Under the pieces are notes generated by a model. It did no database searches, had not been told where the DNA came from, and saw only the letters and a program-made list of their open reading frames with translations. Shown piece by piece: positions 1 to 64,000 of a stretch of 64,000 bases of DNA (the first letter of the stretch is position 1; each line of letters opens with the position of its first letter). Origin of the DNA: a virus; IMG/VR virus record IMGVR_UViG_3300028569_002824, positions 1 to 64,000 of that record, one strand, 5' to 3'. A program made the position numbers and the translations under genes.

Positions 1-257
1 CCTACAGTCACTCCAACAGAGACTCCAACACCAACAGAGACTCCAACACCAACAGAGACTCCTACAGTCACTCCAACTGAGACTCCTACACCAACAGTTA
101 CACCAACAGAGACTCCTACTCCAACAGAGACTCCTACAGTCACTCCAACAGAGACTCCAACACCAACAGAGACTCCAACACCAACAGAGACTCCTACAGT
201 CACTCCAACTGAGACTCCTACACCAACAGTTACACCAACAGAGACTCCTACTCCAAC
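1..257 (+). repeat. 132-bp higher-order tandem repeat in the Thr/Pro coding region
   Basis: Bases 1-125 recur identically at 133-257, giving a 132-bp (44-codon) unit built from smaller CCAACAGAGACT-like units. The period is a multiple of three, so the frame is kept when copies are gained or lost. The array probably extends left of the window. Confidence 0.9.
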
Positions 258-273
258 TCCTACCTCACCGTAA
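1..273 (+). CDS. C-terminal end of a Thr/Pro/Glu-repeat protein (partial)
   Basis: The frame is open from the first base to a TAA at 271-273, and the start lies outside the window. All 90 visible codons encode Thr-Pro repeats with Glu or Val inserted ([18 protein letters not shown] style) and the chain ends in PTSP. There is no hydrophobic or catalytic segment. Low-complexity Thr/Pro tails occur on phage fibre, decoration and adhesin-like proteins. The function here cannot be told from this end alone. The repeat is Thr-rich and could be an O-glycosylation substrate for the glycosyltransferases at 35554-43135, which is inference. Confidence 0.75.
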
Positions 274-289
274 TTTTAAAGCCGTTACT

Positions 290-297
290 ATTAAATA
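290..297 (+). promoter_or_regulatory. Late promoter octamer ATTAAATA
   Basis: It matches 6 of 8 bases of the T4 late element TATAAATA. The last base is 6 before the ATG at 303, so a T4-type start site would fall on the start codon itself. Confidence 0.6.
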
Positions 298-302
298 ACA
301 TT

Positions 303-746
303 ATGAAACCTTCAGATTCCTACTTGCTAGAAAAAGCATATCTATCAATTAACCAAAAATTACCATCCGTCCCCTCTGATGATATAACGGAAACTGATGA
401 AGACGACGAGGATGGCGAAGATGGCGTTGAACAACCGGAAATTGACTCTGACTTTGGTTCTGGAGAATCTGATGATAAGATTTTACACATATCCTCAGCA
501 GGAATATCAAGTGCTGCTGAAACTCCAATGGGTCACGAAAGCGAAATAGAAGCACTTCAGTTGGGTGATGACTGTTGTGAAGAAGAAATTCATGATATGA
601 ATGTGGATAATTTAAATTCTATTCGTGAAAGTATAGCAAAAATTGCTGGAGTGTGTGTACAGGGCGGTTCACTTGAACCGTGGCAGCAACAAAAAATAGC
701 AATTGCTATGGATAATTTAGCTGAAGTTGCTAGAAGAATTCACTAA
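303..746 (+). CDS. Small acidic protein, late, probably virion-associated
   Basis: 147 residues. The N-terminus (SYLLEK, with LLE at 8-10) weakly resembles the capsid-targeting leaders seen on other genes here. Residues 25-60 are very acidic (TDEDDEDGEDG). The C-terminal 50 residues form a conserved-looking helical region (NLNSIRESIAKIA, then LEPWQQQKIAIAMDNLAEVARR), a pattern I recall from uncharacterised proteins of T4-like phages. It follows the Thr/Pro-repeat gene on the same strand and has its own late octamer. Function is unknown; a small structural or head protein is the best guess. Confidence 0.75.
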   Translation: MKPSDSYLLEKAYLSINQKLPSVPSDDITETDEDDEDGEDGVEQPEIDSDFGSGESDDKILHISSAGISSAAETPMGHESEIEALQLGDDCCEEEIHDMNVDNLNSIRESIAKIAGVCVQGGSLEPWQQQKIAIAMDNLAEVARRIH

Positions 747-757
747 ATCTTTTTAGT
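742..757. terminator. Weak hairpin between convergent genes
   Basis: ACTAAA and TTTAGT form a 6-bp stem with a 4-base loop, followed by TTTAT. It spans the stop of the plus-strand gene and faces the end of the minus-strand gene at 759. The stem is short and AT-rich, so this is a tentative call. Confidence 0.25.
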
Positions 758-758
758 T

Positions 759-1139
759 TTATTTAGAGTCCAAATTAAAGGCTTTAATTAGCACGTCCTC
801 CATTACTGAAAGTATAGACAAAAATAACTTACACGGCTTTTTGTTTACGGTCTTGTCGTTTAAAGCGTCAAGCAATCCGTCTGACAGACTATTCGTATAT
901 TCCTTTACAAATTGACGCGTGTCCCTTGCAATTTCGCTAAAAATCGAATCTGTGTATTCATCTAATCGAGAAATGTCGAATGATTCGGGGTTATCTGTAA
1001 CTGTACTTTCAAACTCATCCATGTAAAAATCTTCTCTTGACTGCTGAAATGATTCTACGTGACTAAACAGATTCGCACATATCTCGTCAATTGTAGTATG
1101 TTTGTTGTTGATTAATGAAATTGCTTCTTTTGTAGTCAT
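759..1139 (-). CDS. Hypothetical protein
   Basis: 126 residues, mostly helical and acidic, without cysteine clusters, membrane segments or a motif I recognise. It starts at an ATG (MTTKEAISLI) and ends 12 bases from the convergent gene at 746. I saw no promoter of either class directly before its ATG. It may be read from the TATAAATA at 1349-1356 together with the small ORF at 1243. Confidence 0.6.
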   Translation of the reverse strand: MTTKEAISLINNKHTTIDEICANLFSHVESFQQSREDFYMDEFESTVTDNPESFDISRLDEYTDSIFSEIARDTRQFVKEYTNSLSDGLLDALNDKTVNKKPCKLFLSILSVMEDVLIKAFNLDSK

Positions 1140-1242
1140 GTATAAGTACGGTTTAATTGATTGCTACAGACGTTACTTATAAAAAACCTGAGTTATTTTA
1201 TGCAAACCGTGTTTTATGACACGCAAAAAAAAGCAAAGTTAC

Positions 1243-1335
1243 CTAATAACCCATCAAATAAAAATATACAAGAGAAGCTACCAAGAAAATTACACCAGAC
1301 AGAATTAATTTTTTGTTATTTGTATCCATATACAT
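1243..1335 (-). CDS. Very small membrane protein (30 residues)
   Basis: A short frame with ATG at 1335 (an alternative ATG at 1329 gives 28 residues). The N-terminus is charged (DTNNKK) and is followed by a continuous hydrophobic stretch (LILSGVIFLVASLVYFYLMGY) that would form one transmembrane helix. It fills a 244-bp gap otherwise without genes and lies 14 bases below a perfect TATAAATA. The hydrophobic composition argues for a real gene, but the length is close to chance. Confidence 0.4.
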   Translation of the reverse strand: MYMDTNNKKLILSGVIFLVASLVYFYLMGY

Positions 1336-1348
1336 AATTAGTTTAGGA

Positions 1349-1356
1349 TATTTATA
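1349..1356 (-). promoter_or_regulatory. Late promoter octamer TATAAATA
   Basis: An exact T4-type late element on the minus strand in the intergenic region. Its distance of 14 bases to the ATG at 1335 is longer than for the other late octamers here. Confidence 0.45.
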
Positions 1357-1383
1357 CCAAAAAACCAATATTTTTAATATTAA

Positions 1384-2085
1384 CTAAGAATCTCTAGATT
1401 CCCAAATCTCATTAATCCCTAACAATCTGTGTACACAGTTATTAATTTCTTCGTTTCGAGAGGAGTGAAAGTGACCATAAAGATGTAGAGACGGCTGACA
1501 AACTTTAAATATTTCATCCATTACTGCTCGCTCGGTCGTGAGTTCTTCTAATAAATATGCGTCTTCTCCAGCCCAACTATAAACTATTTCGTTAAATCGT
1601 TGCGGAAAACACCAAGAAGGAGCAGTATGTGTCACTAAAACATCAACCTTGCGGAGTTTAGCTTCATTAAAATTTAACCCTTCTCCACTCCAATATGAAA
1701 CTCCTTCTTTTCTCATTGTTCTATCAATCGAAGTTGCTCCACCAATAAACTGAAACATCTTACTGTTGTGCTCCATTACAGTGTAGTCTTCAATTAATTC
1801 AAAGTTGCTTAAAGCAATTCTATTGTCTCCATTGTAGTAAGATGGGTCATCGTGATTCCCTCGAATTGACAGGAATTCAATGTTAAGCTTTTTAAACTTA
1901 TCGTTTAAAGAATTTATATCATTAATTTGTTGCGGTTTTGGTGTAAACCCTACTCCCGAATCTCCTACGCTAATCAAATAACAGTTTTCCAACTTTCCTC
2001 TATTAATAAACCAAAACATTTGCTTCCAATCACCGTGGTGATCTCCAATATACAATATAGGTTTATTTTTATTTAAAGTTTTCAT
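1384..2085 (-). CDS. Calcineurin-like metallophosphoesterase
   Basis: 233 residues. The metal-binding blocks of the metallophosphoesterase superfamily appear in order: GDHHGD near residue 14, GDSGVGF near 42, GNHDDP near 75, VTHTAP near 150 and GHFHS near 205. The family hydrolyses phosphomonoesters or diesters with a two-metal centre. The substrate is unknown; phage members include RNA and protein phosphatases and nucleotidases. It is one of two such enzymes in this cluster (the other is at 2821-3510) and they are not close copies. An AATGGAG-type purine run lies before the ATG, one of the few Shine-Dalgarno-like sites in the window. Confidence 0.88.
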   Translation of the reverse strand: MKTLNKNKPILYIGDHHGDWKQMFWFINRGKLENCYLISVGDSGVGFTPKPQQINDINSLNDKFKKLNIEFLSIRGNHDDPSYYNGDNRIALSNFELIEDYTVMEHNSKMFQFIGGATSIDRTMRKEGVSYWSGEGLNFNEAKLRKVDVLVTHTAPSWCFPQRFNEIVYSWAGEDAYLLEELTTERAVMDEIFKVCQPSLHLYGHFHSSRNEEINNCVHRLLGINEIWESRDS

Positions 2086-2107
2086 GAATCTTTACTCCAT
2101 TATAATT

Positions 2108-2233
2108 TCAGTATGATTTAATTTTAATCGAACTAATTAAGGACAGCATAATACACCCAATAAATAGAAACATCAACACGAAAACCCACGTAGCACCAAC
2201 TACAAACTGCTTAATTTTTTTAGACAAGCTCAT
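2108..2233 (-). CDS. Small membrane protein (41 residues)
   Basis: An ORF too short for routine calling: MSLSKKIKQF, then a hydrophobic run (VVGATWVFVLMFLFIGCIML) and a basic tail (SSIKIKSY). This is a single transmembrane helix with positive charges at both ends. It fills the gap between the HNH gene and the phosphoesterase. An AATAAATA octamer ends exactly 6 bases before its ATG, the spacing seen at other late genes, which supports it as expressed. Confidence 0.65.
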   Translation of the reverse strand: MSLSKKIKQFVVGATWVFVLMFLFIGCIMLSLISSIKIKSY

Positions 2234-2238
2234 TTCTC

Positions 2239-2246
2239 TATTTATT
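2239..2246 (-). promoter_or_regulatory. Late promoter octamer AATAAATA
   Basis: It matches 7 of 8 bases of TATAAATA and ends 6 bases before the ATG at 2233. Confidence 0.5.
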
Positions 2247-2249
2247 TCA

Positions 2250-2831
2250 TCAATGCAAAAACCAATTCCAGTCAGGATTTTTCTCTGTGTTCTTAATAAA
2301 GAACGATACAGGCATTGTTTTTGGTTTAACAGGTTTTCTAATTAACGTGAGTCCTGCTTGTTCTGGGGTTTTATCACTTTTTTTGTCGTTTACTTCCCTG
2401 CATGCTATTACACAGTTTTCCCAAGTAGTTTTTCCACCCAAACTTCTTGGAATAATATGATCAATGTTTCCGGTTGTCTTGTTTACTTTTACACCAGTAT
2501 ACTGGCATGTAAAATTGTCTCTTTCCCATAAATTGTTTTGAGTTAACTTGACAGCTTGTTTTGGAATTTTGTCGTAAAAGCACAATACGATAATATTGGG
2601 AATTTTGATTTTATTATTAACCGTGCTGATTGTAATATCGTTGTTTAATAATTTGACGTTCTTCCATTCATTCCATTCGAGCGCGTTAATTTTGCCGTCT
2701 TCTAATAAAATTCCCTTTGCTTGACCTGCAAACATCAAAGATAAAGCGTGTCCAGCTATTGAAGTATTAATTGCTTGCCAGTTTTTATTCAACACCAGCA
2801 CTCTTTTTTGTAAAATGCTGCTAGTCGACAT
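2250..2831 (-). CDS. HNH endonuclease family protein
   Basis: 193 residues. The C-terminal half has a typical HNH fold: FTCQYTG (near 118), then DHIIPRSLGG (near 137) with the general-base His, then WENCVIACREVNDKK with the last Asn/His-type metal ligands. The N-terminal half (VLVLNKNWQAINT) matches the domain that precedes HNH in many free-standing bacterial and phage proteins. It could be a homing endonuclease, or a nuclease used against host DNA. It overlaps the upstream phosphoesterase gene by 11 bases, so the two are translated together. Confidence 0.85.
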   Translation of the reverse strand: MSTSSILQKRVLVLNKNWQAINTSIAGHALSLMFAGQAKGILLEDGKINALEWNEWKNVKLLNNDITISTVNNKIKIPNIIVLCFYDKIPKQAVKLTQNNLWERDNFTCQYTGVKVNKTTGNIDHIIPRSLGGKTTWENCVIACREVNDKKSDKTPEQAGLTLIRKPVKPKTMPVSFFIKNTEKNPDWNWFLH

Positions 2832-3510
2832 TTAATTGAAAGGGGGTTGGTTGAGACGCTGCTTTATCGTATGTAAGAGTGTCTCTACGTCCCAAATTAG
2901 ATTTGAGGTCAGCCAACGTTAAAGGAAAAGGAGCTCTTTCCACCCCTATATCTAGAGTTTTAGTTTTATATATCATTTGTCCGATTTCGCTAGAATGTAA
3001 ATTTCCATGACAATGCCCGTGAAGCATCCATGCCCCCTTTGATTGCCCGTTAAATGAAGCAAGAGGGTAGTGACTAGCAACGATTGGTTGACCATTGGCA
3101 ATGATTTCAACATAATTTGGAATAAAAATTACCTTTTTGTGTTCATCTACATCCCAAATGTTGCCTCTCAACTCTTCAAATATGTGTCTCCATCCTGAAT
3201 GATGGTTACCTGACATCACGTAGAGAATATTAAATGACATTCTTTTAATAATTTCTTTAAACCGTTCTGTAGCAGAATGTCCAAAAATAAAATCTCCTAA
3301 GTGAAATGCTGTAGAATTTATTGAATTCTTTTCGTTCCACCTACAAATAAGTTCTTCGTCGTGTTCTTCAACAGATTCAAACCCTCTCATTTTCCACAAT
3401 GGAGTTTCCCAATGATAACATGCGTGTCCAAAGTGCGTGTCTGACCAAAAACAAATATCTTGGTCGTGCTTAGATTGAATAATGATTGGTTTAAAGAATA
3501 AAAACTTCAT
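2821..3510 (-). CDS. Second calcineurin-like phosphoesterase
   Basis: 229 residues. Motifs are SDTHFGH (near 23), GDFIFGH (near 72), SGNHHSG (near 97), ASHYPL (near 145) and HGHCHGN (near 163). This arrangement is that of small phage and bacterial phosphoesterases such as the YfcE/MPP group. The Asn-His of GNHH is kept, so activity is likely; the substrate is unknown. The gene heads a three-gene minus-strand run with the HNH protein and small membrane protein, and has an early-type promoter at 3517-3544. Confidence 0.87.
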   Translation of the reverse strand: MKFLFFKPIIIQSKHDQDICFWSDTHFGHACYHWETPLWKMRGFESVEEHDEELICRWNEKNSINSTAFHLGDFIFGHSATERFKEIIKRMSFNILYVMSGNHHSGWRHIFEELRGNIWDVDEHKKVIFIPNYVEIIANGQPIVASHYPLASFNGQSKGAWMLHGHCHGNLHSSEIGQMIYKTKTLDIGVERAPFPLTLADLKSNLGRRDTLTYDKAASQPTPFQLNVD

Positions 3511-3516
3511 TAAAAA

Positions 3517-3544
3517 ATCTTACGACATCAAATCAACAAATCAA
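3517..3544 (-). promoter_or_regulatory. Early-type promoter TTGATT-N16-TAAGAT
   Basis: The -35 is at 3539-3544 and the -10 at 3517-3522, with a 16-base spacer. The -10 ends 7 bases before the ATG at 3510, predicting a leaderless transcript. Confidence 0.5.
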
Positions 3545-4380
3545 GGATGATTTCCGACTAAATCAACATACAGCGCGGCAAGTTTTTCTTTAAGTTTTTT
3601 CCAGTGATATTCAGATTTACTGATTGCTTGTATAAAGTCTGCATGAGTGGAAAAAAAGTATGGAAGAGGAAGTTCTTTATATTGAGTATATGATGGAGCG
3701 TCCGCTTTAATAAAAAGTCTAAATTCTAGTAAAAATTTTGCTAACTTTATTTCTAATATCTTTTTGCTCTCTGGCATTAATGTTTTTTCTATGTCTGTTT
3801 TCTTTTTATTGTATTCTTCTTTAATTCTAAACGCAAGCTCGGTTAGATGTGCATCAAACTCTATTGGTTCTAAAAAATATACATGCGGTTTAAACGGTTT
3901 GCCTTTAGCAATTTTTTTCGCCTCCTTTTTATATTCTTCTGATGAGTCCTTGTATTCTTGCATCCCATGAGTAAGTTCGTGATAAATAACAGATCCTAAC
4001 TCAATTTCTGATAACTGTTTAACGTTGTCGTTGTATATAACCATTAAATTGTTGACATCATCGTAAAATGCTAACGATGTTTCTGATCCACCATAAGCTA
4101 CGAGTATATTAACCTTAACTGGTTTTTTTGAGGCTAGATCAGTAAATTTAATTTTAGATAAATTTGCAATTTTTGTTATTCCTTCCTCTTTGAAATAATC
4201 TACTAGTGTAGGATCATCAGCAACGTTTTTTAATAATAATTTAGTAGTACTGTCTACTTTTTTGTAAACAGCGTTGTAAGTTAATACAATCTTGTATATG
4301 CTGCTTATTAAGGATGTGTCAATCTCTCTGAATTTTGATTCTGATAAAGATTGTTTAAAATAGTTTAAAAAATTGTCCAT
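3541..4380 (-). CDS. Putative zinc metallopeptidase with head-targeting-like leader
   Basis: 279 residues. The zincin motif HELTH is at 134-138 (IYHELTHGMQEY), with acidic candidates for a third ligand around EPIEFD at 171-176. The N-terminus (MDNFLNYFKQSLSE, then S) resembles the short leaders cleaved after LxE by T4-type prohead proteases. No signal peptide or membrane segment is seen. It is transcribed divergently from the VWA gene, which itself carries HExxH, and the shared upstream region is tandemly duplicated. A packaged peptidase acting on virion or host proteins is plausible. The substrate is not deducible. Confidence 0.75.
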   Translation of the reverse strand: MDNFLNYFKQSLSESKFREIDTSLISSIYKIVLTYNAVYKKVDSTTKLLLKNVADDPTLVDYFKEEGITKIANLSKIKFTDLASKKPVKVNILVAYGGSETSLAFYDDVNNLMVIYNDNVKQLSEIELGSVIYHELTHGMQEYKDSSEEYKKEAKKIAKGKPFKPHVYFLEPIEFDAHLTELAFRIKEEYNKKKTDIEKTLMPESKKILEIKLAKFLLEFRLFIKADAPSYTQYKELPLPYFFSTHADFIQAISKSEYHWKKLKEKLAALYVDLVGNHP

Positions 4381-4386
4381 TTAGAA

Positions 4387-4394
4387 TAATTATC
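4387..4394 (-). promoter_or_regulatory. Late-type octamer GATAATTA
   Basis: It matches 6 of 8 bases of TATAAATA and ends 7 bases before the peptidase ATG at 4380. It overlaps an AATAATTA on the other strand, so the site can read both ways. Confidence 0.35.
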
Positions 4395-4458
4395 TATTAT
4401 GTATCATAAACACACCGATAAAGATTGTTTAAAATAGTTTAAAAAATTGTCCATTTAG

Positions 4459-4466
4459 AATAATTA
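4459..4466 (+). promoter_or_regulatory. Late-type octamer AATAATTA
   Basis: It matches 6 of 8 bases and ends 7 bases before the VWA ATG at 4473. The same octamer is in the first duplicated copy at 4385-4392. Confidence 0.35.
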
Positions 4467-4472
4467 ACCATT

Positions 4473-6263
4473 ATGTATCATAAACACACCGACAAAGACA
4501 TCTTTTCTGTCTATAAACATAAAATTTTAACCAAGACTGAATCTATTATGATATCAGAAGCTGCAGAAGATGAGCGAAGCAAATCGAACATGATGAGTGA
4601 AGCGTTGTTTAAAGAGTTTGACTTTCGTTTGACTCGATGTAAAACAATATTATATAGAGATTACCCGTGGTTTGGAATTATGTTGGCAAAGTTAAAAACT
4701 GTACCGACAACTAGTGTTGTTACAATGGCTGTAGATAACCATGGCAATATTTACATGAATCCAAAGTTCACTATGAGTATGTCAGAAGATGAGACGGTTG
4801 GGGTTTTAGCTCATGAATGTTTGCATATTATGACTTTGTCGTTTTTTAGACAAAATGGAAGAGACATGGGGCAGTGGAATATAGCAACAGATTTCGTTAT
4901 GAATAAAGATATTGTTGAAATGAATATGTCTCTGCCTGCTGGAGGATTAATTCCTGAAAAGAGGGGCAGTCAAACGTTTGCTGTGTTAAAGGACCCAGCT
5001 ACAGGCCAACTTGTGTTTGAAGTAGACATTACAGACATGAGTGCAGAGGGGTTATATGACGAGATGCAAAAAGCAATGGATGCTGATAAGAAAAAACAAA
5101 AGAAAAACGGCAAAGGAGGAGATGGAAAAAAAACTTTTGCGGTTGATGACAGAGTTCAATCCAGAAAAGATGGCAGGAACGGAACCATAACTAAAGTAAC
5201 AGGAAGCCAACCTGGCAAACAAACTCTTGAGATCGATTGGGATGATGATCTTAAAACTGAAGCAAAGGAGTCTGGAATTTCTTCGTCTGACGTCATGCCA
5301 CTATTGTCCGGAAAGGTTAAGCTAGGTAAAGGTGGCTCAGGCGGAAAAGAAGGGGAAGATTTTGCATTGGATAAAGACGCTGAAGTAGAATTCGAGGACG
5401 AAGAGGAATCTAAACCGACACCAGGAGATGGAGGAGTTAAAATAAAGGGTAGTTTGTCAGACATAATAGATAAAATTGCTAAACAGCGAGATAAATTTGA
5501 TCAACACATTACAGATGGAGACCCAATGCCGGTCCCTATGGATACACCAACAGATGATCCTGATTACAAGCCAGATATAGATAAAAATTCAGCTTCTAAA
5601 TTAAAAGACAAGGTTCAATCTACTCTTACCGCAATAGCTTCCAGAGGACTATGGAAAGGTGGTCCTAGATCACTATCTAAAAAGGTGTTTGAAACTAAAA
5701 CTAATTGGAAGCAATTACTTAGAAATTTCGTAAGCGGAATGGAAAAAACCAAGTCTACTTGGATGAGGCCAAAAAAACGCGCTTTTGCTGCAGGATATTA
5801 TGCTCCTGGAACTAGAAATGAATCTACTAAAATTGAAACCATAGTAGCGTTAGATACCAGTGGGTCTATTTCGGAAAACGTCATAGCGTTATTCATTTCA
5901 GAGTTATTAAACATTGTAAAAGCCTATCCCAAAGTAAAAATGAAGGTTATATTATGGCATACTGACGTATATGGAGATATTGATATAGATTCAACAAAAG
6001 CAAGTTCACAACAAATAATGCATGCTTTACAAAGCTTGCCTTATGAAGGAGGAGGAACTACTTTGTCATCAGTTGCACAATATCTCAAGAGAAAATATCC
6101 AGTTAAAAAGTTTGAAGGGTTTATTGTTTTTACAGACGGGCACATAGAACCCACTCCAGAAATGCCTCCAGTAAAGAACAAATTGTTCTTAATAGTAGAA
6201 AAAGGGTCAAAGTCCCCTCTCGATAAATACGGTCTAGTTCACGAAATTGACGTATACCATTAA
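4473..6263 (+). CDS. Metallopeptidase-like plus VWA-domain protein (MoxR partner)
   Basis: 596 residues. The N-terminal domain has HECLH at 114-118 followed by a conserved WNIATDFVMN at 135-144, as in the DUF2201/COG3864 predicted metal-dependent peptidases. Residues 180-400 are charged, low-complexity linker. The C-terminal domain (from about 450) is a VWA fold with the metal site DTSGSIS near 462 and FTDGH near 552. Such proteins normally pair with MoxR-type AAA ATPases, and one follows directly at 6294. The first 30 residues contain the leader-like end IMISE followed by Ala, a candidate prohead-protease site. The pair probably remodels or activates a protein complex; the target is unknown. 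Confidence 0.85.
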   Translation: MYHKHTDKDIFSVYKHKILTKTESIMISEAAEDERSKSNMMSEALFKEFDFRLTRCKTILYRDYPWFGIMLAKLKTVPTTSVVTMAVDNHGNIYMNPKFTMSMSEDETVGVLAHECLHIMTLSFFRQNGRDMGQWNIATDFVMNKDIVEMNMSLPAGGLIPEKRGSQTFAVLKDPATGQLVFEVDITDMSAEGLYDEMQKAMDADKKKQKKNGKGGDGKKTFAVDDRVQSRKDGRNGTITKVTGSQPGKQTLEIDWDDDLKTEAKESGISSSDVMPLLSGKVKLGKGGSGGKEGEDFALDKDAEVEFEDEEESKPTPGDGGVKIKGSLSDIIDKIAKQRDKFDQHITDGDPMPVPMDTPTDDPDYKPDIDKNSASKLKDKVQSTLTAIASRGLWKGGPRSLSKKVFETKTNWKQLLRNFVSGMEKTKSTWMRPKKRAFAAGYYAPGTRNESTKIETIVALDTSGSISENVIALFISELLNIVKAYPKVKMKVILWHTDVYGDIDIDSTKASSQQIMHALQSLPYEGGGTTLSSVAQYLKRKYPVKKFEGFIVFTDGHIEPTPEMPPVKNKLFLIVEKGSKSPLDKYGLVHEIDVYH

Positions 6264-6280
6264 AAAAAACACAATAATTA

Positions 6281-6288
6281 ATTAAATA
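6281..6288 (+). promoter_or_regulatory. Late promoter octamer ATTAAATA
   Basis: It ends 6 bases before the MoxR ATG at 6294, the same spacing and sequence as at 303, 47617 and 62608. Confidence 0.6.
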
Positions 6289-6293
6289 ACCGT

Positions 6294-7757
6294 ATGGAAT
6301 TAAAAAACGTAAAAAAGGGAAATTTCACAAAATTGTATAAAGATATACTGATGTCTGAAGCTTCTAAACGAGATCAAATTGCAGATGACATGGTGCAAGG
6401 AGTTACTGATACTGTCGGAGAGCTGAACGATGAAATCGATCCAGCATACCAAGACATGGAATGGGATGACAGTACAGTTGTAGAAACTGACGAGAAAACA
6501 ACACTGCCTACATGGGACTATATGAGAATGCATGATTTTATATCTCTTTCTTATAGAACTAAACAGCCCCTATTAATTTACGGAGATCCCGGTATTGGTA
6601 AAAGCCAGATGGTTCAGTCGTTTGTAAAAAGCCTTGGGACAGCAAAAGGCAAAGAATCGGTTGATTGGGATGAACTCTCACAAGAAAAACAAAGAGAAGT
6701 TATTAAAGATCCGTCAAAATATTTCTTATATGTTGACGTAAGAGCAGATTCGCTTGATCCGACTGATTTAGCAGGTATTCCTAGCATGGCAAATAAAGAA
6801 GAGTGGTTAGAAACTCAAATGCCCAAGTGGTTGTATGTTATGGCCCAACCAAAAGCTGACGGAATTCTCTTTTTGGATGAATGCAACAACGCTTCTGATG
6901 CAATGATCAAGGCGTTATATAAAATTGTTGATAAAAAAGTGGGAAATATTAAATTGTCTGACGACTTTGGAGTAATTGCTGCTGGAAACCTCGGAGCTGA
7001 ATTCGGTGGGAACCCGTTACCGTTTGCGTTCACTAATAGATTTGATCAAGGAATATTAATTGCTGATGCTGAGCAGTGGCTTGATTATGCTGAGAAAGTA
7101 GGAGTAGACAAGCGCATAATCGCATTTATTAAGTCTCATCCGGAAGAAAATTTCAATCCGAAACCAACTGGTGGGTTCGGAGCGGCTGACACGCATAAAC
7201 AATGGGCTTCACCAAGAGCTATAATGAACTTGTCTAGAAAAATTAAAGAATTAGATCAACATTATGCAGAAGCTAAAGCTCAAGGACAACCAATATCAAC
7301 TCCAAAGATAGTAGCAATTAAACAAAGTGCTGCTGGAATGTGTGGTGATACGTGGGCTAGAGGATTTGATGCGTTCATGAAGCATTTCAAATCATTTGAT
7401 TATGCGACAATTGTAGCTTCTGCTGAAGACAACTCGCTACTAAGTACTGATAGAGATAAATTACATGCGTTGTTGATGTTTGTGTTAGCAAAGTTAAAAC
7501 CCGTATTAGCTCGAGCTGAAAAGACAGAAGCTCTTTCAGAGGCTGATCAAGGAGTTTTGATTGGAATTGCAAAAATCACAAATGCATTTAAAGATGAGTG
7601 GAAAACAAACTTGTTCTCACATTTCAAAAAAGATTTCTCAGTTGAACAACTTGACAAAATGATGACTTTCTTGATAAAAGGTGATTACGACGCAACAGTC
7701 AAAAAAACATTTTTAGAAGATTCACTACCAAGAATTAAACGAGTATTAAAAAGATAA
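6294..7757 (+). CDS. MoxR-family AAA+ ATPase
   Basis: 487 residues. Walker A is GDPGIGKS (97-104) and Walker B is ILFLDECNNAS (near 191), followed by sensor-1 VIAAGN and an AAA lid. A long insertion precedes Walker B, as is usual for MoxR proteins of phages. MoxR ATPases work with VWA proteins as chaperone-like motors that activate or insert cofactors into partners. The N-terminus (FTKLYKDILMSE, then A) fits the leader pattern shared with other late genes here, so the ATPase itself may enter the capsid. Its gene sits between the VWA gene and a small gene 3 bases downstream. Confidence 0.9.
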   Translation: MELKNVKKGNFTKLYKDILMSEASKRDQIADDMVQGVTDTVGELNDEIDPAYQDMEWDDSTVVETDEKTTLPTWDYMRMHDFISLSYRTKQPLLIYGDPGIGKSQMVQSFVKSLGTAKGKESVDWDELSQEKQREVIKDPSKYFLYVDVRADSLDPTDLAGIPSMANKEEWLETQMPKWLYVMAQPKADGILFLDECNNASDAMIKALYKIVDKKVGNIKLSDDFGVIAAGNLGAEFGGNPLPFAFTNRFDQGILIADAEQWLDYAEKVGVDKRIIAFIKSHPEENFNPKPTGGFGAADTHKQWASPRAIMNLSRKIKELDQHYAEAKAQGQPISTPKIVAIKQSAAGMCGDTWARGFDAFMKHFKSFDYATIVASAEDNSLLSTDRDKLHALLMFVLAKLKPVLARAEKTEALSEADQGVLIGIAKITNAFKDEWKTNLFSHFKKDFSVEQLDKMMTFLIKGDYDATVKKTFLEDSLPRIKRVLKR

Positions 7758-7760
7758 ATT

Positions 7761-8255
7761 ATGAAAGAATATAGAAAAGCCAGAGAATTAGCTGAAGTTT
7801 ATGTATTTGGAAACAAAAATAAATTAACATCAGAAGATTTAAAAACAATTAAACAATCTCCATTTTCTGACGTAATAGTAGAAAATATTGAATCCTCGTT
7901 TCTTCAAATGGTTGAAGCACAATTAAAAAAAGTAAATGAGCAAAGCTTGCCTGTTGAAAAAGATGAATCCAAGGCACCAACCACCTCGATGTCTACTCAA
8001 AGAAATAATAGATTTTACAGTGGTGTATCAAGAGAAGAAATCATTGAGCTTATCAGAGCAATCGAAGAAAAGTTCGAATTAGGTGTTCCTTACAATTATT
8101 CCAAATTAAATGGAGAGGAACTAAAAGAATTCGTTAAAACATACTCTCAGCGGCATATATTTGATGAGGCTACGTTATCATTAGTTCTCAGAATAGCAGA
8201 AAAACAGCACCCAGAAGAAATTATGGGTGGATTACGAGTTAATATTGGACGTTAA
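7761..8255 (+). CDS. Hypothetical protein of the MoxR/VWA operon
   Basis: 164 residues, starting three bases after the MoxR stop. It is hydrophilic and helical. The middle is Ser/Thr-rich and the C-terminal half (SREEIIELIRAIEEKFELGVPYNYSK) may be a compact helical domain. No known motif was seen. Position suggests a third component or adaptor of the MoxR/VWA system. Its stop codon lies inside the terminator hairpin at 8231-8263. Confidence 0.75.
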   Translation: MKEYRKARELAEVYVFGNKNKLTSEDLKTIKQSPFSDVIVENIESSFLQMVEAQLKKVNEQSLPVEKDESKAPTTSMSTQRNNRFYSGVSREEIIELIRAIEEKFELGVPYNYSKLNGEELKEFVKTYSQRHIFDEATLSLVLRIAEKQHPEEIMGGLRVNIGR

Positions 8256-8263
8256 CTCGTAAT
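8231..8263. terminator. Bidirectional hairpin terminator between convergent operons
   Basis: ATTACGAGTTAA pairs perfectly with TTAACTCGTAAT (12 bp, 9-base loop). It covers the end of the plus-strand operon and lies just beyond the end of the minus-strand deaminase gene. The T-run is poor, so it may act as an RNA-stabilising or partial terminator. Confidence 0.6.
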
Positions 8264-8271
8264 TAGACTAT

Positions 8272-8700
8272 TTAAGATTCTATTTGTTTGCATTCGATTC
8301 CATTAAAATCGAATATATCGAGCGCTTTCTCATCTCTGTGATACACGTCTCTGTATATAACCTTTTTAATTCCATACGAAGAGATCATAGCAGCACAACT
8401 TGAGCACGGCAACAACGTGCAAGCCAATACACCGCATTCTCCTCGCTTAATTAATGACAATAAGTTTACCTCAGCGTGAACTATATACGGTCTGCGGCCA
8501 TCTCGGTTTTTCCAGAACTCTTCTGAGCCAGTAACACCACTAGGTAATCCATTATAAGCTACTCCAATTACTCTATTAGAATGATCTAAAGCACACGCTC
8601 CAACTTTAACAAACGGATCTTCACTCCGCAAAGCCCCAACTTCAGCAATCCGTAACGCATACTCATCCCAAGAAATTCTATTACAACTCTTCGTCGTCAT
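8272..8700 (-). CDS. cd: dCMP deaminase
   Basis: 142 residues. The zinc site of the cytidine/deoxycytidylate deaminase family is present: HAE at 75-77 with the catalytic Glu, and PCSSC at 99-103. The GVAYNG and DPFVKVGA strands fit phage dCMP deaminases, which make dUMP for thymidylate synthesis. Length is a little under T4 Cd (193). It overlaps the upstream gene by 20 bases. Thymidylate synthase itself is not in the window. Confidence 0.9.
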   Translation of the reverse strand: MTTKSCNRISWDEYALRIAEVGALRSEDPFVKVGACALDHSNRVIGVAYNGLPSGVTGSEEFWKNRDGRRPYIVHAEVNLLSLIKRGECGVLACTLLPCSSCAAMISSYGIKKVIYRDVYHRDEKALDIFDFNGIECKQIES

Positions 8701-8959
8701 CAGGATACTTGATTGTTACATCATAGTCAAACCGTTCTTTCATAAGAACGGTTAGTGCTTCATTAAATCTTTCTTCAAAAAGAATTTGATGATTATCAGG
8801 AACTGTTCTCATCACGGTTTCAAACAAAACAGTAACAAATGAAGCCAACACTGCTGGGCAAATACTACATTCGTCTAAGACTTTTACGGCCGGATCGCTT
8901 TCGTTGAAAAATCCTAGCTCAAATAGCGGTTGATAATTTTTAAAAGAATTAGTCGACAT
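8681..8959 (-). CDS. Hypothetical protein
   Basis: 92 residues, acidic, with two cysteines close together (DECSICPAV) but no full metal site. It overlaps both neighbours (20 bases downstream, 11 upstream), typical of a co-translated early operon. No function can be assigned. Confidence 0.65.
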   Translation of the reverse strand: MSTNSFKNYQPLFELGFFNESDPAVKVLDECSICPAVLASFVTVLFETVMRTVPDNHQILFEERFNEALTVLMKERFDYDVTIKYPDDDEEL

Positions 8960-9230
8960 TATTATGATTTAAATACTGTTCAAGAATATCTACTACGACA
9001 TCATTAACAGAAATGTCTTTATTAATAGACTCTTCAATTAACCACACCAGTAATTCTTTTGGCCATTCAGATATGTCAAAATCAACACTAACGTATTTAG
9101 TTAAAATAATTGAATCTCCGTCTGGTTTCCAGGAAAACTTGTCTCCAGGCTTGATATCAAGCTGTGCTAGCTCATCTTCAGTGAACTGAATAAAACACTC
9201 TTCTGATCGCTGTACGGTTTTTTTAATCAT
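8949..9230 (-). CDS. Small protein with AbrB/SpoVT-like N-terminal half
   Basis: 93 residues. ECFIQFTEDELAQLDIKPGDKF followed by DSIILTKY has the spacing of the swapped-hairpin SpoVT/AbrB DNA-binding fold (helix, then LxxGDxF turn, then IILxK strand), also found in antitoxins such as MazE. The C-terminal half is acidic and helical. It could be a phage regulator or an antitoxin-like protein; no toxin gene is adjacent. Overlaps neighbouring genes on both sides. Confidence 0.6.
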   Translation of the reverse strand: MIKKTVQRSEECFIQFTEDELAQLDIKPGDKFSWKPDGDSIILTKYVSVDFDISEWPKELLVWLIEESINKDISVNDVVVDILEQYLNHNNVD

Positions 9231-9441
9231 GGCTTTCTACAATTCCAATCCTTTCATTTGAGTTTAATCTAAATCCACAAGCTAACAAAAAATTTTCGAA
9301 CGATTGGCATATTTCGCTTATGCCAATCTCTGCATCAATTTCATAATCAAGTTTGGTTTCCGGAGAGCAAACAGTTTCACAAGAAACCCCTTCGTGGTAA
9401 TAGGAGAACTTAATGTAAGACTCGGGGCGAGTGGGTGTCAT
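9223..9441 (-). CDS. Hypothetical protein, first gene of an early operon
   Basis: 72 residues with no recognised motif. The early-type promoter at 9448-9475 ends 7 bases upstream of its ATG, and the next three genes down to the dCMP deaminase follow with overlaps, so this is the head of a four-gene operon. Confidence 0.65.
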   Translation of the reverse strand: MTPTRPESYIKFSYYHEGVSCETVCSPETKLDYEIDAEIGISEICQSFENFLLACGFRLNSNERIGIVESHD

Positions 9442-9447
9442 GACAAT

Positions 9448-9475
9448 ATAATATAGGAATGTTTCTTTTGTTCAA
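9448..9475 (-). promoter_or_regulatory. Early-type promoter TTGAAC-N16-TATTAT
   Basis: The -35 is at 9470-9475 and the -10 at 9448-9453, with a 16-base spacer. The predicted start is the A of the ATG at 9441. Confidence 0.6.
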
Positions 9476-9496
9476 CTAAAATGTATCACTAATACC

Positions 9497-10099
9497 TTAC
9501 ACCAAATGTCTAATAATAAAAGTTTGGATTGAAGCAAATAAGCTTGACGCAGAATAGCAACATTTTGACATTTTATGCCAAAACCAACGCCAACCAACAT
9601 ATCTTAATAAGCGCTTAACTCTATTCCAAAGTTTACTGTCTTCGATTCTTCTCTGCTCTTCCCACTCTTTGTGATAAACTGTTCTCGATTTTTGCTTCTC
9701 ACACTTGAGTAGTTCTATCCTATCTAACTTCCCGTAAATGAAATATGCGTTAAATTCAACCCAAAATTCCTCTTCATCTGTATAATCTACACCAGTATAA
9801 AAATTAACAACTCCGTGGTGATGAACTTCTTTATCGTATTCATTTTTAATTATTACTTCTTTGTATAGATCCCAAGGTCTTCGACCCTTTTGCTTTCTTT
9901 CTTCTTCTGTGTAATGAACATATTCTTGTTCCACAACATGCTCCAGCAAACGACCATCTTCTGAAATAGTGTAATGCAACAGGCAATTTTCGAGGTCTTT
10001 GGTCTGAAAACCGACTTCTTCCCATTTAATTGAAAGAGTTTTTAATTCTTCGTTTAACGGAAGCTCTTTTTTACATGTAATATCATCAAACATTCCCAT
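9497..10099 (-). CDS. Conserved phage protein of unknown function
   Basis: 200 residues. It begins MGMFDDITCKKELPL, with GFQTKDLENCLLHYTISEDGRLL following, a pattern I recall from uncharacterised proteins of many T4-like and other phages. The C-terminal half has aromatic and basic residues (RYVGWRWFWHKM). No catalytic motif was seen. It ends 55 bases before the early promoter of the deaminase operon. Confidence 0.75.
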   Translation of the reverse strand: MGMFDDITCKKELPLNEELKTLSIKWEEVGFQTKDLENCLLHYTISEDGRLLEHVVEQEYVHYTEEERKQKGRRPWDLYKEVIIKNEYDKEVHHHGVVNFYTGVDYTDEEEFWVEFNAYFIYGKLDRIELLKCEKQKSRTVYHKEWEEQRRIEDSKLWNRVKRLLRYVGWRWFWHKMSKCCYSASSLFASIQTFIIRHLV

Positions 10100-10104
10100 A
10101 ATTT

Positions 10105-11010
10105 TTATTTTTCTTTCTTAATTGTTTTTATCCACTGCTTAGAAAATTCATCTACAGCGCGAAACAAACTATCTTTTACGTTAGGCAAACCTAAGCCAAT
10201 TGACTTAATTTTGTCGATAGAAAGTATACAGTTGCTTCTACACACTCTGAAGTTAGCTTCTTCTGTTGATATAAAATTCCATTTTTTATTGTTCACACCT
10301 TTTGCTTTGAGCATATCGACTAAATCAAAATTATCAACAGAACCTTCGTTAACCACATTATAAGTTCCGTAATCAATTCTGTGCTTTTGTTCGATAAACT
10401 TTTTAATAAAAACCATCAAATCGTCAACACATGTAATCGAATTTTGCTTTGATACTAAATTGTCATATTTAACGAGTTTATATATGTAGTTTTTAGGCTC
10501 ATAAACACCGTTAAACGGAATTCTAATTCTAAATATATATCTCTCCATGTGAGCACTCAATCTCTCAAAGCAATCTTTTGTTTTTGAATAAAACGACGAG
10601 TTAAAACGATCTACACCAAAATTAGGAATATCTTGTTCTGTATAAATCCTGTCGTATCCAGTATACAGACAACCACTTGAAATGTGTATAATTGGCGTAC
10701 ACAAAGAATTGCATACCTTGGTTATGTACAGAGGCACTAATACATTATAGTTATAACAGTCTTCTTTATAATCTTCGCAACTATCAATATTAGGAGAGCC
10801 AGTAAATCCTGAGCAATTAATTACCCAATCAACTCTTCCGTGATAAGTGGAGTTATATTGTCTGATTTTTTGTTCTAACAATTCTGGATTAGTATAATCA
10901 ACATCTTTTTTAGAGAGATGATATACGTCAAAATTCTGCTGTTTTAAATATACAGCTAAATAATTTCCAATGTACCCTTTACCTAAGATTAAAACCGTAT
11001 TCATCTTCAT
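10105..11010 (-). CDS. NAD(P)-dependent sugar-nucleotide reductase/epimerase (RmlD-like)
   Basis: 301 residues from ATG 11010. That start is chosen because it forms a TAATG junction with the upstream stop; the frame is open further up. The Rossmann motif is VLILGKGYIGNYL, followed by INCSGFTG and the catalytic SSGCLY...YSKTK (Ser/Thr-Tyr-Lys) of the short-chain dehydrogenase/epimerase family. The C-terminal half has the substrate part seen in dTDP-4-dehydrorhamnose reductases. It could supply an activated sugar for the glycosyltransferases at 35554-43135; the actual sugar is unknown. Confidence 0.8.
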   Translation of the reverse strand: MKMNTVLILGKGYIGNYLAVYLKQQNFDVYHLSKKDVDYTNPELLEQKIRQYNSTYHGRVDWVINCSGFTGSPNIDSCEDYKEDCYNYNVLVPLYITKVCNSLCTPIIHISSGCLYTGYDRIYTEQDIPNFGVDRFNSSFYSKTKDCFERLSAHMERYIFRIRIPFNGVYEPKNYIYKLVKYDNLVSKQNSITCVDDLMVFIKKFIEQKHRIDYGTYNVVNEGSVDNFDLVDMLKAKGVNNKKWNFISTEEANFRVCRSNCILSIDKIKSIGLGLPNVKDSLFRAVDEFSKQWIKTIKKEK

Positions 11011-11354
11011 TATTCTGAAATAAACCTCATTAACTCCATTGAATTCGACAAATACTCGCAATTAGACCAATCTCGACCTGAGACACTATCATCATAAGAG
11101 TCTTCCATTATCCCCAGTTGTTGTTTTATGCCAACTTTAAACTCCGTAGAGAGTTTTTGTTTAAAAACTCTTAATAATTCTAACGATTCTGTATCTGTCA
11201 GATGAAAGTGTAATTTGGACCCATCAAACTTAGATCCGTAATTAAATTCGACACTTATTTCAACCTCTGGACCACATTGATCAAAAATTTTGCCCGAAAC
11301 ATCAGAATAATATACGGATTCTTCACGCTCTGCTGGTTTGGTAATCTTTTTCAC
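11010..11354 (-). CDS. Hypothetical protein (GTG start)
   Basis: 114 residues, starting GTG-AAA-AAG. It contains a beta-rich, acidic middle part without known motifs. Its stop overlaps the ATG of the reductase gene by one base. An early-type promoter candidate (11361-11388) fits the GTG position. Confidence 0.6.
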   Translation of the reverse strand: MKKITKPAEREESVYYSDVSGKIFDQCGPEVEISVEFNYGSKFDGSKLHFHLTDTESLELLRVFKQKLSTEFKVGIKQQLGIMEDSYDDSVSGRDWSNCEYLSNSMELMRFISE

Positions 11355-11360
11355 TAGCGC

Positions 11361-11388
11361 AGATTACAATATTTTATTTAAAAATCAA
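11361..11388 (-). promoter_or_regulatory. Early-type promoter TTGATT-N16-TAATCT
   Basis: The -35 is at 11383-11388 and the -10 at 11361-11366, 7 bases before the GTG at 11354. The -10 is a poor match; it is included because spacing agrees with the other sites. Confidence 0.3.
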
Positions 11389-11404
11389 CTTGTAGTGGCA
11401 TATA

Positions 11405-11800
11405 TTAAAAATCACTCCAACAAAAGATTACATTGTCGAAGCTAGATAATACTCTTACGAGATTGTGTCTAATAAGCCGTTCCCAGATTTTATATCTATT
11501 AGCTAAGCCACCACCGAGCTGTGAAATATAAAAGATTTTATCGGGACGTTTTTGTATTATTGTTTTTAATTTAGTTAACTCTTCAAAGAACACTCCTGAG
11601 TATTCCTCTGGCTTATAAAAAGATTCGTCTTTATTATCAGGAAACTTTTTCGTGATGAACCCAATAGAGTGAGGATGATCTCTCAATTTTGCTGCTCCAC
11701 CGTGTCCGCGTCTTTCTAAATTATCTCCAAAGACAAAATATGAATTTGGATTAGTATCCAAAAATTCCATCGTCATTACTCGTTGTTCGTACATAGCCAT
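11405..11800 (-). CDS. Conserved protein with FGDN...GxGGAA motif
   Basis: 131 residues. FVFGDNLERRGHGGAAKLRD followed by SIGFITKK, and a later ISQLGGGLANR, resemble a small conserved family found in phages and bacteria with nucleotide- or ADP-ribose-binding-like glycine loops. I cannot name an activity. Several in-frame ATGs lie near the start; the one at 11800 sits 7 bases from a GATAATTA octamer, and the next ones are 6 and 24 bases further in. Confidence 0.7.
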   Translation of the reverse strand: MAMYEQRVMTMEFLDTNPNSYFVFGDNLERRGHGGAAKLRDHPHSIGFITKKFPDNKDESFYKPEEYSGVFFEELTKLKTIIQKRPDKIFYISQLGGGLANRYKIWERLIRHNLVRVLSSFDNVIFCWSDF

Positions 11801-11806
11801 TTGTTT

Positions 11807-11814
11807 TAATTATC
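11807..11814 (-). promoter_or_regulatory. Late-type octamer GATAATTA
   Basis: The same octamer as before the peptidase at 4380, ending 7 bases before the ATG at 11800. Confidence 0.3.
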
Positions 11815-11840
11815 AAATAACAATAAAAGTTTACAACAAA

Positions 11841-11868
11841 AAAAAGCCCAGATTGCTCTGGGCTTTTT
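11841..11868. terminator. Rho-independent terminator after the tail operon
   Basis: AAAAAGCCCAGA and TCTGGGCTTTTT form a 12-bp stem with a TTGC loop. It has A and T runs on both sides, so it can act in both directions. It lies just beyond the stop of the tail tube gene (minus strand). Confidence 0.9.
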
Positions 11869-11893
11869 AATAATTTTATTGAATAGTATCGGA

Positions 11894-12535
11894 TTAAACG
11901 TTGCCTGGCTGTGGTGTCTTTTGTGTTCCGAGACTTGGAAGCGGAGCAGCAACTGTGATTCCTCTGATTTCTGCACTGCTGTTTGAACCGCCTTCAACTC
12001 TCCAATATTGATAGGCAATTGTGGCGTTGATTGTTGCTATGGCACCTGTGTCTTTGATGTCATACGGAGCGTCTGCTAAATTTTGAACGTACATACCCAC
12101 GAATGTGTAAATTCTAATAATTCTTCTGTCTCCATCCATTGGTCCTTTATTGAAAAGCCCCAACTTCATTATTGATGCTTTACTAGGTATGCCGTATTCA
12201 CCTGTTGAAGATTCGTCGTCAAACGTTTGTCTGAGAGCCTCTTCGAGTTGTCCGCGGAGTTGGTAATCAGCATCGCAACGGAAGACAATATTATATGCTG
12301 CTGATCCAGGATATGAGGTTGTTCCCGGAACGTTGAAGCTAAGTCCCATATATGGAACAGCAACGTTGTTGATTGTTTTACCTGGAAGTGAAGCGGTTTC
12401 AACGTATACTAATTGATCGTGACTCATGAAACTCGTATTGCCTATTTGCATGAGGCAAAATTGGAAGTTTCTGGCGAAATCTCTAGTGACTGCTACGTTG
12501 TAAAAGTCTTGTATGTTTCTTTTAGATTGTGACAT
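11894..12535 (-). CDS. 19: Tail tube protein (gp19-like)
   Basis: 213 residues. The sequence follows the T4 gp19 pattern: FARNFQFCLMQIG near the N-terminus, VETASLPGKTI, then NVPGTTSYPG, and a C-terminal strand region ending in ATIAYQYWRVE. The product forms the inner tube of the contractile tail. It is slightly longer than T4 gp19 (163) because of a Pro/Gln-rich C-terminal tail. It lies directly downstream of the sheath gene, as in T4, with its own perfect late promoter. Confidence 0.9.
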   Translation of the reverse strand: MSQSKRNIQDFYNVAVTRDFARNFQFCLMQIGNTSFMSHDQLVYVETASLPGKTINNVAVPYMGLSFNVPGTTSYPGSAAYNIVFRCDADYQLRGQLEEALRQTFDDESSTGEYGIPSKASIMKLGLFNKGPMDGDRRIIRIYTFVGMYVQNLADAPYDIKDTGAIATINATIAYQYWRVEGGSNSSAEIRGITVAAPLPSLGTQKTPQPGNV

Positions 12536-12541
12536 ATATTT

Positions 12542-12549
12542 TATTTATA
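12542..12549 (-). promoter_or_regulatory. Late promoter TATAAATA
   Basis: An exact T4 late element ending 7 bases before the tail tube ATG at 12535. Confidence 0.75.
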
Positions 12550-12570
12550 GTTGATTGTTTAAATTGCGGG

Positions 12571-14733
12571 TTAGATTAACTCAGTGAATGCTTGTCCTGT
12601 TCTCGTAGCTATGAAGTTGACTAAGATGAACTCTGCTGTTCTGACAGGTTTGATATAAATATCAACTATTAGTTCGTTTTGGTCAATCGTGTCTGGAGTA
12701 TTGTTTCTCGAGTCCGCTACGATTAGATAATCATAAACGCCTTCCGAGTTTTTTGCATATTCAAATATTGGTGAAATTACTGAAACAAGTGCTGATCTCG
12801 TAAAGTCTGTATTTGGTTCAAACACATAGTATTTGACTGTTCTTTGAACTGCTCTTTCGAGGAATAAGAATAATCTACGAACGTTTAATCTATCAAACGC
12901 TGATGGTTTTTTCTGTAATGTTTTTTGTCCCATTACCACGTAACCATCGCCATTGAAGAATACTACAGGGTTTACGCCAATTTCGTATAGTCTATCTCTC
13001 TGTTTTTGATTTGGATTGAAAGCAAGATCAAGAGCCAAGAAAGTTCCTCTTGTTAGACCTGCTGGAGCTGCCCATGGATTTGCAACGGCGTCCGTGCGAG
13101 CAAAAATTGCTGCAGCGTAGCCTGAAAAAGGAGCCCAAAATTTTCTCTGTGAGTACATATCTACAATCTTCACCCAGTTGCCATACATCGTAGCGTAACT
13201 TGACTCTATAGATGCTTGCTTTCTTAGTGGAGTGTATATGTCTTCTGTGAATGTTTTTGTTTTAAGATCAATTGTCTTTGAATCTCTTCCATTAACGAAC
13301 GTTTGACGAAGCGGATCGATAATAGCAACACAGTCTTTTCTGATGTTTTGAGCAAAATTGACCAACATGGTTGCAACTTGATTCCAGTCTTCGTTTAAAT
13401 CATCTCCGGCTGGATCAGCAACGAATAGCTCATCATTGAAAGAGGCACCACCAGATTTTATTGTTGTTGCATTTATAGTAGAAAGACCGCCGTCAACGAC
13501 AACATCGACTGTAATATCATCTATAGCTTCTAACGTTCTGAACGCTCTATCAATCTTCAGTGGAACTGATCCTATTTTCTTGGTCTCTTCTGCTGAGCGT
13601 GTGTCAGGTGAAAATGTTCCTATTGGATATAATGATTTAGCTGCGTCTAATACAGTAATTCTTGCTGTAGGACTTGAAGAATCGAACGTAGACCAAACAA
13701 ACTCCTTTGAAACAGCTGGGTTAACAAAGAATTTAAATGTTGGAGATGAATTGTTGATAACGTCTTCGATAAACGCATTCGCAAGTTTTCCGCCGCTTTG
13801 GCTTGCTTGTTTTCTGTTGTAATCAAACGATCCGATGTATCTTTCGGTCGTTCCAACTGAGAGGTATACAGGATCTAGTGTTGAACGTCTGATCTTAAAC
13901 ATGCCAGCAGAGACGTGATCTCTAAATTCGTCTGATTCAAATCCAACAAATCCTACTTTTTCCAAAGATTCAGAAATTGATGAAACACCCTTTTGACTGT
14001 CATCAGAAGTTGCTGAAAGTGCAAAATCCAAGCGAGTGTCTGGAAGTAGACCTAAAACAGGAAGTCCGGTGCCTGGATCGTTACTTGTGATGGTATACAT
14101 TCTTTTGACGGATTCAAAATCTGGTGATGTAGAAGATAATACTGCAAGGTTATCAGTCAATCCAAAATAATATCCTTCAGACATCTCGTTGATAACTGAA
14201 TGGACATCGTTTAATACCATGAATCCTGCATCGAATGTTCTATCCCCTATTGTTCCGTTAGCTTGTGCAGCGCCTCCAGCGTTTGTGTCACCCCAGGAGA
14301 TGTTTCCTTTTTGGATTAATTCGTACTCATCGTCTGACAAATTGACAGCTAAAGGCACTCCAACAGACCATTCTGTATATGTTCCTAAATTTGGATCAGT
14401 TACAACAGCATCAGTCATTGGGTAGAAGAGTGCTGTGTGCACTGATGTGGTTTCACTGCCTTCTCCCTCACCGTATGGTAAACGTATTGTAGTTAACACA
14501 CCTGGTGAATTTAATACTTCCTTACATGTATAGTAGAAGTATCTTTCAGCAGCTGTTGTAGGAGTACCGTAAATTGATTCCAACTCTGAAGTTGATGTAA
14601 CCATGATTGGTTCACTTACGGGTCCTTGATTTGCATAGCCGGTAACAACAATAGTTGTGCCGGCTGGCATGTTAGCTCTTAATGATAAATCTTTTTCTGT
14701 GATTTGTACGCCTGGTGATTGAATGATTCTCAT
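12571..14733 (-). CDS. 18: Tail sheath protein (gp18-like)
   Basis: 720 residues, close to T4 gp18 (659). The N-terminus SPGVQITEKDLSL and the following region TIVVTGYANQGP are typical of contractile sheath proteins. The C-terminal third (NPWAAPAGLTRG, then VNPVVFFNGDGYVVMGQKT) is the conserved sheath domain that makes the mesh between subunits, ending in the exchange-strand region IYIKPVRTAEFI. The middle is more variable, as usual. It is one of the largest virion genes here and has a late-type octamer at the standard spacing. Confidence 0.95.
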   Translation of the reverse strand: MRIIQSPGVQITEKDLSLRANMPAGTTIVVTGYANQGPVSEPIMVTSTSELESIYGTPTTAAERYFYYTCKEVLNSPGVLTTIRLPYGEGEGSETTSVHTALFYPMTDAVVTDPNLGTYTEWSVGVPLAVNLSDDEYELIQKGNISWGDTNAGGAAQANGTIGDRTFDAGFMVLNDVHSVINEMSEGYYFGLTDNLAVLSSTSPDFESVKRMYTITSNDPGTGLPVLGLLPDTRLDFALSATSDDSQKGVSSISESLEKVGFVGFESDEFRDHVSAGMFKIRRSTLDPVYLSVGTTERYIGSFDYNRKQASQSGGKLANAFIEDVINNSSPTFKFFVNPAVSKEFVWSTFDSSSPTARITVLDAAKSLYPIGTFSPDTRSAEETKKIGSVPLKIDRAFRTLEAIDDITVDVVVDGGLSTINATTIKSGGASFNDELFVADPAGDDLNEDWNQVATMLVNFAQNIRKDCVAIIDPLRQTFVNGRDSKTIDLKTKTFTEDIYTPLRKQASIESSYATMYGNWVKIVDMYSQRKFWAPFSGYAAAIFARTDAVANPWAAPAGLTRGTFLALDLAFNPNQKQRDRLYEIGVNPVVFFNGDGYVVMGQKTLQKKPSAFDRLNVRRLFLFLERAVQRTVKYYVFEPNTDFTRSALVSVISPIFEYAKNSEGVYDYLIVADSRNNTPDTIDQNELIVDIYIKPVRTAEFILVNFIATRTGQAFTELI

Positions 14734-14739
14734 ATAAAT

Positions 14740-14747
14740 TACTTATC
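14740..14747 (-). promoter_or_regulatory. Late-type octamer GATAAGTA
   Basis: It matches 6 of 8 bases and ends 7 bases before the sheath ATG at 14733. Confidence 0.4.
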
Positions 14748-14785
14748 TATTTCATTGATATTTTTTTTTTCTTGACTGCAAAAAA

Positions 14786-15376
14786 TTAAATTGTCGGACG
14801 CTTCATATCTAATTGACCAAATGAGAAATCAGCTGATGTTTCAGCTATTTCTCCGTCTCTATAAGAGTATGTAATTCCTTTTAATCCTGTAATAAACGCA
14901 TTATAATAATGAAATTCCATTGAAATTTGATTATATTCATTCATTGCTTGTATTACAAAATTTGTTTGGTATTCGGCGTTATTTCCTGATTCACGTTGGT
15001 CTTGACGTGTGGTTCCTAGTCTGTTTGCTTCATATGTACTAGTGCGAGGATCGTTTAAAATTGCAAGCCATTTCCACAGTACATAGTAATTTTTAAATCC
15101 GTTGTCTATAATAAAATTGACACTTAATGGTGCATAGTTTGGTCTCGAATATGACGAAAAGTTAGCGCTTTGTCCGCCGTATCTTACTTCGACTGCTGGA
15201 ACTGAAATGTCTGGCACGATTGCTCCGTGGACGGTCATTTGCAAAAAATCTACGTCTAATGCTGGATCTAATCTGCTCATCTTTCTCAAAGCTTGAGGTA
15301 AAGTCAGTATCAATATAAATTTATCTTTTGATGATAAATTTAGAGATGATTGCAGTTCAGGATTTGCGCAGTCCAT
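14786..15376 (-). CDS. Tail-tube-like structural protein (gp19/gp54 family candidate)
   Basis: 196 residues. KFILILTLPQALR, then VPAVEVRYGGQ, SRPNYAPLSVNFIIDNGFKNYYVLWKW and a C-terminal TYSYRDGEIAETSADFSFG make a pattern like tail-tube-fold proteins, in which a sheet is followed by a long helix. It sits between large terminase and sheath, where T4 has no gene. It might be a tube initiator (gp54-like), a second tube subunit or a completion protein. I favour a tail-tube-fold protein of the baseplate or tail end. Confidence 0.65.
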   Translation of the reverse strand: MDCANPELQSSLNLSSKDKFILILTLPQALRKMSRLDPALDVDFLQMTVHGAIVPDISVPAVEVRYGGQSANFSSYSRPNYAPLSVNFIIDNGFKNYYVLWKWLAILNDPRTSTYEANRLGTTRQDQRESGNNAEYQTNFVIQAMNEYNQISMEFHYYNAFITGLKGITYSYRDGEIAETSADFSFGQLDMKRPTI

Positions 15377-15388
15377 AATAGAGTATTG

Positions 15389-17437
15389 TTACCGATTTGG
15401 TGTAAAAAACTGATATCCAGATTCTAACAGTTCATACACGTCTAACTTATACTTATCAAGATCGTCCAATTCTTTGTGTGAAACACCGAGTGCTGGAAAT
15501 GCAGTCGCTTCTGCTATTTTAAATTCGGTGATGTAATGATGTGCGTCTGTCAATTCCTTTAACAAAAACTTTTCATCAGAAATTTCCCAATATCCGTTGG
15601 ATTCTATCTTGAGCGGTCTTTGCTGATCATCTAAATCCACTATTGAAAAATATTCTTGACAAATTTCTGGAGTTAAAATAAAAAGTGCCCAAACTAATGC
15701 CATGATTCTATCATCAAAGAACATATCATTTTTCTTTCGAAATTTTCCGTTAGGAAAACGAACAAACGTTTCAAACTCTGAAATAGTAGCATCATCATTA
15801 ACTGACACTGTTTGTAGATGGTTTATCCAATATCTCATATTTTGAATGCCGTCAAATCTGATATTGGTATGTGACAATACTCCAATGTTTCTAGTTTTGT
15901 TGTACCGATCTTGTTCAGAAATTTTTGAATAAGACACGAGCTTTTCGTATTTATGTGCATGAAATAACGCGTCTATGAGTTGAGCTCCACAATTATTTCT
16001 TTCGATTAACATCGGAGGTGTTCCCCACGAATTAGCTAATACTAACAATTTGTTCGCAAACTGAAATGGTTCTATTTTAGCTGATCCAAATACAGCAACT
16101 TGCTTGATATTTTGAACATCTGTTACGTCTAAGACTTGAGCCACTGAAGAAGCTCTACCAATACCTTCTCCAACGTCAACTCCTATTACATACAAATGGC
16201 TCTTGTTTGGCACTTCATATACTTTGTAGTCGCCGTTTTCAGAAGTCCATATTGGTTCTGTTTTATTCTGTTTAAACGACTCTATAATTGATGCTCCAAC
16301 AGCAGATGAGGCTTCATCTAAAAAGGTATTATTGTATTCTTCTAAAAATTTATCTTCAGAGCCCAACAATTCAATCTGTGTGGCTTTCCAAGCTTCGTCT
16401 CTACCTGGAACATCCCACCAATCGATTCTTTCGTGCTTCCACTGTTTAAGTCTTCCTGTCTCTGCACCAGAATAAATATCGTAGAATTTATTGCCTATCC
16501 CATTCGGAGTACTGACTACAAGAATTTTAGAGTTTTTTCCAGAAGATACAGTGGGGATAACAGATGACCAAAAATCTTCAAGAAGATGGCTTTCTATATA
16601 AGCCGCCTCGTCCAATAAAACACAGTTAAGAGAATCACCTCTTATCGAAGTGGCGGTCGTGGTTGATACTATAATACAAGAATCATTACCCAACGTCATG
16701 CCAGTCTTTCCGTAATCCTTTACACCAGGTTTAATAAAATTTGGAAGTTGTTCGTATGCCATTCTTATTCTTTTGAATATATTAATAGCTGTTGTTTCTT
16801 TGTTGGCTACGATTGCTGCTCTGTAATCCGTATTAAAACACACCATCCACAACGAAAACACAGTAAGCATCGTAGATTTCCCAATCTGCCTTGAAGAACA
16901 CACTACTGCATGTCTCTCTCTAACAAATGTTCTTAATACTCTTTTTTGAGCTTCATAAAGAGAAATTTTTTCTTTACCTCTATCTAAACTAACAATGTAA
17001 AAATAATTTTCCGCAAAATAAGTGATGTCCGCTCTACATTTTCTTATTTCTTCTATCATGTCTGCAGTGAACTCGTATTGAGCTCCTGCCACAGGAACTG
17101 TTTTTGACCCCCTATAATAATATGAGGCGCTTATAGGCTCTTTGTTTATTATTTTGACGGAGTCAATGTTGAATCCTTCTTCAGTTAGTTTCCGGTCATC
17201 TAATAGAGAGTCGAGTGATGATTCTTGTGAAAGCGTGCCTTCCATCAAATCGAATTGATTTGATGGAAGCGAAACTGTTGATTGTATCTCAGTCAATACG
17301 CTCCGTTGAGTTTTTTTAGGTTGTTTTTTTGTTGTTCCTTTTGGTCTGCCTCTTTTTGGTTTGTTTTTTGAACCTTTTGGTCTTCCTTTACTAGGAGAAA
17401 TATGTTGAGTGTCGTTATCCATAACAACATTAATCAT
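15389..17437 (-). CDS. 17: Terminase large subunit with N-terminal AT-hook-like motifs
   Basis: 682 residues. ATPase: Walker A SSRQIGKST near 184, Walker B VLLDEAAYIE near 275, coupling motif VVSTPNG near 306. Nuclease: GVDVGEG near 421, IERNN near 480 and DDRIMAL near 577 give the acidic RNase H-like site. This is the motor that cuts and packages DNA. The first 45 residues hold two GRPKG cores (18-22 and 30-34) in a very basic context (KGSKNKPKRGRPKGTTKK), like eukaryotic AT-hooks, which bind the minor groove of AT-rich DNA. T4 gp17 lacks these. Confidence 0.95.
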   Translation of the reverse strand: MINVVMDNDTQHISPSKGRPKGSKNKPKRGRPKGTTKKQPKKTQRSVLTEIQSTVSLPSNQFDLMEGTLSQESSLDSLLDDRKLTEEGFNIDSVKIINKEPISASYYYRGSKTVPVAGAQYEFTADMIEEIRKCRADITYFAENYFYIVSLDRGKEKISLYEAQKRVLRTFVRERHAVVCSSRQIGKSTMLTVFSLWMVCFNTDYRAAIVANKETTAINIFKRIRMAYEQLPNFIKPGVKDYGKTGMTLGNDSCIIVSTTTATSIRGDSLNCVLLDEAAYIESHLLEDFWSSVIPTVSSGKNSKILVVSTPNGIGNKFYDIYSGAETGRLKQWKHERIDWWDVPGRDEAWKATQIELLGSEDKFLEEYNNTFLDEASSAVGASIIESFKQNKTEPIWTSENGDYKVYEVPNKSHLYVIGVDVGEGIGRASSVAQVLDVTDVQNIKQVAVFGSAKIEPFQFANKLLVLANSWGTPPMLIERNNCGAQLIDALFHAHKYEKLVSYSKISEQDRYNKTRNIGVLSHTNIRFDGIQNMRYWINHLQTVSVNDDATISEFETFVRFPNGKFRKKNDMFFDDRIMALVWALFILTPEICQEYFSIVDLDDQQRPLKIESNGYWEISDEKFLLKELTDAHHYITEFKIAEATAFPALGVSHKELDDLDKYKLDVYELLESGYQFFTPNR

Positions 17438-17829
17438 GGTCTATTGCTAGCCAAATCAACAAACGTAGCTCTCAACAAGTCAACTAAAGCCGCCTCATCT
17501 TTTGGTGTAGGCATATTAATAACTACAACCTTTTCATTCTGAAGAGAATAACCAATCAACGCAAAACTACTCAAATATTCCTCAGCAATTAGTGCTAGGT
17601 GACCCACCTCTTTAAAATTTCTCTTCCGATCTAATAAATCATCTTGCTTGTGTCTCGACAAGGCTTGTTCTATCAACTCTTTAGTCAACAAATCTTCCTT
17701 CAACGGTTTATTGTTAGGCTTGGTCTTTACTTTAGGTTTAATTAGATTGGATTTTGGCTTAGTGGCTACGTTGGCTTTTATTTCAGACTTATTCACTCTT
17801 GAGTCTTTGGATTTTTTTGAAAGCGACAT
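17434..17829 (-). CDS. Hypothetical protein upstream of terminase (small-terminase candidate by position)
   Basis: 131 residues. The first 50 residues are Lys/Pro/Asn-rich and basic; the rest (FKEVGHLALIAEEYLSSFALIGYSLQNEKVVVINMPTPKDEAALVDLL) is a small alpha/beta-like region. Its stop overlaps the terminase ATG (ATGA), so the two are coupled. In T4 the gene before 17 is the small terminase 16. No similarity to gp16 or helix-turn-helix is visible, so that assignment is only positional. Confidence 0.7.
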   Translation of the reverse strand: MSLSKKSKDSRVNKSEIKANVATKPKSNLIKPKVKTKPNNKPLKEDLLTKELIEQALSRHKQDDLLDRKRNFKEVGHLALIAEEYLSSFALIGYSLQNEKVVVINMPTPKDEAALVDLLRATFVDLASNRP

Positions 17830-17841
17830 ATTAAAAAATAA

Positions 17842-18174
17842 TTAATTTTTATAAAGATAATCCAGATTAATTGGACTAGTTCCGATGATACCTAACTTAA
17901 TCAGTTGTTCTATAATAACTTCAAACGATGATGTTTGAATTTTAAGTCGAGTTGGAATGAATTGGTTTCCATCAAATAATTCAAAAAACGTTTCTCCTAT
18001 ATAAGGATCGTTAACATAGCATGTACAAAAAACCGAAGCTCCACCAGGATCAATTACAATAGTCCATGAGCGAGTATCTGATTCACTATAATCAGAAAAC
18101 AACTTATGTGCAATATATCCTGAATCTCTCAGCCTTTTTAAAATGTACCCAAGCGTCGTAAGTTTGTTTGCCAT
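17842..18174 (-). CDS. Conserved hypothetical protein
   Basis: 110 residues. TLGYILKRLRDSGYIAHKLF, then SWTIVIDPGGASVFCTCY and FFELFDGNQFIP, look like a compact alpha/beta protein that I associate with uncharacterised genes of aquatic T4-like phages. There is no catalytic motif. It ends 12 bases before the 131-residue gene ahead of terminase. Confidence 0.7.
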   Translation of the reverse strand: MANKLTTLGYILKRLRDSGYIAHKLFSDYSESDTRSWTIVIDPGGASVFCTCYVNDPYIGETFFELFDGNQFIPTRLKIQTSSFEVIIEQLIKLGIIGTSPINLDYLYKN

Positions 18175-18179
18175 AAAGT

Positions 18180-18187
18180 TATTTACC
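18180..18187 (-). promoter_or_regulatory. Late-type octamer GGTAAATA
   Basis: It matches 6 of 8 bases and ends 6 bases before the ATG at 18174. It could drive the terminase group. Confidence 0.3.
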
Positions 18188-18223
18188 TAACTGCGTAGGT
18201 AAATCTATAGCAACTTTTTGACT

Positions 18224-18940
18224 TTATTTCACTAATCCAAACGCAATATAGCTAACAGCTTCTGTTTTAAATTTATATACTTTTAATTTATGATTAACGC
18301 TTACCTCAATATCCTGATCAGCAAACGACATCAATAACATATTTTGAATGCTGATTGGTGCATCAATAGTTGGAGGCAACCCCGAAAATCCCGTAGAAGC
18401 CACCATGGTCATTTGATTTGTATTAGCTTTCTGTTCATCACCAATTTTAATTGATACCGCACCATCTTTTGCGAAAAAATATAATTTTTCTGAATCAGGA
18501 AGAATTGAATGGAATTTAGATATTTCCGAAAAAACTTTTTTTGAAATAGTGAAAGTAGTATCAAACTCAAGTTTGTTTATCTTGTCTTCACTGAGAGATT
18601 TTTTATTAATAACATAAGACTCGTCCAACAAATGATATTTAAAAGTAATGTCCTTTCCAACATATTCAATATAGTTGTCGTGAATATTTAGCGTTAGAGT
18701 ATCTTCAGTTATTCCAGAAAACAATCTTAAAAAAGTTTTACAATCAGGAATTACACATTTGACACTACAATCAGTAGTGCAAGGCAATCTGACAAGTAAA
18801 ACAAGAGAGTTGTCTGAAGACGTCACGATTGTTTTGAGACAACTCGTTCCATCAAACGTAATACATACGTTATCTGAAATTTTTGAAACAGGTCCCAACA
18901 AAGAGTCAATTAGATCACTCTTGGAAATAGTTAATGTCAT
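18224..18940 (-). CDS. 45: Sliding clamp / late transcription activator (gp45-like)
   Basis: 238 residues, near T4 gp45 (228). It shows the two-domain strand-helix pattern of clamps: TISKSDLIDSLLGPVSKISDN at the start, a linker near 115, and a second domain ending VYKFKTEAVSYIAFGL. The clamp tethers DNA polymerase to DNA, and in T4 it also activates late promoters together with gp55 and gp33. No single motif is diagnostic, so this rests on length, pattern and context. It overlaps the upstream gene by 4 bases. Confidence 0.72.
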   Translation of the reverse strand: MTLTISKSDLIDSLLGPVSKISDNVCITFDGTSCLKTIVTSSDNSLVLLVRLPCTTDCSVKCVIPDCKTFLRLFSGITEDTLTLNIHDNYIEYVGKDITFKYHLLDESYVINKKSLSEDKINKLEFDTTFTISKKVFSEISKFHSILPDSEKLYFFAKDGAVSIKIGDEQKANTNQMTMVASTGFSGLPPTIDAPISIQNMLLMSFADQDIEVSVNHKLKVYKFKTEAVSYIAFGLVK

Positions 18941-19365
18941 TTAGAAAATAAATTTCTCTTACGGCTTGTAGCAGGTTCGTTACTACAAATGTTGTCTGCA
19001 ATGCGTTTTAAACTGTCACTTATTGACTTTAACATCTCAATTGTTCCTGTGTCAGTAAGCATGTTCGTTTGAACATGGTGATGAGTGTGAACTCCTCCTT
19101 GAGGCTCATCTGGACCTAGTGGTTGAGAGTAAGTGATGGGATGAGCTGCTTCTGCTTCCTTTTGAAGCATTTCTATCAATCGTCGCTCCTTGTCAGAAGT
19201 TGCCCCGGGCTTATTAGAGCCTTCCATAAGTATTTTTTTGGGATCAATTCTGGTGGCAGGCATTCCTTGTCCTTCACCCACCATTGTGGATTGATCTACT
19301 CTCAGTAACTCACTTCCAAATATTTTAGCCATCGTTGCAGCTGCCAGTTGCTCATTTGTAATCAT
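18937..19365 (-). CDS. Hypothetical protein upstream of the clamp gene
   Basis: 142 residues. The middle is disordered-looking with a histidine cluster (GGVHTHHHVQ). The C-terminal part (EMLKSISDSLKRIADNI) is helical. No family recognised. ATGA overlap with the clamp gene and a strong early promoter make it the first gene of that operon. Confidence 0.65.
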   Translation of the reverse strand: MITNEQLAAATMAKIFGSELLRVDQSTMVGEGQGMPATRIDPKKILMEGSNKPGATSDKERRLIEMLQKEAEAAHPITYSQPLGPDEPQGGVHTHHHVQTNMLTDTGTIEMLKSISDSLKRIADNICSNEPATSRKRNLFSK

Positions 19366-19373
19366 ATATGGTT

Positions 19374-19401
19374 ATTATAGCTGAGTTTAATTTAAGTTCA
19401 A
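19374..19401 (-). promoter_or_regulatory. Early-type promoter TTGAAC-N16-TATAAT
   Basis: A consensus -10 at 19374-19379 and a -35 at 19396-19401 with a 16-base spacer. Expected start about 2 bases before the ATG at 19365. The best-matching early promoter in the window. Confidence 0.7.
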
Positions 19402-19410
19402 CTAAAGTGT

Positions 19411-20433
19411 TTATTGCAACCCTCCAATAATACCTTTTCTTAATACAGCGGTTGCAGACCAAGGGTGTAACGATTCAATGTGATCTGTAACAATACTGAA
19501 GTCAAAAATCTTACCTGCAGCAAACATTTCATCCAATCCCTGATAAAACAACCGAATGGCATCCTCAGTAAACAAAAGATTTGATCCATTTAGTTCCGCA
19601 AAAGCTTGTTCGTCTCTGCGTTTGCATACAATAACAACCTCAGTCGGAACTTTCAATCTTGCCATTTCAACAATGTCTTCAATAAAGACTACATTATTAG
19701 GATCAAATTGCACAGTAATCTTTGCGATGGATCGTTGACTGTGACCATTTGCTGCTCTCCCTCTTCTAGTAACAGCGTCTTGAGATAATTCAAATGAACA
19801 AGGACAAGTAGAACTGTAAATATAATCAACAGTCAAAAAGAATTTATATTGTTCGCCATGCTTCTGGCCTTCCAATACGCAATCGTAAAAAATATATCCC
19901 TCAAGCTTTTCGTGACTCAATTTAACCCCATCTGCAATTTTGAATACCTGATCATCAGGAGCATCATTAGGAAGTTCTTTTCTTGTTCTTAAAGCTTTCT
20001 GAGTCCATGGATATTTAAACTTCATTTTGCAATAAATGTCTTTACAACCTTGCTTTAATTGCAATTCATCTAAAATGAGTTTCATTCCTTCTATTGATAC
20101 ATGATTAGCAATCTGTTCATGCATAACTAACGGAAACCTACTCAAGTTCAATCCTTTAACATCAGGGTTATCCAAAGATCCATACAACGATACTGATGTA
20201 GTAAGTCTCTCCATAGTTCCATCTCGTCTAATAAAGTTTACAGGAAGATCTACTCCAGAAACACCAACCTTATTAATTGGAACTCTAGCTCCAGGAATCA
20301 CAGGATTAATTTGAGGATCAGGAAGAGCTGTATCGTCTGGATAATAGTCTGCGTCATACACAAACTTTAAGTGAGGCATGTGTTTCGAATAGTCTGACAA
20401 CTTATTGGAGGTCGTAATTATGTTAATGGACAT
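19411..20433 (-). CDS. folE2: GTP cyclohydrolase I type 2 (FolE2/MptA-like)
   Basis: 340 residues. NKVGVSGVDLPVNF near 53, the Cys/Ser-Pro-Cys region STCPCSFEL near 212 with the metal cysteine, and HGEQYKFFLTVDY before it match the FolE2 family, which makes dihydroneopterin triphosphate from GTP. Phages use this as the first step to 7-deazaguanine derivatives; QueD and QueE are at 50145-50615 and 49385-50155. It has its own near-leaderless promoter just downstream of the groEL terminator. Confidence 0.88.
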   Translation of the reverse strand: MSINIITTSNKLSDYSKHMPHLKFVYDADYYPDDTALPDPQINPVIPGARVPINKVGVSGVDLPVNFIRRDGTMERLTTSVSLYGSLDNPDVKGLNLSRFPLVMHEQIANHVSIEGMKLILDELQLKQGCKDIYCKMKFKYPWTQKALRTRKELPNDAPDDQVFKIADGVKLSHEKLEGYIFYDCVLEGQKHGEQYKFFLTVDYIYSSTCPCSFELSQDAVTRRGRAANGHSQRSIAKITVQFDPNNVVFIEDIVEMARLKVPTEVVIVCKRRDEQAFAELNGSNLLFTEDAIRLFYQGLDEMFAAGKIFDFSIVTDHIESLHPWSATAVLRKGIIGGLQ

Positions 20434-20440
20434 AGCGTAT

Positions 20441-20468
20441 ATGTTACTATGTTTTGATGGGTTGTCAA
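20441..20468 (-). promoter_or_regulatory. Early-type promoter TTGACA-N16-TAACAT
   Basis: The -35 is at 20463-20468 and the -10 at 20441-20446, ending 8 bases before the folE2 ATG at 20433. Confidence 0.6.
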
Positions 20469-20486
20469 CTCGAAATGGAAATAAAA

Positions 20487-20521
20487 AAATGCCTCGACCA
20501 CTATTTGTGGTCGAGGCATTT
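20487..20521. terminator. Strong rho-independent terminator after groEL
   Basis: AAATGCCTCGACCAC and GTGGTCGAGGCATTT form a 15-bp stem with a 5-base loop. It lies 23 bases beyond the groEL stop and separates the chaperone operon from folE2. Confidence 0.92.
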
Positions 20522-20544
20522 ATAGTGTGTAATATTATATTATT

Positions 20545-22215
<1,671 letters not shown>

Positions 22216-22512
22216 TTAGTTAATAATGCCAAGAATGTTATTTTCGCTTGTGATCGTAAAGGTTTCCCCCTCGACACAAACTTCGGTTCCGCTGTGTTTG
22301 GAAATGATTACTCTATCTCCAACTTTTACCGTGAACTCAACAATGTTATTATTAGAGTCACGTTTGCCAGTACCTAAAGCTATTACTTGAGCTTCTTGTG
22401 GTTTTTCTCTTGCGGAATCAGGAATGATAATTCCGCCCTTTGTTGTGTCACTCTCAGGCAGTGGCTTAAGAAGCACACGATCATCAAGTGGTTTAATATT
22501 AGGTGTTATCAT
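22216..22512 (-). CDS. groES: Co-chaperonin GroES
   Basis: 98 residues, full length. [13 protein letters not shown] opens the barrel. The mobile loop [13 protein letters not shown] (22-34) binds GroEL. The roof and C-terminal strands ([25 protein letters not shown]) are normal. It is a true GroES and not a gp31-like analogue. The gene lies between dnaK and groEL, so all three are probably co-transcribed and end at the hairpin 20487-20521. Confidence 0.97.
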
Positions 22513-22550
22513 ATATTTTGTTTATTTGTTTGTTTGGGTTATTGGAGTTG

Positions 22551-24434
22551 TCACTTGACAACTTCAAAATCTGCGTCTACGACGTCTTCGTCGGTTTTAG
22601 TTTGAGTAGTAGAGGATTCAGAAGAAGCAGCTTGATATGCAACAGATATTGCTTCTTGAATCTTTGATTGAAGTACGTCATGTGATGTCTTAATAAGATC
22701 AATATCATCACCTTTTAGTGCCTCTGAAACTTTTGAAGATGCATCTTTAATAGATGATTTTACATCCTCAGGAATTTTATCTCCGATGTCTGCTAGCTGT
22801 TTCTCGCTTTGATATATTAGATTATCAGCACTGTTACGAAGCTCAATAGCTTCTTTGGATTTACGATCTTCTTCAGCGTGAGCTTCAGCTTCCTTTTGCA
22901 TGCGTTCAACCTCTTCGTTACTCAACCCACTAGATCCAGTAATTGATATTTTTTGCTCTTTTCCACTACCGAGATCCTTGGCCGACACACGTAAAATGCC
23001 ATTTGCATCAATATCAAACGTAACTTCAATTTGTGGAACTCCTCTAGGAGCTGAAGGAATGCCGTCCAAATGAAAGGTTCCGAGACTCTTGTTGTCTCTG
23101 CTGAGAGGACGCTCACCCTGAATTACCTTAATTTCAACACCAGGTTGGTTGTCAGCATAGGTAGAGAAAATGTTAGATTTTCTCGACGGAATAGTAGTGT
23201 TTCGTGGAATCATCGGTGTAGCAACTCCACCAGCTGTCTCTATAGCTAAAGTCAATGGGGTTACATCTAACAGCAGAACATCCTTTACGTCACCTCTGAG
23301 AACTCCACCTTGAACTGCAGCACCGATCGCTACAACTTCGTCAGGATTGACTCCTTTATTCGGCTCCTTGCCAATAAGATCACGAGCAGTATTAATAACT
23401 CTTGGCATGCGTGTCATCCCACCAACTAGTACGAGCTCGCTTATATCCCCAACATTTAATTTAGCGTCTTTAAGACAATCTCGTACAGGAACAGTCGTGC
23501 GTTCAAATAATCCATCGGTAATTTGCTCTAATTTAGATCTACTAAGTTTCTTTTGAATGTGCTTGGGTCCTGTTGAATCAGCAGTAATAAACGGTAAATT
23601 TATTTCGTACTCCTGTGCAGAAGAAAGTGCAATTTTAGCCTTTTCTCCTTCTTCTTTAATTCGTTGAATGGCATCTGATTGTGTGGATAAATTAATTCCA
23701 ACATCTGTCTGAAATTCTGAAATAATCCATTCGACTATTTTGTTGTCCCAGTCATCTCCACCCAAATGTGTATCACCATTCGTAGAAAGCACTTCAAACA
23801 CCCCTTCGTTAATTTCAAGAGCAGAAATATCAAAAGTGCCGCCACCCAAATCATAAACTACAATCTTTTCATCCTTTTTGGCGTCCAAGCCGTACGCCAA
23901 TGCTGCTGCAGTAGGTTCATTGATTATACGTTTTACGTCAAGCCCAGCAATTTTTCCTGCGTCTTTAGTAGCACTTCTTTGAGAGTCATTAAAGTAGGCT
24001 GGCACAGTGATGACAGCTTCTGTGACAGGTTCACCTAATTTAGCTTCTGCATCAGATTTAAGTTTAGACAAAATCATTGCTGATATTTCTGGTGGAGAAA
24101 ACACCTTATCTTCATCGTTGACTGTAACTTGAATGTGAGCGTCACCATTCGCTGCTCTAACAACTTTGTATGGAACCTTTTTAATCTCATCTGTTACTTC
24201 ATCAAATTTCATTCCCATGAATCGTTTGACAGAATATATTGTGTTAGATGGATTAGTAACGGCTTGTCTTTTAGCAGCCTGTCCAACAAGCCGCTCTCCA
24301 GCTTTTGTAAAAGCAACTACCGAGGGAGTAGTTCTTGCTCCTTCTGAGTTTTCCAACACTGATGGCTGATCCCCGTCAATTACTGCTACGCATGAATTTG
24401 TAGTACCTAAATCAATTCCGATAATTTTTCCCAT
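22551..24434 (-). CDS. dnaK: Chaperone DnaK (Hsp70)
   Basis: 627 residues, full length. Nucleotide-binding domain: [14 protein letters not shown] (near 5), [10 protein letters not shown] (near 194), [10 protein letters not shown] (near 335). The linker [11 protein letters not shown] near 386 and substrate domain follow, with a helical lid and the conserved end [12 protein letters not shown]. This is the bacterial-type Hsp70, which works with DnaJ and GrpE; neither is in the window, so host co-chaperones may be used. It lies 17 bases below the gene 32 stop, as part of a long minus-strand unit. Confidence 0.98.
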
Positions 24435-24451
24435 AGTTAAAAATATAAATA

Positions 24452-25393
24452 TTACAGATCAGCGAGAAGTTTCTTCAATGCTTCGTCGGTGGATTCATCC
24501 GTTTCGTTAACAACCTCTTTAGCAGCTACGTTGACTTTTGGTTGAGGAATTTCACCAAAAACTGTTTCGATCATTTCTGCAGACCGTTTAACAGCGTCTG
24601 GCTTTTCGTGCCTAATCGAGGTATAATCATCATCGGGATCTACAGATGATCCCGTAGTTAAATTGAAGAAATGTTCGTCAAGCAATCGCTGCATCTCTGC
24701 TGATGTGGTTTGCTTGTTTAGTGACTTGAGATCGTGGACTGAACTGTATATTTGCTCAATTTGTGCTTCAGATACTCCAGCACTACTCGGTGCAAGGAAT
24801 TTTGAAGAAGCATACGTTACATACTGTTTAGATCCCTTGTTTGCACCAGTTCTACTTTCACATTTAATCCTAAGTGTTGCTCCATTAGCAACATCAAAAA
24901 CTTTTTCTACACCGAACTCATCGGAATCTTCTCCTGTTAGTGCTCCTTCAATAATTTTAGTTAATTCTTTTCCGTAACGGAGAATCTTTACTTTCCCTTC
25001 GTTCTCTGGTGTTGTTGGATCTGAAATTACATAAACGTTTACCAACCAACCTTCTTTACGAGACAGCACAGCTGCAGCCATTTTTTCTGACTCCGAGCCT
25101 GTCCTGTAAGTTTTGAGATAGTAAGCATCAATTGGACAAGTCTCCCCAAAAGTAGTAGGACACAATGCTGTGACAAACTTGCCTGTGGAATTTGATGTCC
25201 AAGCATGATTGTAGTAATGAAAGATTGTTTCCTTTGGAGCATTTGGATTAGGAACCAAACGAACTTGGTATGAATTTCCGGGAACAAATTTCAGTACCTC
25301 TTTATATAGACCATTACCTCCACCTGTATCCTTCTCAGACGTAAGTGAGGTTTTGATTGCATCAAACATTGATTTAGTGTTAATATTACTCAT
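24452..25393 (-). CDS. 32: Single-stranded DNA-binding protein (gp32-like)
   Basis: 313 residues (T4 gp32 has 301). The N-terminal basic/helical part, a core OB-fold ([31 protein letters not shown]) and an acidic tail ([15 protein letters not shown]) match gp32. The acidic tail recruits partner proteins. The zinc loop is altered: an upstream His, then C-x7-C followed by Pro-Ile-Asp, so the last Cys of the T4 His-Cys3 site is an Asp. It coats replication intermediates and cooperates with UvsX/UvsY and gp59, all present here. Confidence 0.88.
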
Positions 25394-25403
25394 AATTTCG
25401 ATT

Positions 25404-26084
25404 TCAGGATATACTGTTTTTAACGGTAGTCAACTCTCTTTGAATAAAATTTTCTAAGACAGGAAACGCTTTTTTGAGGTATGGCTTAACCTTAGTTGAA
25501 TTGTTATATAGATTATGCAAACTTTTGAACTGACCAATAAAATCGCTAACAAAAAATCTCTGAACATCCTCTGTGAATGTTTGCATTGAAGAAAAAATAT
25601 TAGGAAATTCAAACATCACGTACAAATTTATTTTGTTTTGCTTATAATGAGTCATCCAACTAAATAAATCAGAGGTCTGATGAGTTGAATATTGATGCAA
25701 TAAAATATTGTTTGATATACAAAATTTAGAAATAAAAGCTAGCGATTCTTTTATGTGGTCTAACTGACTGTCAGGATCTTGTAAGAATATTTGCTTTTTA
25801 TATGTAGTATAGGCTTTTACTGCTCTCATTGAAGAGAAGTAATCTAGCCCAAAATAATTCACGTCGGGATACAATTTATACGGTGCTTGAAAAAAAGTTT
25901 CTGGAAGTATTTCGGGATGCTTTTGAAACAACACAGACAAACGCTTTAAGAATTTATGCTTGTCTGTATCGCAAATATCCGAAAAGTCTTTTTTAAGACG
26001 AAATGGTTTACCACCATTTGATCTAGTGACAGCCAAATGTTTATTGTAGAGATGCTTTTCGAGTTCCGTTAGTTGATTTGCCAT
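25404..26084 (-). CDS. 59: Helicase loader (gp59-like)
   Basis: 226 residues against 217 in T4. DVNYFGLDYFSSMRAVKAYTTYKK, then IKESLAFISKFCISNNI and INLYVMFEFPNIF, agree with the helical gp59 of T4-like phages as I recall it. The gene lies directly upstream of gene 32, the same neighbour as in T4. gp59 loads the gp41 helicase onto gp32-coated forks. No catalytic motif is expected, so the call depends on length, composition and position. Confidence 0.7.
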   Translation of the reverse strand: MANQLTELEKHLYNKHLAVTRSNGGKPFRLKKDFSDICDTDKHKFLKRLSVLFQKHPEILPETFFQAPYKLYPDVNYFGLDYFSSMRAVKAYTTYKKQIFLQDPDSQLDHIKESLAFISKFCISNNILLHQYSTHQTSDLFSWMTHYKQNKINLYVMFEFPNIFSSMQTFTEDVQRFFVSDFIGQFKSLHNLYNNSTKVKPYLKKAFPVLENFIQRELTTVKNSIS

Positions 26085-26385
26085 TAATTTGTCTTAGTGC
26101 AGACTTTGTAAATTTAGATTTTACAAGAGTTGGGTATAAAAACAACAATGAAAGAAGAGCGTCTTTAAAATTAACAGAAGATGTAATTTCAGTAAAAAAT
26201 TCTCGATAATCTTTACTCTCTAATAGCAACACAAACAAAAATGTAGAATTAATTTTTTTATTTTCTAACATCGAAATAAGAGCTCCTGCTTTATGCAATC
26301 CCACAATAAATTCTTTTGCGTTTATTAATTCGGTTGGAGATGCTGATGACATGTTACTATCAGAGAAGATTGAAGATACCATCAA
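26041..26385 (-). CDS. Small protein upstream of gp59; gp33 candidate by position
   Basis: 114 residues from the first ATG; an ATG at 26352 is equally possible and would give 103. It overlaps gp59 by 44 bases. In T4 the order is 33-59-32, and gp33 (112 residues) is the small protein joining RNA polymerase to the clamp at late promoters. Length and order fit, and late-type promoters are abundant here. I see no firm sequence match, so gp33 is an inference. Confidence 0.6.
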   Translation of the reverse strand: MMVSSIFSDSNMSSASPTELINAKEFIVGLHKAGALISMLENKKINSTFLFVLLLESKDYREFFTEITSSVNFKDALLSLLFLYPTLVKSKFTKSALRQINGKSTNGTRKASLQ

Positions 26386-26400
26386 TTTAATTAAGCTGAA

Positions 26401-27285
26401 TTATGATTGTCTCAACAATTTAGTAAACTCTATGAATTCGTCTGTTAAATTTCCTCCTGCTGCTGATTCGTGTCCTCCTCCTGAAGCAATGCGTTGAACA
26501 AATTTAGAGACATCAATTTTATCGTTTGTGTTACTTCTTCTCACAGCAATTCTCTTTTGTTCAACCATTACTGCAATTGCTACGTCTACTGAATATTTAG
26601 TAAACAAAAAGTCACAACACTCCTGAACAAATTTGTCGCAAAATACAGCTCCAACCCTAACATCTTTAATGCCATTAAATTCAATGTTCCCAAAAAAGGG
26701 ATTTGCTTGCTTTATATATTCAGAACAATGTTTTTTGTATAGTTGTATTGTGTTTGTTTTAAACTTATCAAAAGGACCAAACCCATTATAGTAATCGTCT
26801 ACAAACGAGTTAAATTTATTTGACATCGAATGATACACAATATTTAAGCTCTCTGATAATGGAGTAGCTTTTGTGTTTGAGTCCCAATCATCAGCTAGTG
26901 CAATAAGCGTTTTTTGAGCATTTGAAATTTTTTTGCCAGTTTCTTTAAAAAACGTATCGTATATTAATTTAGCACAACTTGTCTCATTGTAAATACGAAC
27001 TATTGCATTTTTAAATGGATATATGTTTGTTTTGTGGTGATCTAAAACAACGGTTGATTTCTGATCAATTTTTTCCCCGATTTTTGAAACATCTAAATCC
27101 AAAAAATACAATTTGTCCCACGTTTTTCCAGAAGCAACAAGTCTATCAAAATCTTGCTCGAGTTTCATTGGAGTAGTTCCAACAACATCTAATTTTTTTC
27201 CATAAAGCCAGCAGAGAACCAGATAGCTTACCACACCATCTAGATCAGTATGTGTTACCACTTGTATTTTTTGTGAATTATTCAT
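26401..27285 (-). CDS. DHH-family phosphoesterase (NrnA/RecJ-like)
   Basis: 294 residues. Metal motifs THTDLDGVVS (near 11), DLDVS (near 63), the DHH box VVLDHHKTN (near 79) and DDWDSN (near 133) are followed by a DHHA1 domain with GGGHESAAGG near 271. Small members degrade oligonucleotides (nanoRNA), cyclic dinucleotides or act as single-strand exonucleases. Its start overlaps the end of the split helicase gene by 8 bases. Possible roles are recycling of short RNA or cleaving signalling dinucleotides. Confidence 0.85.
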   Translation of the reverse strand: MNNSQKIQVVTHTDLDGVVSYLVLCWLYGKKLDVVGTTPMKLEQDFDRLVASGKTWDKLYFLDLDVSKIGEKIDQKSTVVLDHHKTNIYPFKNAIVRIYNETSCAKLIYDTFFKETGKKISNAQKTLIALADDWDSNTKATPLSESLNIVYHSMSNKFNSFVDDYYNGFGPFDKFKTNTIQLYKKHCSEYIKQANPFFGNIEFNGIKDVRVGAVFCDKFVQECCDFLFTKYSVDVAIAVMVEQKRIAVRRSNTNDKIDVSKFVQRIASGGGHESAAGGNLTDEFIEFTKLLRQS

Positions 27286-27805
27286 CAGACAAGCTGTTTA
27301 GGACTTCTTCAGCATTTTTTACAGTGTCTTCAGTAGAATCTCCGTCTGACTCAAAATAGTCTGAGTTAGTCTCTTTCAGAGTCAATGTATTATAATTACA
27401 TTTAAACGCTGCAGTTCCGAAGTTGGGACCAAAGCGATTTTTCTGCATCCCCATGTTCATGATTCCCAATTCTCTATCCTCCTCTTCTTGCCACAAAGAA
27501 CAAATCACATCACAAGTTGCAGCAAGACCAATTGAGTTTTTAGTTAAAATCCCATTACAATAAAACAAACTATCCCCAGTAACCGAAATGTCTATTGTCT
27601 CCCTTTCTCCAATATATTCTATTTCAACTATTTCATCATTGTAACAAATTAAACTGTCACTGATTTTTGTTTTTTCTTCTTGTTCTTCAAAAAGCTTGGT
27701 AACTACCTCCATATACTTCTCATCGGAAGTTTCTCTGTCGGTCATTCCCAAAAGTTTCATGAATTCGACTCGTTTCGAGATGAAGTTTAATATGTTTTGG
27801 TTCAT
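27278..27805 (-). CDS. 41: C-intein plus C-terminal part of replicative helicase gp41
   Basis: 175 residues. Residues 1-47 are an extra N-terminal part; 48-90 are a C-intein (IVEIEYIGERETIDISVTGDSLFYCNGILTKN) ending in Asn90; Ser91 starts the C-extein (SIGLAATCDVICSLWQEEED, 85 residues), which matches the last part of T4 gp41 after its AESFGL site. The partner is the N-terminal half at 28821-30278. Trans-splicing would join Glu368 to Ser91 and give a 453-residue helicase (T4: 475). The usual His before the terminal Asn is Lys here. The start overlaps the homing endonuclease stop (ATGA). Confidence 0.9.
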   Translation of the reverse strand: MNQNILNFISKRVEFMKLLGMTDRETSDEKYMEVVTKLFEEQEEKTKISDSLICYNDEIVEIEYIGERETIDISVTGDSLFYCNGILTKNSIGLAATCDVICSLWQEEEDRELGIMNMGMQKNRFGPNFGTAAFKCNYNTLTLKETNSDYFESDGDSTEDTVKNAEEVLNSLSDE

Positions 27806-28908
27806 TTTAAAATTAATTTTTTTAGATAGCTAACGTCTGGTAGATTATCTGACCAAACATAAAGAATGTCAAACCCTATTTTGGATGCAACACTTTTTTT
27901 GTTTTTATCTCGTTCGTGTGAATCTTCGTATTTTACCATTGGATTTTTCCATTCTTCTTTATTTCTAGCGTGCCAAAATGGATCATTATATTCTATTATT
28001 ATTTTTTTTGACTTTATAACAAAATCAAAAGCGTAATTTTTGTTTGTTTCTTTATCAAAGGTAGTAAATTCTCTTTTATTTCCAATACCCCAAATTATAT
28101 CCTCTTTGGCAATTCCGTTTTTTCTTAATGCTTTATATAAAGGTTTAAAGTATTTTATTGAAGCTTTTGACACGTAACCATTTAATACAATCGAACCGTA
28201 TTTTTCAATTTTTGTGTCTCTTTGTTTTTTATAACACTTTTGATGTTTTTCTTTACCAACTTTTTCTCCATGTCTTTCAATAAAACTTTCCAACGTATGT
28301 GATGGAGGTATGTATTTTTTAATCTGTTTTGTTGCTTCCTCAACAGAATATCCCTTTTGAATCCAATAGTCCAAAGCTCTTCTTTTTTGTTTTGTTTCTG
28401 ATACGTTTTGATATTTTTTTCTTTTTTTGTCTAAATCTTTAGAAAGAGCTATCAATGAGGCAGCATTACCTTTTTTGCTTAATTCTGCATAATGTTCTTT
28501 TTTTTGTTTTTCTGCTTCTTCTAACGTCAACCCTTTGTTGAGCCAAAATTCGATTTTGCCAAAAGAAATTTTAGTTTTAGCTTTGTCTTTTAATAAATTA
28601 GAAAACGTTGTGCCTGATCCTTCTCCGTACCTTATATCCAATTGCCTCAACCTTAAAGTGTTAATGTTGTGATATTCTTTAACCAGGCTCTTAAAAACTA
28701 ATTTGTCAACATTTGAATTAGTTTCAAATAAATTATGTAATAGTTTTAATCTGTTTTGGAATTTAGATTGTGTTAGAGGATACAAATTGAATTCCAAACA
28801 ATACCATTCAAATAGATCATTTAAATAAAAGAATTTTTTGCCCCATCTTTTGAAAAAAAGCTCAAAATCTTTTTTATCGTCGCATTTAATATAGTTTCTT
28901 TTTTGCAT
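27802..28908 (-). CDS. Free-standing homing endonuclease (Vsr-like, EDxHD type) between helicase halves
   Basis: 368 residues. The C-terminal third has a Vsr/very-short-patch-repair-like nuclease fold: YAFDFVIKSKKIIIEYNDPFWH, then YEDSHERDKNKKSVASKIGF and ILYVWSD. The middle has two copies of a short repeat (FWLNKGLTLEEAEKQ and YWIQKGYSVEEATKQ), typical of DNA-recognition modules in mobile nucleases. It lies exactly between the two intein halves, as in the fractured genes described for marine phages, and overlaps the N-half by 88 bases. It should cut helicase genes lacking the insertion and so spread the element. Confidence 0.85.
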   Translation of the reverse strand: MQKRNYIKCDDKKDFELFFKRWGKKFFYLNDLFEWYCLEFNLYPLTQSKFQNRLKLLHNLFETNSNVDKLVFKSLVKEYHNINTLRLRQLDIRYGEGSGTTFSNLLKDKAKTKISFGKIEFWLNKGLTLEEAEKQKKEHYAELSKKGNAASLIALSKDLDKKRKKYQNVSETKQKRRALDYWIQKGYSVEEATKQIKKYIPPSHTLESFIERHGEKVGKEKHQKCYKKQRDTKIEKYGSIVLNGYVSKASIKYFKPLYKALRKNGIAKEDIIWGIGNKREFTTFDKETNKNYAFDFVIKSKKIIIEYNDPFWHARNKEEWKNPMVKYEDSHERDKNKKSVASKIGFDILYVWSDNLPDVSYLKKLILK

Positions 28909-30278
28909 ACTATACTATTTAATCTATCCCCTACTCGAATTCCCTCGACTATAGATATTCTTCCTCTATTTGTTGGAAATTTGTGCTTGTCACTTACAAT
29001 AATCTCCTTGCCAGTTTTAAGCTTAATTCTATAGCAAGGTTTAATTTTTTTGTGATGAACTTGCGTTACGGTTTTAAATCCATCATTAGCTGTCACTTGA
29101 TCTCCAAATTCAATATCTCCTATTCTTTTTTGTGTTCCGTCTCTTAGAGTTACGATCTGATTTACCTCAATGCACTCAGATATTCCTTCCATTCCAGGTG
29201 ACGCTGTATTAAAGCTTCCTCTATTTAACTGAGTAGCTGAAACAATCGGAATATTATATTTAAACGACATTGCCCTTAAATGTTCTGCAATCTCCTTGAC
29301 TGACTCGTACGAATTTAAATTTTTTGCAATCGGGTGTATAAGATTGATATAATCTATCACTACAATATCTGGAACAAACCCCTTGTGTTTTAATTTAGTA
29401 ATAAATGAATCAATTTGTCTGACAGTAACAGTTTTAGGAGGATATTCCTTAACGACGAGCTTGCTGCTAATGTTTTTTCTAATGTGACTTAATTGTTCTT
29501 TGAGCTCCTCAGTGAAAGTTTTAAGATCTCCATGTGGAATTTGAGTAAGCTGAGTACTAATTCGCTTAGAGTACATAAATTCTGACATCTCAAGTGTGAT
29601 TAGTAACACATTTTTATCAGCTAAAAGCATGTTGGTTGAGATGTTTCCTAACACAATTGATTTTCCTACGTTAACTTGCCCAGCAAACACAGTTAGCGTT
29701 TTTGGAAATAAGCCACCTTCTGTTCTGTCGTCAAAAAACTTCCAACCGGTTGGAATTGGGTTATATGTTGTAGTTAAGTCTTTTATATGTTTTTCTACAT
29801 CCTCGAAATACCAGTGACCGAGATTTTCCTTTAATGTAATATTATATGCTTTTTCAAAATCGACTAAAATCTCCTCAATATTGAGTGTTTGCTCTGTAAA
29901 TTTTTCTGCTATATTTACTATAGTCTTGTATACATAACGTTCCTTGAGAAAACGCTCAGTATTTTGTATAAGTTCATCTTTATTGAAAGGACCTTCAAGC
30001 GCGGCTAACTTCGGTTTAATTTCAGATAGTGCTTTTTTATCTTCATCGGAAGTAAGTCTTGCTTTAATTTCTGAAATAGTAGGAACACTTCCCCTTTCCG
30101 TAAAAAAGCTACTTATTTGCTTAATAATTTTACCTATATTTTTGTCATTAAAGTGAGACTGATCAATATACCCTATAATTGAACTTAAATATTCTTGATC
30201 TAAGAATACATTATATAATAAAATATTTTCGAAGAAATCTAAATCTAGTTTTGCTGGTTGAGCGAGTTCTTTAGCCAT
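28821..30278 (-). CDS. 41: N-terminal part of replicative helicase gp41 fused to an N-intein
   Basis: 485 residues. Residues 1-368 are a DnaB-type helicase: Walker A GQVNVGKS at 200-207, Walker B IVVIDYINLIHP near 305, and SATQLNRGSF near 347. At Cys369 an intein begins: CIEVNQIVTLRDGTQKR, then IGDIEFGDQVTANDG, and the block-B region DKHKFPTNRG. The intein half runs to residue 485, with about 25 residues past its normal end that lie in the overlap with the nuclease gene. The break lies at the same helicase position as the T4 sequence AE/SFGL. Together with 27278-27805 this encodes the fork helicase. Confidence 0.93.
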   Translation of the reverse strand: MAKELAQPAKLDLDFFENILLYNVFLDQEYLSSIIGYIDQSHFNDKNIGKIIKQISSFFTERGSVPTISEIKARLTSDEDKKALSEIKPKLAALEGPFNKDELIQNTERFLKERYVYKTIVNIAEKFTEQTLNIEEILVDFEKAYNITLKENLGHWYFEDVEKHIKDLTTTYNPIPTGWKFFDDRTEGGLFPKTLTVFAGQVNVGKSIVLGNISTNMLLADKNVLLITLEMSEFMYSKRISTQLTQIPHGDLKTFTEELKEQLSHIRKNISSKLVVKEYPPKTVTVRQIDSFITKLKHKGFVPDIVVIDYINLIHPIAKNLNSYESVKEIAEHLRAMSFKYNIPIVSATQLNRGSFNTASPGMEGISECIEVNQIVTLRDGTQKRIGDIEFGDQVTANDGFKTVTQVHHKKIKPCYRIKLKTGKEIIVSDKHKFPTNRGRISIVEGIRVGDRLNSIVCKKETILNATIKKILSFFSKDGAKNSFI

Positions 30279-30298
30279 TAATGTGATAACTGATGCTG

Positions 30299-31093
30299 TT
30301 AGTGTTGATTATTATTGGCATTACAATTGGCCATAATATCCAAACAAGTATCTACATAACCATCTTCCATGTCTACTATATTAAAATCCGTTTCGAATAA
30401 AATAAATGGAGAGTGAGTAGCAATTATAAATTGGATGTTAGTTGATTGCTGTCTCAGTGCTTTAAATAAATTTATCTGTTTTGGAATTGAGAGGGATTTT
30501 TCAGGTTCGTCTAAAATAACAGTCACTTTACCGTTTCTCGGAAGAGACTTAATATAAGAAACTTCCATTTGTTCGTAACTATTATTCTTATTAGGTGTTA
30601 CTGACGTAAAATCTGGTGGAATGTGAGCAGTTTGGATTATTTTATTGAGCACATCTAGTCTAGTTTGACCAGAGGACGGCTTATCCGCCATACGCTGTAA
30701 TTGTTCGGCTTCAGTTGTGAATCCTTCTCGTTTAAGTACGTCAAAATTATAGAACCAAGTTATGTCATCGCTGCTAATTTCTTTATCGTAAAAAAGAGTC
30801 GGGCTTCCATCCCAATGTACTAACGAGTCACATTCTTTAGATGGAGTATAAGCTCTATACACAAAAGGAAACTGGGAGGAGGAGCTTGCCCCGAGCGTTA
30901 AAAAATTTCCAATTTTGCTCCAACCACCATGTTCTATAGCACAGTATGATTTAATACACTTAAGCAGAGTGGATTTTCCACATCCATTGCTACCAAACAA
31001 CACGTTTATTCCATCCGTGAATGTGAATGTTTTATCTTTTAGAGCAGGAAGCGTTGATGCAAAACCATTTAAAATTTTTGCCTTATAAATCAT
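30299..31093 (-). CDS. ABC/RecF-type ATPase
   Basis: 264 residues. Walker A FGSNGCGKST near 35, an SSGQTRLD signature-like loop near 139, Walker B VTVILDEPEKSL near 190 and ATHSPFIL near 225 (H-loop) identify a small single-domain ATPase of the AAA_15/AAA_21 (OLD, RecF) type. Members act in DNA repair or defence, or as nucleic-acid-stimulated switches. No nuclease domain is attached. It is nested between uvsX and the helicase gene. Confidence 0.82.
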   Translation of the reverse strand: MIYKAKILNGFASTLPALKDKTFTFTDGINVLFGSNGCGKSTLLKCIKSYCAIEHGGWSKIGNFLTLGASSSSQFPFVYRAYTPSKECDSLVHWDGSPTLFYDKEISSDDITWFYNFDVLKREGFTTEAEQLQRMADKPSSGQTRLDVLNKIIQTAHIPPDFTSVTPNKNNSYEQMEVSYIKSLPRNGKVTVILDEPEKSLSIPKQINLFKALRQQSTNIQFIIATHSPFILFETDFNIVDMEDGYVDTCLDIMANCNANNNQH

Positions 31094-31101
31094 ACTAAAG
31101 T

Positions 31102-32244
31102 TTATTTGGTTTTGCTGTTGATGACTACATCGTCTGCGTCAATCTCTTCGTTTTCGTCATCATCTTCAGAGAGATCATCGTCTACGTTATCAACAGAAGA
31201 GTTAGCTGCACCATATTTGAGTTCTTCGTTTAGCTTTTGTTCTATTACTGGACAAATTTTTTCCCAAAAACTAGGGTCCTTTTCGATGTTTTTTCTGTAT
31301 CCGAGTTTTTCTCCATTAAATTGATACGTGCTTCCAGTTTGTTCTAAAACTCCAAAAGCAACAGCTAAATCAAATACGCCAGTATTGACATCTAATCCTG
31401 TTCTGAAATTTAGATACAGTTCAGTCTTCAAGAACGGAGGAACAATACGGTTTTTTACTGTCATTGCACTCATTGTTACTCCAGACACATTGTTAGCTAT
31501 TGCTATCGAACTTTCATTCGGATTTTCTGATGTTTTTTCTTGTCTTGTTGCAAGTTGAACTAGAATTGAGGCAAGATAAACTGGCCCTTTTCCTCCTGCC
31601 TGGTTTTTAATAAGACTAGGAAACATCTCCATTCCTTCGTAAATGTGATTTGAAAACAAAATAGGTACACCCGCCTTGGCTGCCTTGTACGTAATCGATC
31701 TCATCATACTCTTAGTTGCTTTTGCTCGCTGACCTACATCAGCTGCATCTTTGCCTTTTCTTGCATCTTCTATTTCCTTTGATGAGGCAAGGTTGCCAAG
31801 AGAGTCAATCGATATAATGAATTTTAATTTCGGATCATTAGCAGCAATAACTGCATCAAGGAACGTGCTGATTTGATTTCTGCAATCCTCAATTGTTTCA
31901 ACAGGATAATATTTGGTTTTTTTTAAATCCATACCAACATTTCTAGCACTATCCTTATCCACTGCAACTTCTGAATCCCAGATTACAGCAATGTATCCCT
32001 TCTTCTGAGCATTAGCCAATATTTTGTTGATAATGAGCGTTTTACCTGCTCCAGATGGACCGGAAAATCCTGTAATACGTCCTACCGGAATTCCTTTATA
32101 TAAGGATCCAGAAATAATAGCGTTTAAAGCCTTTGATCCAGTATCAATCCAGTCAGATGGAGTTGAAATACAATTGTCATCAAGAAGACCGCCGTCTGGA
32201 TTCATCTTGTCTACATCACCAAAAATGTTTTTTAAATTATTCAT
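31102..32244 (-). CDS. uvsX: Recombinase UvsX (RecA family)
   Basis: 380 residues (T4: 391). Walker A GPSGAGKT near 65, Walker B KFIISIDSLG near 144, and the DNA-binding loop region near SNHIYEGMEMFPSLIKNQAGGKG identify UvsX. The C-terminus is strongly acidic (DDDLSEDDDENEEID), as in T4. It forms filaments on single strands and performs strand exchange; UvsY, gp32, gp46/47 and UvsW are all in this window. A strong terminator lies just upstream, so it starts a new transcription unit. Confidence 0.95.
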   Translation of the reverse strand: MNNLKNIFGDVDKMNPDGGLLDDNCISTPSDWIDTGSKALNAIISGSLYKGIPVGRITGFSGPSGAGKTLIINKILANAQKKGYIAVIWDSEVAVDKDSARNVGMDLKKTKYYPVETIEDCRNQISTFLDAVIAANDPKLKFIISIDSLGNLASSKEIEDARKGKDAADVGQRAKATKSMMRSITYKAAKAGVPILFSNHIYEGMEMFPSLIKNQAGGKGPVYLASILVQLATRQEKTSENPNESSIAIANNVSGVTMSAMTVKNRIVPPFLKTELYLNFRTGLDVNTGVFDLAVAFGVLEQTGSTYQFNGEKLGYRKNIEKDPSFWEKICPVIEQKLNEELKYGAANSSVDNVDDDLSEDDDENEEIDADDVVINSKTK

Positions 32245-32288
32245 GTCTTATGTAGTTTCAACCAACTTTAGTTATTATCAACAAACAA

Positions 32289-32318
32289 AAAAGGAGAGGA
32301 ACTAAAACCTCTCCTTTT
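32289..32318. terminator. Rho-independent terminator upstream of uvsX
   Basis: AAAAGGAGAGG and CCTCTCCTTTT form an 11-bp stem with an 8-base loop. It ends the polymerase-side transcript (genes 32343-35520). Confidence 0.9.
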
Positions 32319-32342
32319 CTGGTTTCTTCTGTTTACTTAAAT

Positions 32343-32699
32343 TTATTCTTCATCAAATAGTTTCACTACAGATGGAGACTCGACTGGAGGAGCTTCTTGA
32401 ACAGCAAAGAGCTGATTATATTGAGCGATGAGTTGAGGAGACAAAGATAATCCACTCGTAGTGGTAATATTATTTTTCTTAAAGTGCCAAACCGTAGGAG
32501 ATTGCCTGTCAGCTTGAAACTCTTTAAAGAAAAGAGGAATAATTTGAAGTTGTAGTTGATTGCTTTGTGCATTGGGTTGAATGAGAATTAATGCTGGATT
32601 TTCCACGATTAATTCTTCTGAGGTGTCTTTTTTAGATACACCTAAAATAGTTCTTCCGATATTGTCTAAGAAGATAATTGGAGTTTGTATATTGCTCAT
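32343..32699 (-). CDS. Hypothetical protein
   Basis: 118 residues: a beta-rich part (TPIIFLDNIGRTILG, then NPALILIQPNAQSNQLQLQIIPLFFKEF) and a Pro/acidic tail. No family recognised. It belongs to the DNA polymerase transcription unit and ends at the terminator 32289-32318. Confidence 0.7.
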   Translation of the reverse strand: MSNIQTPIIFLDNIGRTILGVSKKDTSEELIVENPALILIQPNAQSNQLQLQIIPLFFKEFQADRQSPTVWHFKKNNITTTSGLSLSPQLIAQYNQLFAVQEAPPVESPSVVKLFDEE

Positions 32700-32701
32700 A
32701 T

Positions 32702-32962
32702 TTAGATACTAAGTTTCTCACAATTTTTTGATAAGGCAACAGATTTAATTAAATGATCAAATACCTTTCCGCCCTTTTGTGTTATCAACAATCTTCCGTC
32801 CGACGTAATCCAAATTAAATCATACATTTCCAGTAGATACACAAACTCTTCTACATTACCAGCATAAAGACAATCATCCAAATAAACATCCTCTTCTGTG
32901 ATAGACTTTAACGTAAGATACATTTCTTTGTAGCTTATATGATTAAAGAGCTGCTCAGCCAT
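32702..32962 (-). CDS. Small hypothetical protein, winged-helix-like
   Basis: 86 residues. YKEMYLTLKSITEEDVYLDDCL, then LLEMYDLIWITSDGRLLITQKGGKVFDHL, has the helix-helix-wing feel of small winged-helix proteins, but no measured match supports it. It lies between DNA polymerase and the preceding hypothetical gene with gaps of only 2-5 bases. Confidence 0.65.
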   Translation of the reverse strand: MAEQLFNHISYKEMYLTLKSITEEDVYLDDCLYAGNVEEFVYLLEMYDLIWITSDGRLLITQKGGKVFDHLIKSVALSKNCEKLSI

Positions 32963-32967
32963 GGGAG

Positions 32968-35520
32968 TTAATTATCTCCAAATAACTCGAATAAATCTGT
33001 TTGTGTGTCTTTTCCTATTACCGGAAGATGCCATCCAATAGCTTCATACAGTCTTTCTGTTGGCTGAGTAACTAATTTCGAAAACATCTTATCCCAGTCA
33101 ATTTTTATATTAAACTCGGAAGGTAACACTGAAACATATGAAATAGCATCCAAACCGTATTTATTCTTTGCACAATATAGCTTTTTAACCTTCTGGGACG
33201 ATTGGATCGCTTCAAATTTATCGTCTATTTTTAACTCTTTTATTAAAATGTTATAAGCAATTGCCCCTTTTACGTGTGAAGGAGTACCTTTCTTGTATTT
33301 GTATAGAGAGGACTCTTTTGCATATTTTTCTAAGTTGTTAATAGAGGTCCTTGCAGCAATGTCATTAGGATCAAGTTTACAAAATTCTTCGTAACTGTTC
33401 TTGTATATATCGTTGGTTTGCTTGATATTTTCAGTAAGGAGAGCGGTTTTAATAATGCTTTCCAAGAATTTTTTAACCCTTTTAGGAGTAGTTGACCTCA
33501 CCAATTCAATTCCAGTATATTTAAATTTGTCGACCGAAACACCCTCGTCATCTAATACATGGAGAATGTATCGTTTCTTCTGTAAAAAAATACCAACATC
33601 TGAAATGACTTCTCTTTTAAACACATATCTTGGATCTACGGAAAATAATTCCTTTCTGGCCCAATTTAATATTTCAACATTAACATACTCATCGAGCTTA
33701 TTAACTATAGTGTGAACTTCATCGTTAATTTTACCGTCTATTACTAAAGGGATTTTTAGTTTTTGTAATACTGAGTTTATTGACACATAGACTGAATCTG
33801 TATCACCGTATTTTGTAATTGTTTCTAAAATACCAAAATTATTTCTAACAAAATCATCTAATATGTTACCACCAGCTCTTGCAACGTTTTGACCAGTTGT
33901 GGTAATTGATGTCGCATTATCTATATCCATTAACGAAGAATGCTTATTTGCAAATGTTCCGTAAATAGAGTTAAGCAAAATTTTAAGGGTATATTGTAGC
34001 GTATCGTAATATGTAAGCTTTAACAAAGAATCTCTATCCTTTTTTCCTGTTTTTTTAAGCTTTGAAAGTTGCGTTTTAGTGTCAACCCGTTCTTTATATA
34101 TTTGATCGATAAGATTCGGAATTACACCCTTTTCTTTTTGTGAATATAATACTCCAGCAGACGAAATGGATACCTTTTCACTAGTTAAAAATTTCTTTAA
34201 CTTTTCTGTGGTTAGTTTGTGGGTCTTGTTATTTATTAAACGTAACGTGACTTCTGGAGTGACTCCAAATTCTCCCTCTACAATCTTGCCTATTTTAGTT
34301 TCAGGAGAAATGTTTAGGGTTATAATGGTATTTGGATACAAGGAATTCACGTCAAAACTAACTATAGCCTTTTGTATACCCTTTTCTGGATCTCTTACAA
34401 ATCCTCCTTCGTATGACTCTCTTTCCTGTTTATTCGGAAATGTCGGAATAATAAAACCTTGTTTTGATGCTTGGATGGATACTGCTCCAGTAACAATAGA
34501 GACCTTTCCAAGCGCTGCCTCAAAGTTAGTACAACCTTTATACGAAAGAACTCGTGCAATTTCCAAAAACTTTAACTTCTCTTCCAATTTAACCAACAAA
34601 TGTACGTCTTGGATGTTGTAATCTACAAACAAATTCCAATCTGTTTGAGCGAGCTCTCCTAAGCTGACTGCATTGTGAGCAATTTTACCTTCCCCTAATT
34701 CTAGTTCAGAAATATAATTTAGACTAAAGGACTCCTTTTCACCTGGAGAAAAAGTCTTATACAAGTCCATATAATCAATTAATGAAATTCCACTAATTGA
34801 CCACACAGTAACCTCTCTTCCCATGTCTGTGAATACTTTCCTTCCTCTCACAACGCCAACAGGAGAGAGTTGATTTACAAATTCCTCTCCAAATAACTTT
34901 ATAAATCTGTTAATAATATACGGAAAATCAAATCCGCTACTGTTCCAGCCAGAAGCGATGTCTGGGTAGTCAAATTTCCAAAAATCAACAAACTGTAAGA
35001 TTAATTCTCGCTCATCTTTACATCTATGATAAATGCAATTGGGCAATGTTGGATTATATTGCTTCTCCAGTCCCCAGGTATGAGTGGACTTAGTCAGTGT
35101 GTCATATACTGTAATTAAATTTATTGGAACCGCGGCTTTTTCTGGTACGGGAAACGCGGAGTCAAATGTTGTGTCAACTTCAATGTCCAACAAAAATATC
35201 TTGAGCGGAAATTTAGAAAAATCTGGATCATTATTAACATCCTTATACATCTCAATAAGAAACTGTTGCTCTGGTCCTAAATTGTGAAAAATCCTATTAA
35301 TAGACGAGTTGTCTACAAATTTTCTTCGCTCAATGCTGTTTTTAAATATTTTTTTAACAAGAGACGTTTTGAAGATGGAAAGTGCGTCTTTTGAACCTTC
35401 CTTTTCTACATAAATGTACGGACGAAAGGGAATTTCAGAATCTATTCGAGTTCCTTCTTGAGACCACGTGCGAAGAAAAACGGACTCGTTAAAGGGATTG
35501 TAGGTTGCTGATCTATACAT
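32968..35520 (-). CDS. 43: Family B DNA polymerase (gp43-like)
   Basis: 850 residues (T4: 898). The 3'-5' exonuclease motifs are LLDIEVDTTFD near 108, IASGWNSSGFDFPYI near 190 and NIQDVHLLVKL near 300. Polymerase motif A is SFDVNSLYPNTI near 400, motif B has LKILLNSIYGTFANKHSS near 530 and motif C is YGDTDSVYVS near 580. The acidic metal ligands are kept, so replication and proofreading should both work. The C-terminus ends DLFELFGDN, probably the clamp-binding tail. Confidence 0.97.
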   Translation of the reverse strand: MYRSATYNPFNESVFLRTWSQEGTRIDSEIPFRPYIYVEKEGSKDALSIFKTSLVKKIFKNSIERRKFVDNSSINRIFHNLGPEQQFLIEMYKDVNNDPDFSKFPLKIFLLDIEVDTTFDSAFPVPEKAAVPINLITVYDTLTKSTHTWGLEKQYNPTLPNCIYHRCKDERELILQFVDFWKFDYPDIASGWNSSGFDFPYIINRFIKLFGEEFVNQLSPVGVVRGRKVFTDMGREVTVWSISGISLIDYMDLYKTFSPGEKESFSLNYISELELGEGKIAHNAVSLGELAQTDWNLFVDYNIQDVHLLVKLEEKLKFLEIARVLSYKGCTNFEAALGKVSIVTGAVSIQASKQGFIIPTFPNKQERESYEGGFVRDPEKGIQKAIVSFDVNSLYPNTIITLNISPETKIGKIVEGEFGVTPEVTLRLINNKTHKLTTEKLKKFLTSEKVSISSAGVLYSQKEKGVIPNLIDQIYKERVDTKTQLSKLKKTGKKDRDSLLKLTYYDTLQYTLKILLNSIYGTFANKHSSLMDIDNATSITTTGQNVARAGGNILDDFVRNNFGILETITKYGDTDSVYVSINSVLQKLKIPLVIDGKINDEVHTIVNKLDEYVNVEILNWARKELFSVDPRYVFKREVISDVGIFLQKKRYILHVLDDEGVSVDKFKYTGIELVRSTTPKRVKKFLESIIKTALLTENIKQTNDIYKNSYEEFCKLDPNDIAARTSINNLEKYAKESSLYKYKKGTPSHVKGAIAYNILIKELKIDDKFEAIQSSQKVKKLYCAKNKYGLDAISYVSVLPSEFNIKIDWDKMFSKLVTQPTERLYEAIGWHLPVIGKDTQTDLFELFGDN

Positions 35521-35553
35521 ACGTTTAGAATGTACACTAACAAAGCAAAGAGA

Positions 35554-36774
35554 TCAACGAATGAATTTTCGTTCAGTTGAACCGAATGGAGTAAAGTAAC
35601 TCTCATAAAATTTCATGAGATTTGTATCATCGTCTAACCAAAACTGTTCTGCGTGTTGTCTTGATTTTTTGCAAAAGTCTAAATATGTCGTTTGATTTTT
35701 GAGTGCGGTTTTAATGCAGTCAATAAATTCATTTGCAGTAGAGTATTTTAAGAACGCATCTTTATATGTAACCATGTCCGGACATACGCACGGAATGCCT
35801 AATGCACCAGACTCAATTAATTTGATGTTTGATTTGCATCGATTGAAAGTGTTGTCTTGAAGACAAGCAAATGTCAATTGAGCACCAGAATTTGCCATAG
35901 TATTAGGAAAGTTGGTAAGCTGAACCCAAGGAAAAAATTTCATTTCCTTTCTGTCTATATACGGTTTAAGTGCTTGTGGAAAAGATCCGTAAAAATGCCA
36001 CTCAAATTCAGTCTTGGTTTTAATTATATGAGAGGTAACTGATGAAAAATCATCTTGCTGGTTATTTCGGTTAGCTACATCAACATGGGTTCCTGAAGCA
36101 AAAATAGCAATTACAGGTTTCTTTTTGTTTTTTTCAAATTTTTTATTTAGATCTCCAAGATTATAGTATCGATCGAACCACCACTTCATTAGATAATTTG
36201 GAATAGCTGTCACGTTTTTATTTCCGGATTGACTAATCATATAATCCCTAAAATATTCAGAGGTTACTGTGATTTCATCCATAACAGATAGTATCTCTCT
36301 GATTGAACTTTGTATAACGGGATCTATAAACGCTTCTCTGTTTTTGTTATATAATGGAATATCCTCAGCAAACACCACATCGTCTACTTCATATATAAGC
36401 TTTAGTGGTCGCTTGGTTTTTAATTGATGTAAGAATTTAACAAAATCCCTCTGATACGGTGTTGCTTGCCTTTGGAATTTGACAGCTTCAACTGTTTGAT
36501 AAAAATTAGGATCTAATATCATAGCAGTAGATTCGGTTATGACTGCTTTGCTGTTCAAATTTAACAACAAATTTGGAGCAATACATCTATAATAACCACA
36601 ACCGCCATGATCTGCTAAATAATTCATTGCTCGTTTAAGTCCTGAACCAGGAATGCTCGGAGGTTGATGAGAACTAGGAACAACATACGAATGTCCTCCG
36701 ATTGGGGATCCTAATGGAATTCCAACAGGGGCTCCTATAACTTGCTTTATTCCATACTGGACAATTGAATTCAT
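35554..36774 (-). CDS. GT-B glycosyltransferase
   Basis: 406 residues. The C-terminal half has the GT4-like nucleotide-sugar region: KPVIAIFASGTHVD near 230, WHFYGSFPQ, WVQLTNFPNTMANSG and NIKLIESGALGIPCVCPD near 325 (the E-x7-E type motif). The N-terminal half begins after a Gly/Pro-rich segment with YLADHGGCGYYRCIAPN. A sugar transferred to DNA, virion protein or cell surface is possible. It sits between the polymerase and gene 46, outside the main glycosyltransferase island. Confidence 0.82.
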   Translation of the reverse strand: MNSIVQYGIKQVIGAPVGIPLGSPIGGHSYVVPSSHQPPSIPGSGLKRAMNYLADHGGCGYYRCIAPNLLLNLNSKAVITESTAMILDPNFYQTVEAVKFQRQATPYQRDFVKFLHQLKTKRPLKLIYEVDDVVFAEDIPLYNKNREAFIDPVIQSSIREILSVMDEITVTSEYFRDYMISQSGNKNVTAIPNYLMKWWFDRYYNLGDLNKKFEKNKKKPVIAIFASGTHVDVANRNNQQDDFSSVTSHIIKTKTEFEWHFYGSFPQALKPYIDRKEMKFFPWVQLTNFPNTMANSGAQLTFACLQDNTFNRCKSNIKLIESGALGIPCVCPDMVTYKDAFLKYSTANEFIDCIKTALKNQTTYLDFCKKSRQHAEQFWLDDDTNLMKFYESYFTPFGSTERKFIR

Positions 36775-36782
36775 AAATATAT

Positions 36783-38609
36783 TTAAACTAATTTTTGTAA
36801 ATATCTATCCGGAGTATTTTTAGAAATAGATGATATTCCGTTTTGTTTTACTACGTGGATTGTGTGATTAGACTTAAATGTACCATGAAGTCCTCTGTGA
36901 GTAATAATATAACAAGACTCTTCACATTCTGTAAAGCGGTCTTGTAATATTTTCACCGTTAAATTTACACCTCTGTCGTCTAATGAAGAATCAAAAAGTT
37001 CGTCGTAAAAAATAGTGCTAAAATTAACATCTCCTTGTAATCTGCGAATGTCAGCAAATGCAAACAAACAAGCTAAATCTATCCTTTTTCTTTCTCCTCC
37101 CGAAAAATTAAAATACGACTTTTGAGATTTTTTTTCGTCTATTATTTCTTCCTCAAAAAATTCATTAAATTTACATAAACAGTTCGCTTCTAATTTTTTT
37201 AAATACAAAGCCAACCTATCATTTAAAATTGTTAGTATCTTTTTTACAATAAAAGATTTAATGCCTTCTTCGGATAGTACAAATTTAACTGATTCTAACA
37301 CATTTAACGTATTATTTAAAGCATTAACGTTTTTGTTTTTAGAATTAATTGTAATCAAAAGCTCATCAATTTTCTGTTTTAGTCCATCGTTTTGTTCTTG
37401 TTTAATTAAATCAATTTCTTTAAGGGTGTCGTTTAAATTTGATTGCAAATGTTCCAGTTTTGCTGAAACTAATTCATTAGCAGTTTTGAAGTTATTAATT
37501 ACGTTTAACTCATTTTGAGCATTTTCTTTATTTTGTTCTAAAACTCTTAAGCCTTGTTTGATGGAGATCAATTCTTTGCTTAATTTACTAATCGCTTGAT
37601 TGTATAAAAACAAATTACTATTAAGCTTTGAAAGAGATTCGTTAGCATGTGTAATATGTTCATCAGAGTATACTCTATTGCATGTGGGACAATTATCTTT
37701 ATTTTGATTTATTCGCTCTATTTGTCTGGTTAATGATTTTGATTCAGATTCTGCTTTAATTGATTTGGAAAGTGTTGCGGCCTTCTTTTCTTGTAATTCG
37801 TCAATATTTTTATTAAAAGTTAAAATCAACTGTTCTACTTCCGAAGAATCCTTTAAATTTTCATGTATTAATTTATTTGCGGATACAATTTCCTTAGAAA
37901 TGCATTCCCTCTTTTCATCTAATTTATTAATTCTGTCTTCTTTTATTCGTTCGTAGTTGTTTAATTGAGCGTTATTGAACGCTAACTCGGATTGCATTTG
38001 CTCTAATAATGAATATTCTATTTCGTATTCTTTTTTGCTGCTATTGTAATCATCTCTAGCTCTTAAAACCATAGCTGAAAAAACTTCCAACCCCAAAATA
38101 CTTTCGATAAATTTTCTCTTATCCACCTTAGATAAAGCCATGAATGGAAGAGTGGAGTTTGCAGCCATTATGACAGAATTTTGGAAAACGGTTGCTGACG
38201 TGTGGATTATTGATTGGATTAATTCATTAGTCTTTGCTAAAGTCGATCTAGTAATCTCTTCGTTGTTTTTAAAAATCTGACATTTCGTCGGATTTAGCTT
38301 TCTTGTTATAGTGTATAAGTCAATTACTCCGTTTGAGGATATACTAAAGTCAAGAGATACCTCCATCTTTTTTTGGGTTACACTGTTTTGAATGTTGTCT
38401 TTTGATATTTCTCTCAGCGTAGATCCATATAAACAATAATATAGTAGTTCAGTAATGCTGGATTTGCCAGCACCATTCTTAGAGTCTTCTTTATCGAGAT
38501 TAGTTCCGATTATTGTATTAACCCCTGAACACAAATCCACACAGACAGGAACATCTCCAAATGATAAAAAATTTTGACCCTGAAGTCTTTTGAAAGTAAT
38601 AAATCGCAT
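36783..38609 (-). CDS. 46: Recombination nuclease subunit gp46 (Rad50/SbcC-like)
   Basis: 608 residues (T4: 560). Walker A KNGAGKSS near 43; long coiled coil either side of a zinc hook CPTC near 295; signature NFSGGERKR near 505; Walker B FYDELFDSS near 540; H-loop ITHRG. It forms the ATPase of the gp46-gp47 complex that resects DNA ends and degrades host DNA. In T4 its partner gene 47 is next door; here five glycosyltransferase-type genes separate them. Confidence 0.95.
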   Translation of the reverse strand: MRFITFKRLQGQNFLSFGDVPVCVDLCSGVNTIIGTNLDKEDSKNGAGKSSITELLYYCLYGSTLREISKDNIQNSVTQKKMEVSLDFSISSNGVIDLYTITRKLNPTKCQIFKNNEEITRSTLAKTNELIQSIIHTSATVFQNSVIMAANSTLPFMALSKVDKRKFIESILGLEVFSAMVLRARDDYNSSKKEYEIEYSLLEQMQSELAFNNAQLNNYERIKEDRINKLDEKRECISKEIVSANKLIHENLKDSSEVEQLILTFNKNIDELQEKKAATLSKSIKAESESKSLTRQIERINQNKDNCPTCNRVYSDEHITHANESLSKLNSNLFLYNQAISKLSKELISIKQGLRVLEQNKENAQNELNVINNFKTANELVSAKLEHLQSNLNDTLKEIDLIKQEQNDGLKQKIDELLITINSKNKNVNALNNTLNVLESVKFVLSEEGIKSFIVKKILTILNDRLALYLKKLEANCLCKFNEFFEEEIIDEKKSQKSYFNFSGGERKRIDLACLFAFADIRRLQGDVNFSTIFYDELFDSSLDDRGVNLTVKILQDRFTECEESCYIITHRGLHGTFKSNHTIHVVKQNGISSISKNTPDRYLQKLV

Positions 38610-38637
38610 CAGTTAGTACAGTACTACGTTGAAAATG

Positions 38638-38657
38638 TTTGTCAAGCAATTGACAAA
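38638..38657. repeat. Short perfect inverted repeat upstream of gene 46
   Basis: TTTGTCAA and TTGACAAA form an 8-bp inverted repeat with a 4-base centre. Each arm contains a TTGACA -35-like box. It overlaps the end of the upstream coding sequence and could be an operator or weak hairpin. Confidence 0.35.
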
Positions 38658-39985
38658 ATACCTATTCCACAATTGTTGTTATATGGATGTTTGTACTCAG
38701 CTTCAATTTTGTGGAGTTTGCTTACTTCATTCCAACATTGTGCAACTCCTGTATTTGTATTGCTGATATCGTGAAAGATTAAATAACCAGGCTTGTTAAC
38801 AAATCTTAAGCTGTTTTTATAATCTTTCATAACTCCATCATAAGAATGATCCGCGTCAATAAAAATACAATCGTACGTTAAGGTATTTTGATCAAAAAAA
38901 TCATCTGTAGTACTGTTAAAAAAATTAAATTCCTTTTCTGGAAAAAATTGTTTGAGACGATTTACTTTGTTTAATATTTTAACATCAGTTTGCTTTATGT
39001 GGGAGAAGTCTTTATATGTCAGACAATCAACACAGTGTATTATTGAAGCAGATTGCTGCATAAAAATAGAATTTACGAAAAAACTTCCCCCATTAGCAAC
39101 ACCAAGTTCCAAATATGTTTTGATATCTGTATTTTTAAAAAAAGTTAAAAGATTACAATATTCTTCTGGAATTTGTTGGACTTCAAGATTGCCAACAAAA
39201 TTTGCATCAAAATAATTTGCGTCCGACACTCCAACTTCATTTCTTAAAAATTCAACCAATCTTTTTTTAGGCATTTGTATTAAACAACTTTTATAAAACT
39301 CAAAAGCAAGTTCTTTTAGTTTTTGTCTATTAAAAGATGTAAGATTTTTACCGTGAAAGCCAAAGCAATCGGTATTAACGTCAACATTTAAATCTTCGCA
39401 ATACTCCTCTTGAGCAAAATATTTTGCTATCTCTAGTGGTGCAATTTTTACTCCTGCATTTTCAAGTAACTCTCTCGAGGCTACGCATATTACCACATCT
39501 TCATTTGAATAAAGTGGAAGGTTTGGCGTTAAGTTTAGCAGTTTTTTACTTCTTAACGAGAATCCGCCATTGCCTACTCTATACTTTTCAGGCTTATTAA
39601 AATTAAACCATCGATTAGATGGCCACGGTGCACCCACGTAATCGTAGTTTAAAAACCTATCACTCCACTTGTTATGATTAGATATAAATCCATCTGCTTG
39701 TATGATGAGACAGAAGTCAGTCTTAATGTATTTGTTTAAATTATTAAGAATAAACGTATTGTATTCGTGTATATTTGAAATTTTAGAGATTTGTTGAAAT
39801 GAAATTTCATTTGGACAATTGAATGGTCGCTCATTGCTTAATAATAACACATCACTAAACCTAATGTGTTTGGATGATATTTTAAGAGCTTCTGTAGCCA
39901 TTTCAGGATTAATACAATCTATTGATACAAGTGTAATTTGAGGAAGTTGTTTATCTTTTTTCATGTGTTTTAAATTATTGGGCAT
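38642..39985 (-). CDS. DUF5672 glycosyltransferase-like domain fused to SAM methyltransferase
   Basis: 447 residues. Residues about 15-220 have LIIQADGFISNHNKW, DYVGAPWPSNRW and VGNGGFSLRSKKLL, the DUF5672 pattern related to glycosyltransferases. Residues about 285-445 are a class I methyltransferase of the Methyltransf_24 type: YLELGVANGGSFF, IIHCVDCLTY, DCIFIDADHSYDGV, FHDIS. The fusion suggests a sugar is added and then methylated, or that one protein caps a glycan. It begins the island between genes 46 and 47 and overlaps the next gene by 11 bases. Confidence 0.8.
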   Translation of the reverse strand: MPNNLKHMKKDKQLPQITLVSIDCINPEMATEALKISSKHIRFSDVLLLSNERPFNCPNEISFQQISKISNIHEYNTFILNNLNKYIKTDFCLIIQADGFISNHNKWSDRFLNYDYVGAPWPSNRWFNFNKPEKYRVGNGGFSLRSKKLLNLTPNLPLYSNEDVVICVASRELLENAGVKIAPLEIAKYFAQEEYCEDLNVDVNTDCFGFHGKNLTSFNRQKLKELAFEFYKSCLIQMPKKRLVEFLRNEVGVSDANYFDANFVGNLEVQQIPEEYCNLLTFFKNTDIKTYLELGVANGGSFFVNSIFMQQSASIIHCVDCLTYKDFSHIKQTDVKILNKVNRLKQFFPEKEFNFFNSTTDDFFDQNTLTYDCIFIDADHSYDGVMKDYKNSLRFVNKPGYLIFHDISNTNTGVAQCWNEVSKLHKIEAEYKHPYNNNCGIGILSIA

Positions 39986-40817
39986 TATTAAGCCGTGACT
40001 TTAAACAGCCGTTTCGTAGTTGTTTAATATATTGTATTGTGATTGCTTCAACTTCACTTACTTTTAAAAAACTTCCCTTGTCAGCTCTGGTCCAAAAGGT
40101 ACTATTGCAGAGCTCACTCCAGAGACTCTCAAATTCAGGATAATATTTCAATTGATTACAATTAAACACAGAATATGGATTCGAGCCGTCCATAGTCCAC
40201 TGTCGTTCATGCATCACATGAAAGATATAGTTATTATTACTCAAATATATATTTTTTGAATTCATTAACATCAACAACGTATATAGCACATCAAATCCAG
40301 GCTGTCCTATCAACATGTCGTGAAATAAATCTTTATGTAAAATCCACCATTTTTTGCTGACAACCCAACAATCAAATCCCGCAGGTTCGTTTCTCACAAC
40401 TGTAGCTTGTTCGTAAATAGATGTAATAGGTAAAATTTCAGTTCTTGTAATTCCGAATGCTTCAACGTCAGTATTATTTATGAGATCTATTAACTTTTGA
40501 CTAACTATAATATCACTATTACAAAACACAAAAATATCTTCAGCTAAATCACACGCATGATTTAACAAATCGTTAACAAACGAAAGGTTTTTGTCTCCCT
40601 TAACAACGCAATTAGAATTTCTTTTTATTAAATTGAAAACCGGAATGTCAATATTCGCATTTACATCTACGGGCATGATAAAGCCTATTTTGACGTTGTC
40701 GTTTTTTCGTTCAATATGTTTAAACGCATCTACACACAGCTCAACTCGCTTATTAGCTCCGACATGAGTGTATCGATCATCTGATGAACACAGAAAAATT
40801 TGTTTGTTATGTGTCAT
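39975..40817 (-). CDS. Putative glycosyltransferase (GT-A-like)
   Basis: 280 residues. The early part IFLCSSDDRYTHVGANKR is followed by an acidic motif FVFCNSDIIVSQKLI near 100 and GFDCWVVSKKWWIL near 150, a layout like GT-A transferases of glycan clusters. The DxD-like motif is imperfect (NSD). Its N- and C-terminal overlaps with adjacent genes show one operon. Confidence 0.65.
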   Translation of the reverse strand: MTHNKQIFLCSSDDRYTHVGANKRVELCVDAFKHIERKNDNVKIGFIMPVDVNANIDIPVFNLIKRNSNCVVKGDKNLSFVNDLLNHACDLAEDIFVFCNSDIIVSQKLIDLINNTDVEAFGITRTEILPITSIYEQATVVRNEPAGFDCWVVSKKWWILHKDLFHDMLIGQPGFDVLYTLLMLMNSKNIYLSNNNYIFHVMHERQWTMDGSNPYSVFNCNQLKYYPEFESLWSELCNSTFWTRADKGSFLKVSEVEAITIQYIKQLRNGCLKSRLNNAQ

Positions 40818-41550
40818 ATTTTAGATATAATTCATCTTTAATTGAAGGAAACACCTTATACTGATGAATGATATTGTTGTCTATAGATGTTTTGATTTGT
40901 TGTGCCATATTATTTACATTGCAAGAATCAAGAAAGCACTTCGCGCTGTCAAAATACACCAGTTTATTCACGATTGCTTGCTCTACTATGGGGTAGTTTA
41001 TTTTGCCTAAAATCACAGACATTTCCTTTACCATTAATTGCATAAATTCTAACAATTCAGAGTAATTTGACAAATATATACCAGCATTTACAACAATTTT
41101 ATCTAACATCGAATTTAATACAACTGGTCCATAACATATGTTAATCCAAGTTGAATTACAATCACAGTGTCTAAAGTTTTTATCTTCTAAAAATAATGTA
41201 AATTGACCAGTAAACAAGTCAAATGGATTACATTTAAAATAAATATCACTTATATCACACAACAATATAGTATGATTTTGCAATACGTCTTTATTTTTCC
41301 TTAAAAACAAATAAGAATAAATGACTTTATTATTATATGGAGAGGTGTTGAAAGTAACTTTATATTCTGAACAATCAATACAATTAACGTTTTGACTACG
41401 TAAAAAGGTCAATAATTTTTCGTCTACACTTTTATATAAAACGGTAATTAGATCATTATAATGTTCTCTTAAACTCTTAAACGTAACTTTAATTCCGCTT
41501 AAGTCGTAATTGGTCCCCTCTATATAGCAAATACAATTAGTATTTTTCAT
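40807..41550 (-). CDS. Putative glycosyltransferase (GT8-like)
   Basis: 247 residues. GIKVTFKSLREHYNDLITVLY at the start, SYLFLRKNK, and LLCDISDIYFKCNPFDLF near 95 with a DxxD variant, then VVNAGIYLSNY, match the order of GT8-type enzymes (donor site, then the Asn-Ala-Gly motif). Substrate unknown. Overlaps both neighbours by 4-11 bases. Confidence 0.7.
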   Translation of the reverse strand: MKNTNCICYIEGTNYDLSGIKVTFKSLREHYNDLITVLYKSVDEKLLTFLRSQNVNCIDCSEYKVTFNTSPYNNKVIYSYLFLRKNKDVLQNHTILLCDISDIYFKCNPFDLFTGQFTLFLEDKNFRHCDCNSTWINICYGPVVLNSMLDKIVVNAGIYLSNYSELLEFMQLMVKEMSVILGKINYPIVEQAIVNKLVYFDSAKCFLDSCNVNNMAQQIKTSIDNNIIHQYKVFPSIKDELYLKYDT

Positions 41551-42332
41551 CCGTTTTTTATTGCCTTTAATGTTTGTGTAACAAAATCCTTACTTACATC
41601 GGGGATTTGGTTTGTGAACTTTCCCCATTTTTTAATAAAATATGCAGCTGAATTATTCACATTCTGGTTATACTGATCTTTATTTGTAATAGTAGAAAGA
41701 GCAGAACTTGTTGGAATGCTTTCTAAATAATCAATGCTATTATGAATGTCTGGAAAATACCAAAATGGAGGCATTACATTTTTGCTAATTAAATTGTATG
41801 CAACGTCAATGTGTTCGAATGCATTCTGATATTGTTCGTCAAACACACAATCTTCTTCGTCAATAAGATTTAAATTAAAATACATCAACCCTCCTTGAGG
41901 ATTATGATACAAATCTACTCCTAGTGTCGTTGAATACATGCACGTCAATTTAAGATTGGTTTGATACTTTTTTGTTATTTCAACAGGACCAAAACATAAA
42001 TGAGGGATATTAGATATGTCAGAAACATCTATGTATTGTTGAAACACATCAGGGTTTTTAACGAACACGTCATCTTCAAACAAAAAGAGATCTGTACATC
42101 TGTGTTCGATTAGACATCGAATCGCACGGTTTTTTGTTTTTGATACTCCCAATTGTGAGTCGTTAAATATTACAGTGTCTGCATCAGACGTCAACGCATA
42201 CCGATTAACACCATCATTTACTACTACTGAGTGGTATGAAGTATTCTTAGGCAAGGATTCAATTACCTTTCGGTAAAATTCTGGTCTGTTATACGTAATA
42301 ACTCCTATTCCAATTTTACGAGAATTTACCAT
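41547..42332 (-). CDS. Glycosyltransferase family 2-like protein
   Basis: 261 residues. IGIGVITYNRPEFYRKVIESLP at the start and DLFLFEDDVFVKNPDVF near 80, with a Glu-Asp-Asp metal motif, mark a GT-A fold. It is a paralogue of the next gene (same opening and same EDDV motif) and probably arose by tandem duplication. It might add a second, different residue of the same glycan. Confidence 0.8.
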   Translation of the reverse strand: MVNSRKIGIGVITYNRPEFYRKVIESLPKNTSYHSVVVNDGVNRYALTSDADTVIFNDSQLGVSKTKNRAIRCLIEHRCTDLFLFEDDVFVKNPDVFQQYIDVSDISNIPHLCFGPVEITKKYQTNLKLTCMYSTTLGVDLYHNPQGGLMYFNLNLIDEEDCVFDEQYQNAFEHIDVAYNLISKNVMPPFWYFPDIHNSIDYLESIPTSSALSTITNKDQYNQNVNNSAAYFIKKWGKFTNQIPDVSKDFVTQTLKAIKNG

Positions 42333-43135
42333 GTTGTTTGTTGTTTTAAATATTTAATTACTTCTTGTTCTGTTGCTTCAGGAACAGCAAAAATATCTTG
42401 TCCATGCAACGCTTTGAATGTGTTTCTGGCATCATTAAAGCGCTCTTGAAACGTATTAACATCTCTTACTGTTGAATCCGTGGTGAAATCACTTAAATTG
42501 TGTAACATATTCCAACTTCCGTAAATATCAGCAAACCACCAAAACGGAGTAGTGAACCCATGCTTAGCCGCCCTATAAGTTAACTCGAGATGGTCACCGT
42601 GTCCTTTATTAAATAAATGGTGATGCAATCCTATTGTTTGTAATGCGCTTCTTGTGTAAAACGTAAACGCTCCTAAAATATTTTTAGTTAACACAATTTT
42701 AATATTGTCTTTATATTCAACAATTTTTCTATAAATTGGCTTCAAATCTGAGTTTAAATTTTCTCTTTGTGAAAATCCAAAATTGAAATGTTGAATGCCA
42801 GTTGCAAGTGATGTGTTTATATAGTGTTCAAATATGTTTGAGTCGGTTATCATTACATCATCTTCTAAAGTGAAAATATAATCACAACCTAAATCCAGCA
42901 AACAAGTCATTAATGTGTTTTTGCTAGCTCCTACGTGCATATTATCCACGTTTTGGATAATATTTACATCTCTATAATCGTTGGTTAATTTTAATCCATC
43001 ATTAACAACAACTAACTCGTCAATACAAGAAAGAGTGGGCAAAACAGAATTAATACATTTTTCAAAAAAATGTTCTCTGTTACACGTTACAATTCCAACG
43101 CCGATCTTTTTTCGTTTAGATATAATATTACTCAT
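42326..43135 (-). CDS. Glycosyltransferase family 2-like protein
   Basis: 269 residues. IGVGIVTCNREHFFEKCINSVLPTL and YIFTLEDDVMITDSNIFEHYI give the GT-A donor site; FWWFADIYGSWNML near 190 matches the paralogue's FWYFPDIHNSIDYL. It is the first gene of the island on the transcribed strand and overlaps the end of gene 47 by 8 bases, so the island was inserted without disturbing translation coupling. Confidence 0.8.
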   Translation of the reverse strand: MSNIISKRKKIGVGIVTCNREHFFEKCINSVLPTLSCIDELVVVNDGLKLTNDYRDVNIIQNVDNMHVGASKNTLMTCLLDLGCDYIFTLEDDVMITDSNIFEHYINTSLATGIQHFNFGFSQRENLNSDLKPIYRKIVEYKDNIKIVLTKNILGAFTFYTRSALQTIGLHHHLFNKGHGDHLELTYRAAKHGFTTPFWWFADIYGSWNMLHNLSDFTTDSTVRDVNTFQERFNDARNTFKALHGQDIFAVPEATEQEVIKYLKQQTTW

Positions 43136-44237
43136 TTAGTACTTGTGACGTTCTAAACAATTCAATACATTTATTTAGAACTTCTTGTTTGGTTGCTCTT
43201 GTTTCAATGCGATCAATAAATTCTGAAAACGCAGTCTCCACATCCAATGACAGTTTTTCAATTTCATTAACTTGAGGTTGAGCTTTGTCCAAAATATTAA
43301 ATTCGGTCCTGAGTTGAAAAGGTTCGTATTGAGATAATTTTGTTATTAACAGATCAACAGTTAATGCATCAGTTTCCACATCAACATAAATGCTTATTAT
43401 ATTTCCCTTCACTATTTGAGGTAGATTTTTATATTTTTTTTGAATTAAATCGGTGATGGATAATCTATAATGTTTTGGTGTTGTGTCGTTCTGTATAAAT
43501 TCTACGCTAAGATCGATTAAATTTAATACAGATACTCCTTTCGGTTGTTCTCTGTCACTGAAATCCATCTCATATGGTGAGCCTAAATACAAGACAAATT
43601 TATCTTCGTATTTTCTGTGATCTCTACAGTGAAAATGTCCGGTTATAACACAATTCGAATTTTTGAGTAGTTCAGCAGCTGTATCACCATGGTCACAAAT
43701 TTTGTTAGCATTCATTTTGAAGTTAATAATTTCAAAATGTCCTACTATAACGTCAACCAGCTGAGTTGGAGGTTGATCTAATATCTCGTTAACATGAGCT
43801 TTCCATGGACAAAATAAAATTTTACGATTACCTGCATTGATGATGGTTAGTTTTGAGTGAACAAATATATTTTGATTAGCTAAAATTTCAACCGAATTAA
43901 CTTCTGCTGAAGTAGACAAGAAGGCGTCGTGATTTCCTGGTATTATATGTATATAAAAGTCGGATAACTTATCAAAAAACTTTTTAGCAACATGTAAGGT
44001 ATTTACACCAATTTCATGCCTGTCGTGAAACGTATCTCCTGCGAAAATAATAGTATCCAAATCTTGACTGATCATTGTATTTTTAATGAAATCAGCAACA
44101 GAAAGACACGTGTCGTGCCACATTGAAGAATTTTGATGTACACCAAGGTGCAAATCAGAAAAAAACAATATCTTGTTATTTTTAGGATTAACCTTCAAAG
44201 TGTCCACCAGATGTATAGTCGTCGCACGATTCGACAT
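43128..44237 (-). CDS. 47: Recombination nuclease subunit gp47 (Mre11/SbcD-like)
   Basis: 369 residues (T4: 339). Metallophosphoesterase motifs: FFSDLHLGVH near 26, IFAGDTFHDRHE near 64, IPGNHDAF near 97, VGHFEI near 165 and ITGHFHCRDH near 198. It is the nuclease partner of gp46. The start at 44237 overlaps gp55 by 50 bases; a GTG at 44207 or TTG at 44198 would shorten the overlap and keep all motifs. Confidence 0.94.
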   Translation of the reverse strand: MSNRATTIHLVDTLKVNPKNNKILFFSDLHLGVHQNSSMWHDTCLSVADFIKNTMISQDLDTIIFAGDTFHDRHEIGVNTLHVAKKFFDKLSDFYIHIIPGNHDAFLSTSAEVNSVEILANQNIFVHSKLTIINAGNRKILFCPWKAHVNEILDQPPTQLVDVIVGHFEIINFKMNANKICDHGDTAAELLKNSNCVITGHFHCRDHRKYEDKFVLYLGSPYEMDFSDREQPKGVSVLNLIDLSVEFIQNDTTPKHYRLSITDLIQKKYKNLPQIVKGNIISIYVDVETDALTVDLLITKLSQYEPFQLRTEFNILDKAQPQVNEIEKLSLDVETAFSEFIDRIETRATKQEVLNKCIELFRTSQVLNE

Positions 44238-44835
44238 GTGTATTTTTCTTGGATGGTATTAGCCCACTACAAATGTAATTTTCGTACATTTCCTCTTGAT
44301 ATCGTTTGATGGTATCAAAGTCCTTTTTATTTTTTTTAATGCAGTTTTGAAAAGCATGATAAGCTACTTTAGTAAAATACGAAAATGGATTATACCCCCC
44401 ATCACATTTAAACCTTTTTCTTCTAAGGGCTGTCATCATTTTAACTATAGCGTCACCTTGCATTTCTACCTTAAAGCTATATGAGTAAAAATTTCTAGCT
44501 AATCCAAGCCGTACAGCTATCATTTGAACCATTCCTGCGAGATTTTCAGACAATATACCAGTTTCATAGAACTCTTTGATTTTTTTTTCCATTTCTATAG
44601 GATCTATATACACATCCTTAAGCTCCTCCTTTGTTCTCCTAACGCGTTTAATTGGAGAAGAGGATGTTGTAACAACATTAACAGAATCATCTACTGCGCT
44701 CTCCTCTGGATTATTATTTGATTCCCTGCTGTCGTTTTTTTTGCTAGGAGGTTTTGAATTAGTTGTTTGTTTGAGTTTGCTGGTTTTAGCAGCAAGCTTA
44801 ACAACTTTTTGTTTGGTAGGTAAAGTCTTTTCCAT
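44188..44835 (-). CDS. 55: Late-transcription sigma factor (gp55-like)
   Basis: 215 residues from ATG 44835. The first 70 residues are Ser/Lys/Thr-rich. The core has EMEKKIKEFYETG, ARNFYSYSFKVEMQGDAI, NPFSYFTKVAYHAFQNCIKKNKK, which match the minimal sigma domain 2 of T4 gp55. It directs RNA polymerase to TATAAATA-type promoters, of which many are found here. Start: an upstream ATG at 44847 lies inside the -10 box of the promoter at 44846-44873, so 44835 (4 bases after the expected transcript start) is preferred. Confidence 0.88.
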   Translation of the reverse strand: MEKTLPTKQKVVKLAAKTSKLKQTTNSKPPSKKNDSRESNNNPEESAVDDSVNVVTTSSSPIKRVRRTKEELKDVYIDPIEMEKKIKEFYETGILSENLAGMVQMIAVRLGLARNFYSYSFKVEMQGDAIVKMMTALRRKRFKCDGGYNPFSYFTKVAYHAFQNCIKKNKKDFDTIKRYQEEMYENYICSGLIPSKKNTHVESCDDYTSGGHFEG

Positions 44836-44845
44836 GGAAAAGTAC

Positions 44846-44873
44846 ATATTAAGCCATAATAAGATTAAATCAA
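44846..44873 (-). promoter_or_regulatory. Early-type promoter TTGATT-N16-TAATAT for gene 55
   Basis: The -35 is at 44868-44873 and the -10 at 44846-44851, with a 16-base spacer. Expected start near 44839, four bases before the ATG at 44835. Confidence 0.5.
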
Positions 44874-44896
44874 CTAACGGCAACTAAAATAACCGT

Positions 44897-46336
44897 TTAT
44901 TGCTCATTGAGTTTTGATGAAATTACTGGAATTGACTCTGAGTTATATAATCTCAATCTTTCTTCGAAATGTTTTTGACCATACACTAAACAGACGTCAG
45001 CTATATCAAATATAGTAGCCATTTGCTTTGTGTGATGTAATCGCAAACTTCTGCCTATTGATTGTATGATCTTAATTCGAGCCTTTCCTATAGCAGCAAA
45101 AACTATATTATGTAAATTTTTAATGGAAATTCCTGTCGAAAATATTTTTGAAATAGCGATGCAAACAACTCCCGACCTTTCCTCCATGAGTTTTCTCATG
45201 TTTTCTCGTTCTTCAAGCTCAACTGATCCCTGAATAAAATATATTTGTTTATCGGTAGTCGTTTGTAAATGTTGTAGTAAGTGTTCTCCGTGAACTATTC
45301 TATCTACCAAAATCAATGTGTTTGTTTCTAGTTTATTAACCAACTTCGAAATAACCGAATTTCTATATTCGTTGGTATGCAGCCACGTAATCTCTTCTTC
45401 ATAACCAGCTGTCGGTTCCGACATAGAGGGTTTAGTAAAAGTTGGAACATTTTTATATGTTAATTCTAACGAAACTACTCTTACTTTAGAAATATATTTG
45501 TCTTGTCTTAGTTCTAGTGATTTTTTTTGATATATAACCGGCCCGAATATTCTATTAATAGACCAAACATCAAAACTGCACTCCGGTAAAGAGCCGGTAA
45601 ATCCAAACATTCTGTTGCATTTTACGTTTTTAATGAGCTTTGATATCTTTTCAGCTGTAGCAAACTTGTGACACTCATCAACAATTAATGTATTGAATCG
45701 TTCCAACGCGTGTTTATCTTGTTTTTCTGATAACAATATTTGGTTATTAGCAATAACTATTTTAGTATCAGTTAATTCATATGAGCCTGTCCACTTAGAG
45801 ATAATATTTTCGTTTATTCCATAATCCAAAAAATCTTGATAAGTCTGTTGAACAAGTTGTATGTCAGGAACCAATATTAAAATATTATCACTTGTGTGTT
45901 TCAACACAGTAGATGCTATAATTGCAATGACCAACGTTTTACCAGCAGAAGTCGGAAGAACTACAACACCACGACCGCGCTGAAGTGCTTTTTGTGCAGA
46001 TTCTTTTTGGTAGTCTCTGGGATCAACCATTAATTCAACCATGTCTCCTGTAATTGAATCATTAAGAATCCGCTTAGATAGTTCTTGTGAAACATTAATC
46101 CGGACAGAAGGAAATTTAATTTTTAGGTTTTGACAAATACTATCAAAAAACGGTAAATCAAAATATCCCTTGCTGGTAATTGCATACTTTCTCACCGGCA
46201 TGTTTCGCCCCAATCTCTTTCGTAAAAAAACTAAAGCCTTATCTTCAATGGAGAAAAATTCTCTAATTTGATCCAAATATTCAGAGACTATTTTTGGTTT
46301 TCTCGAAACCGTATCAAAATCAAATAAAACAATCAT
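44897..46336 (-). CDS. uvsW: Recombination helicase UvsW
   Basis: 479 residues (T4: 503). Superfamily 2 motifs in order: DPRDYQKESAQKAL, Walker A LPTSAGKTLV near 128, DECHK near 214, FTGSLPE near 240, and QSIGRSLRLHH near 430. UvsW unwinds branched and R-loop structures and switches origin-dependent replication off. Its start overlaps the Nudix gene by 4 bases. The neighbour order uvsW near uvsY agrees with T4. Confidence 0.93.
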   Translation of the reverse strand: MIVLFDFDTVSRKPKIVSEYLDQIREFFSIEDKALVFLRKRLGRNMPVRKYAITSKGYFDLPFFDSICQNLKIKFPSVRINVSQELSKRILNDSITGDMVELMVDPRDYQKESAQKALQRGRGVVVLPTSAGKTLVIAIIASTVLKHTSDNILILVPDIQLVQQTYQDFLDYGINENIISKWTGSYELTDTKIVIANNQILLSEKQDKHALERFNTLIVDECHKFATAEKISKLIKNVKCNRMFGFTGSLPECSFDVWSINRIFGPVIYQKKSLELRQDKYISKVRVVSLELTYKNVPTFTKPSMSEPTAGYEEEITWLHTNEYRNSVISKLVNKLETNTLILVDRIVHGEHLLQHLQTTTDKQIYFIQGSVELEERENMRKLMEERSGVVCIAISKIFSTGISIKNLHNIVFAAIGKARIKIIQSIGRSLRLHHTKQMATIFDIADVCLVYGQKHFEERLRLYNSESIPVISSKLNEQ

Positions 46337-46758
46337 TTTAAAATATCATCCAACACTTTTTCGAATCTCCAAAATATTTTAGGTTTGCACTCCAATTTTG
46401 TCAAAAACCCAGCCCAGTCAATTTCGTCAAGCTGCAGTTGACTAGTTGGAATCACTTCGCTTACTAAATTAATATCACTGAGCTTTTTTACAGTAACTAA
46501 AAATAAAGTAACTTGCTTTGTTATATTGGTTCGTTTTTTATTAAAGTAATTTACTACGTAATTTGTTGATAATTTATTTTTATGAACTTTGATTCCCGTT
46601 TCTTCCCAACATTCTCTTATAGCAGCCTCCATTAAATCTTCTCCTTCTTCAACACCGCCTTTAGGAAACGAAAAACTGTTGGTATAAGAAGCGTTGGTTG
46701 GATGACAGAGTAATACTTTATTGTTATACTGAAGAATAATGCCTGCAGCGATCTTCAT
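46333..46758 (-). CDS. Nudix hydrolase
   Basis: 141 residues. The Nudix box is complete: GGVEEGEDLMEAAIRECWEETGI (G-x5-E-x7-RE-x2-EE-x-G), near 34-56, with FPKG before it. Members hydrolyse nucleoside diphosphate derivatives, including damaged nucleotides, dinucleotides and capped RNA ends. It lies between uvsY and uvsW with 4-base overlaps, an insertion relative to T4. Confidence 0.93.
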   Translation of the reverse strand: MKIAAGIILQYNNKVLLCHPTNASYTNSFSFPKGGVEEGEDLMEAAIRECWEETGIKVHKNKLSTNYVVNYFNKKRTNITKQVTLFLVTVKKLSDINLVSEVIPTSQLQLDEIDWAGFLTKLECKPKIFWRFEKVLDDILK

Positions 46759-47162
46759 GTTGTTTCGAGTGTAATAATTTTTGTTAAATTTGTCATACCA
46801 TATTGAGCATCTCTCAGATTTGACTCTACTTTATTTAAGTATTCTACTACGAGTTCGTTGTTGTTAATTTCTTCGTCTATTTTAATAATAACATCATTAG
46901 ACAAAATAGAGTCATTAATAGTTTTAATGTTGAGTGACACTGGAGATTCCGCCTCTAATTTTTGCTTGATTGTTTTTGCAGCCTTATCTTTTGCTTTCTT
47001 GAGCTTTTGTATTTGTTGTTTGTGAAACATTAGTCTTCCAACCCAGTAATGTCTTACTGAAGGCAATGCCATCTGAGCGTCCTTGATGTTGATTTCATCA
47101 AATTTCAAAAACGTTTCGATTTTTTCGTGATATTCGTACATGAGGTTTGATGAGTCAGTCAT
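46755..47162 (-). CDS. uvsY: Recombination mediator UvsY
   Basis: 135 residues from ATG 47162 (T4: 137). The frame is open up to 47210, but the added residues are hydrophobic and not conserved-looking. Helical and charged: NIKDAQMALPSVRHYWVGRLMFHKQQIQKLKKAKDKA, then ILSNDVIIKIDEEINNNELVVEYLNK. This length, composition and position next to UvsW fit UvsY, which loads UvsX onto gp32-coated DNA. There is no diagnostic motif. Confidence 0.72.
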   Translation of the reverse strand: MTDSSNLMYEYHEKIETFLKFDEINIKDAQMALPSVRHYWVGRLMFHKQQIQKLKKAKDKAAKTIKQKLEAESPVSLNIKTINDSILSNDVIIKIDEEINNNELVVEYLNKVESNLRDAQYGMTNLTKIITLETT

Positions 47163-47210
47163 AAAGAGATGTAATTTATAGTATAACCAAACAAAAATAA
47201 AACAACCCAA

Positions 47211-47545
47211 ATAGGCTTTAAATGTCTTTAAGTTCCGGTTATTCAGATTGAAGGAGGGAGGTTCCCCATTGCTGAGAAAACCTCCCTGTCTTTGAAATTC
47301 CGTTTAAAACGAGTCTCAGTCGGGGTAACAAGCTTCAAAAAATCCTGTGATTAATATGCCCCCTCGGTTGTCCTGTAAGGGCTGGCTTGAGTGGTCCTGG
47401 CAAATGCCAGACAACGGTCACGCAAATAGCGCACATCGAGAAATGTTTTTAATTTATTAATCGCTGATTCCTGTTTTTTATCTTCCTACGAAGACCTACG
47501 CAAATGCGCTCCGGCTAGTCCTAACAGCGATGTTGTTAATATCGT
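47211..47545 (-). ncRNA. Candidate structured non-coding RNA, class unknown
   Basis: About 335 bases with no ORF and distinctly higher GC than the flanks. The minus strand folds well by eye. AUCGCUG near the 5' end pairs with CAGCGAU 65 bases on; that loop holds UCUUC-GUAG-GAAGA and GCGCAUUUGCG hairpins. Then GCGCUAUUUGCGUG and CUGGCAUUUGCCAG hairpins with the same AUUU loop, GUUGUC...GACAAC, and a final GGGAGGUU...AACCUCCC. A TTGACA (47560-47565) lies just upstream on the minus strand. I tested it by eye against tmRNA, RNase P, 6S and group I introns and found no match. The plus strand would fold similarly. Confidence 0.5.
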
Positions 47546-47603
47546 TTACTTAGTATATTTGTCAACCATATTAAGAAATTATTTTTTTTTTTTATTAATT
47601 TAC

Positions 47604-47611
47604 ATTAAATA
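47604..47611 (+). promoter_or_regulatory. Late promoter octamer ATTAAATA
   Basis: It ends 6 bases before the ATG at 47617. Confidence 0.6.
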
Positions 47612-47616
47612 ACACT

Positions 47617-47859
47617 ATGGAATTTCACGAGTTAGTAGAAAAAATCCTACAAGAAGACAATGTATCAGGAGGATCTGGATCAGCGTTCGGTCCAAATGTT
47701 GGATCTACATCTACCACATTTAGCGGAGATAACTATGCCAAGGGTGATGCTAGACGAATAACCGGTGTATTTGATGGAATTTTAACTCGCAATGGAATGA
47801 ATAAAAAAGCAAACAAAAGGAAAGCCAAAAAACGTAAAAAGGACAAAAAATGGAATTAG
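47617..47859 (+). CDS. Small late protein with head-targeting-like leader
   Basis: 80 residues. The leader MEFHELVEKILQE, then D, has the (L)xE cleavage pattern at residues 11-13. The rest is Gly/Ser-rich then strongly basic at the end (KKANKRKAKKRKKDKK), like DNA-condensing internal head proteins. The next gene begins within its last codons. A packaged, DNA-binding head protein is the likely role. Confidence 0.7.
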   Translation: MEFHELVEKILQEDNVSGGSGSAFGPNVGSTSTTFSGDNYAKGDARRITGVFDGILTRNGMNKKANKRKAKKRKKDKKWN

Positions 47860-48290
47860 GGCACTGGAGATTAGCAGAGGGGATACAACTTAATCTAAGT
47901 GCATTTGGGTTTATTTATGAAATTACAAATAATGCTACGGAACGTCCTAAAAAGTATATAGGCAAAAAGCAATGTGTGTTTAAAGTAAGAAAAAAACCTC
48001 TAAAAGGCAAAACTAGAGCCAGATTAGGAGTTAAAGAATCGGATTGGAAAACTTACACAGGCTCATCTAAAGAGTTAAACGATGATATTAAAAAATACGG
48101 AAAAGAAATGTTCGATTTTGTAATTTTAGAGTGGTGCGATTCAAAATTTGAGTTAGGATATAAGGAAATCAAAAAACAAATAATGGAAGACGTTTTATTA
48201 AGTGAAGATTATTATAATGGAATAATAAATTGTCGCTTGGGACGCGTTCCTAAAGCATTTAATACACGTGAAAGTAAAAGTATTTCCTAA
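47850..48290 (+). CDS. GIY-YIG-like endonuclease-fold protein
   Basis: 146 residues. FGFIYEITN, then KKYIGKKQC, then DWKTYTGSSKELNDDIKKYGKEMF have the order of a GIY-YIG-type fold (FIY...YIG, then helix), and the later DVLLSEDYYNGIIN carries acidic and Asn residues. It could be a homing or Seg-type nuclease, or a virion enzyme. It overlaps both plus-strand neighbours (10 and 23 bases), so it belongs to the same late operon. Confidence 0.65.
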   Translation: MELGHWRLAEGIQLNLSAFGFIYEITNNATERPKKYIGKKQCVFKVRKKPLKGKTRARLGVKESDWKTYTGSSKELNDDIKKYGKEMFDFVILEWCDSKFELGYKEIKKQIMEDVLLSEDYYNGIINCRLGRVPKAFNTRESKSIS

Positions 48291-48708
48291 ATCCAGAGTC
48301 TGTGCCATTGACGCCTATCCTTCTTTTGAAACCAGCTTATCTAAGGCGATCCAATTCACCAAAAAGCACGATATAGCAATTAACTCAGCTGACGGAAAAC
48401 GACTAATTTTAGGATTCTTTTTAGATGAAATTGCTAAACACGTCAACGATACAACAAGTTTGTTTCCAAAAGTATTGTTTATGTCTACCAAATATGCAAA
48501 TTCAAAAACAAAGTCTTTTATACATAAACATGTAGTAAAAATATTAGAGCGATTGCCTATTCACTATTGCGGAATTTATGAGCCAACGTCTCCTGATTTA
48601 GAGATGGCTGCTTCGAGTAGCTTAAGTCACACAAAAAACAGTAAGAATTTTAATAGAGCTGTAAATAAATTGAGAATTAAAAATTCCCAACATTTCAGCA
48701 CATTATAA
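48268..48708 (+). CDS. Hypothetical protein (GTG start)
   Basis: 146 residues, basic. No recognised domain; residues 40-100 include helix-rich segments (LILGFFLDEIAKHVND, IHKHVVKILERL). The GTG start lies inside the previous gene. Ends two bases from the convergent kinase-like gene. Confidence 0.6.
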   Translation: MKVKVFPKSRVCAIDAYPSFETSLSKAIQFTKKHDIAINSADGKRLILGFFLDEIAKHVNDTTSLFPKVLFMSTKYANSKTKSFIHKHVVKILERLPIHYCGIYEPTSPDLEMAASSSLSHTKNSKNFNRAVNKLRIKNSQHFSTL

Positions 48709-48709
48709 T

Positions 48710-49354
48710 TTAAACTGCCGACGGGTCAATTAACGTACCGTCTTCTTCTCCGTATCCACAACCATTATCTTTAATGTATAATTTCATTTGCGGAACTCTC
48801 ATGTCGGGCGGACCATCTAACCGTATTACTGCTGGACAGTCTTCTCTAGGAAAGAAAGCTCCTGTATTTTTCTCGTATGAAGCGATCATTGCATCAAAAA
48901 TGTTATCAATTTCTTCTCTGAATGCTGGATCAGATTCTCTTCCTTCTCTTGATACAATAGGAATTTCAGGTCTTGCTGGAACGTAAAAAATAACATCTAT
49001 GTGTTTTAACGATAGTGCAGCAATTGTTTTACATTCCATCACAAAATCTGTTGTAAATCCTTTTGTTTCTTTAACGTGATGCCATAAAGTATAAGCAATA
49101 TTATCAATTGGACATCTATCGAAAATAACAAACTTGTCATCTGACGTACTTGCTAATTGAGTTTCATCTATAAGAGCATTTAGTATAGCTTTTTGAGAAT
49201 CTGGATCACCATCCTTGTTTAATTTAATTTGTTGTTCTTTAATGATGTCTCTGTACGTTTTTTGAGGCTTTTTGTACATTGGCCATTGTTTAATAAAGTT
49301 GTCTATTAGAGTGGATTTACCTACACAATGGGCTCCTATTAGGGCAATACGCAT
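48710..49354 (-). CDS. P-loop kinase/AAA_28-type ATPase
   Basis: 214 residues. Walker A LIGAHCVGKST near 5-15, a lid or substrate motif FDRCPIDNIAYTLW near 86, and acidic C-terminal loops suggest a nucleoside/nucleotide or NadR-like kinase. It has no clear thymidylate-kinase signature. The early promoter ahead of it overlaps the end of queE. A role in nucleotide or cofactor supply is possible. Confidence 0.75.
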   Translation of the reverse strand: MRIALIGAHCVGKSTLIDNFIKQWPMYKKPQKTYRDIIKEQQIKLNKDGDPDSQKAILNALIDETQLASTSDDKFVIFDRCPIDNIAYTLWHHVKETKGFTTDFVMECKTIAALSLKHIDVIFYVPARPEIPIVSREGRESDPAFREEIDNIFDAMIASYEKNTGAFFPREDCPAVIRLDGPPDMRVPQMKLYIKDNGCGYGEEDGTLIDPSAV

Positions 49355-49360
49355 ATATTT

Positions 49361-49388
49361 TAATTACTACTATCTTGAATTAAATCAA
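49361..49388 (-). promoter_or_regulatory. Early-type promoter TTGATT-N16-TAATTA
   Basis: The -35 is at 49383-49388 and the -10 at 49361-49366, ending 7 bases before the ATG at 49354. Confidence 0.5.
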
Positions 49389-50155
49389 ACTTTTAAAGCT
49401 AAATCCCAAATTAGTAAATGAAGACGAGGACTAAAATTAACATGCATGGCTTTTGCATATTCTGCTACAGCTTGTGCTCTGTCAATATGTTCTTGTCTTG
49501 AACCACAGCATGGCATAAACCACACTCGTTGGAGAGGTACGTTTATTCCCTCGTAATCATTAATATATTTTCTCCAAATTTCCTCTATGTCTCGATCTGA
49601 GGTTATGACAAACTTGAATCCCGAATTGTGATCAACATGCCATCTAAGCACTTCTGGTTTATATGTTTTTTCTTCTGGATCGCCATTTGTAGTCAACTTT
49701 GGAGATGTAGTAAAAGTTGCGCAAAATTCTGTTACCCAACGTTCATCAGGCTGAAGAGTAGCATTAGTTTCAAAGTCAATTCGTGGATTGAATCCGTATT
49801 TTTCGTTAAAGGCTTCTATAAACTTAATAAGCTGCTTTTGCTGAATTAAAGGTTCGCCTCCCGTCAACTTGAAAATTGCTCTGTTTCTTAGATGTTCTAC
49901 ATAATTCTTTTCTTCCATCATCTGGAAGATCTCCGCAAAAGTCATTTTATTTTTAACTGACCAGGAAATAAAAGAATCACAACCGTTCGGACTGTTTTCT
50001 GATGCGAACCCCTTGCATGTAAGGTTGCACATCGACATTCTCATGAAAACTGAAGGTTGTCCGACAAATTCTCCTTCCCCCTCCACAGTGTAGAACGTTT
50101 TATCATCTGATAGAATTAACGTTTCTGTTTGTATATCAATATTATTAGTTTTCAT
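49385..50155 (-). CDS. queE: 7-carboxy-7-deazaguanine synthase (QueE, radical SAM)
   Basis: 256 residues from ATG 50155, which overlaps the end of queD by 11 bases; the open frame further up lies over queD and is not used. TVEGEGEFVGQPSVFMRM (23-40) is the QueE N-terminus, and KLTGGEP follows near 109. The [4Fe-4S] cysteines are C43, C47 and C59 (C-x3-C-x11-C), not the usual C-x3-C-x2-C. QueE converts 6-carboxytetrahydropterin to CDG. Together with QueD and FolE2 this covers GTP to CDG; QueC and an inserting enzyme are not in the window. Confidence 0.92.
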   Translation of the reverse strand: MKTNNIDIQTETLILSDDKTFYTVEGEGEFVGQPSVFMRMSMCNLTCKGFASENSPNGCDSFISWSVKNKMTFAEIFQMMEEKNYVEHLRNRAIFKLTGGEPLIQQKQLIKFIEAFNEKYGFNPRIDFETNATLQPDERWVTEFCATFTTSPKLTTNGDPEEKTYKPEVLRWHVDHNSGFKFVITSDRDIEEIWRKYINDYEGINVPLQRVWFMPCCGSRQEHIDRAQAVAEYAKAMHVNFSPRLHLLIWDLALKV

Positions 50156-50615
50156 CTTCTTCGTCTTTTGGTTCTGCGTAAATTGCTGAATTTTGTTCAT
50201 GTTCCCAAACCTCCACTTTAGATACCCAACATCTATGTCTGGTTTCTTCGTTACATTCGAGAAATAATCTTGTTGTATTAAAACACCACTCTGCTGTTTT
50301 CTCAATTCCTACACTACTCATTACTCTAAGATCACAACCTCCTTTTTTGTGTAGATCTTGAAATTCAGCTATTAGTGGATCGTCTGCAGCTATACACAAC
50401 GTGTGATCAAATTGGTGTTGAAGTAGTTGCTTTAGTTCTTTCAAACCACCAAAATTTACTGCCCAATTGCGGTGATCTAATTCAGAACATTCAAACCAAA
50501 ATTTTGCCATCAAGCGGTATCCGTGAACAAATCTACAGTGTGTCCCATCAGCCTTCCATTGCCTAAACGCACACGATCCCAATTCTATTACTTTAGTTGA
50601 TGTATAAGTCCCCAT
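50145..50615 (-). CDS. queD: 6-carboxytetrahydropterin synthase (QueD)
   Basis: 156 residues. FRQWKADGTHCRFVHGYRL near 17 (zinc His), FECSELDHRNWAVNFGGLK near 43, and QHQFDHTLCIA near 66 (zinc His and catalytic acid) are QueD/PTPS motifs. It makes 6-carboxytetrahydropterin from dihydroneopterin triphosphate. It precedes queE with an overlap, so the two are made together. It has an acidic C-terminal tail (EPKDEEDEN). Confidence 0.9.
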   Translation of the reverse strand: MGTYTSTKVIELGSCAFRQWKADGTHCRFVHGYRLMAKFWFECSELDHRNWAVNFGGLKELKQLLQHQFDHTLCIAADDPLIAEFQDLHKKGGCDLRVMSSVGIEKTAEWCFNTTRLFLECNEETRHRCWVSKVEVWEHEQNSAIYAEPKDEEDEN

Positions 50616-50620
50616 ATTTC

Positions 50621-50902
50621 TTACATGTGATCAAATGACGTTACCTCAATATTTGATTTAAATTCTTTCAACAACTCTTCTGAGATTTCCTCTTCGTAGT
50701 TTTCCTCTTGAAGAAATTGAATGTCGCTAATTTTAATATCAGGCTTTAAGCTCTTGATGCGTTTCGCTAGCTGAAACAATTTATGTTGATACTCTTTACC
50801 TGTATTTGATAACACATTTATCGAACAAGAAAATAGCAAGGCGGATAAAATCGAAGAGAACTCATCTTCTGATACTGAAATATTTAGAGAGCTTTTAGGC
50901 AT
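50621..50902 (-). CDS. Hypothetical protein upstream of queD
   Basis: 93 residues, acidic C-terminus, helical (SSILSALLFSCSINVLS, then LAKRIKSLKPDIKISDIQFLQ). No family recognised. It begins the deazaguanine operon and has an early promoter ending 8 bases before its ATG. Confidence 0.65.
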   Translation of the reverse strand: MPKSSLNISVSEDEFSSILSALLFSCSINVLSNTGKEYQHKLFQLAKRIKSLKPDIKISDIQFLQEENYEEEISEELLKEFKSNIEVTSFDHM

Positions 50903-50909
50903 GAAAGTA

Positions 50910-50937
50910 ATCTTAACACAATTTTACTTTATGTCAA
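50910..50937 (-). promoter_or_regulatory. Early-type promoter TTGACA-N16-TAAGAT
   Basis: The -35 is at 50932-50937 and the -10 at 50910-50915, 16-base spacer, ending 8 bases before the ATG at 50902. It likely drives the gene at 50621, queD and queE. Confidence 0.6.
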
Positions 50938-50971
50938 GAACATGCAGGTAAAAAATCAAAGATTACAACAA

Positions 50972-51601
50972 TCAAGCTTTTACTAAAGTAGCTACTTCTT
51001 CAAGTGTGAGACCGTCATTTTTTGCTTCGTCCAAAACACGATACAGCTCATTAACTACGTCGCTAATTTTGTCTTTATGCTCAGCAATCTTATTATAATG
51101 AAAGGCGCGTAGCTTATTATGAGTGTTTGTTTCTTTTAGTAATTCAGAGGCTTCTATCAAGTCGACTTTTGGTCCTAAAAATTTCTTAATTTTTATTATT
51201 GTTTTAACTAACGGAGAAAGTGAATTGGTTTCTTCTTCAGTTATAGGGGATTTTATTTTTTGTCCGGATTCGTTAATAAGTCCTAATTTGAAAGCATCAA
51301 ATTGTGCAAATGGTTTTTTAAGCTCTTTGATTAAAATCTGATTATCAAGAAAACTTTGTATAGTTTCTCTAAACATATTGTTATAAGACACTCCGTGTAC
51401 ATGCATGTCGTTATTAGGGTTGTGTTTGCAACCTCTTCCGTAACTTGAAGACCCGCAATAAGAACATTTTGTAGAATCATCAGGATGAAAGTGCACTCCA
51501 TGAGGACCGTGCCTACAACCTTTTCCTCTGTTTAAAGAACCACAATACATGCAGCGGCTTTTTTGTGGGCTTGGCTTATTAGTAGCCTGCATGTTATTCA
51601 T
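50972..51601 (-). CDS. Protein with two Cys/His zinc-knuckle-like repeats
   Basis: 209 residues. Residues 17-40 and 46-70 are two copies of CxYCGSxxxGxGCxHxP...HxH (CMYCGSLNRGKGCRHGPHG, CSYCGSSSYGRGCKHNPNN), each a likely zinc site. The rest is helical with no match. It may bind nucleic acid or a partner protein. It lies directly upstream of nothing early-like on this strand; it follows the Ala/Pro/Gln-rich head-type gene at 51610-51954 and is probably transcribed with it. Confidence 0.75.
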   Translation of the reverse strand: MNNMQATNKPSPQKSRCMYCGSLNRGKGCRHGPHGVHFHPDDSTKCSYCGSSSYGRGCKHNPNNDMHVHGVSYNNMFRETIQSFLDNQILIKELKKPFAQFDAFKLGLINESGQKIKSPITEEETNSLSPLVKTIIKIKKFLGPKVDLIEASELLKETNTHNKLRAFHYNKIAEHKDKISDVVNELYRVLDEAKNDGLTLEEVATLVKA

Positions 51602-51609
51602 ACTGTTCG

Positions 51610-51954
51610 TTAGAATTTCTTTACGGGATTATTTTGCTGATTGTTGTTTTGTGGCTGTTGCTGTCCTGCTGGTGCTGGTTGTCCTGCTGGCACTGGTGCT
51701 GGTTGTCCTGCTGTTACCGGTTGCCCTGGTGCTGGCTTTTGAGCGTTCGTTTTAGCTGCTTGTTGTGCAGCAAGTTGTGCAGCCTTCATTTGTTTTTCAA
51801 GCTCTGCCAACACAGCTGCTGGATTTTGACCGTGTTTTTGAAGCAATCCTTGAAGATCTTTAGCTAAATCTTGTGGATTAGATGTTGGAGCAGCTGGTGG
51901 AACTGTGTTTTCAGCTAATGTAGCCTTATAAATATCATCGAATGTTAGTTTCAT
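51610..51954 (-). CDS. Ala/Pro/Gln-rich late protein with head-targeting-like leader
   Basis: 114 residues. Leader MKLTFDDIYKATLAE, then N: (L)xE at residues 13-15. A short helix (LAKDLQGLLQKHGQNPAAVLAELEKQ) is followed by repeats of the GQPAPAGQP type and a basic end (PVKKF). Disordered, so a scaffold-like or internal head protein is likely. Late octamer at the usual place. Confidence 0.7.
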   Translation of the reverse strand: MKLTFDDIYKATLAENTVPPAAPTSNPQDLAKDLQGLLQKHGQNPAAVLAELEKQMKAAQLAAQQAAKTNAQKPAPGQPVTAGQPAPVPAGQPAPAGQQQPQNNNQQNNPVKKF

Positions 51955-51959
51955 ATTTT

Positions 51960-51967
51960 TATTTAAT
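51960..51967 (-). promoter_or_regulatory. Late promoter octamer ATTAAATA
   Basis: It ends 6 bases before the ATG at 51954. Confidence 0.55.
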
Positions 51968-51986
51968 CAAATTAATTTTTAAATCA

Positions 51987-53312
51987 TCACTTCATTTTTG
52001 TTTGAAATGGGTTTGCTCCTTGCAAATTACCTGCACCTGGAATATAAAGAATTAACAGTAATCGTTTTAAGAATTTGTCTATTGTGTAAAATATTTTTTT
52101 GTCAGCTGTGCTCTGACCATATTTTCCCATTTTTCTTACTTTATCGTAATTATCAATAAATTGCTCGCATTCACGTGTAAATTGTTCAAAAAACTTCATA
52201 ATTTGAACAACTAGTGGTTTCGATCCATGAAATCTAACATCTTCTCCCTCTCGATTAGCTCCATCAATCACGTTTTTTGGTATTTCCTCTGCTAAATTAG
52301 GATCCTCATAAGTAACCTCAAATAATAATTTCATTCCAGCATGAGAGGACATGAAAAGATTTGCAAACGATTCAACTTGTTTTTCTACTGAGCGCGGTGG
52401 CGTTGATGTGCTAAGTTTAGTGGACGCAATGGCTGATTTGATGCGGTCCGCCTCATCTTTGATAGGATCGCTTTTGGGGCTTACTGTAGGAGCGGGAGCC
52501 GGATCCGGCGCTGCAGAAGTTAACTTATCTACGATTCGTTGTCTTATTGAATCCAACATTTTTACCACTCCAGGGTCTGTTGAGTTAATTACTTGATCAA
52601 GTAATTGTTCGAGTTCCGTTGATATTTCTGGACTCATCTTTGGGTTGGCCACTAATATCTGTAAAATTTTTGTTAAATCATCAGGGTTTTGCTGAAGATG
52701 TTTTTTGATATTTTGGTTTTCAGCGTTCGTCGTGGGATTTGTTGCTTTGGTATCACTGACTCCAGATAAGGATCCGAGTCTACTTGGAGGAACCTCAGAA
52801 GACCCTCCTCCCCCTCCTCTAGTTGATGTAGTTTTATTATCTGATGACTCAACATCAAGACCACCACCACCACCACCACCACCACCTGAAGATCCACCAC
52901 CACCACCTGATTCTGGGGATCCGACAATTGGTTTAGCTGTTTGTAGATAACTCGGTGGGTCTTGTAAAAATTTTTGGGCCTCTTTTATAGCAGCAATTTG
53001 TTTTGATATAACGGATTTATCACTCATTTCATAATCAATGAGTTTCGCTTGGCTTTTTAAGTATTGCTCAATAGCGCCAAGGGTTTTTGTGCGAAACGAA
53101 TTCCATAAATGTTGAACTTGAGCTTCAGTTGGATTCTTTTGGTTTTCTGGAGAACGAACGGTATTTGCCAATCTATTGCCAACATTTGCTGCCATACCTC
53201 CCAGTCCTTTACCAATAGTGCCAGCTTTGTGAGCTATTTGATCCCAAACGCCTTCCCCAAACACTTCACTTTCGTAAATAGATTCTAGCTTTTTCTGATC
53301 GCTATTTTTCAT
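51987..53312 (-). CDS. Late structural-type protein with poly-Gly linker
   Basis: 441 residues. An N-terminal part (LESIYESEVFGEGVWDQIAHKAGTIGKGLGGMAANVGNRLA) is amphipathic. Residues about 60-120 are helical; 130-180 hold a poly-Gly/Ser linker (GGGGGSSGGGGGGGGG); the C-terminal half is helical and mixed-charge. No catalytic motif. With its perfect late promoter and similar neighbours this looks like a virion or head-associated protein. A leader-type FGE site (18-20) is a weaker fit than in other genes. Confidence 0.72.
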   Translation of the reverse strand: MKNSDQKKLESIYESEVFGEGVWDQIAHKAGTIGKGLGGMAANVGNRLANTVRSPENQKNPTEAQVQHLWNSFRTKTLGAIEQYLKSQAKLIDYEMSDKSVISKQIAAIKEAQKFLQDPPSYLQTAKPIVGSPESGGGGGSSGGGGGGGGGLDVESSDNKTTSTRGGGGGSSEVPPSRLGSLSGVSDTKATNPTTNAENQNIKKHLQQNPDDLTKILQILVANPKMSPEISTELEQLLDQVINSTDPGVVKMLDSIRQRIVDKLTSAAPDPAPAPTVSPKSDPIKDEADRIKSAIASTKLSTSTPPRSVEKQVESFANLFMSSHAGMKLLFEVTYEDPNLAEEIPKNVIDGANREGEDVRFHGSKPLVVQIMKFFEQFTRECEQFIDNYDKVRKMGKYGQSTADKKIFYTIDKFLKRLLLILYIPGAGNLQGANPFQTKMK

Positions 53313-53318
53313 TGTATT

Positions 53319-53326
53319 TATTTATA
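53319..53326 (-). promoter_or_regulatory. Late promoter TATAAATA
   Basis: An exact T4 late element ending 7 bases before the ATG at 53312. It stands back to back with the plus-strand octamer at 53355-53362. Confidence 0.75.
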
Positions 53327-53354
53327 CAAAACCTTAACTTTTTACACATTAACT

Positions 53355-53362
53355 AATAAATA
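53355..53362 (+). promoter_or_regulatory. Late promoter octamer AATAAATA
   Basis: It matches 7 of 8 bases and ends 7 bases before the ATG at 53369. Confidence 0.6.
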
Positions 53363-53368
53363 ACCAAT

Positions 53369-54628
53369 ATGTTAAAGTTTAAAAACTTAATTCTGTCGAT
53401 AATAAACGAGGGACCTGCTGTTGCAGTTGCTCCTGCAACAGGTACTTCCACTACACCAGCTGCACCGAGTACTTCTACTGCACCTGTTACAGCACCTAGT
53501 AGCGGACAGCCACTATCTTTGAGAGATTTGTTTTTTACTCCTCTATCTAATACGACGAGTGGAACACCAAACCCGCCAACCAACATCACACAAGCAATCA
53601 AAGATTTAGAAACTCCATACAACAACGCATATGGTCCCGGTTCAGCTCCAAGCGCTGATGACTTAATTAAAATTTTTAATATTTGGAAGAAGTGCTGGTC
53701 AAGAACATCAGCATCTCAATTTTTTGAATATGGGCAATATATGCCGTATATAGAATTTATGGCTCAAGTAGCTCATTTGGCCGGCAATGTAACAAACGTA
53801 GATGCCCGCTTCGAGACTGAACTTATACAACCGGCAGCATTTATGGCCGCTATAACTACATTTAAAGCCGCTCTCGTTAATAAACCAACCGCAAACCCCA
53901 TAGACTTTCCAGTATCAACAGCAGAAGGACAATACATTGCGACTCAGTTAAAAAAACACATACAAACAAATTTTGTAGGGCAAATTACTCTCGATAAGTA
54001 TGCTGGAAAAAGCATTAAAGATGCTATATTTTACATCTTAGAAGCTAGAAAGAAAGCTAGACTAGCTACACTTTCAATAGGAACTGTTCCCAATCAAGGC
54101 AAGGAAGTATTACAAATATTATTGAAACCAGATAACTTTGCTGGAGGCAACTATGCCTTCAGCAACAAGGTAAGTAGTGATAAAATCTATACTAGAGCAA
54201 TACATACCGAATTGTTAGGTATAGGTTTGTCAGCCAGAAGACTGTTTGATGCGGAGTGTACGAGGTTATTTGAAAAAGATCCAACAGGCAAAGGTTTTAT
54301 AGATCCAGGTCCAGAAATGGGCGATTCTGCTTATGAAGTATTTCTTAACAATGGGTCTCTCGATGGACAAAATTGCTTTGCATTTGCTGATGATGGAGGA
54401 GGAACTGTATCAGCTACTGATGTTGGAACTGGAGGATATATTGTGGGAAACCTCAAGGCAATTTCATCTAAGAACGAAGCGGCTAAAGATCTTTACGATA
54501 AGCTTACTGAATTAGCTAATTATGTTAGAGAGGGTGAAATAGTTGATTGGTTGGCAGTAATTGGCGGAGCAACAAAAATTGCTGGAGGATTGAGCATGGG
54601 AGCTCCCACAGTCGGAGGTAAGAGATAG
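53369..54628 (+). CDS. Late protein with head-targeting-like leader, unknown function
   Basis: 419 residues. Leader MLKFKNLILSIINE, then G: (I)xE at residues 12-14. It is followed by an Ala/Thr/Pro/Ser-rich linker (to about 55) and a large globular domain (roughly 70-400) with no recognised motif. The end is Gly-rich (GGATKIAGGLSMGAPTVGGKR). A packaged or virion protein is the best reading; an enzymatic activity inside the globular domain cannot be excluded. Confidence 0.78.
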   Translation: MLKFKNLILSIINEGPAVAVAPATGTSTTPAAPSTSTAPVTAPSSGQPLSLRDLFFTPLSNTTSGTPNPPTNITQAIKDLETPYNNAYGPGSAPSADDLIKIFNIWKKCWSRTSASQFFEYGQYMPYIEFMAQVAHLAGNVTNVDARFETELIQPAAFMAAITTFKAALVNKPTANPIDFPVSTAEGQYIATQLKKHIQTNFVGQITLDKYAGKSIKDAIFYILEARKKARLATLSIGTVPNQGKEVLQILLKPDNFAGGNYAFSNKVSSDKIYTRAIHTELLGIGLSARRLFDAECTRLFEKDPTGKGFIDPGPEMGDSAYEVFLNNGSLDGQNCFAFADDGGGTVSATDVGTGGYIVGNLKAISSKNEAAKDLYDKLTELANYVREGEIVDWLAVIGGATKIAGGLSMGAPTVGGKR

Positions 54629-54633
54629 AATTA

Positions 54634-55650
54634 TCATAGCTTCATTAGTTTCTGTTTAACTATAGCTTCACTGCCTTTGAGGCTATTTTTAACAATAAAT
54701 TTCCACGAAATTTCATCTAACTCAAGACTACAGCACACTTCATTGATGTCTTTAAATCGTCGAAATTCCTTGGGCCAAATGAATACACGCTTTCCACTAC
54801 GAATTGTTTTTTCTATTTTCTTTGCGGTTTGCTCGTTGTTTTTATCGTTATCAAACACATAAATCTGCTCATATCCAAGAAGACTATTAAGCTCGTCTAT
54901 TTGACATTCAGTTGGTGAAAGAGCAGCAATAGCAACACCGTTTTTGACAAACATTGAATCAATAGGTCCCTCAAAAATAAAAACAAAAGGAACCTCTGGA
55001 ATTATATTGTTAATACCAAAAACATGCTTCTCTCCAAATTTAGTCAAATATTTAGGAAATTGATCTCCAGTTAAAGCTCTGGTTTGATAACAAATAACCT
55101 TATTTGCATCATTAAAGAATGGGAGAACCAATCTATTCTTATGAATCTTGTCTTCAAGCGAAATATAAAACGTCTTGCATCTATTTACTGCAGAAAATAA
55201 TCTCCTTGACTTACAACACTCCAGTGCAGTTTGGAGCATTTGGTTCTCTTTAAAGAAATTAACTTGCGTTAAATCACACAAATCTATACTATTCTCAGGA
55301 AGATCAGGAATTTCGGTTGGTAATGCAACATTTTCTTTGTGCGATGCTTTAAATTTTCTAGGATTAATAATCTCGGATTTATTCTTTTCGTTATTCTTTT
55401 TAATTATTTCAGTAACAGAAAGTCCAGAAACCTCCTTAACCCATTCAAACGGTTTCCACGATTTAGAGCAATTATGACAAAAGAAATACTGTTTATTAGG
55501 AAAGTAAAATAGTCTTCTCGTTCTTCCGGCTGACTTTCCCTCTTTGCATACAGGACATTCTGCATTGAATACATTTTGATATCGTTTATGTATAGGCCTT
55601 TTGCAGTGCACATACATCATCTCGATCAAAAACTCTTGCGTTAGTTCCAC
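54634..55650 (-). CDS. 61: DNA primase (gp61-like)
   Basis: 338 residues (T4: 342) from a GTG start at 55650. The zinc-binding domain has C32, C35, C58 and C61 (ECPVC, FFCHNC). The TOPRIM core includes FIFEGPIDSMFVKNGVAIAAL near 228 and VFDNDKNNEQTAKK near 266. It makes RNA primers on the lagging strand with helicase gp41. The GTG start is supported by an early promoter whose -10 ends 8 bases upstream. Confidence 0.9.
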   Translation of the reverse strand: MELTQEFLIEMMYVHCKRPIHKRYQNVFNAECPVCKEGKSAGRTRRLFYFPNKQYFFCHNCSKSWKPFEWVKEVSGLSVTEIIKKNNEKNKSEIINPRKFKASHKENVALPTEIPDLPENSIDLCDLTQVNFFKENQMLQTALECCKSRRLFSAVNRCKTFYISLEDKIHKNRLVLPFFNDANKVICYQTRALTGDQFPKYLTKFGEKHVFGINNIIPEVPFVFIFEGPIDSMFVKNGVAIAALSPTECQIDELNSLLGYEQIYVFDNDKNNEQTAKKIEKTIRSGKRVFIWPKEFRRFKDINEVCCSLELDEISWKFIVKNSLKGSEAIVKQKLMKL

Positions 55651-55657
55651 GAATGAA

Positions 55658-55685
55658 ACTATACAAGGTAGTAATCCAAATTCAA
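55658..55685 (-). promoter_or_regulatory. Early-type promoter TTGAAT-N16-TATAGT
   Basis: The -35 is at 55680-55685 and the -10 at 55658-55663, ending 8 bases before the primase GTG at 55650. Confidence 0.55.
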
Positions 55686-55696
55686 CCTAATATTAA

Positions 55697-56128
55697 TTAG
55701 CGCTTGACTGCGTTGATCATGAAGCTCTTGAGCTTCTCAGAAATAGATAGAAGTGTTTCTGCGACGCTTACGATGTCAACTTTTGTTCTGGATGAAATTC
55801 CGTCAAATGGCGTTCCTGGTCTATCTAATGAAGACACAAGGCTCTGTAGGGAAGTACCTTCTAAGCCGTTGATTTTTTCAGCAAAATCTTCTAGTTGAAA
55901 TATATAATCTTTTAATGTTGCGCCTGTTGGAGCAGTTGCTTCTGAAGTTGTTCCTTCAGTTTCTCCTTCTGCTTGCTCTCCTGGAGCTTGAGGAATTGGT
56001 TCCACATCATCAAAATCTTCAGGCATTGGAACAGTCGAACCGCCACTTTCTGCTGGAGCTTCTTCAGTCTCTTTGTTGGCTTCGTCTTCCTTCAAGTATA
56101 CACTATTATAAAGTTCTTCAAATCTCAT
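55697..56128 (-). CDS. Acidic late protein with head-targeting-like leader
   Basis: 143 residues. Leader MRFEELYNSVYLKE, then D: (L)xE at residues 12-14. A Glu/Pro/Ala/Thr-rich region (15-75) is followed by a helical domain (LKDYIFQLEDFAEKINGLEG, then DIVSVAETLLSISEKLKSFMINAVKR). Similar in plan to the other leader proteins and to T4 internal proteins. Not an enzyme by sequence. Confidence 0.75.
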   Translation of the reverse strand: MRFEELYNSVYLKEDEANKETEEAPAESGGSTVPMPEDFDDVEPIPQAPGEQAEGETEGTTSEATAPTGATLKDYIFQLEDFAEKINGLEGTSLQSLVSSLDRPGTPFDGISSRTKVDIVSVAETLLSISEKLKSFMINAVKR

Positions 56129-56133
56129 AATTA

Positions 56134-56141
56134 TATTTATG
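56134..56141 (-). promoter_or_regulatory. Late promoter octamer CATAAATA
   Basis: It matches 7 of 8 bases and ends 6 bases before the ATG at 56128. Confidence 0.6.
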
Positions 56142-56516
56142 ATTTTACTGGAGTTTTTCTATAGTATGTGTTGGATAAATCTGATTATGTTAACGTGGTT
56201 TATTACTGACGCGGCATATTCCTACTTAACGTTGTTTAATTGTCTTACTAAACTTCGGTTACGTTTTGCTATTTATTTGATCACAAATGAAGACGGTACC
56301 TTTATAACATTTTTAAACCACGAGAGTACCGACCCTAACATAACTCCGCTGCATAGATTTTTATTGAAACTAATAACGTGTCCCTTGTGTTTAGCGATGT
56401 GGCTTTCAATTACGTGTTGCTTATTGTGGTTAGACGTTGGAAATATAGCTCCACTTTATATTATATCTATTGTAACATTTTTGCTTCTGCGGAAATTGAT
56501 TCAAATACTTCTGTAA
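56139..56516 (+). CDS. Membrane protein with CPLC motif
   Basis: 125 residues. Hydrophobic segments at about 1-25, 80-100 and 105-124 suggest two or three transmembrane helices; TCPLCLAMWLSI near 87 is like DUF1360-type membrane proteins. The first ATG lies within the divergent promoter region, so initiation could also occur at ATG 56166. The 3' end overlaps the convergent nuclease gene by 50 bases. Confidence 0.62.
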   Translation: MILLEFFYSMCWINLIMLTWFITDAAYSYLTLFNCLTKLRLRFAIYLITNEDGTFITFLNHESTDPNITPLHRFLLKLITCPLCLAMWLSITCCLLWLDVGNIAPLYIISIVTFLLLRKLIQILL

Positions 56517-57267
56517 TTTCCTGTTGTATGTTTTCAAGTTCGAACACCTTGTATGTATCGTTATTAACGTTTAACCAAACAATCTTAAGACCTGAAATTT
56601 TAATACTCGTGTATTTCTCTATTATGTATTTATACGCGTTGAGTTGTATTGTGTAGTGAGTAAGTTCACAATCCGGCATTAAATCAAATGGAGCTTTGAG
56701 CTTGGTTTTATATTTAGCTTTTGTGTTAATATTTTTGTTTGTCTTGAAATCTACAATCTCGTAACTATCCGTAGCACAATTGTAACAAAGCAAATCAACC
56801 ATTCCACAAATTCGTGTATCGTCCAAGTCACCAACAACCAATTCTGTTCTAGCACAAATTAAGTCGGAATAATCTGAATAAAATTGTTGAAAATACTGCA
56901 CCAACACAGGCAATCTTTCAAGCAATTCAATCTTTTGCTCTGTTTTGAGGATGGACGAAACCAGAGACTGATCAACAGCGATTTTTTTGTTTGCATAGAA
57001 ATTTTCTATGTATTTGTGCACAATGCTTCCCAACGTCGTAGACAGCTTATTTTTAAGTTCCCATTCTTCTTTAATTGATTCTTGGCTTACTCCGTTTTTT
57101 CTTGCTACTTTTAAAGATACGCTTTCAACATCAAATACGGGTTTAACTCTTTTAATCAATCCGGTTACTGAGAACCCATGAGATTGTACATTATCAATAA
57201 AATAGGTATGTGTTTTTTCTACAAACGTAATTTTGTTGAAGATTGAAAGCTCTTTAAAAATATTCAC
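56467..57267 (-). CDS. PD-(D/E)XK nuclease (Cas4/RecB-like)
   Basis: 266 residues from a GTG start. GSIVHKYIENF near 80, RTELVVGD near 140, CGMVDLLCYN near 153 (catalytic Asp), EIVDFKTNK near 169 (Asp and the E/D-x-K) and HYTIQLNAYKYIIEKY near 200 are the RecB-nuclease motifs. Such enzymes degrade or trim DNA ends. T4 does not have an exact equivalent. It overlaps the next gene by one base. Confidence 0.85.
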   Translation of the reverse strand: MNIFKELSIFNKITFVEKTHTYFIDNVQSHGFSVTGLIKRVKPVFDVESVSLKVARKNGVSQESIKEEWELKNKLSTTLGSIVHKYIENFYANKKIAVDQSLVSSILKTEQKIELLERLPVLVQYFQQFYSDYSDLICARTELVVGDLDDTRICGMVDLLCYNCATDSYEIVDFKTNKNINTKAKYKTKLKAPFDLMPDCELTHYTIQLNAYKYIIEKYTSIKISGLKIVWLNVNNDTYKVFELENIQQEITEVFESISAEAKMLQ

Positions 57268-57488
57268 TAATTAGAGGATACATTATCTATAATAAAAAGC
57301 TCCCCATTTTGACCAAGTTCCTTTAATATGCCAAACATTTTATTGCCTTCCCACAACCATTTAATACTATCACCATGCTCGAATCTCAGCGATTTATCGA
57401 GGTATATACTACCTCCTTCGTCATATTTTTCCAAATCGAGATAAAACCGATTGCCTTCTTTGTAAATAAAATTTGTTAAATTAATCAT
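57267..57488 (-). CDS. Hypothetical protein
   Basis: 73 residues, beta-rich and acidic, no recognised motif. It overlaps both neighbours by one to eight bases, so it is part of a co-translated run. Confidence 0.6.
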   Translation of the reverse strand: MINLTNFIYKEGNRFYLDLEKYDEGGSIYLDKSLRFEHGDSIKWLWEGNKMFGILKELGQNGELFIIDNVSSN

Positions 57489-57927
57489 TCGTTTGTGTAT
57501 TGTAATTTGCTAACCATGCTGAAAGCTGAGTTTTTTTTGATTTTGGATATCTAAATTTGTAGCCTCCCCAGCTCTTTGTGTCAACGTATTTAGTCCAAAG
57601 GGTTTTTGCTATGATATCAACCCGGTTCTCAATATCAAATTGCCTTTCAGGAGAGATGTTTCTGTCTGCTCCTGTATGATAACCTAACCACTTTTTTTGT
57701 TGAACGGCAACGTGATGAGCTAACTCATGAAAAAACACGAACATCATCATAATCCTTTGTTGTTTATTATTAATAAAAATATTACCTGTATCGAAATTAT
57801 ATGAACCATCAACACGTGTTGATTGATTGTTAAAATATATTTTATTTACATTATGTTCTAATGCAATAAGACTCATTAAAAATCTTATTTGTTTTTTTGG
57901 AATTTTTGAGTCAATAAAAAGTTTCAT
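57481..57927 (-). CDS. Putative zinc metallopeptidase-like protein
   Basis: 148 residues. HELAH at 67-71 within FVFFHELAHHVAV is a zincin site; the next part (ERQFDIENRVDIIAKTLW) has Glu/Asp that may supply the third ligand. N-terminal strands (KIYFNNQSTRVDGSYNFDTGNIFINN) resemble small SprT/WSS1- or phage ImmA-like peptidases. It is separate from the zincins at 3541 and 4473. Confidence 0.72.
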   Translation of the reverse strand: MKLFIDSKIPKKQIRFLMSLIALEHNVNKIYFNNQSTRVDGSYNFDTGNIFINNKQQRIMMMFVFFHELAHHVAVQQKKWLGYHTGADRNISPERQFDIENRVDIIAKTLWTKYVDTKSWGGYKFRYPKSKKTQLSAWLANYNTQTND

Positions 57928-57940
57928 AATAGACAGTTAA

Positions 57941-58156
57941 TTACGTAGCTTCATTTTTATTTTGTGTTTGTAAAATCAATAACTCAGCAAGCGCGTCCTC
58001 GAATGATACGTGACGAATACTATTAGTGCCAACCGACTTTGAAATTGTGTGGGAAGCAGGATCAATTTCTCTTACGATATTATACAGTTGTGTATTGACC
58101 TGTCGGGCCAATGTATCAGAATTTGGATCCTTTATTATACAACTCCTAAAATTCAT
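57941..58156 (-). CDS. Hypothetical protein
   Basis: 71 residues. It is charged, with no recognised motif; FEDALAELLILQTQNKN forms the end. It follows the 135-residue membrane protein gene with a 1-base gap and is probably made with it. Confidence 0.6.
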   Translation of the reverse strand: MNFRSCIIKDPNSDTLARQVNTQLYNIVREIDPASHTISKSVGTNSIRHVSFEDALAELLILQTQNKNEAT

Positions 58157-58157
58157 A

Positions 58158-58565
58158 CTATTTCACTTTAAAATATACAGCAACAATTTGTATTATAATA
58201 TTTAATGCAAACATAATAACCGATCCATACAAAGCCAACGTAGCTTTACTTTTGGTTTTATGGTGATCCGACATGTCTATTTCTCTCTCAATTGTGGATA
58301 TTCGCTTATTAAACCCACTATCTTCATAAAGCTCTACATCTAAATCCTCCTGGATGGACTTTAAACTCAAATTTATCTGCGTATTCCATATCTTTGCTTC
58401 AGCTTCAGATACAGCAATAGTTTGTTTAAGTTCAGCAGTTTCCTTATTAAGATTTTGGAGAACCAAATTATGATCATTTAATTGTTGTAAAACAAGCATT
58501 TGATACTTGGACCACCCATTGCCTTCGTAACCGTTACCTACAGAGTTATCAATGTTTTGATTCAT
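58158..58565 (-). CDS. Coiled-coil protein with C-terminal membrane anchor
   Basis: 135 residues. A long helical region (30-100) with heptad-like pattern (LQNLNKETAELKQTIAVSEAEAKIW) is followed by a single C-terminal transmembrane helix (LALYGSVIMFALNIIIQIVAVYF). A tail-anchored cytoplasmic protein; function unknown. Its gene is 2 bases from the PAS protein gene, suggesting they may act together at the membrane. Confidence 0.7.
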   Translation of the reverse strand: MNQNIDNSVGNGYEGNGWSKYQMLVLQQLNDHNLVLQNLNKETAELKQTIAVSEAEAKIWNTQINLSLKSIQEDLDVELYEDSGFNKRISTIEREIDMSDHHKTKSKATLALYGSVIMFALNIIIQIVAVYFKVK

Positions 58566-58567
58566 GA

Positions 58568-59467
58568 TTACGTATGTAAATGCACAAAGCCACTTTCAGA
58601 ATTTGGAGACCACTCGTATTTGATTCCGATTTTTTCTGTAATGTCTCTTAATACTCCAATATAATGTGCAACAATTCCTTCTTCTTTGACCGAAGAAATT
58701 GCAAATCGGTTATAAAATATTTCACCGGTCTTTCTTTGGCACTGGAGAAGCACATCACAATTGTCTCCAGATCCTAAACAGCGTTTTAGGGTAGACATCG
58801 CTCTTGATTGATGTGATTCATCAGTAACAATATCCAAAAATGATTTTCCTAAAGCCTCTTCTGTAATATATCCTGTAATTAGTTCGAATGATTTGTTGGC
58901 ATATACAATTGTTGGAGTGCCGTGTTGCAATTCCATTACTACAATACCGTCCGTAGAAGAATTTACTGCATTTTGCAATAATTTAAAATTATATCCGTGG
59001 TTATTTTTAAATTGTGAAATATCAGACGCAACACCAATAACTCGTTCTTCGCGATCATCACATAAGGAAAACCTCCAAACTAAACGAACGTGATTTCCGT
59101 CCATAGAAATCCACCTATTTATGAATGCGTTATTGCCCAAAAAACGCGTAATTTTTCCTGATTTAATTTCATTGAACTTATTCTTAGACTCTTCTACATC
59201 TTCTGCGCTTATAAAGTCCCATAACGATTTACCAATTAAATCAGCTCTAGTATATCCCAAGATAGTAAATGCAGCATCGCTAATTTTAATAATTGTAGCG
59301 TCTTTGTCCAAAAAAACAATAATGTCCGGTGATGCAGCAAAAATTAAAGCTAGCTGACTTTCTAATTCAGTCAAATATGCTGACAAATTGTTTAAACTAC
59401 CTTGTCTGGAATGTATAGCCTCTAGTAGCTTTTCATTTTCTGTAATCAATTGGCTTTTTGTGATCAT
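58568..59467 (-). CDS. Protein with two PAS domains and no output domain
   Basis: 299 residues. A short helix is followed by two PAS domains with PAC ends: about 35-150 (SPDIIVFLDKDATIIKISDAAFTILGY, then IGVASDISQ) and about 165-285 (STDGIVVMELQHGTPTIVYANKSFELITGY, then HYIGVLRDITE). The second is close to the LOV type, but the loop where LOV has its flavin cysteine reads GKSFLDIV, so no photo-adduct would form. There is no kinase, cyclase or DNA-binding domain. It may sense a small molecule or bind host PAS-type signalling proteins. Confidence 0.85.
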   Translation of the reverse strand: MITKSQLITENEKLLEAIHSRQGSLNNLSAYLTELESQLALIFAASPDIIVFLDKDATIIKISDAAFTILGYTRADLIGKSLWDFISAEDVEESKNKFNEIKSGKITRFLGNNAFINRWISMDGNHVRLVWRFSLCDDREERVIGVASDISQFKNNHGYNFKLLQNAVNSSTDGIVVMELQHGTPTIVYANKSFELITGYITEEALGKSFLDIVTDESHQSRAMSTLKRCLGSGDNCDVLLQCQRKTGEIFYNRFAISSVKEEGIVAHYIGVLRDITEKIGIKYEWSPNSESGFVHLHT

Positions 59468-59496
59468 ATTATGTTAATATGTGAGTTGGCTATTTA

Positions 59497-60111
59497 TTAA
59501 CACGACTCAATTAGTTTTGCTTCTGATTCTCTTCTATCAAGCAATCCATCAAGTCCTTTACCCAACCAAATTCGTTTCATGCTTCTAAATTCTTTAGCTA
59601 TCTTTTTATAGTCTTTTTTAGGAATCAAATTTTTAATATTAACCATCTCTCTTCTTGAATCTCCTTTAAGACTCGTGCCTCTATTAAACACTAAAGAAAC
59701 AACTGCACCATATGCATCAGGATGCAAGTCAGACAACCCAGGAAAGGTTTTTTCCGCAAGCTTACTAAATTTAGGCCACGTGAGAGTATTAAAAATAGTT
59801 AATGCTTGTTCCCAATTTATATTAATTCCGAAAGCTCTTAATTTTTTAGTATACTCTTTTCCACGCGCTCCTGTTTTTCCAGAAGCTTCTTGAATCTGGG
59901 ATAGTTGATTAGATGGCAAGAAGTCAAAAATTTTAGCAAGTTCCGTCTCTGTATAGTAAGCACAGTCGACACCAATTGCTATCGTTGGTCCAGAAGCTCC
60001 TCCGGGCCATGTAAACTTGGAAAGATATTTTTCGTAATACGATTTGCCTCCTCCTACCTCATACTGGAGAAGCAAGCTTAATGTGTTGTTGGACGGTTTA
60101 CTTGAGTTCAT
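59497..60111 (-). CDS. Endolysin (lysozyme-like)
   Basis: 204 residues. QYEVGGGKSYYEKYLSKFTWPGGASGP begins with a Glu (E18) in the position of a lysozyme catalytic residue; DAYGAVVSLVFNRG near 137 and RRESEAKLI at the end fit small phage lysozymes (GH24-like). No signal peptide, so release needs a holin. It is the last gene of a lysis cassette with a holin-like gene overlapping upstream. Confidence 0.8.
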   Translation of the reverse strand: MNSSKPSNNTLSLLLQYEVGGGKSYYEKYLSKFTWPGGASGPTIAIGVDCAYYTETELAKIFDFLPSNQLSQIQEASGKTGARGKEYTKKLRAFGININWEQALTIFNTLTWPKFSKLAEKTFPGLSDLHPDAYGAVVSLVFNRGTSLKGDSRREMVNIKNLIPKKDYKKIAKEFRSMKRIWLGKGLDGLLDRRESEAKLIESC

Positions 60112-60526
60112 AATCGTCTTCTTTAGCGTTTGTGTGAATAACTGTTATGTTTTCTGTTTTTTCGGTGCGAGTCATTCCCTCCAATGATGCACTCGAAGCA
60201 CTGTTGTATTTTAAATCAACAACTGCTTGAGCACCAACGTACGCAGCAATAATAATAGAAAGTATTTCAATTGTTTTTGAAAACATTGTGACAAAACCGC
60301 TCACAAATTCAGGTTTAGCAGGAATTAAAAACATCATGCCAATACTTGCGAAGTAAAAAAATGCAAGAATAATTACCGAAGTCATTACAATATAAAACTT
60401 TTTAGACTCTAAATGATTAGTAGATTTCAAGCGATCATATTTGTTAGAAGCTGTATTTGGAGGTACACGATCACTGCTTAAAAACGAGACACCATTCATT
60501 ACAGCGTTTTTTATTAAAGCTATCAT
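60098..60526 (-). CDS. Holin-like membrane protein
   Basis: 142 residues from ATG 60526, chosen because it forms an ATGA overlap with the small ORF upstream. Two transmembrane helices (about 44-66 YIVMTSVIILAFFYFASIGMMFLI and about 83-100 TIEILSIIIAAYVGAQAVV) are joined by a short Pro/Glu loop; the C-terminus is charged. Position between spanin and endolysin makes it the best holin candidate. Confidence 0.68.
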   Translation of the reverse strand: MIALIKNAVMNGVSFLSSDRVPPNTASNKYDRLKSTNHLESKKFYIVMTSVIILAFFYFASIGMMFLIPAKPEFVSGFVTMFSKTIEILSIIIAAYVGAQAVVDLKYNSASSASLEGMTRTEKTENITVIHTNAKEDDYELK

Positions 60527-60627
60527 AATAGTGAAACAAAAGCAGCTCCAGTTAAAAATCCTAAAGTAAATACAATCTTTGTTGGGTGATTCCAAAACAA
60601 TTCTGTTATTTTCTCTTTAATATCCAT
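60523..60627 (-). CDS. Small membrane protein of the lysis cassette (34 residues)
   Basis: A short frame: MDIKEKITELFWNHPTK, then IVFTLGFLTGAAFVSLL. It is amphipathic at the start with one transmembrane segment at the end. The TGA overlaps the ATG of the holin-like gene (ATGA), and it fits exactly between that gene and the spanin gene. It may be a second holin or an antiholin-type regulator; evidence is position and hydrophobicity. Confidence 0.6.
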   Translation of the reverse strand: MDIKEKITELFWNHPTKIVFTLGFLTGAAFVSLL

Positions 60628-60631
60628 AATT

Positions 60632-61252
60632 TTATAAAATTCCTTTAATTCGCAAATACGTCGCTCCGCCTATTGCTATTAACAACCCCACAATAATTAA
60701 GTTTCTCTGGAGAAGAGCTAGATCTTTTTCGACTAACTTTTTTTGCATTATATTGAGATCGTTTATCATTTTATCTCTATTTTCAGCTTGTCTGATTAAT
60801 TCTTCATCAACCTGCTTTTTAGCATCAATCAGTCCGATAGTATCTCTCTGAATTTGAGCAAACGTTTCTTTATCCTTTAATAATTGTTGGTACTCTTCAG
60901 TATTAACAACTACGACAGTATCATGTCTGTATCTTTCTGGAATTACAATCATTCGTTGTTTATTAACAGGAACTGAGTCAAACTTACTACCGCTCGATAC
61001 GGTGCTTATGTGTATGTCAATTTTTTTATAAACAGCTTCTATAGGAATTCTGTTTTTTGGGGGTTTTACAATTCTCGTAGCTTCTGTAATATATTTGTCC
61101 GTTAAATCTATCCTCGCTACTTCTAAAGAATCTTTAGACGCATATACAACTTTCGACAAAGCTTCGGACTGTTTTTCAGTGTATACAGTACAGCTAGATG
61201 TTATTAACAACACCATTATTGCCATGCAAAGAGTCTTGTGATATTTACTCAT
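60632..61252 (-). CDS. Predicted unimolecular spanin (lipoprotein with C-terminal membrane helix)
   Basis: 206 residues. A lipoprotein signal peptide ends with the lipobox LITSSC (Cys21), which would anchor the protein in the outer membrane. Residues about 50-180 are periplasmic and partly coiled coil (KKQVDEELIRQAENRDKMINDLNIMQKKL). The end is a transmembrane helix (LIIVGLLIAIGGATYL), which would sit in the inner membrane. That topology is that of u-spanins, which fuse the two membranes at lysis. It implies a Gram-negative host. Confidence 0.75.
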   Translation of the reverse strand: MSKYHKTLCMAIMVLLITSSCTVYTEKQSEALSKVVYASKDSLEVARIDLTDKYITEATRIVKPPKNRIPIEAVYKKIDIHISTVSSGSKFDSVPVNKQRMIVIPERYRHDTVVVVNTEEYQQLLKDKETFAQIQRDTIGLIDAKKQVDEELIRQAENRDKMINDLNIMQKKLVEKDLALLQRNLIIVGLLIAIGGATYLRIKGIL

Positions 61253-61258
61253 TACAAA

Positions 61259-61266
61259 TACTTATG
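61259..61266 (-). promoter_or_regulatory. Late-type octamer CATAAGTA
   Basis: It matches 6 of 8 bases, ends 7 bases before the ATG at 61252, and resembles GATAAGTA before the sheath gene. It fits late expression of the lysis cassette. Confidence 0.4.
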
Positions 61267-61306
61267 CTAAACTGTAAATTTAACTTAGATGAAACTTAAA
61301 ACCACG

Positions 61307-61504
61307 TCACATCGTACCCAACTCTAAGTTCGTGTCAATAATTTTTTGCAGTTTTTCCTCATGCAACTCAACAAGAGCGTCAATTGATTGTCTTTTAGAC
61401 CACATTTTAAATCTAAACTTTTCAACGATTGCTGCTAAATCATCCGTTAGTTCGTCAAGTGGAGGTTTAGTTAGCAAAAAATGAGCGACTTCTTCTATTG
61501 TCAT
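61307..61504 (-). CDS. Small hypothetical protein
   Basis: 65 residues from ATG 61504 (MTIEEVAHFLL). Two codons upstream there is another ATG (61510), but the -10 box at 61511-61516 ends 7 bases before 61504, so the second ATG is preferred. Helical, no recognised motif (KFRFKMWSKRQSIDALVELHEEKLQKII). Confidence 0.6.
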   Translation of the reverse strand: MTIEEVAHFLLTKPPLDELTDDLAAIVEKFRFKMWSKRQSIDALVELHEEKLQKIIDTNLELGTM

Positions 61505-61510
61505 GTGCAT

Positions 61511-61538
61511 ATAGTATAATAATAATTTGAGTTGTCAA
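61511..61538 (-). promoter_or_regulatory. Early-type promoter TTGACA-N16-TACTAT
   Basis: The -35 is at 61533-61538 and the -10 at 61511-61516, 16-base spacer, ending 7 bases before the ATG at 61504. Confidence 0.6.
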
Positions 61539-61554
61539 TACAGCAGTTTTAAAA

Positions 61555-61996
61555 TGGTGGAGGTGAGGGGATTCGAACCCCTGTTTTTATAATCTCTGCT
61601 AAAAGATACTACATGCTTTAATGAATTTGACATTTGTTGACTAAAGGCTGTCTTGGCTCATTGACCATGCTTTTTAAGTCTGCCTGTATGTGTGAATAAA
61701 GATCACATACTACCTATGACTAGTTTTACCGCGTTAGTCATCTCACGCAAGAACCTCTGCGTTTCAAAATACTTTTAGAGGATCCAGTATTAGGCTCTTA
61801 AGCTTCGAGAGAATAAGCTTCATCAGCGGTAACGAGAAACTCGCTAGCGTTGTTAAAGATATACTCCGCCTCAGCAAAGAGGTCAGAATTATCAAGTTCT
61901 GCATTTAGGTTTTTAATAGATGTTTAAAGAGGCCAACTATTATCCTCTACATGCACTTTTAGTTTTTAATTATAAATCGAAAACCAGTACACCCCC
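61555..61996 (-). ncRNA. ssrA: tmRNA (ssrA), with a predicted 34-codon tag frame
   Basis: 442 bases. The 5' end GGGGGTGTACTGGTTTTCGAT and 3' end TTCGAATCCCCTCACCTCCACCA pair in a 7-bp acceptor stem with a G3:U pair, the alanine identity element. The T-arm (AGGGGTTCGAATCCCCT) and encoded CCA are present. Pseudoknot 1 is readable: GAGG with CCTC, and AATAG with CTATT, 12 bases before the resume codon GCA (61889-61891). The frame then runs 34 codons to TAA (61798-61800), reading AELDNSDLFAEAEYIF to ...DEAYSLEA. Expected function is rescue of stalled ribosomes with tagging by SmpB; smpB is not in the window. No ALAA end is present. Confidence 0.93.
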
Positions 61997-62018
61997 AAAA
62001 TTTCAAAGATCTGTTTTT

Positions 62019-62046
62019 ATTGTATTACTTAATCTAAAACTGTCAA
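62019..62046 (-). promoter_or_regulatory. Promoter of tmRNA, TTGACA-N16-TACAAT
   Basis: A consensus -35 (62041-62046) and good -10 (62019-62024), 16-base spacer. It lies 23 bases before the mature 5' end, so a short leader is trimmed by RNase P. Confidence 0.75.
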
Positions 62047-62055
62047 CAGCTAATG

Positions 62056-62538
62056 TTATTGGACGTGAGTTGGAATGTGTAATTGCAAAATAGTATCATC
62101 ACCATATTTCTCAAATGCTTCGTCAACATCCTTATTGTGTGCAGTTATGGCGTCATCAATAACAGAAAGCGTTTCACTTAAATCGCTTACTGATGGATGG
62201 CTCGTGCTAAACAATGACTCGATTCCGCATCTGTTTATTAATAATTCCTCTAAGAAGGAGCTAGTGTGTTCATCGAATTCAAAATTCCACCCAATTACAA
62301 TCGGCCATTCACCTACTCCTCTCCACGAACACTGCAAGCTAACCAGCCGCGGAATATTTACGTTTATTGGACGTTGAGTATCCATCAATAGATTACTTCT
62401 GGACTTCTGTAACGTCGTAACAAGAGCGGTAAATTCTGGGTTTTGCTCTTCAAGCACACGAACTTCTTGTTGTATACAGGCTATTTGCGCAGCTAACTCT
62501 TCGAGTTGTTTTTGCTTCTGTAGTATATTTAACTGCAT
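62056..62538 (-). CDS. Coiled-coil hypothetical protein
   Basis: 160 residues. Residues 1-50 form a coiled coil (KQKQLEELAAQIACIQQEVRVLEEQ); the rest has a beta-like segment (VSLQCSWRGVGEWPIVIGWNFEF) and an acidic helical end. No match. The gene ends 10 bases before the tmRNA promoter. Confidence 0.65.
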   Translation of the reverse strand: MQLNILQKQKQLEELAAQIACIQQEVRVLEEQNPEFTALVTTLQKSRSNLLMDTQRPINVNIPRLVSLQCSWRGVGEWPIVIGWNFEFDEHTSSFLEELLINRCGIESLFSTSHPSVSDLSETLSVIDDAITAHNKDVDEAFEKYGDDTILQLHIPTHVQ

Positions 62539-62594
62539 ATCTTGATCATTGCTTATAGCAAAACTACAAAAAATTCAACTGGTACACACAAAAC

Positions 62595-62602
62595 ATTAAA
62601 TA
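62595..62602 (+). promoter_or_regulatory. Late promoter octamer ATTAAATA
   Basis: It ends 6 bases before the ATG at 62608. Confidence 0.6.
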
Positions 62603-62607
62603 ACATT

Positions 62608-63159
62608 ATGAAGTTTATTGATACATTACTAGCAAATAGCTCTCAACAAGAAGCAAAATTATACGGACCCTCAGAAAAAGCTGCTGTTAAACCTGATACA
62701 GGAATAACAATACAAAATCCTGGAGCATTTCATGTAATAAAAGATTGTGCAAGACTTGCTCATGGTTATATTCCGTTGTTTGTATTCGAATACTTTCCAT
62801 CTCCATTTGATACATTAAAAGGAAAATTTACAAAGGAAGATATAATAGAATTAGTTGACGCAGCAAAAACAGATGTGTTTATAAAACATTTAATAACAGT
62901 TATTGTGATTAAAGCCGCTCAAATATTTCCAGAAGTCATCTTAAACTCTTCTGGTAGTTATGTGCCACCACCGGTTCCAGCACCGTTAGATTACATTCCT
63001 TTTAATCAAACCGATAATGTTAATTTAGACGAAATTCATGATCCGTACGGAGAATATAGTGTAAGCGAACAGAAGACCGTTTCTATAGGAACTCCAGAGG
63101 TATTGGACAATACACAAGCTAATATAGCTCTTTTAGTGAGAGCGTTTGATTGCAAATAA
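62608..63159 (+). CDS. Late protein of unknown function
   Basis: 183 residues from ATG 62608. The frame is open from 62542, but the late octamer at 62595-62602 lies inside that extension, so the shorter form is chosen. MKFIDTLLANSSQQE resembles the leader pattern without a clean (L/I)xE. The body has helical (FTKEDIIELVDAAKTDVFIKHL) and Pro-rich parts (PPPVPAPLDYIPF). Probably virion-associated; no enzyme motif. Confidence 0.7.
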   Translation: MKFIDTLLANSSQQEAKLYGPSEKAAVKPDTGITIQNPGAFHVIKDCARLAHGYIPLFVFEYFPSPFDTLKGKFTKEDIIELVDAAKTDVFIKHLITVIVIKAAQIFPEVILNSSGSYVPPPVPAPLDYIPFNQTDNVNLDEIHDPYGEYSVSEQKTVSIGTPEVLDNTQANIALLVRAFDCK

Positions 63160-63852
63160 TCAGGGTTGCAACTTATTATAACCAAACAATGTAAAATCGT
63201 CGTGGTAAAGATCATTAATCAGTTTTATTGATTCGCTGTCAAGAAAATTAAAATAGTTAGGAGATTCCCTTTGATGTTTTACTGGGTGACTTTGATTCCA
63301 AAAACGATTAAATTTGGAAAACACACACTCAAGTTGTCGCAAGCTATCTGTTAATGCTTCGGTTTTTAATACAATAAACCGATCATCGATTGTGTTTTGT
63401 TGATTTAATAAAAATACATATTGAGGGAAAACATGATATGCTCCCCAATTTGGTGTTTTAAGCAATATACGTAATTGTTTGTTTATTACGTCAACTGAAT
63501 CTGTAGGAACCGCACTTTTTCTCCAAAATAACTCACTAATAGCTCGATTGTATGGGTTTCTAACAACACTTAAAAATAGATCTACCTCGTCAATTTTTAC
63601 GTCAAGTTGCTTTTCGTGGGTAATGATTGTATTAAATGACTGATGCTGTGAATGAATTTTTTTTAAATTACAATCTGAAAACTCACGTCTTTCTGAAAGG
63701 GGCGTTCCGGCCGGAGTAAATAAAGTCTCTGTGTATTTGCCTGTACTTCTTATGTGAGACTCAATAGAAGTTCCTCCTGTTTTTGGAATATGTATAAATA
63801 ATATTTTATTAAACTTAACATCAGAGTCAGCAATTGACGTATAACAAGGCAT
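63160..63852 (-). CDS. Sulfotransferase-family protein
   Basis: 230 residues. HIPKTGGTSIESHI at 21-34 is the 5'-phosphosulfate loop, and LSVVRNPYNRAISELFWRK near 103 holds the 3'-phosphate site, both from the PAPS-dependent sulfotransferase family. The acceptor is unknown; phage and bacterial members modify glycans. It could act with the glycosyltransferases. PAPS would come from the host. Confidence 0.82.
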   Translation of the reverse strand: MPCYTSIADSDVKFNKILFIHIPKTGGTSIESHIRSTGKYTETLFTPAGTPLSERREFSDCNLKKIHSQHQSFNTIITHEKQLDVKIDEVDLFLSVVRNPYNRAISELFWRKSAVPTDSVDVINKQLRILLKTPNWGAYHVFPQYVFLLNQQNTIDDRFIVLKTEALTDSLRQLECVFSKFNRFWNQSHPVKHQRESPNYFNFLDSESIKLINDLYHDDFTLFGYNKLQP

Positions 63853-63859
63853 ACTTTAT

Positions 63860-64000
63860 TTACCACCCCTCATCAAACCATCCAGCTTCTTTTCCGTTCT
63901 CCAAGCACGGTGAACACACAGCATATTGATTATTATTTATTAATGAGCCGCACATTGTGCATAGAGTATCATGCTTCGTGGAGTTCTGTTGTTGTGTGTG
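63860..64000 (-). CDS. C-terminal end of a zinc-ribbon-like protein (partial)
   Basis: 46 codons to a TAA at 63860-63862; the start is beyond the window. CTMCGSLINNN...CSPCLENG contains two CxxC pairs (CTMC and CSPC), typical of a small zinc ribbon. It lies 7 bases below the sulfotransferase start. Identity cannot be determined from this part. Confidence 0.7.
   Translation of the reverse strand, partial: HTQQQNSTKHDTLCTMCGSLINNNQYAVCSPCLENGKEAGWFDEGW

What the first reader, a model, noticed from the sequence alone, without database searches (positions are those of the whole stretch)
27278..30278. Helicase gene 41 split by a trans-splicing intein with a homing endonuclease inside
The N-half ends in an N-intein beginning at Cys369, the C-half begins with a C-intein ending Asn90|Ser91, and a separate EDxHD/Vsr-like endonuclease gene lies between. 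The joined product matches T4 gp41 across the ...ISE|S... junction. This is the fractured-gene arrangement described from marine metagenomes (gp41-1, gp41-8 inteins). It is an essential gene that works only after protein trans-splicing.
Basis: partly seen in the sequence, partly recalled or inferred. Interest (0 to 1): 0.85.

Follow-up and report, generated by a model that had tools for sequence, protein, structure and literature searches.

The report
Phage helicase gene split by intein cassette
A T4-like phage makes its replication helicase as two separate proteins that a split intein should join, with a DNA-cutting gene lying between the two halves; related phages show that the whole package jumps between genomes as one unit, a known kind of 'fractured gene' at a site and in a form different from the textbook examples.

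Summary
Gene 41 is broken into an N-half (30278-28821, minus strand; N-intein from Cys369), an EDxHD/Vsr-type endonuclease gene (28908-27802) and a C-half (27805-27278; C-intein ending Asn90|Ser91). The genes overlap by 88 and 4 nt. The joined exteins align without a gap to T4-type gp41, and no second gp41 was found in the 124-kb record (which may be a fragment). This is a Dassa-type fractured gene, but at a different site (ISE|S, H4 DNA-binding loop) from gp41-1 (TRSGY|). In the sampled contigs this site holds a separate intein lineage: penultimate Lys in 39/39 distinct C-inteins (His in 54/54 elsewhere), usually with a helical ~50-aa C-intein extension. New evidence: a second phage carries the same 1,639-nt cassette at 97% nt identity while the flanking exteins are 76% identical, with edges at the intein junctions. 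Split alleles lie scattered among intact ones on the gp41 tree. Relatives show intact, decayed and deleted endonuclease genes with the split intein retained. A phage isolate, Shigella phage ESh36, has the same fracture; its relative ESh31 has the empty site. Splicing and cleavage themselves remain inferred. Kind known; new member, with variant features.

The parts
28821..30278 (-). gp41 N-half gene (485 aa): N-extein + N-intein
   Evidence: ORF and translation; DnaB_C and PHROG 19
29175..30278 (-). N-extein, residues 1-368 of helicase gp41 (ends ...GMEGISE)
   Evidence: aligns with T4-type gp41 8dtp to the junction
28911..29174 (-). N-intein core, Cys369 to ~residue 456 (blocks A and B, SDKH motif)
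   Evidence: 6qaz gp41-1 intein 4e-11; conserved in alignment A1
28824..28910 (-). C-terminal tail of the N-intein protein (29 aa), absent from ESh36 and gp41-1
   Evidence: alignment A1; gp41-1 sequence in PMC7895425
27802..28908 (-). free-standing EDxHD/Vsr-type homing endonuclease gene (368 aa)
   Evidence: DUF559 20.9 bits vs cutoff 20.6; AlphaFold mean pLDDT 84, Foldseek Vsr prob 1.00 and I-Bth0305I prob 0.99
27805..28167 (-). predicted nuclease domain, residues 248-368; conserved E280, D295, E306, H313, D334
   Evidence: alignments A3 and A4; fold search
28821..28908 (-). 88-nt overlap of endonuclease start with N-intein tail
   Evidence: coordinates; overlaps of similar length in L002, L003, L042
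27802..27805 (-). ATGA overlap: endonuclease stop / C-half start
   Evidence: sequence
27278..27805 (-). gp41 C-half gene (175 aa): C-intein + C-extein
27644..27805 (-). N-terminal extension of the C-intein (~54 aa; two predicted helices 3-18 and 28-47, pLDDT about 80)
   Evidence: alignment A5, model
27536..27643 (-). C-intein core, residues 55-90, ending GILTKN (blocks F and G; penultimate Lys)
   Evidence: 6qaz 2.6e-4; alignments A2 and A5
27278..27535 (-). C-extein, Ser91 to end of gp41
   Evidence: PHROG 19; 8dtp
27536..29174 (-). mobile unit: 1,639-nt IntN-endonuclease-IntC cassette with edges at the splice junctions
   Evidence: 97.4% identical to L002 inside, 75.7% in exteins

Best explanation
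This is a fractured gene 41 of a T4-like phage. The two halves of the replicative helicase are translated separately. Their intein fragments associate, Cys369 and Ser91 act as nucleophiles, Asn90 cyclises, and ...GISE is joined to SIGL... to give a 453-aa gp41. Between the halves sits an EDxHD/Vsr-family homing endonuclease gene that probably cuts the intact gp41 site in a co-infecting phage, so that break repair copies the whole IntN-endonuclease-IntC cassette as one unit. Shown by sequence: the anatomy, the exact fit of the exteins to gp41, recent transfer of the cassette with edges at the intein junctions, selection on the parts, and endonuclease decay with the split intein retained. Inferred: that the two proteins splice, that the endonuclease cuts this site, and that the C-intein extension helps the fragments dock.
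For: Intein halves and gp41 exteins. Catalytic positions (Cys1, block-B His, block-F Asp, Asn, Ser+1) conserved in the aligned site alleles. Endonuclease fold. Homing signature: against L002 the cassette is 97.4% identical and the exteins 75.7%, changing at the two splice junctions; synonymous difference pS 0.84 (N-extein), 0.02 (N-intein), 0.10 (endonuclease), 0.18 (C-intein), 0.54 (C-extein); endonuclease dN/dS about 0.13 both against L002 and against L042. On the gp41 tree window, L002, L005 and L004 each pair with an intact allele, and L042 lies in the same mixed clade. Exteins of split and intact alleles are under similar purifying selection (N-extein pN/pS 0.11-0.16 vs 0.12-0.13). Endonuclease broken in L005, cut down to its 3' end in L146, no gene found in several others, with split inteins kept. 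ESh36, a phage isolate, carries the same fracture, and of 599 records matching its gp41 region only ESh36 covers the cassette.
Against: No splicing or cleavage assay. The penultimate His used by most inteins is Lys here. The C-half model is poor in the intein part (pLDDT about 40-60), as expected for half a fold. Foldseek E-values for the endonuclease are modest (2e-3 to 8e-2) though probabilities are 0.99-1.0. The record is 124 kb and may be a fragment, so a second gp41 cannot be fully excluded. L005 and other relatives are single metagenome contigs.
Confidence: 0.9

Rival explanations
1. The two halves work as a two-subunit helicase without being joined, as reported for some split phage enzymes, and the intein pieces are leftovers.
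For: Split phage genes that work as separate subunits are known (the split ribonucleotide reductase case cited in PMC10448857). The penultimate His is missing here.
Against: All splicing nucleophiles are conserved in the aligned site alleles, including alleles with no endonuclease gene. The break falls at the H4-type DNA-binding loop, where an unjoined end plus a ~90-120-residue intein tail should disable the hexamer pore.
Confidence: 0.05
2. Trans-splicing happens but is slow or conditional; the penultimate Lys and the extra extensions make the intein a switch that times helicase assembly.
For: Penultimate Lys in 39 of 39 distinct site C-inteins against His in all 54 others; conserved extension. 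Inteins as conditional elements in replicative helicases are described (M. smegmatis DnaB, PMC6195587).
Against: Cyanobacterial DnaE split inteins lack this His (PMC5874633) and Npu DnaE splices fast (PMC4031507). Conservation could simply be descent within one lineage.
Confidence: 0.12
3. The endonuclease is not what moves the cassette; ordinary phage recombination in conserved gp41 exchanged it.
For: T4-like phages recombine freely; cleavage was not tested.
Against: Identity changes at the two splice junctions, with flanks 83-84% identical within 100 nt, not at scattered crossover points. The endonuclease differences from L002 are mostly synonymous, and split alleles are scattered among intact ones.
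Confidence: 0.1
4. A broken gene or a misassembly, with an intact gp41 elsewhere in the genome.
For: The record is a metagenome contig and may be incomplete.
Against: One gp41 match in 124 kb; the same architecture in several contigs and a phage isolate; both halves open and under purifying selection.
Confidence: 0.02

Closest known systems
Fractured genes with split inteins and a Vsr-related free-standing homing endonuclease (Dassa et al. 2009, NAR 37:2560; cited; full text not held, content from memory)
   Same: Conserved DNA-replication gene broken by a split intein with a separate Vsr/EDxHD endonuclease gene in the break; phage origin.
   Different: Whether ISE|S-site alleles were among their gp41 loci could not be checked. 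Shown here in addition: sharp-edged transfer of the cassette, decay series, a phage isolate with an empty-site relative.
gp41-1 split intein (6qaz/6riz; sequence and TRSGY junction in PMC7895425)
   Same: Closest solved structures to both intein halves; same host gene; class-1-type Cys/Ser junctions; split at the usual endonuclease position.
   Different: Inserted about 11 residues downstream (GISE|S, not TRSGY|S); penultimate Lys instead of His; ~50-aa extension on the C-intein (gp41-1 IntC is 37 aa) and 29-aa tail on the N-intein; separate clade in the tree.
Shigella phage ESh36 gp41 (ON528746; annotated as two 'DNA primase/helicase' genes around a hypothetical protein)
   Same: Same insertion site (DIAE|S), LTKN|S, long C-intein extension, endonuclease gene between.
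   Different: Divergent endonuclease (24% identity); N-intein without tail. The intein is not mentioned in its source paper (PMC9686686).
DnaB intein site a (M. smegmatis DnaBi2 / M. tuberculosis DnaB, H4 motif; PMC6195587)
   Same: Same DNA-binding loop of a DnaB-family helicase; Cys1 and Ser+1.
   Different: That intein is contiguous with an internal endonuclease domain; the site here is two residues upstream in the alignment.
Aeromonas phage Aes123 split DNA polymerase gp43 with VSR endonuclease (JN377899; Aes123 PolB1 intein, PMC11923092)
   Same: N-intein gene, Vsr-like endonuclease gene and C-intein gene overlapping in series.
   Different: Different host gene; cysteine-less intein.

Membership tests
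Fractured gene (Dassa type) | A conserved enzyme gene broken in two, one intein half fused to each part | tested here: met
Fractured gene (Dassa type) | Free-standing endonuclease gene between the two parts | tested here: met
   P0003, own start and stop, overlaps 88 and 4 nt
Fractured gene (Dassa type) | Joined exteins equal the uninterrupted enzyme | tested here: met
   Ungapped junction against 8dtp and against 30 intact relatives
Class 1-type split intein | Cys1, block-B His, C-terminal Asn, Ser/Cys/Thr +1 | tested here: met
   Conserved in alignments
Class 1-type split intein | Penultimate His (common, not obligatory) | tested here: not met
   Lys in 39/39 distinct site C-inteins; DnaE split inteins also lack this His (PMC5874633)
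Class 1-type split intein | Splices in trans | not testable with these tools
   Needs co-expression; indirect support from conservation and from ESh36
gp41-1 intein allele | Inserted at the gp41-1 site (TRSGY|) | tested here: not met
   Site is GISE|S; gp41-1 N-extein is TRSGY
EDxHD / Vsr homing endonuclease | Vsr-like nuclease fold with conserved E, D, H, D | tested here: met
   Foldseek prob 1.00 (1cw0, 1vsr) and 0.99 (3r3p); E280, D295, H313 invariant, D334 nearly so in A4. Residue-by-residue match to the catalytic motif not checked on the structures
EDxHD / Vsr homing endonuclease | Separate DNA-recognition region plus nuclease domain | tested here: inconclusive
   About 240 residues of helices precede the nuclease domain; no known DNA-binding domain identified
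EDxHD / Vsr homing endonuclease | Cuts the empty allele and drives its own copying | not testable with these tools
   Indirect:

The most novel reading that the evidence does not exclude
The ISE|S cassette is an unusually well documented case of a split intein and a separate endonuclease gene homing as one three-gene unit, built on a split-intein lineage that uses Lys in place of the penultimate His and has its own docking helices on the C-intein. Repeated fracture by such units can go further: contig L209 encodes gp41 as three proteins with a 12-residue middle extein (and L143 has a 15-residue middle piece), so that the helicase would need two trans-splicing reactions.
Probability: 0.4. Interest if true: 0.75.

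Novelty: new member of a known kind. Interest (0 to 1): 0.55.

Why it matters
Fractured genes were found in metagenomes and, as far as I could read, their mobility as a unit had not been shown. Here the same cassette sits in two divergent phages with edges at the splice junctions, endonuclease decay stages are visible, and a phage isolate pair (ESh36 occupied, ESh31 empty) makes homing and trans-splicing of an essential helicase testable in infected cells. A split-intein lineage with penultimate Lys and possible built-in docking helices is also of use to protein engineers, since gp41-1 is a widely used tool.

Tried and rejected
Full text of Dassa 2009: not held, so its list of gp41 sites could not be compared. 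phmmer of the endonuclease against PDB: no hit; the fold search was needed. PF20659 (malate synthase C-terminal, 2e-4) on the endonuclease is below its curated cut-off and lies in the helical region; rejected. AlphaFold of the C-half: intein part unreliable; no conclusion about the fold drawn from it. Endonuclease fossil in the L122 and L135 gaps: L122 scored 35 against a shuffled maximum of 34, L135 inside the shuffled range; not claimed. A site-B intein in bacterial genomes: none confirmed in one pattern-based scan, which is not proof of absence. No contiguous (cis) intein at the ISE|S site was seen in the contigs scanned.
Full report
Check of the observation. The region holds three minus-strand genes. 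P0001 (30278-28821) is gp41 residues 1-368 followed by an N-intein that starts at Cys369. P0003 (28908-27802) is a 368-aa endonuclease gene that starts inside the N-intein tail (88-nt overlap). P0002 (27805-27278) starts on the endonuclease stop (ATGA) and is a C-intein of 90 aa ending LTKN, then Ser91 and the rest of gp41 (85 residues). Helicase: DnaB_C 4e-23, PHROG 19 3e-66 and 1.2e-8 for the halves. Intein: both halves match the gp41-1 intein structure 6qaz. The joined 453-aa product aligns through the junction, without a gap, to the T4-type gp41 crystal sequence 8dtp. The 124,473-bp record has one gp41 match; neighbours are UvsX (RecA family), a family B DNA polymerase and gp32, a T4-like replication module.

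Insertion site. The joint GISE|SIGLAATCD corresponds to DIAE|SAGLPATAD in T4-type gp41 and to the DSGGIEQDAD stretch of DnaB. DnaB intein site a lies in the H4 DNA-binding loop with Gly at -1 and Ser at +1 (PMC6195587), two residues downstream in this alignment.

Relatives. Pattern scans of viral contigs gave many intact gp41 genes (30 full-length ones in the tree) and a set of split ones. Across all fetched loci, 37 distinct C-intein sequences were classed at the ISE|S site by their downstream residues and all have penultimate Lys; the two further Lys cases (L274, L290) are at the same site by their N-side, so 39 of 39 have Lys, while all 54 others have His. With those two still counted among the others the Fisher P was 6e-24; the sequences are related, so this measures a lineage trait and not 39 independent events. 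In a FastTree of splicing domains the ISE|S alleles fall apart from gp41-1 and the upstream-site alleles (support 0.98). Most ISE|S C-inteins carry more than 50 residues ahead of the conserved block (stop-to-stop count; exceptions include L175, L184 and L193). In the model of the window's C-half this extension is two helices with pLDDT about 80, while the intein part is unreliable.

Mobility. L002 carries a cassette of the same length. Inside it 1,597 of 1,639 nt are identical to the window; in the exteins 1,029 of 1,359. In 75-nt windows identity goes from 0.84 to 0.99 at the first junction and from 0.96 to 0.83 at the second. pS is 0.84 in the N-extein, 0.02 in the N-intein, 0.10 in the endonuclease, 0.18 in the C-intein and 0.54 in the C-extein. 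On the extein tree the window pairs with intact L009 (0.997), L002 with intact L006 (1.000), L005 with intact L007 (0.908), L004 with intact L018 (0.928); L042 lies in the same mixed clade. Repeated gain by transfer is the simplest reading, because loss would need exact excision of 1.6 kb.

Endonuclease. The model has mean pLDDT 84. Best structural matches are E. coli Vsr (1cw0, 1vsr; prob 1.00) and the homing endonuclease I-Bth0305I catalytic domain (3r3p; prob 0.99), with modest E-values. E280, D295 and H313 are invariant and E306 and D334 nearly invariant in 12 relatives. The EDxHD enzyme I-Bth0305I binds a very long target (PMC3943268). dN/dS is about 0.13 against L002 and 0.14 against L042, so the enzyme has been under purifying selection.

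Decay. In L005 the endonuclease has a large internal deletion, the remaining ends lie in different frames, and both intein halves are open. In L146 only the 3' end of an L144-like endonuclease remains (100 nt matching at about 96% across the end; score 128 against a shuffled maximum of 33 for the gap). L034, L120, L124/L125 and L126 have gaps of at most 10 nt or overlaps and no endonuclease gene; L122, L135 and L175 have short gaps without a recognisable one. The split intein outlives its endonuclease, as expected if it cannot be dropped from an essential gene.

An isolate. Shigella phage ESh36 (ON528746, sewage isolate, PMC9686686; GenBank marks the record UNVERIFIED) has a gp41 broken by a 1,553-nt cassette at DIAE|S, with LTKN|S and its own endonuclease. 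ESh31 from the same study is 97.5% identical in the exteins and uninterrupted; of 599 records matching the ESh36 gp41 region only ESh36 itself covers the cassette. Since T4 gene 41 is needed for replication (general knowledge) and only one gp41 place was found in ESh36, its isolation as a phage argues that this arrangement makes working helicase.

Mechanism and limits. Likely sequence: translation of the halves from adjoining genes; docking of the intein fragments, perhaps helped by the C-intein helices and N-intein tail; N-S shift at Cys369, transesterification to Ser91, Asn90 cyclisation, extein ligation; and, in mixed infection, cutting of an intact gp41 by P0003 and copying of the cassette. 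Lys89 in place of His is compatible with splicing, because cyanobacterial DnaE split inteins also lack this His (PMC5874633). Splicing, cleavage and docking were not tested.

Verdict. Confirmed; kind already described by Dassa et al. 2009 (from memory, full text not held); a new member with variant features whose earlier description could not be checked.

Noticed in passing
L209 (IMGVR_UViG_3300000116_008562) 207-4285: gp41 in three pieces: N-part ending TRSGY|C (gp41-1-type site), a GIY-YIG-like endonuclease ORF (motif read by eye), a 183-aa middle ORF made of C-intein + 12-residue extein SNSDLGLEDTSE + N-intein of the ISE/TSE|S site, an EDxHD endonuclease, and the C-part LTKN|SFGLPATADF. Two trans-splicing steps would be needed to make one helicase.
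   Followed up: partly
L143 (IMGVR_UViG_3300045999_007248) 2197-4225: Same middle-piece type...LTHN|SGFSNSDLSLTDTSE|C..., 60% identical to L209's, with a short endonuclease-like ORF (3555-3851) before it; the fetched stretch ends inside the N-intein.
   Followed up: partly
L193, L194 2981-5770: gp41 apparently split both at the P-loop (ORF starting with intein sequence...LSHN|SAFLANMAA) and at the ISE|S site; L126 has a contiguous intein in the P-loop plus the split ISE|S intein.
   Followed up: no
L034 4397-8377; L120 869-1720: In L034 gp41 carries a contiguous mini-intein at QLNR|C and the split ISE|S intein; the neighbouring UvsX has a contiguous mini-intein at GPES|C. In L120 UvsX is cut after ...GQRAKA by an N-intein.
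   Followed up: no
L150/L157 versus L152/L165/L172: At the upstream QGNR|C site nearly the same intein occurs both contiguous and split with an endonuclease gene in the break, a direct view of cis-to-split change or its reverse.
   Followed up: no
window 22551-24434 and 20545-22176: Hsp70 (Pfam 1e-255) and a Cpn60 chaperonin (1e-78) genes in the phage genome near gp32.
   Followed up: no
window 26401-27285: DHH/DHHA1 family protein gene overlapping the end of the gp41 C-half by 8 nt; a homologue also follows gp41 in L005 and L068.
   Followed up: no
L113 (Vibrio phage vB_VmeM-32) 134-2957: UvsX C-part begins with a C-intein and a relative of the window endonuclease lies downstream of it: possibly another fractured gene in a phage isolate.
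   Followed up: no
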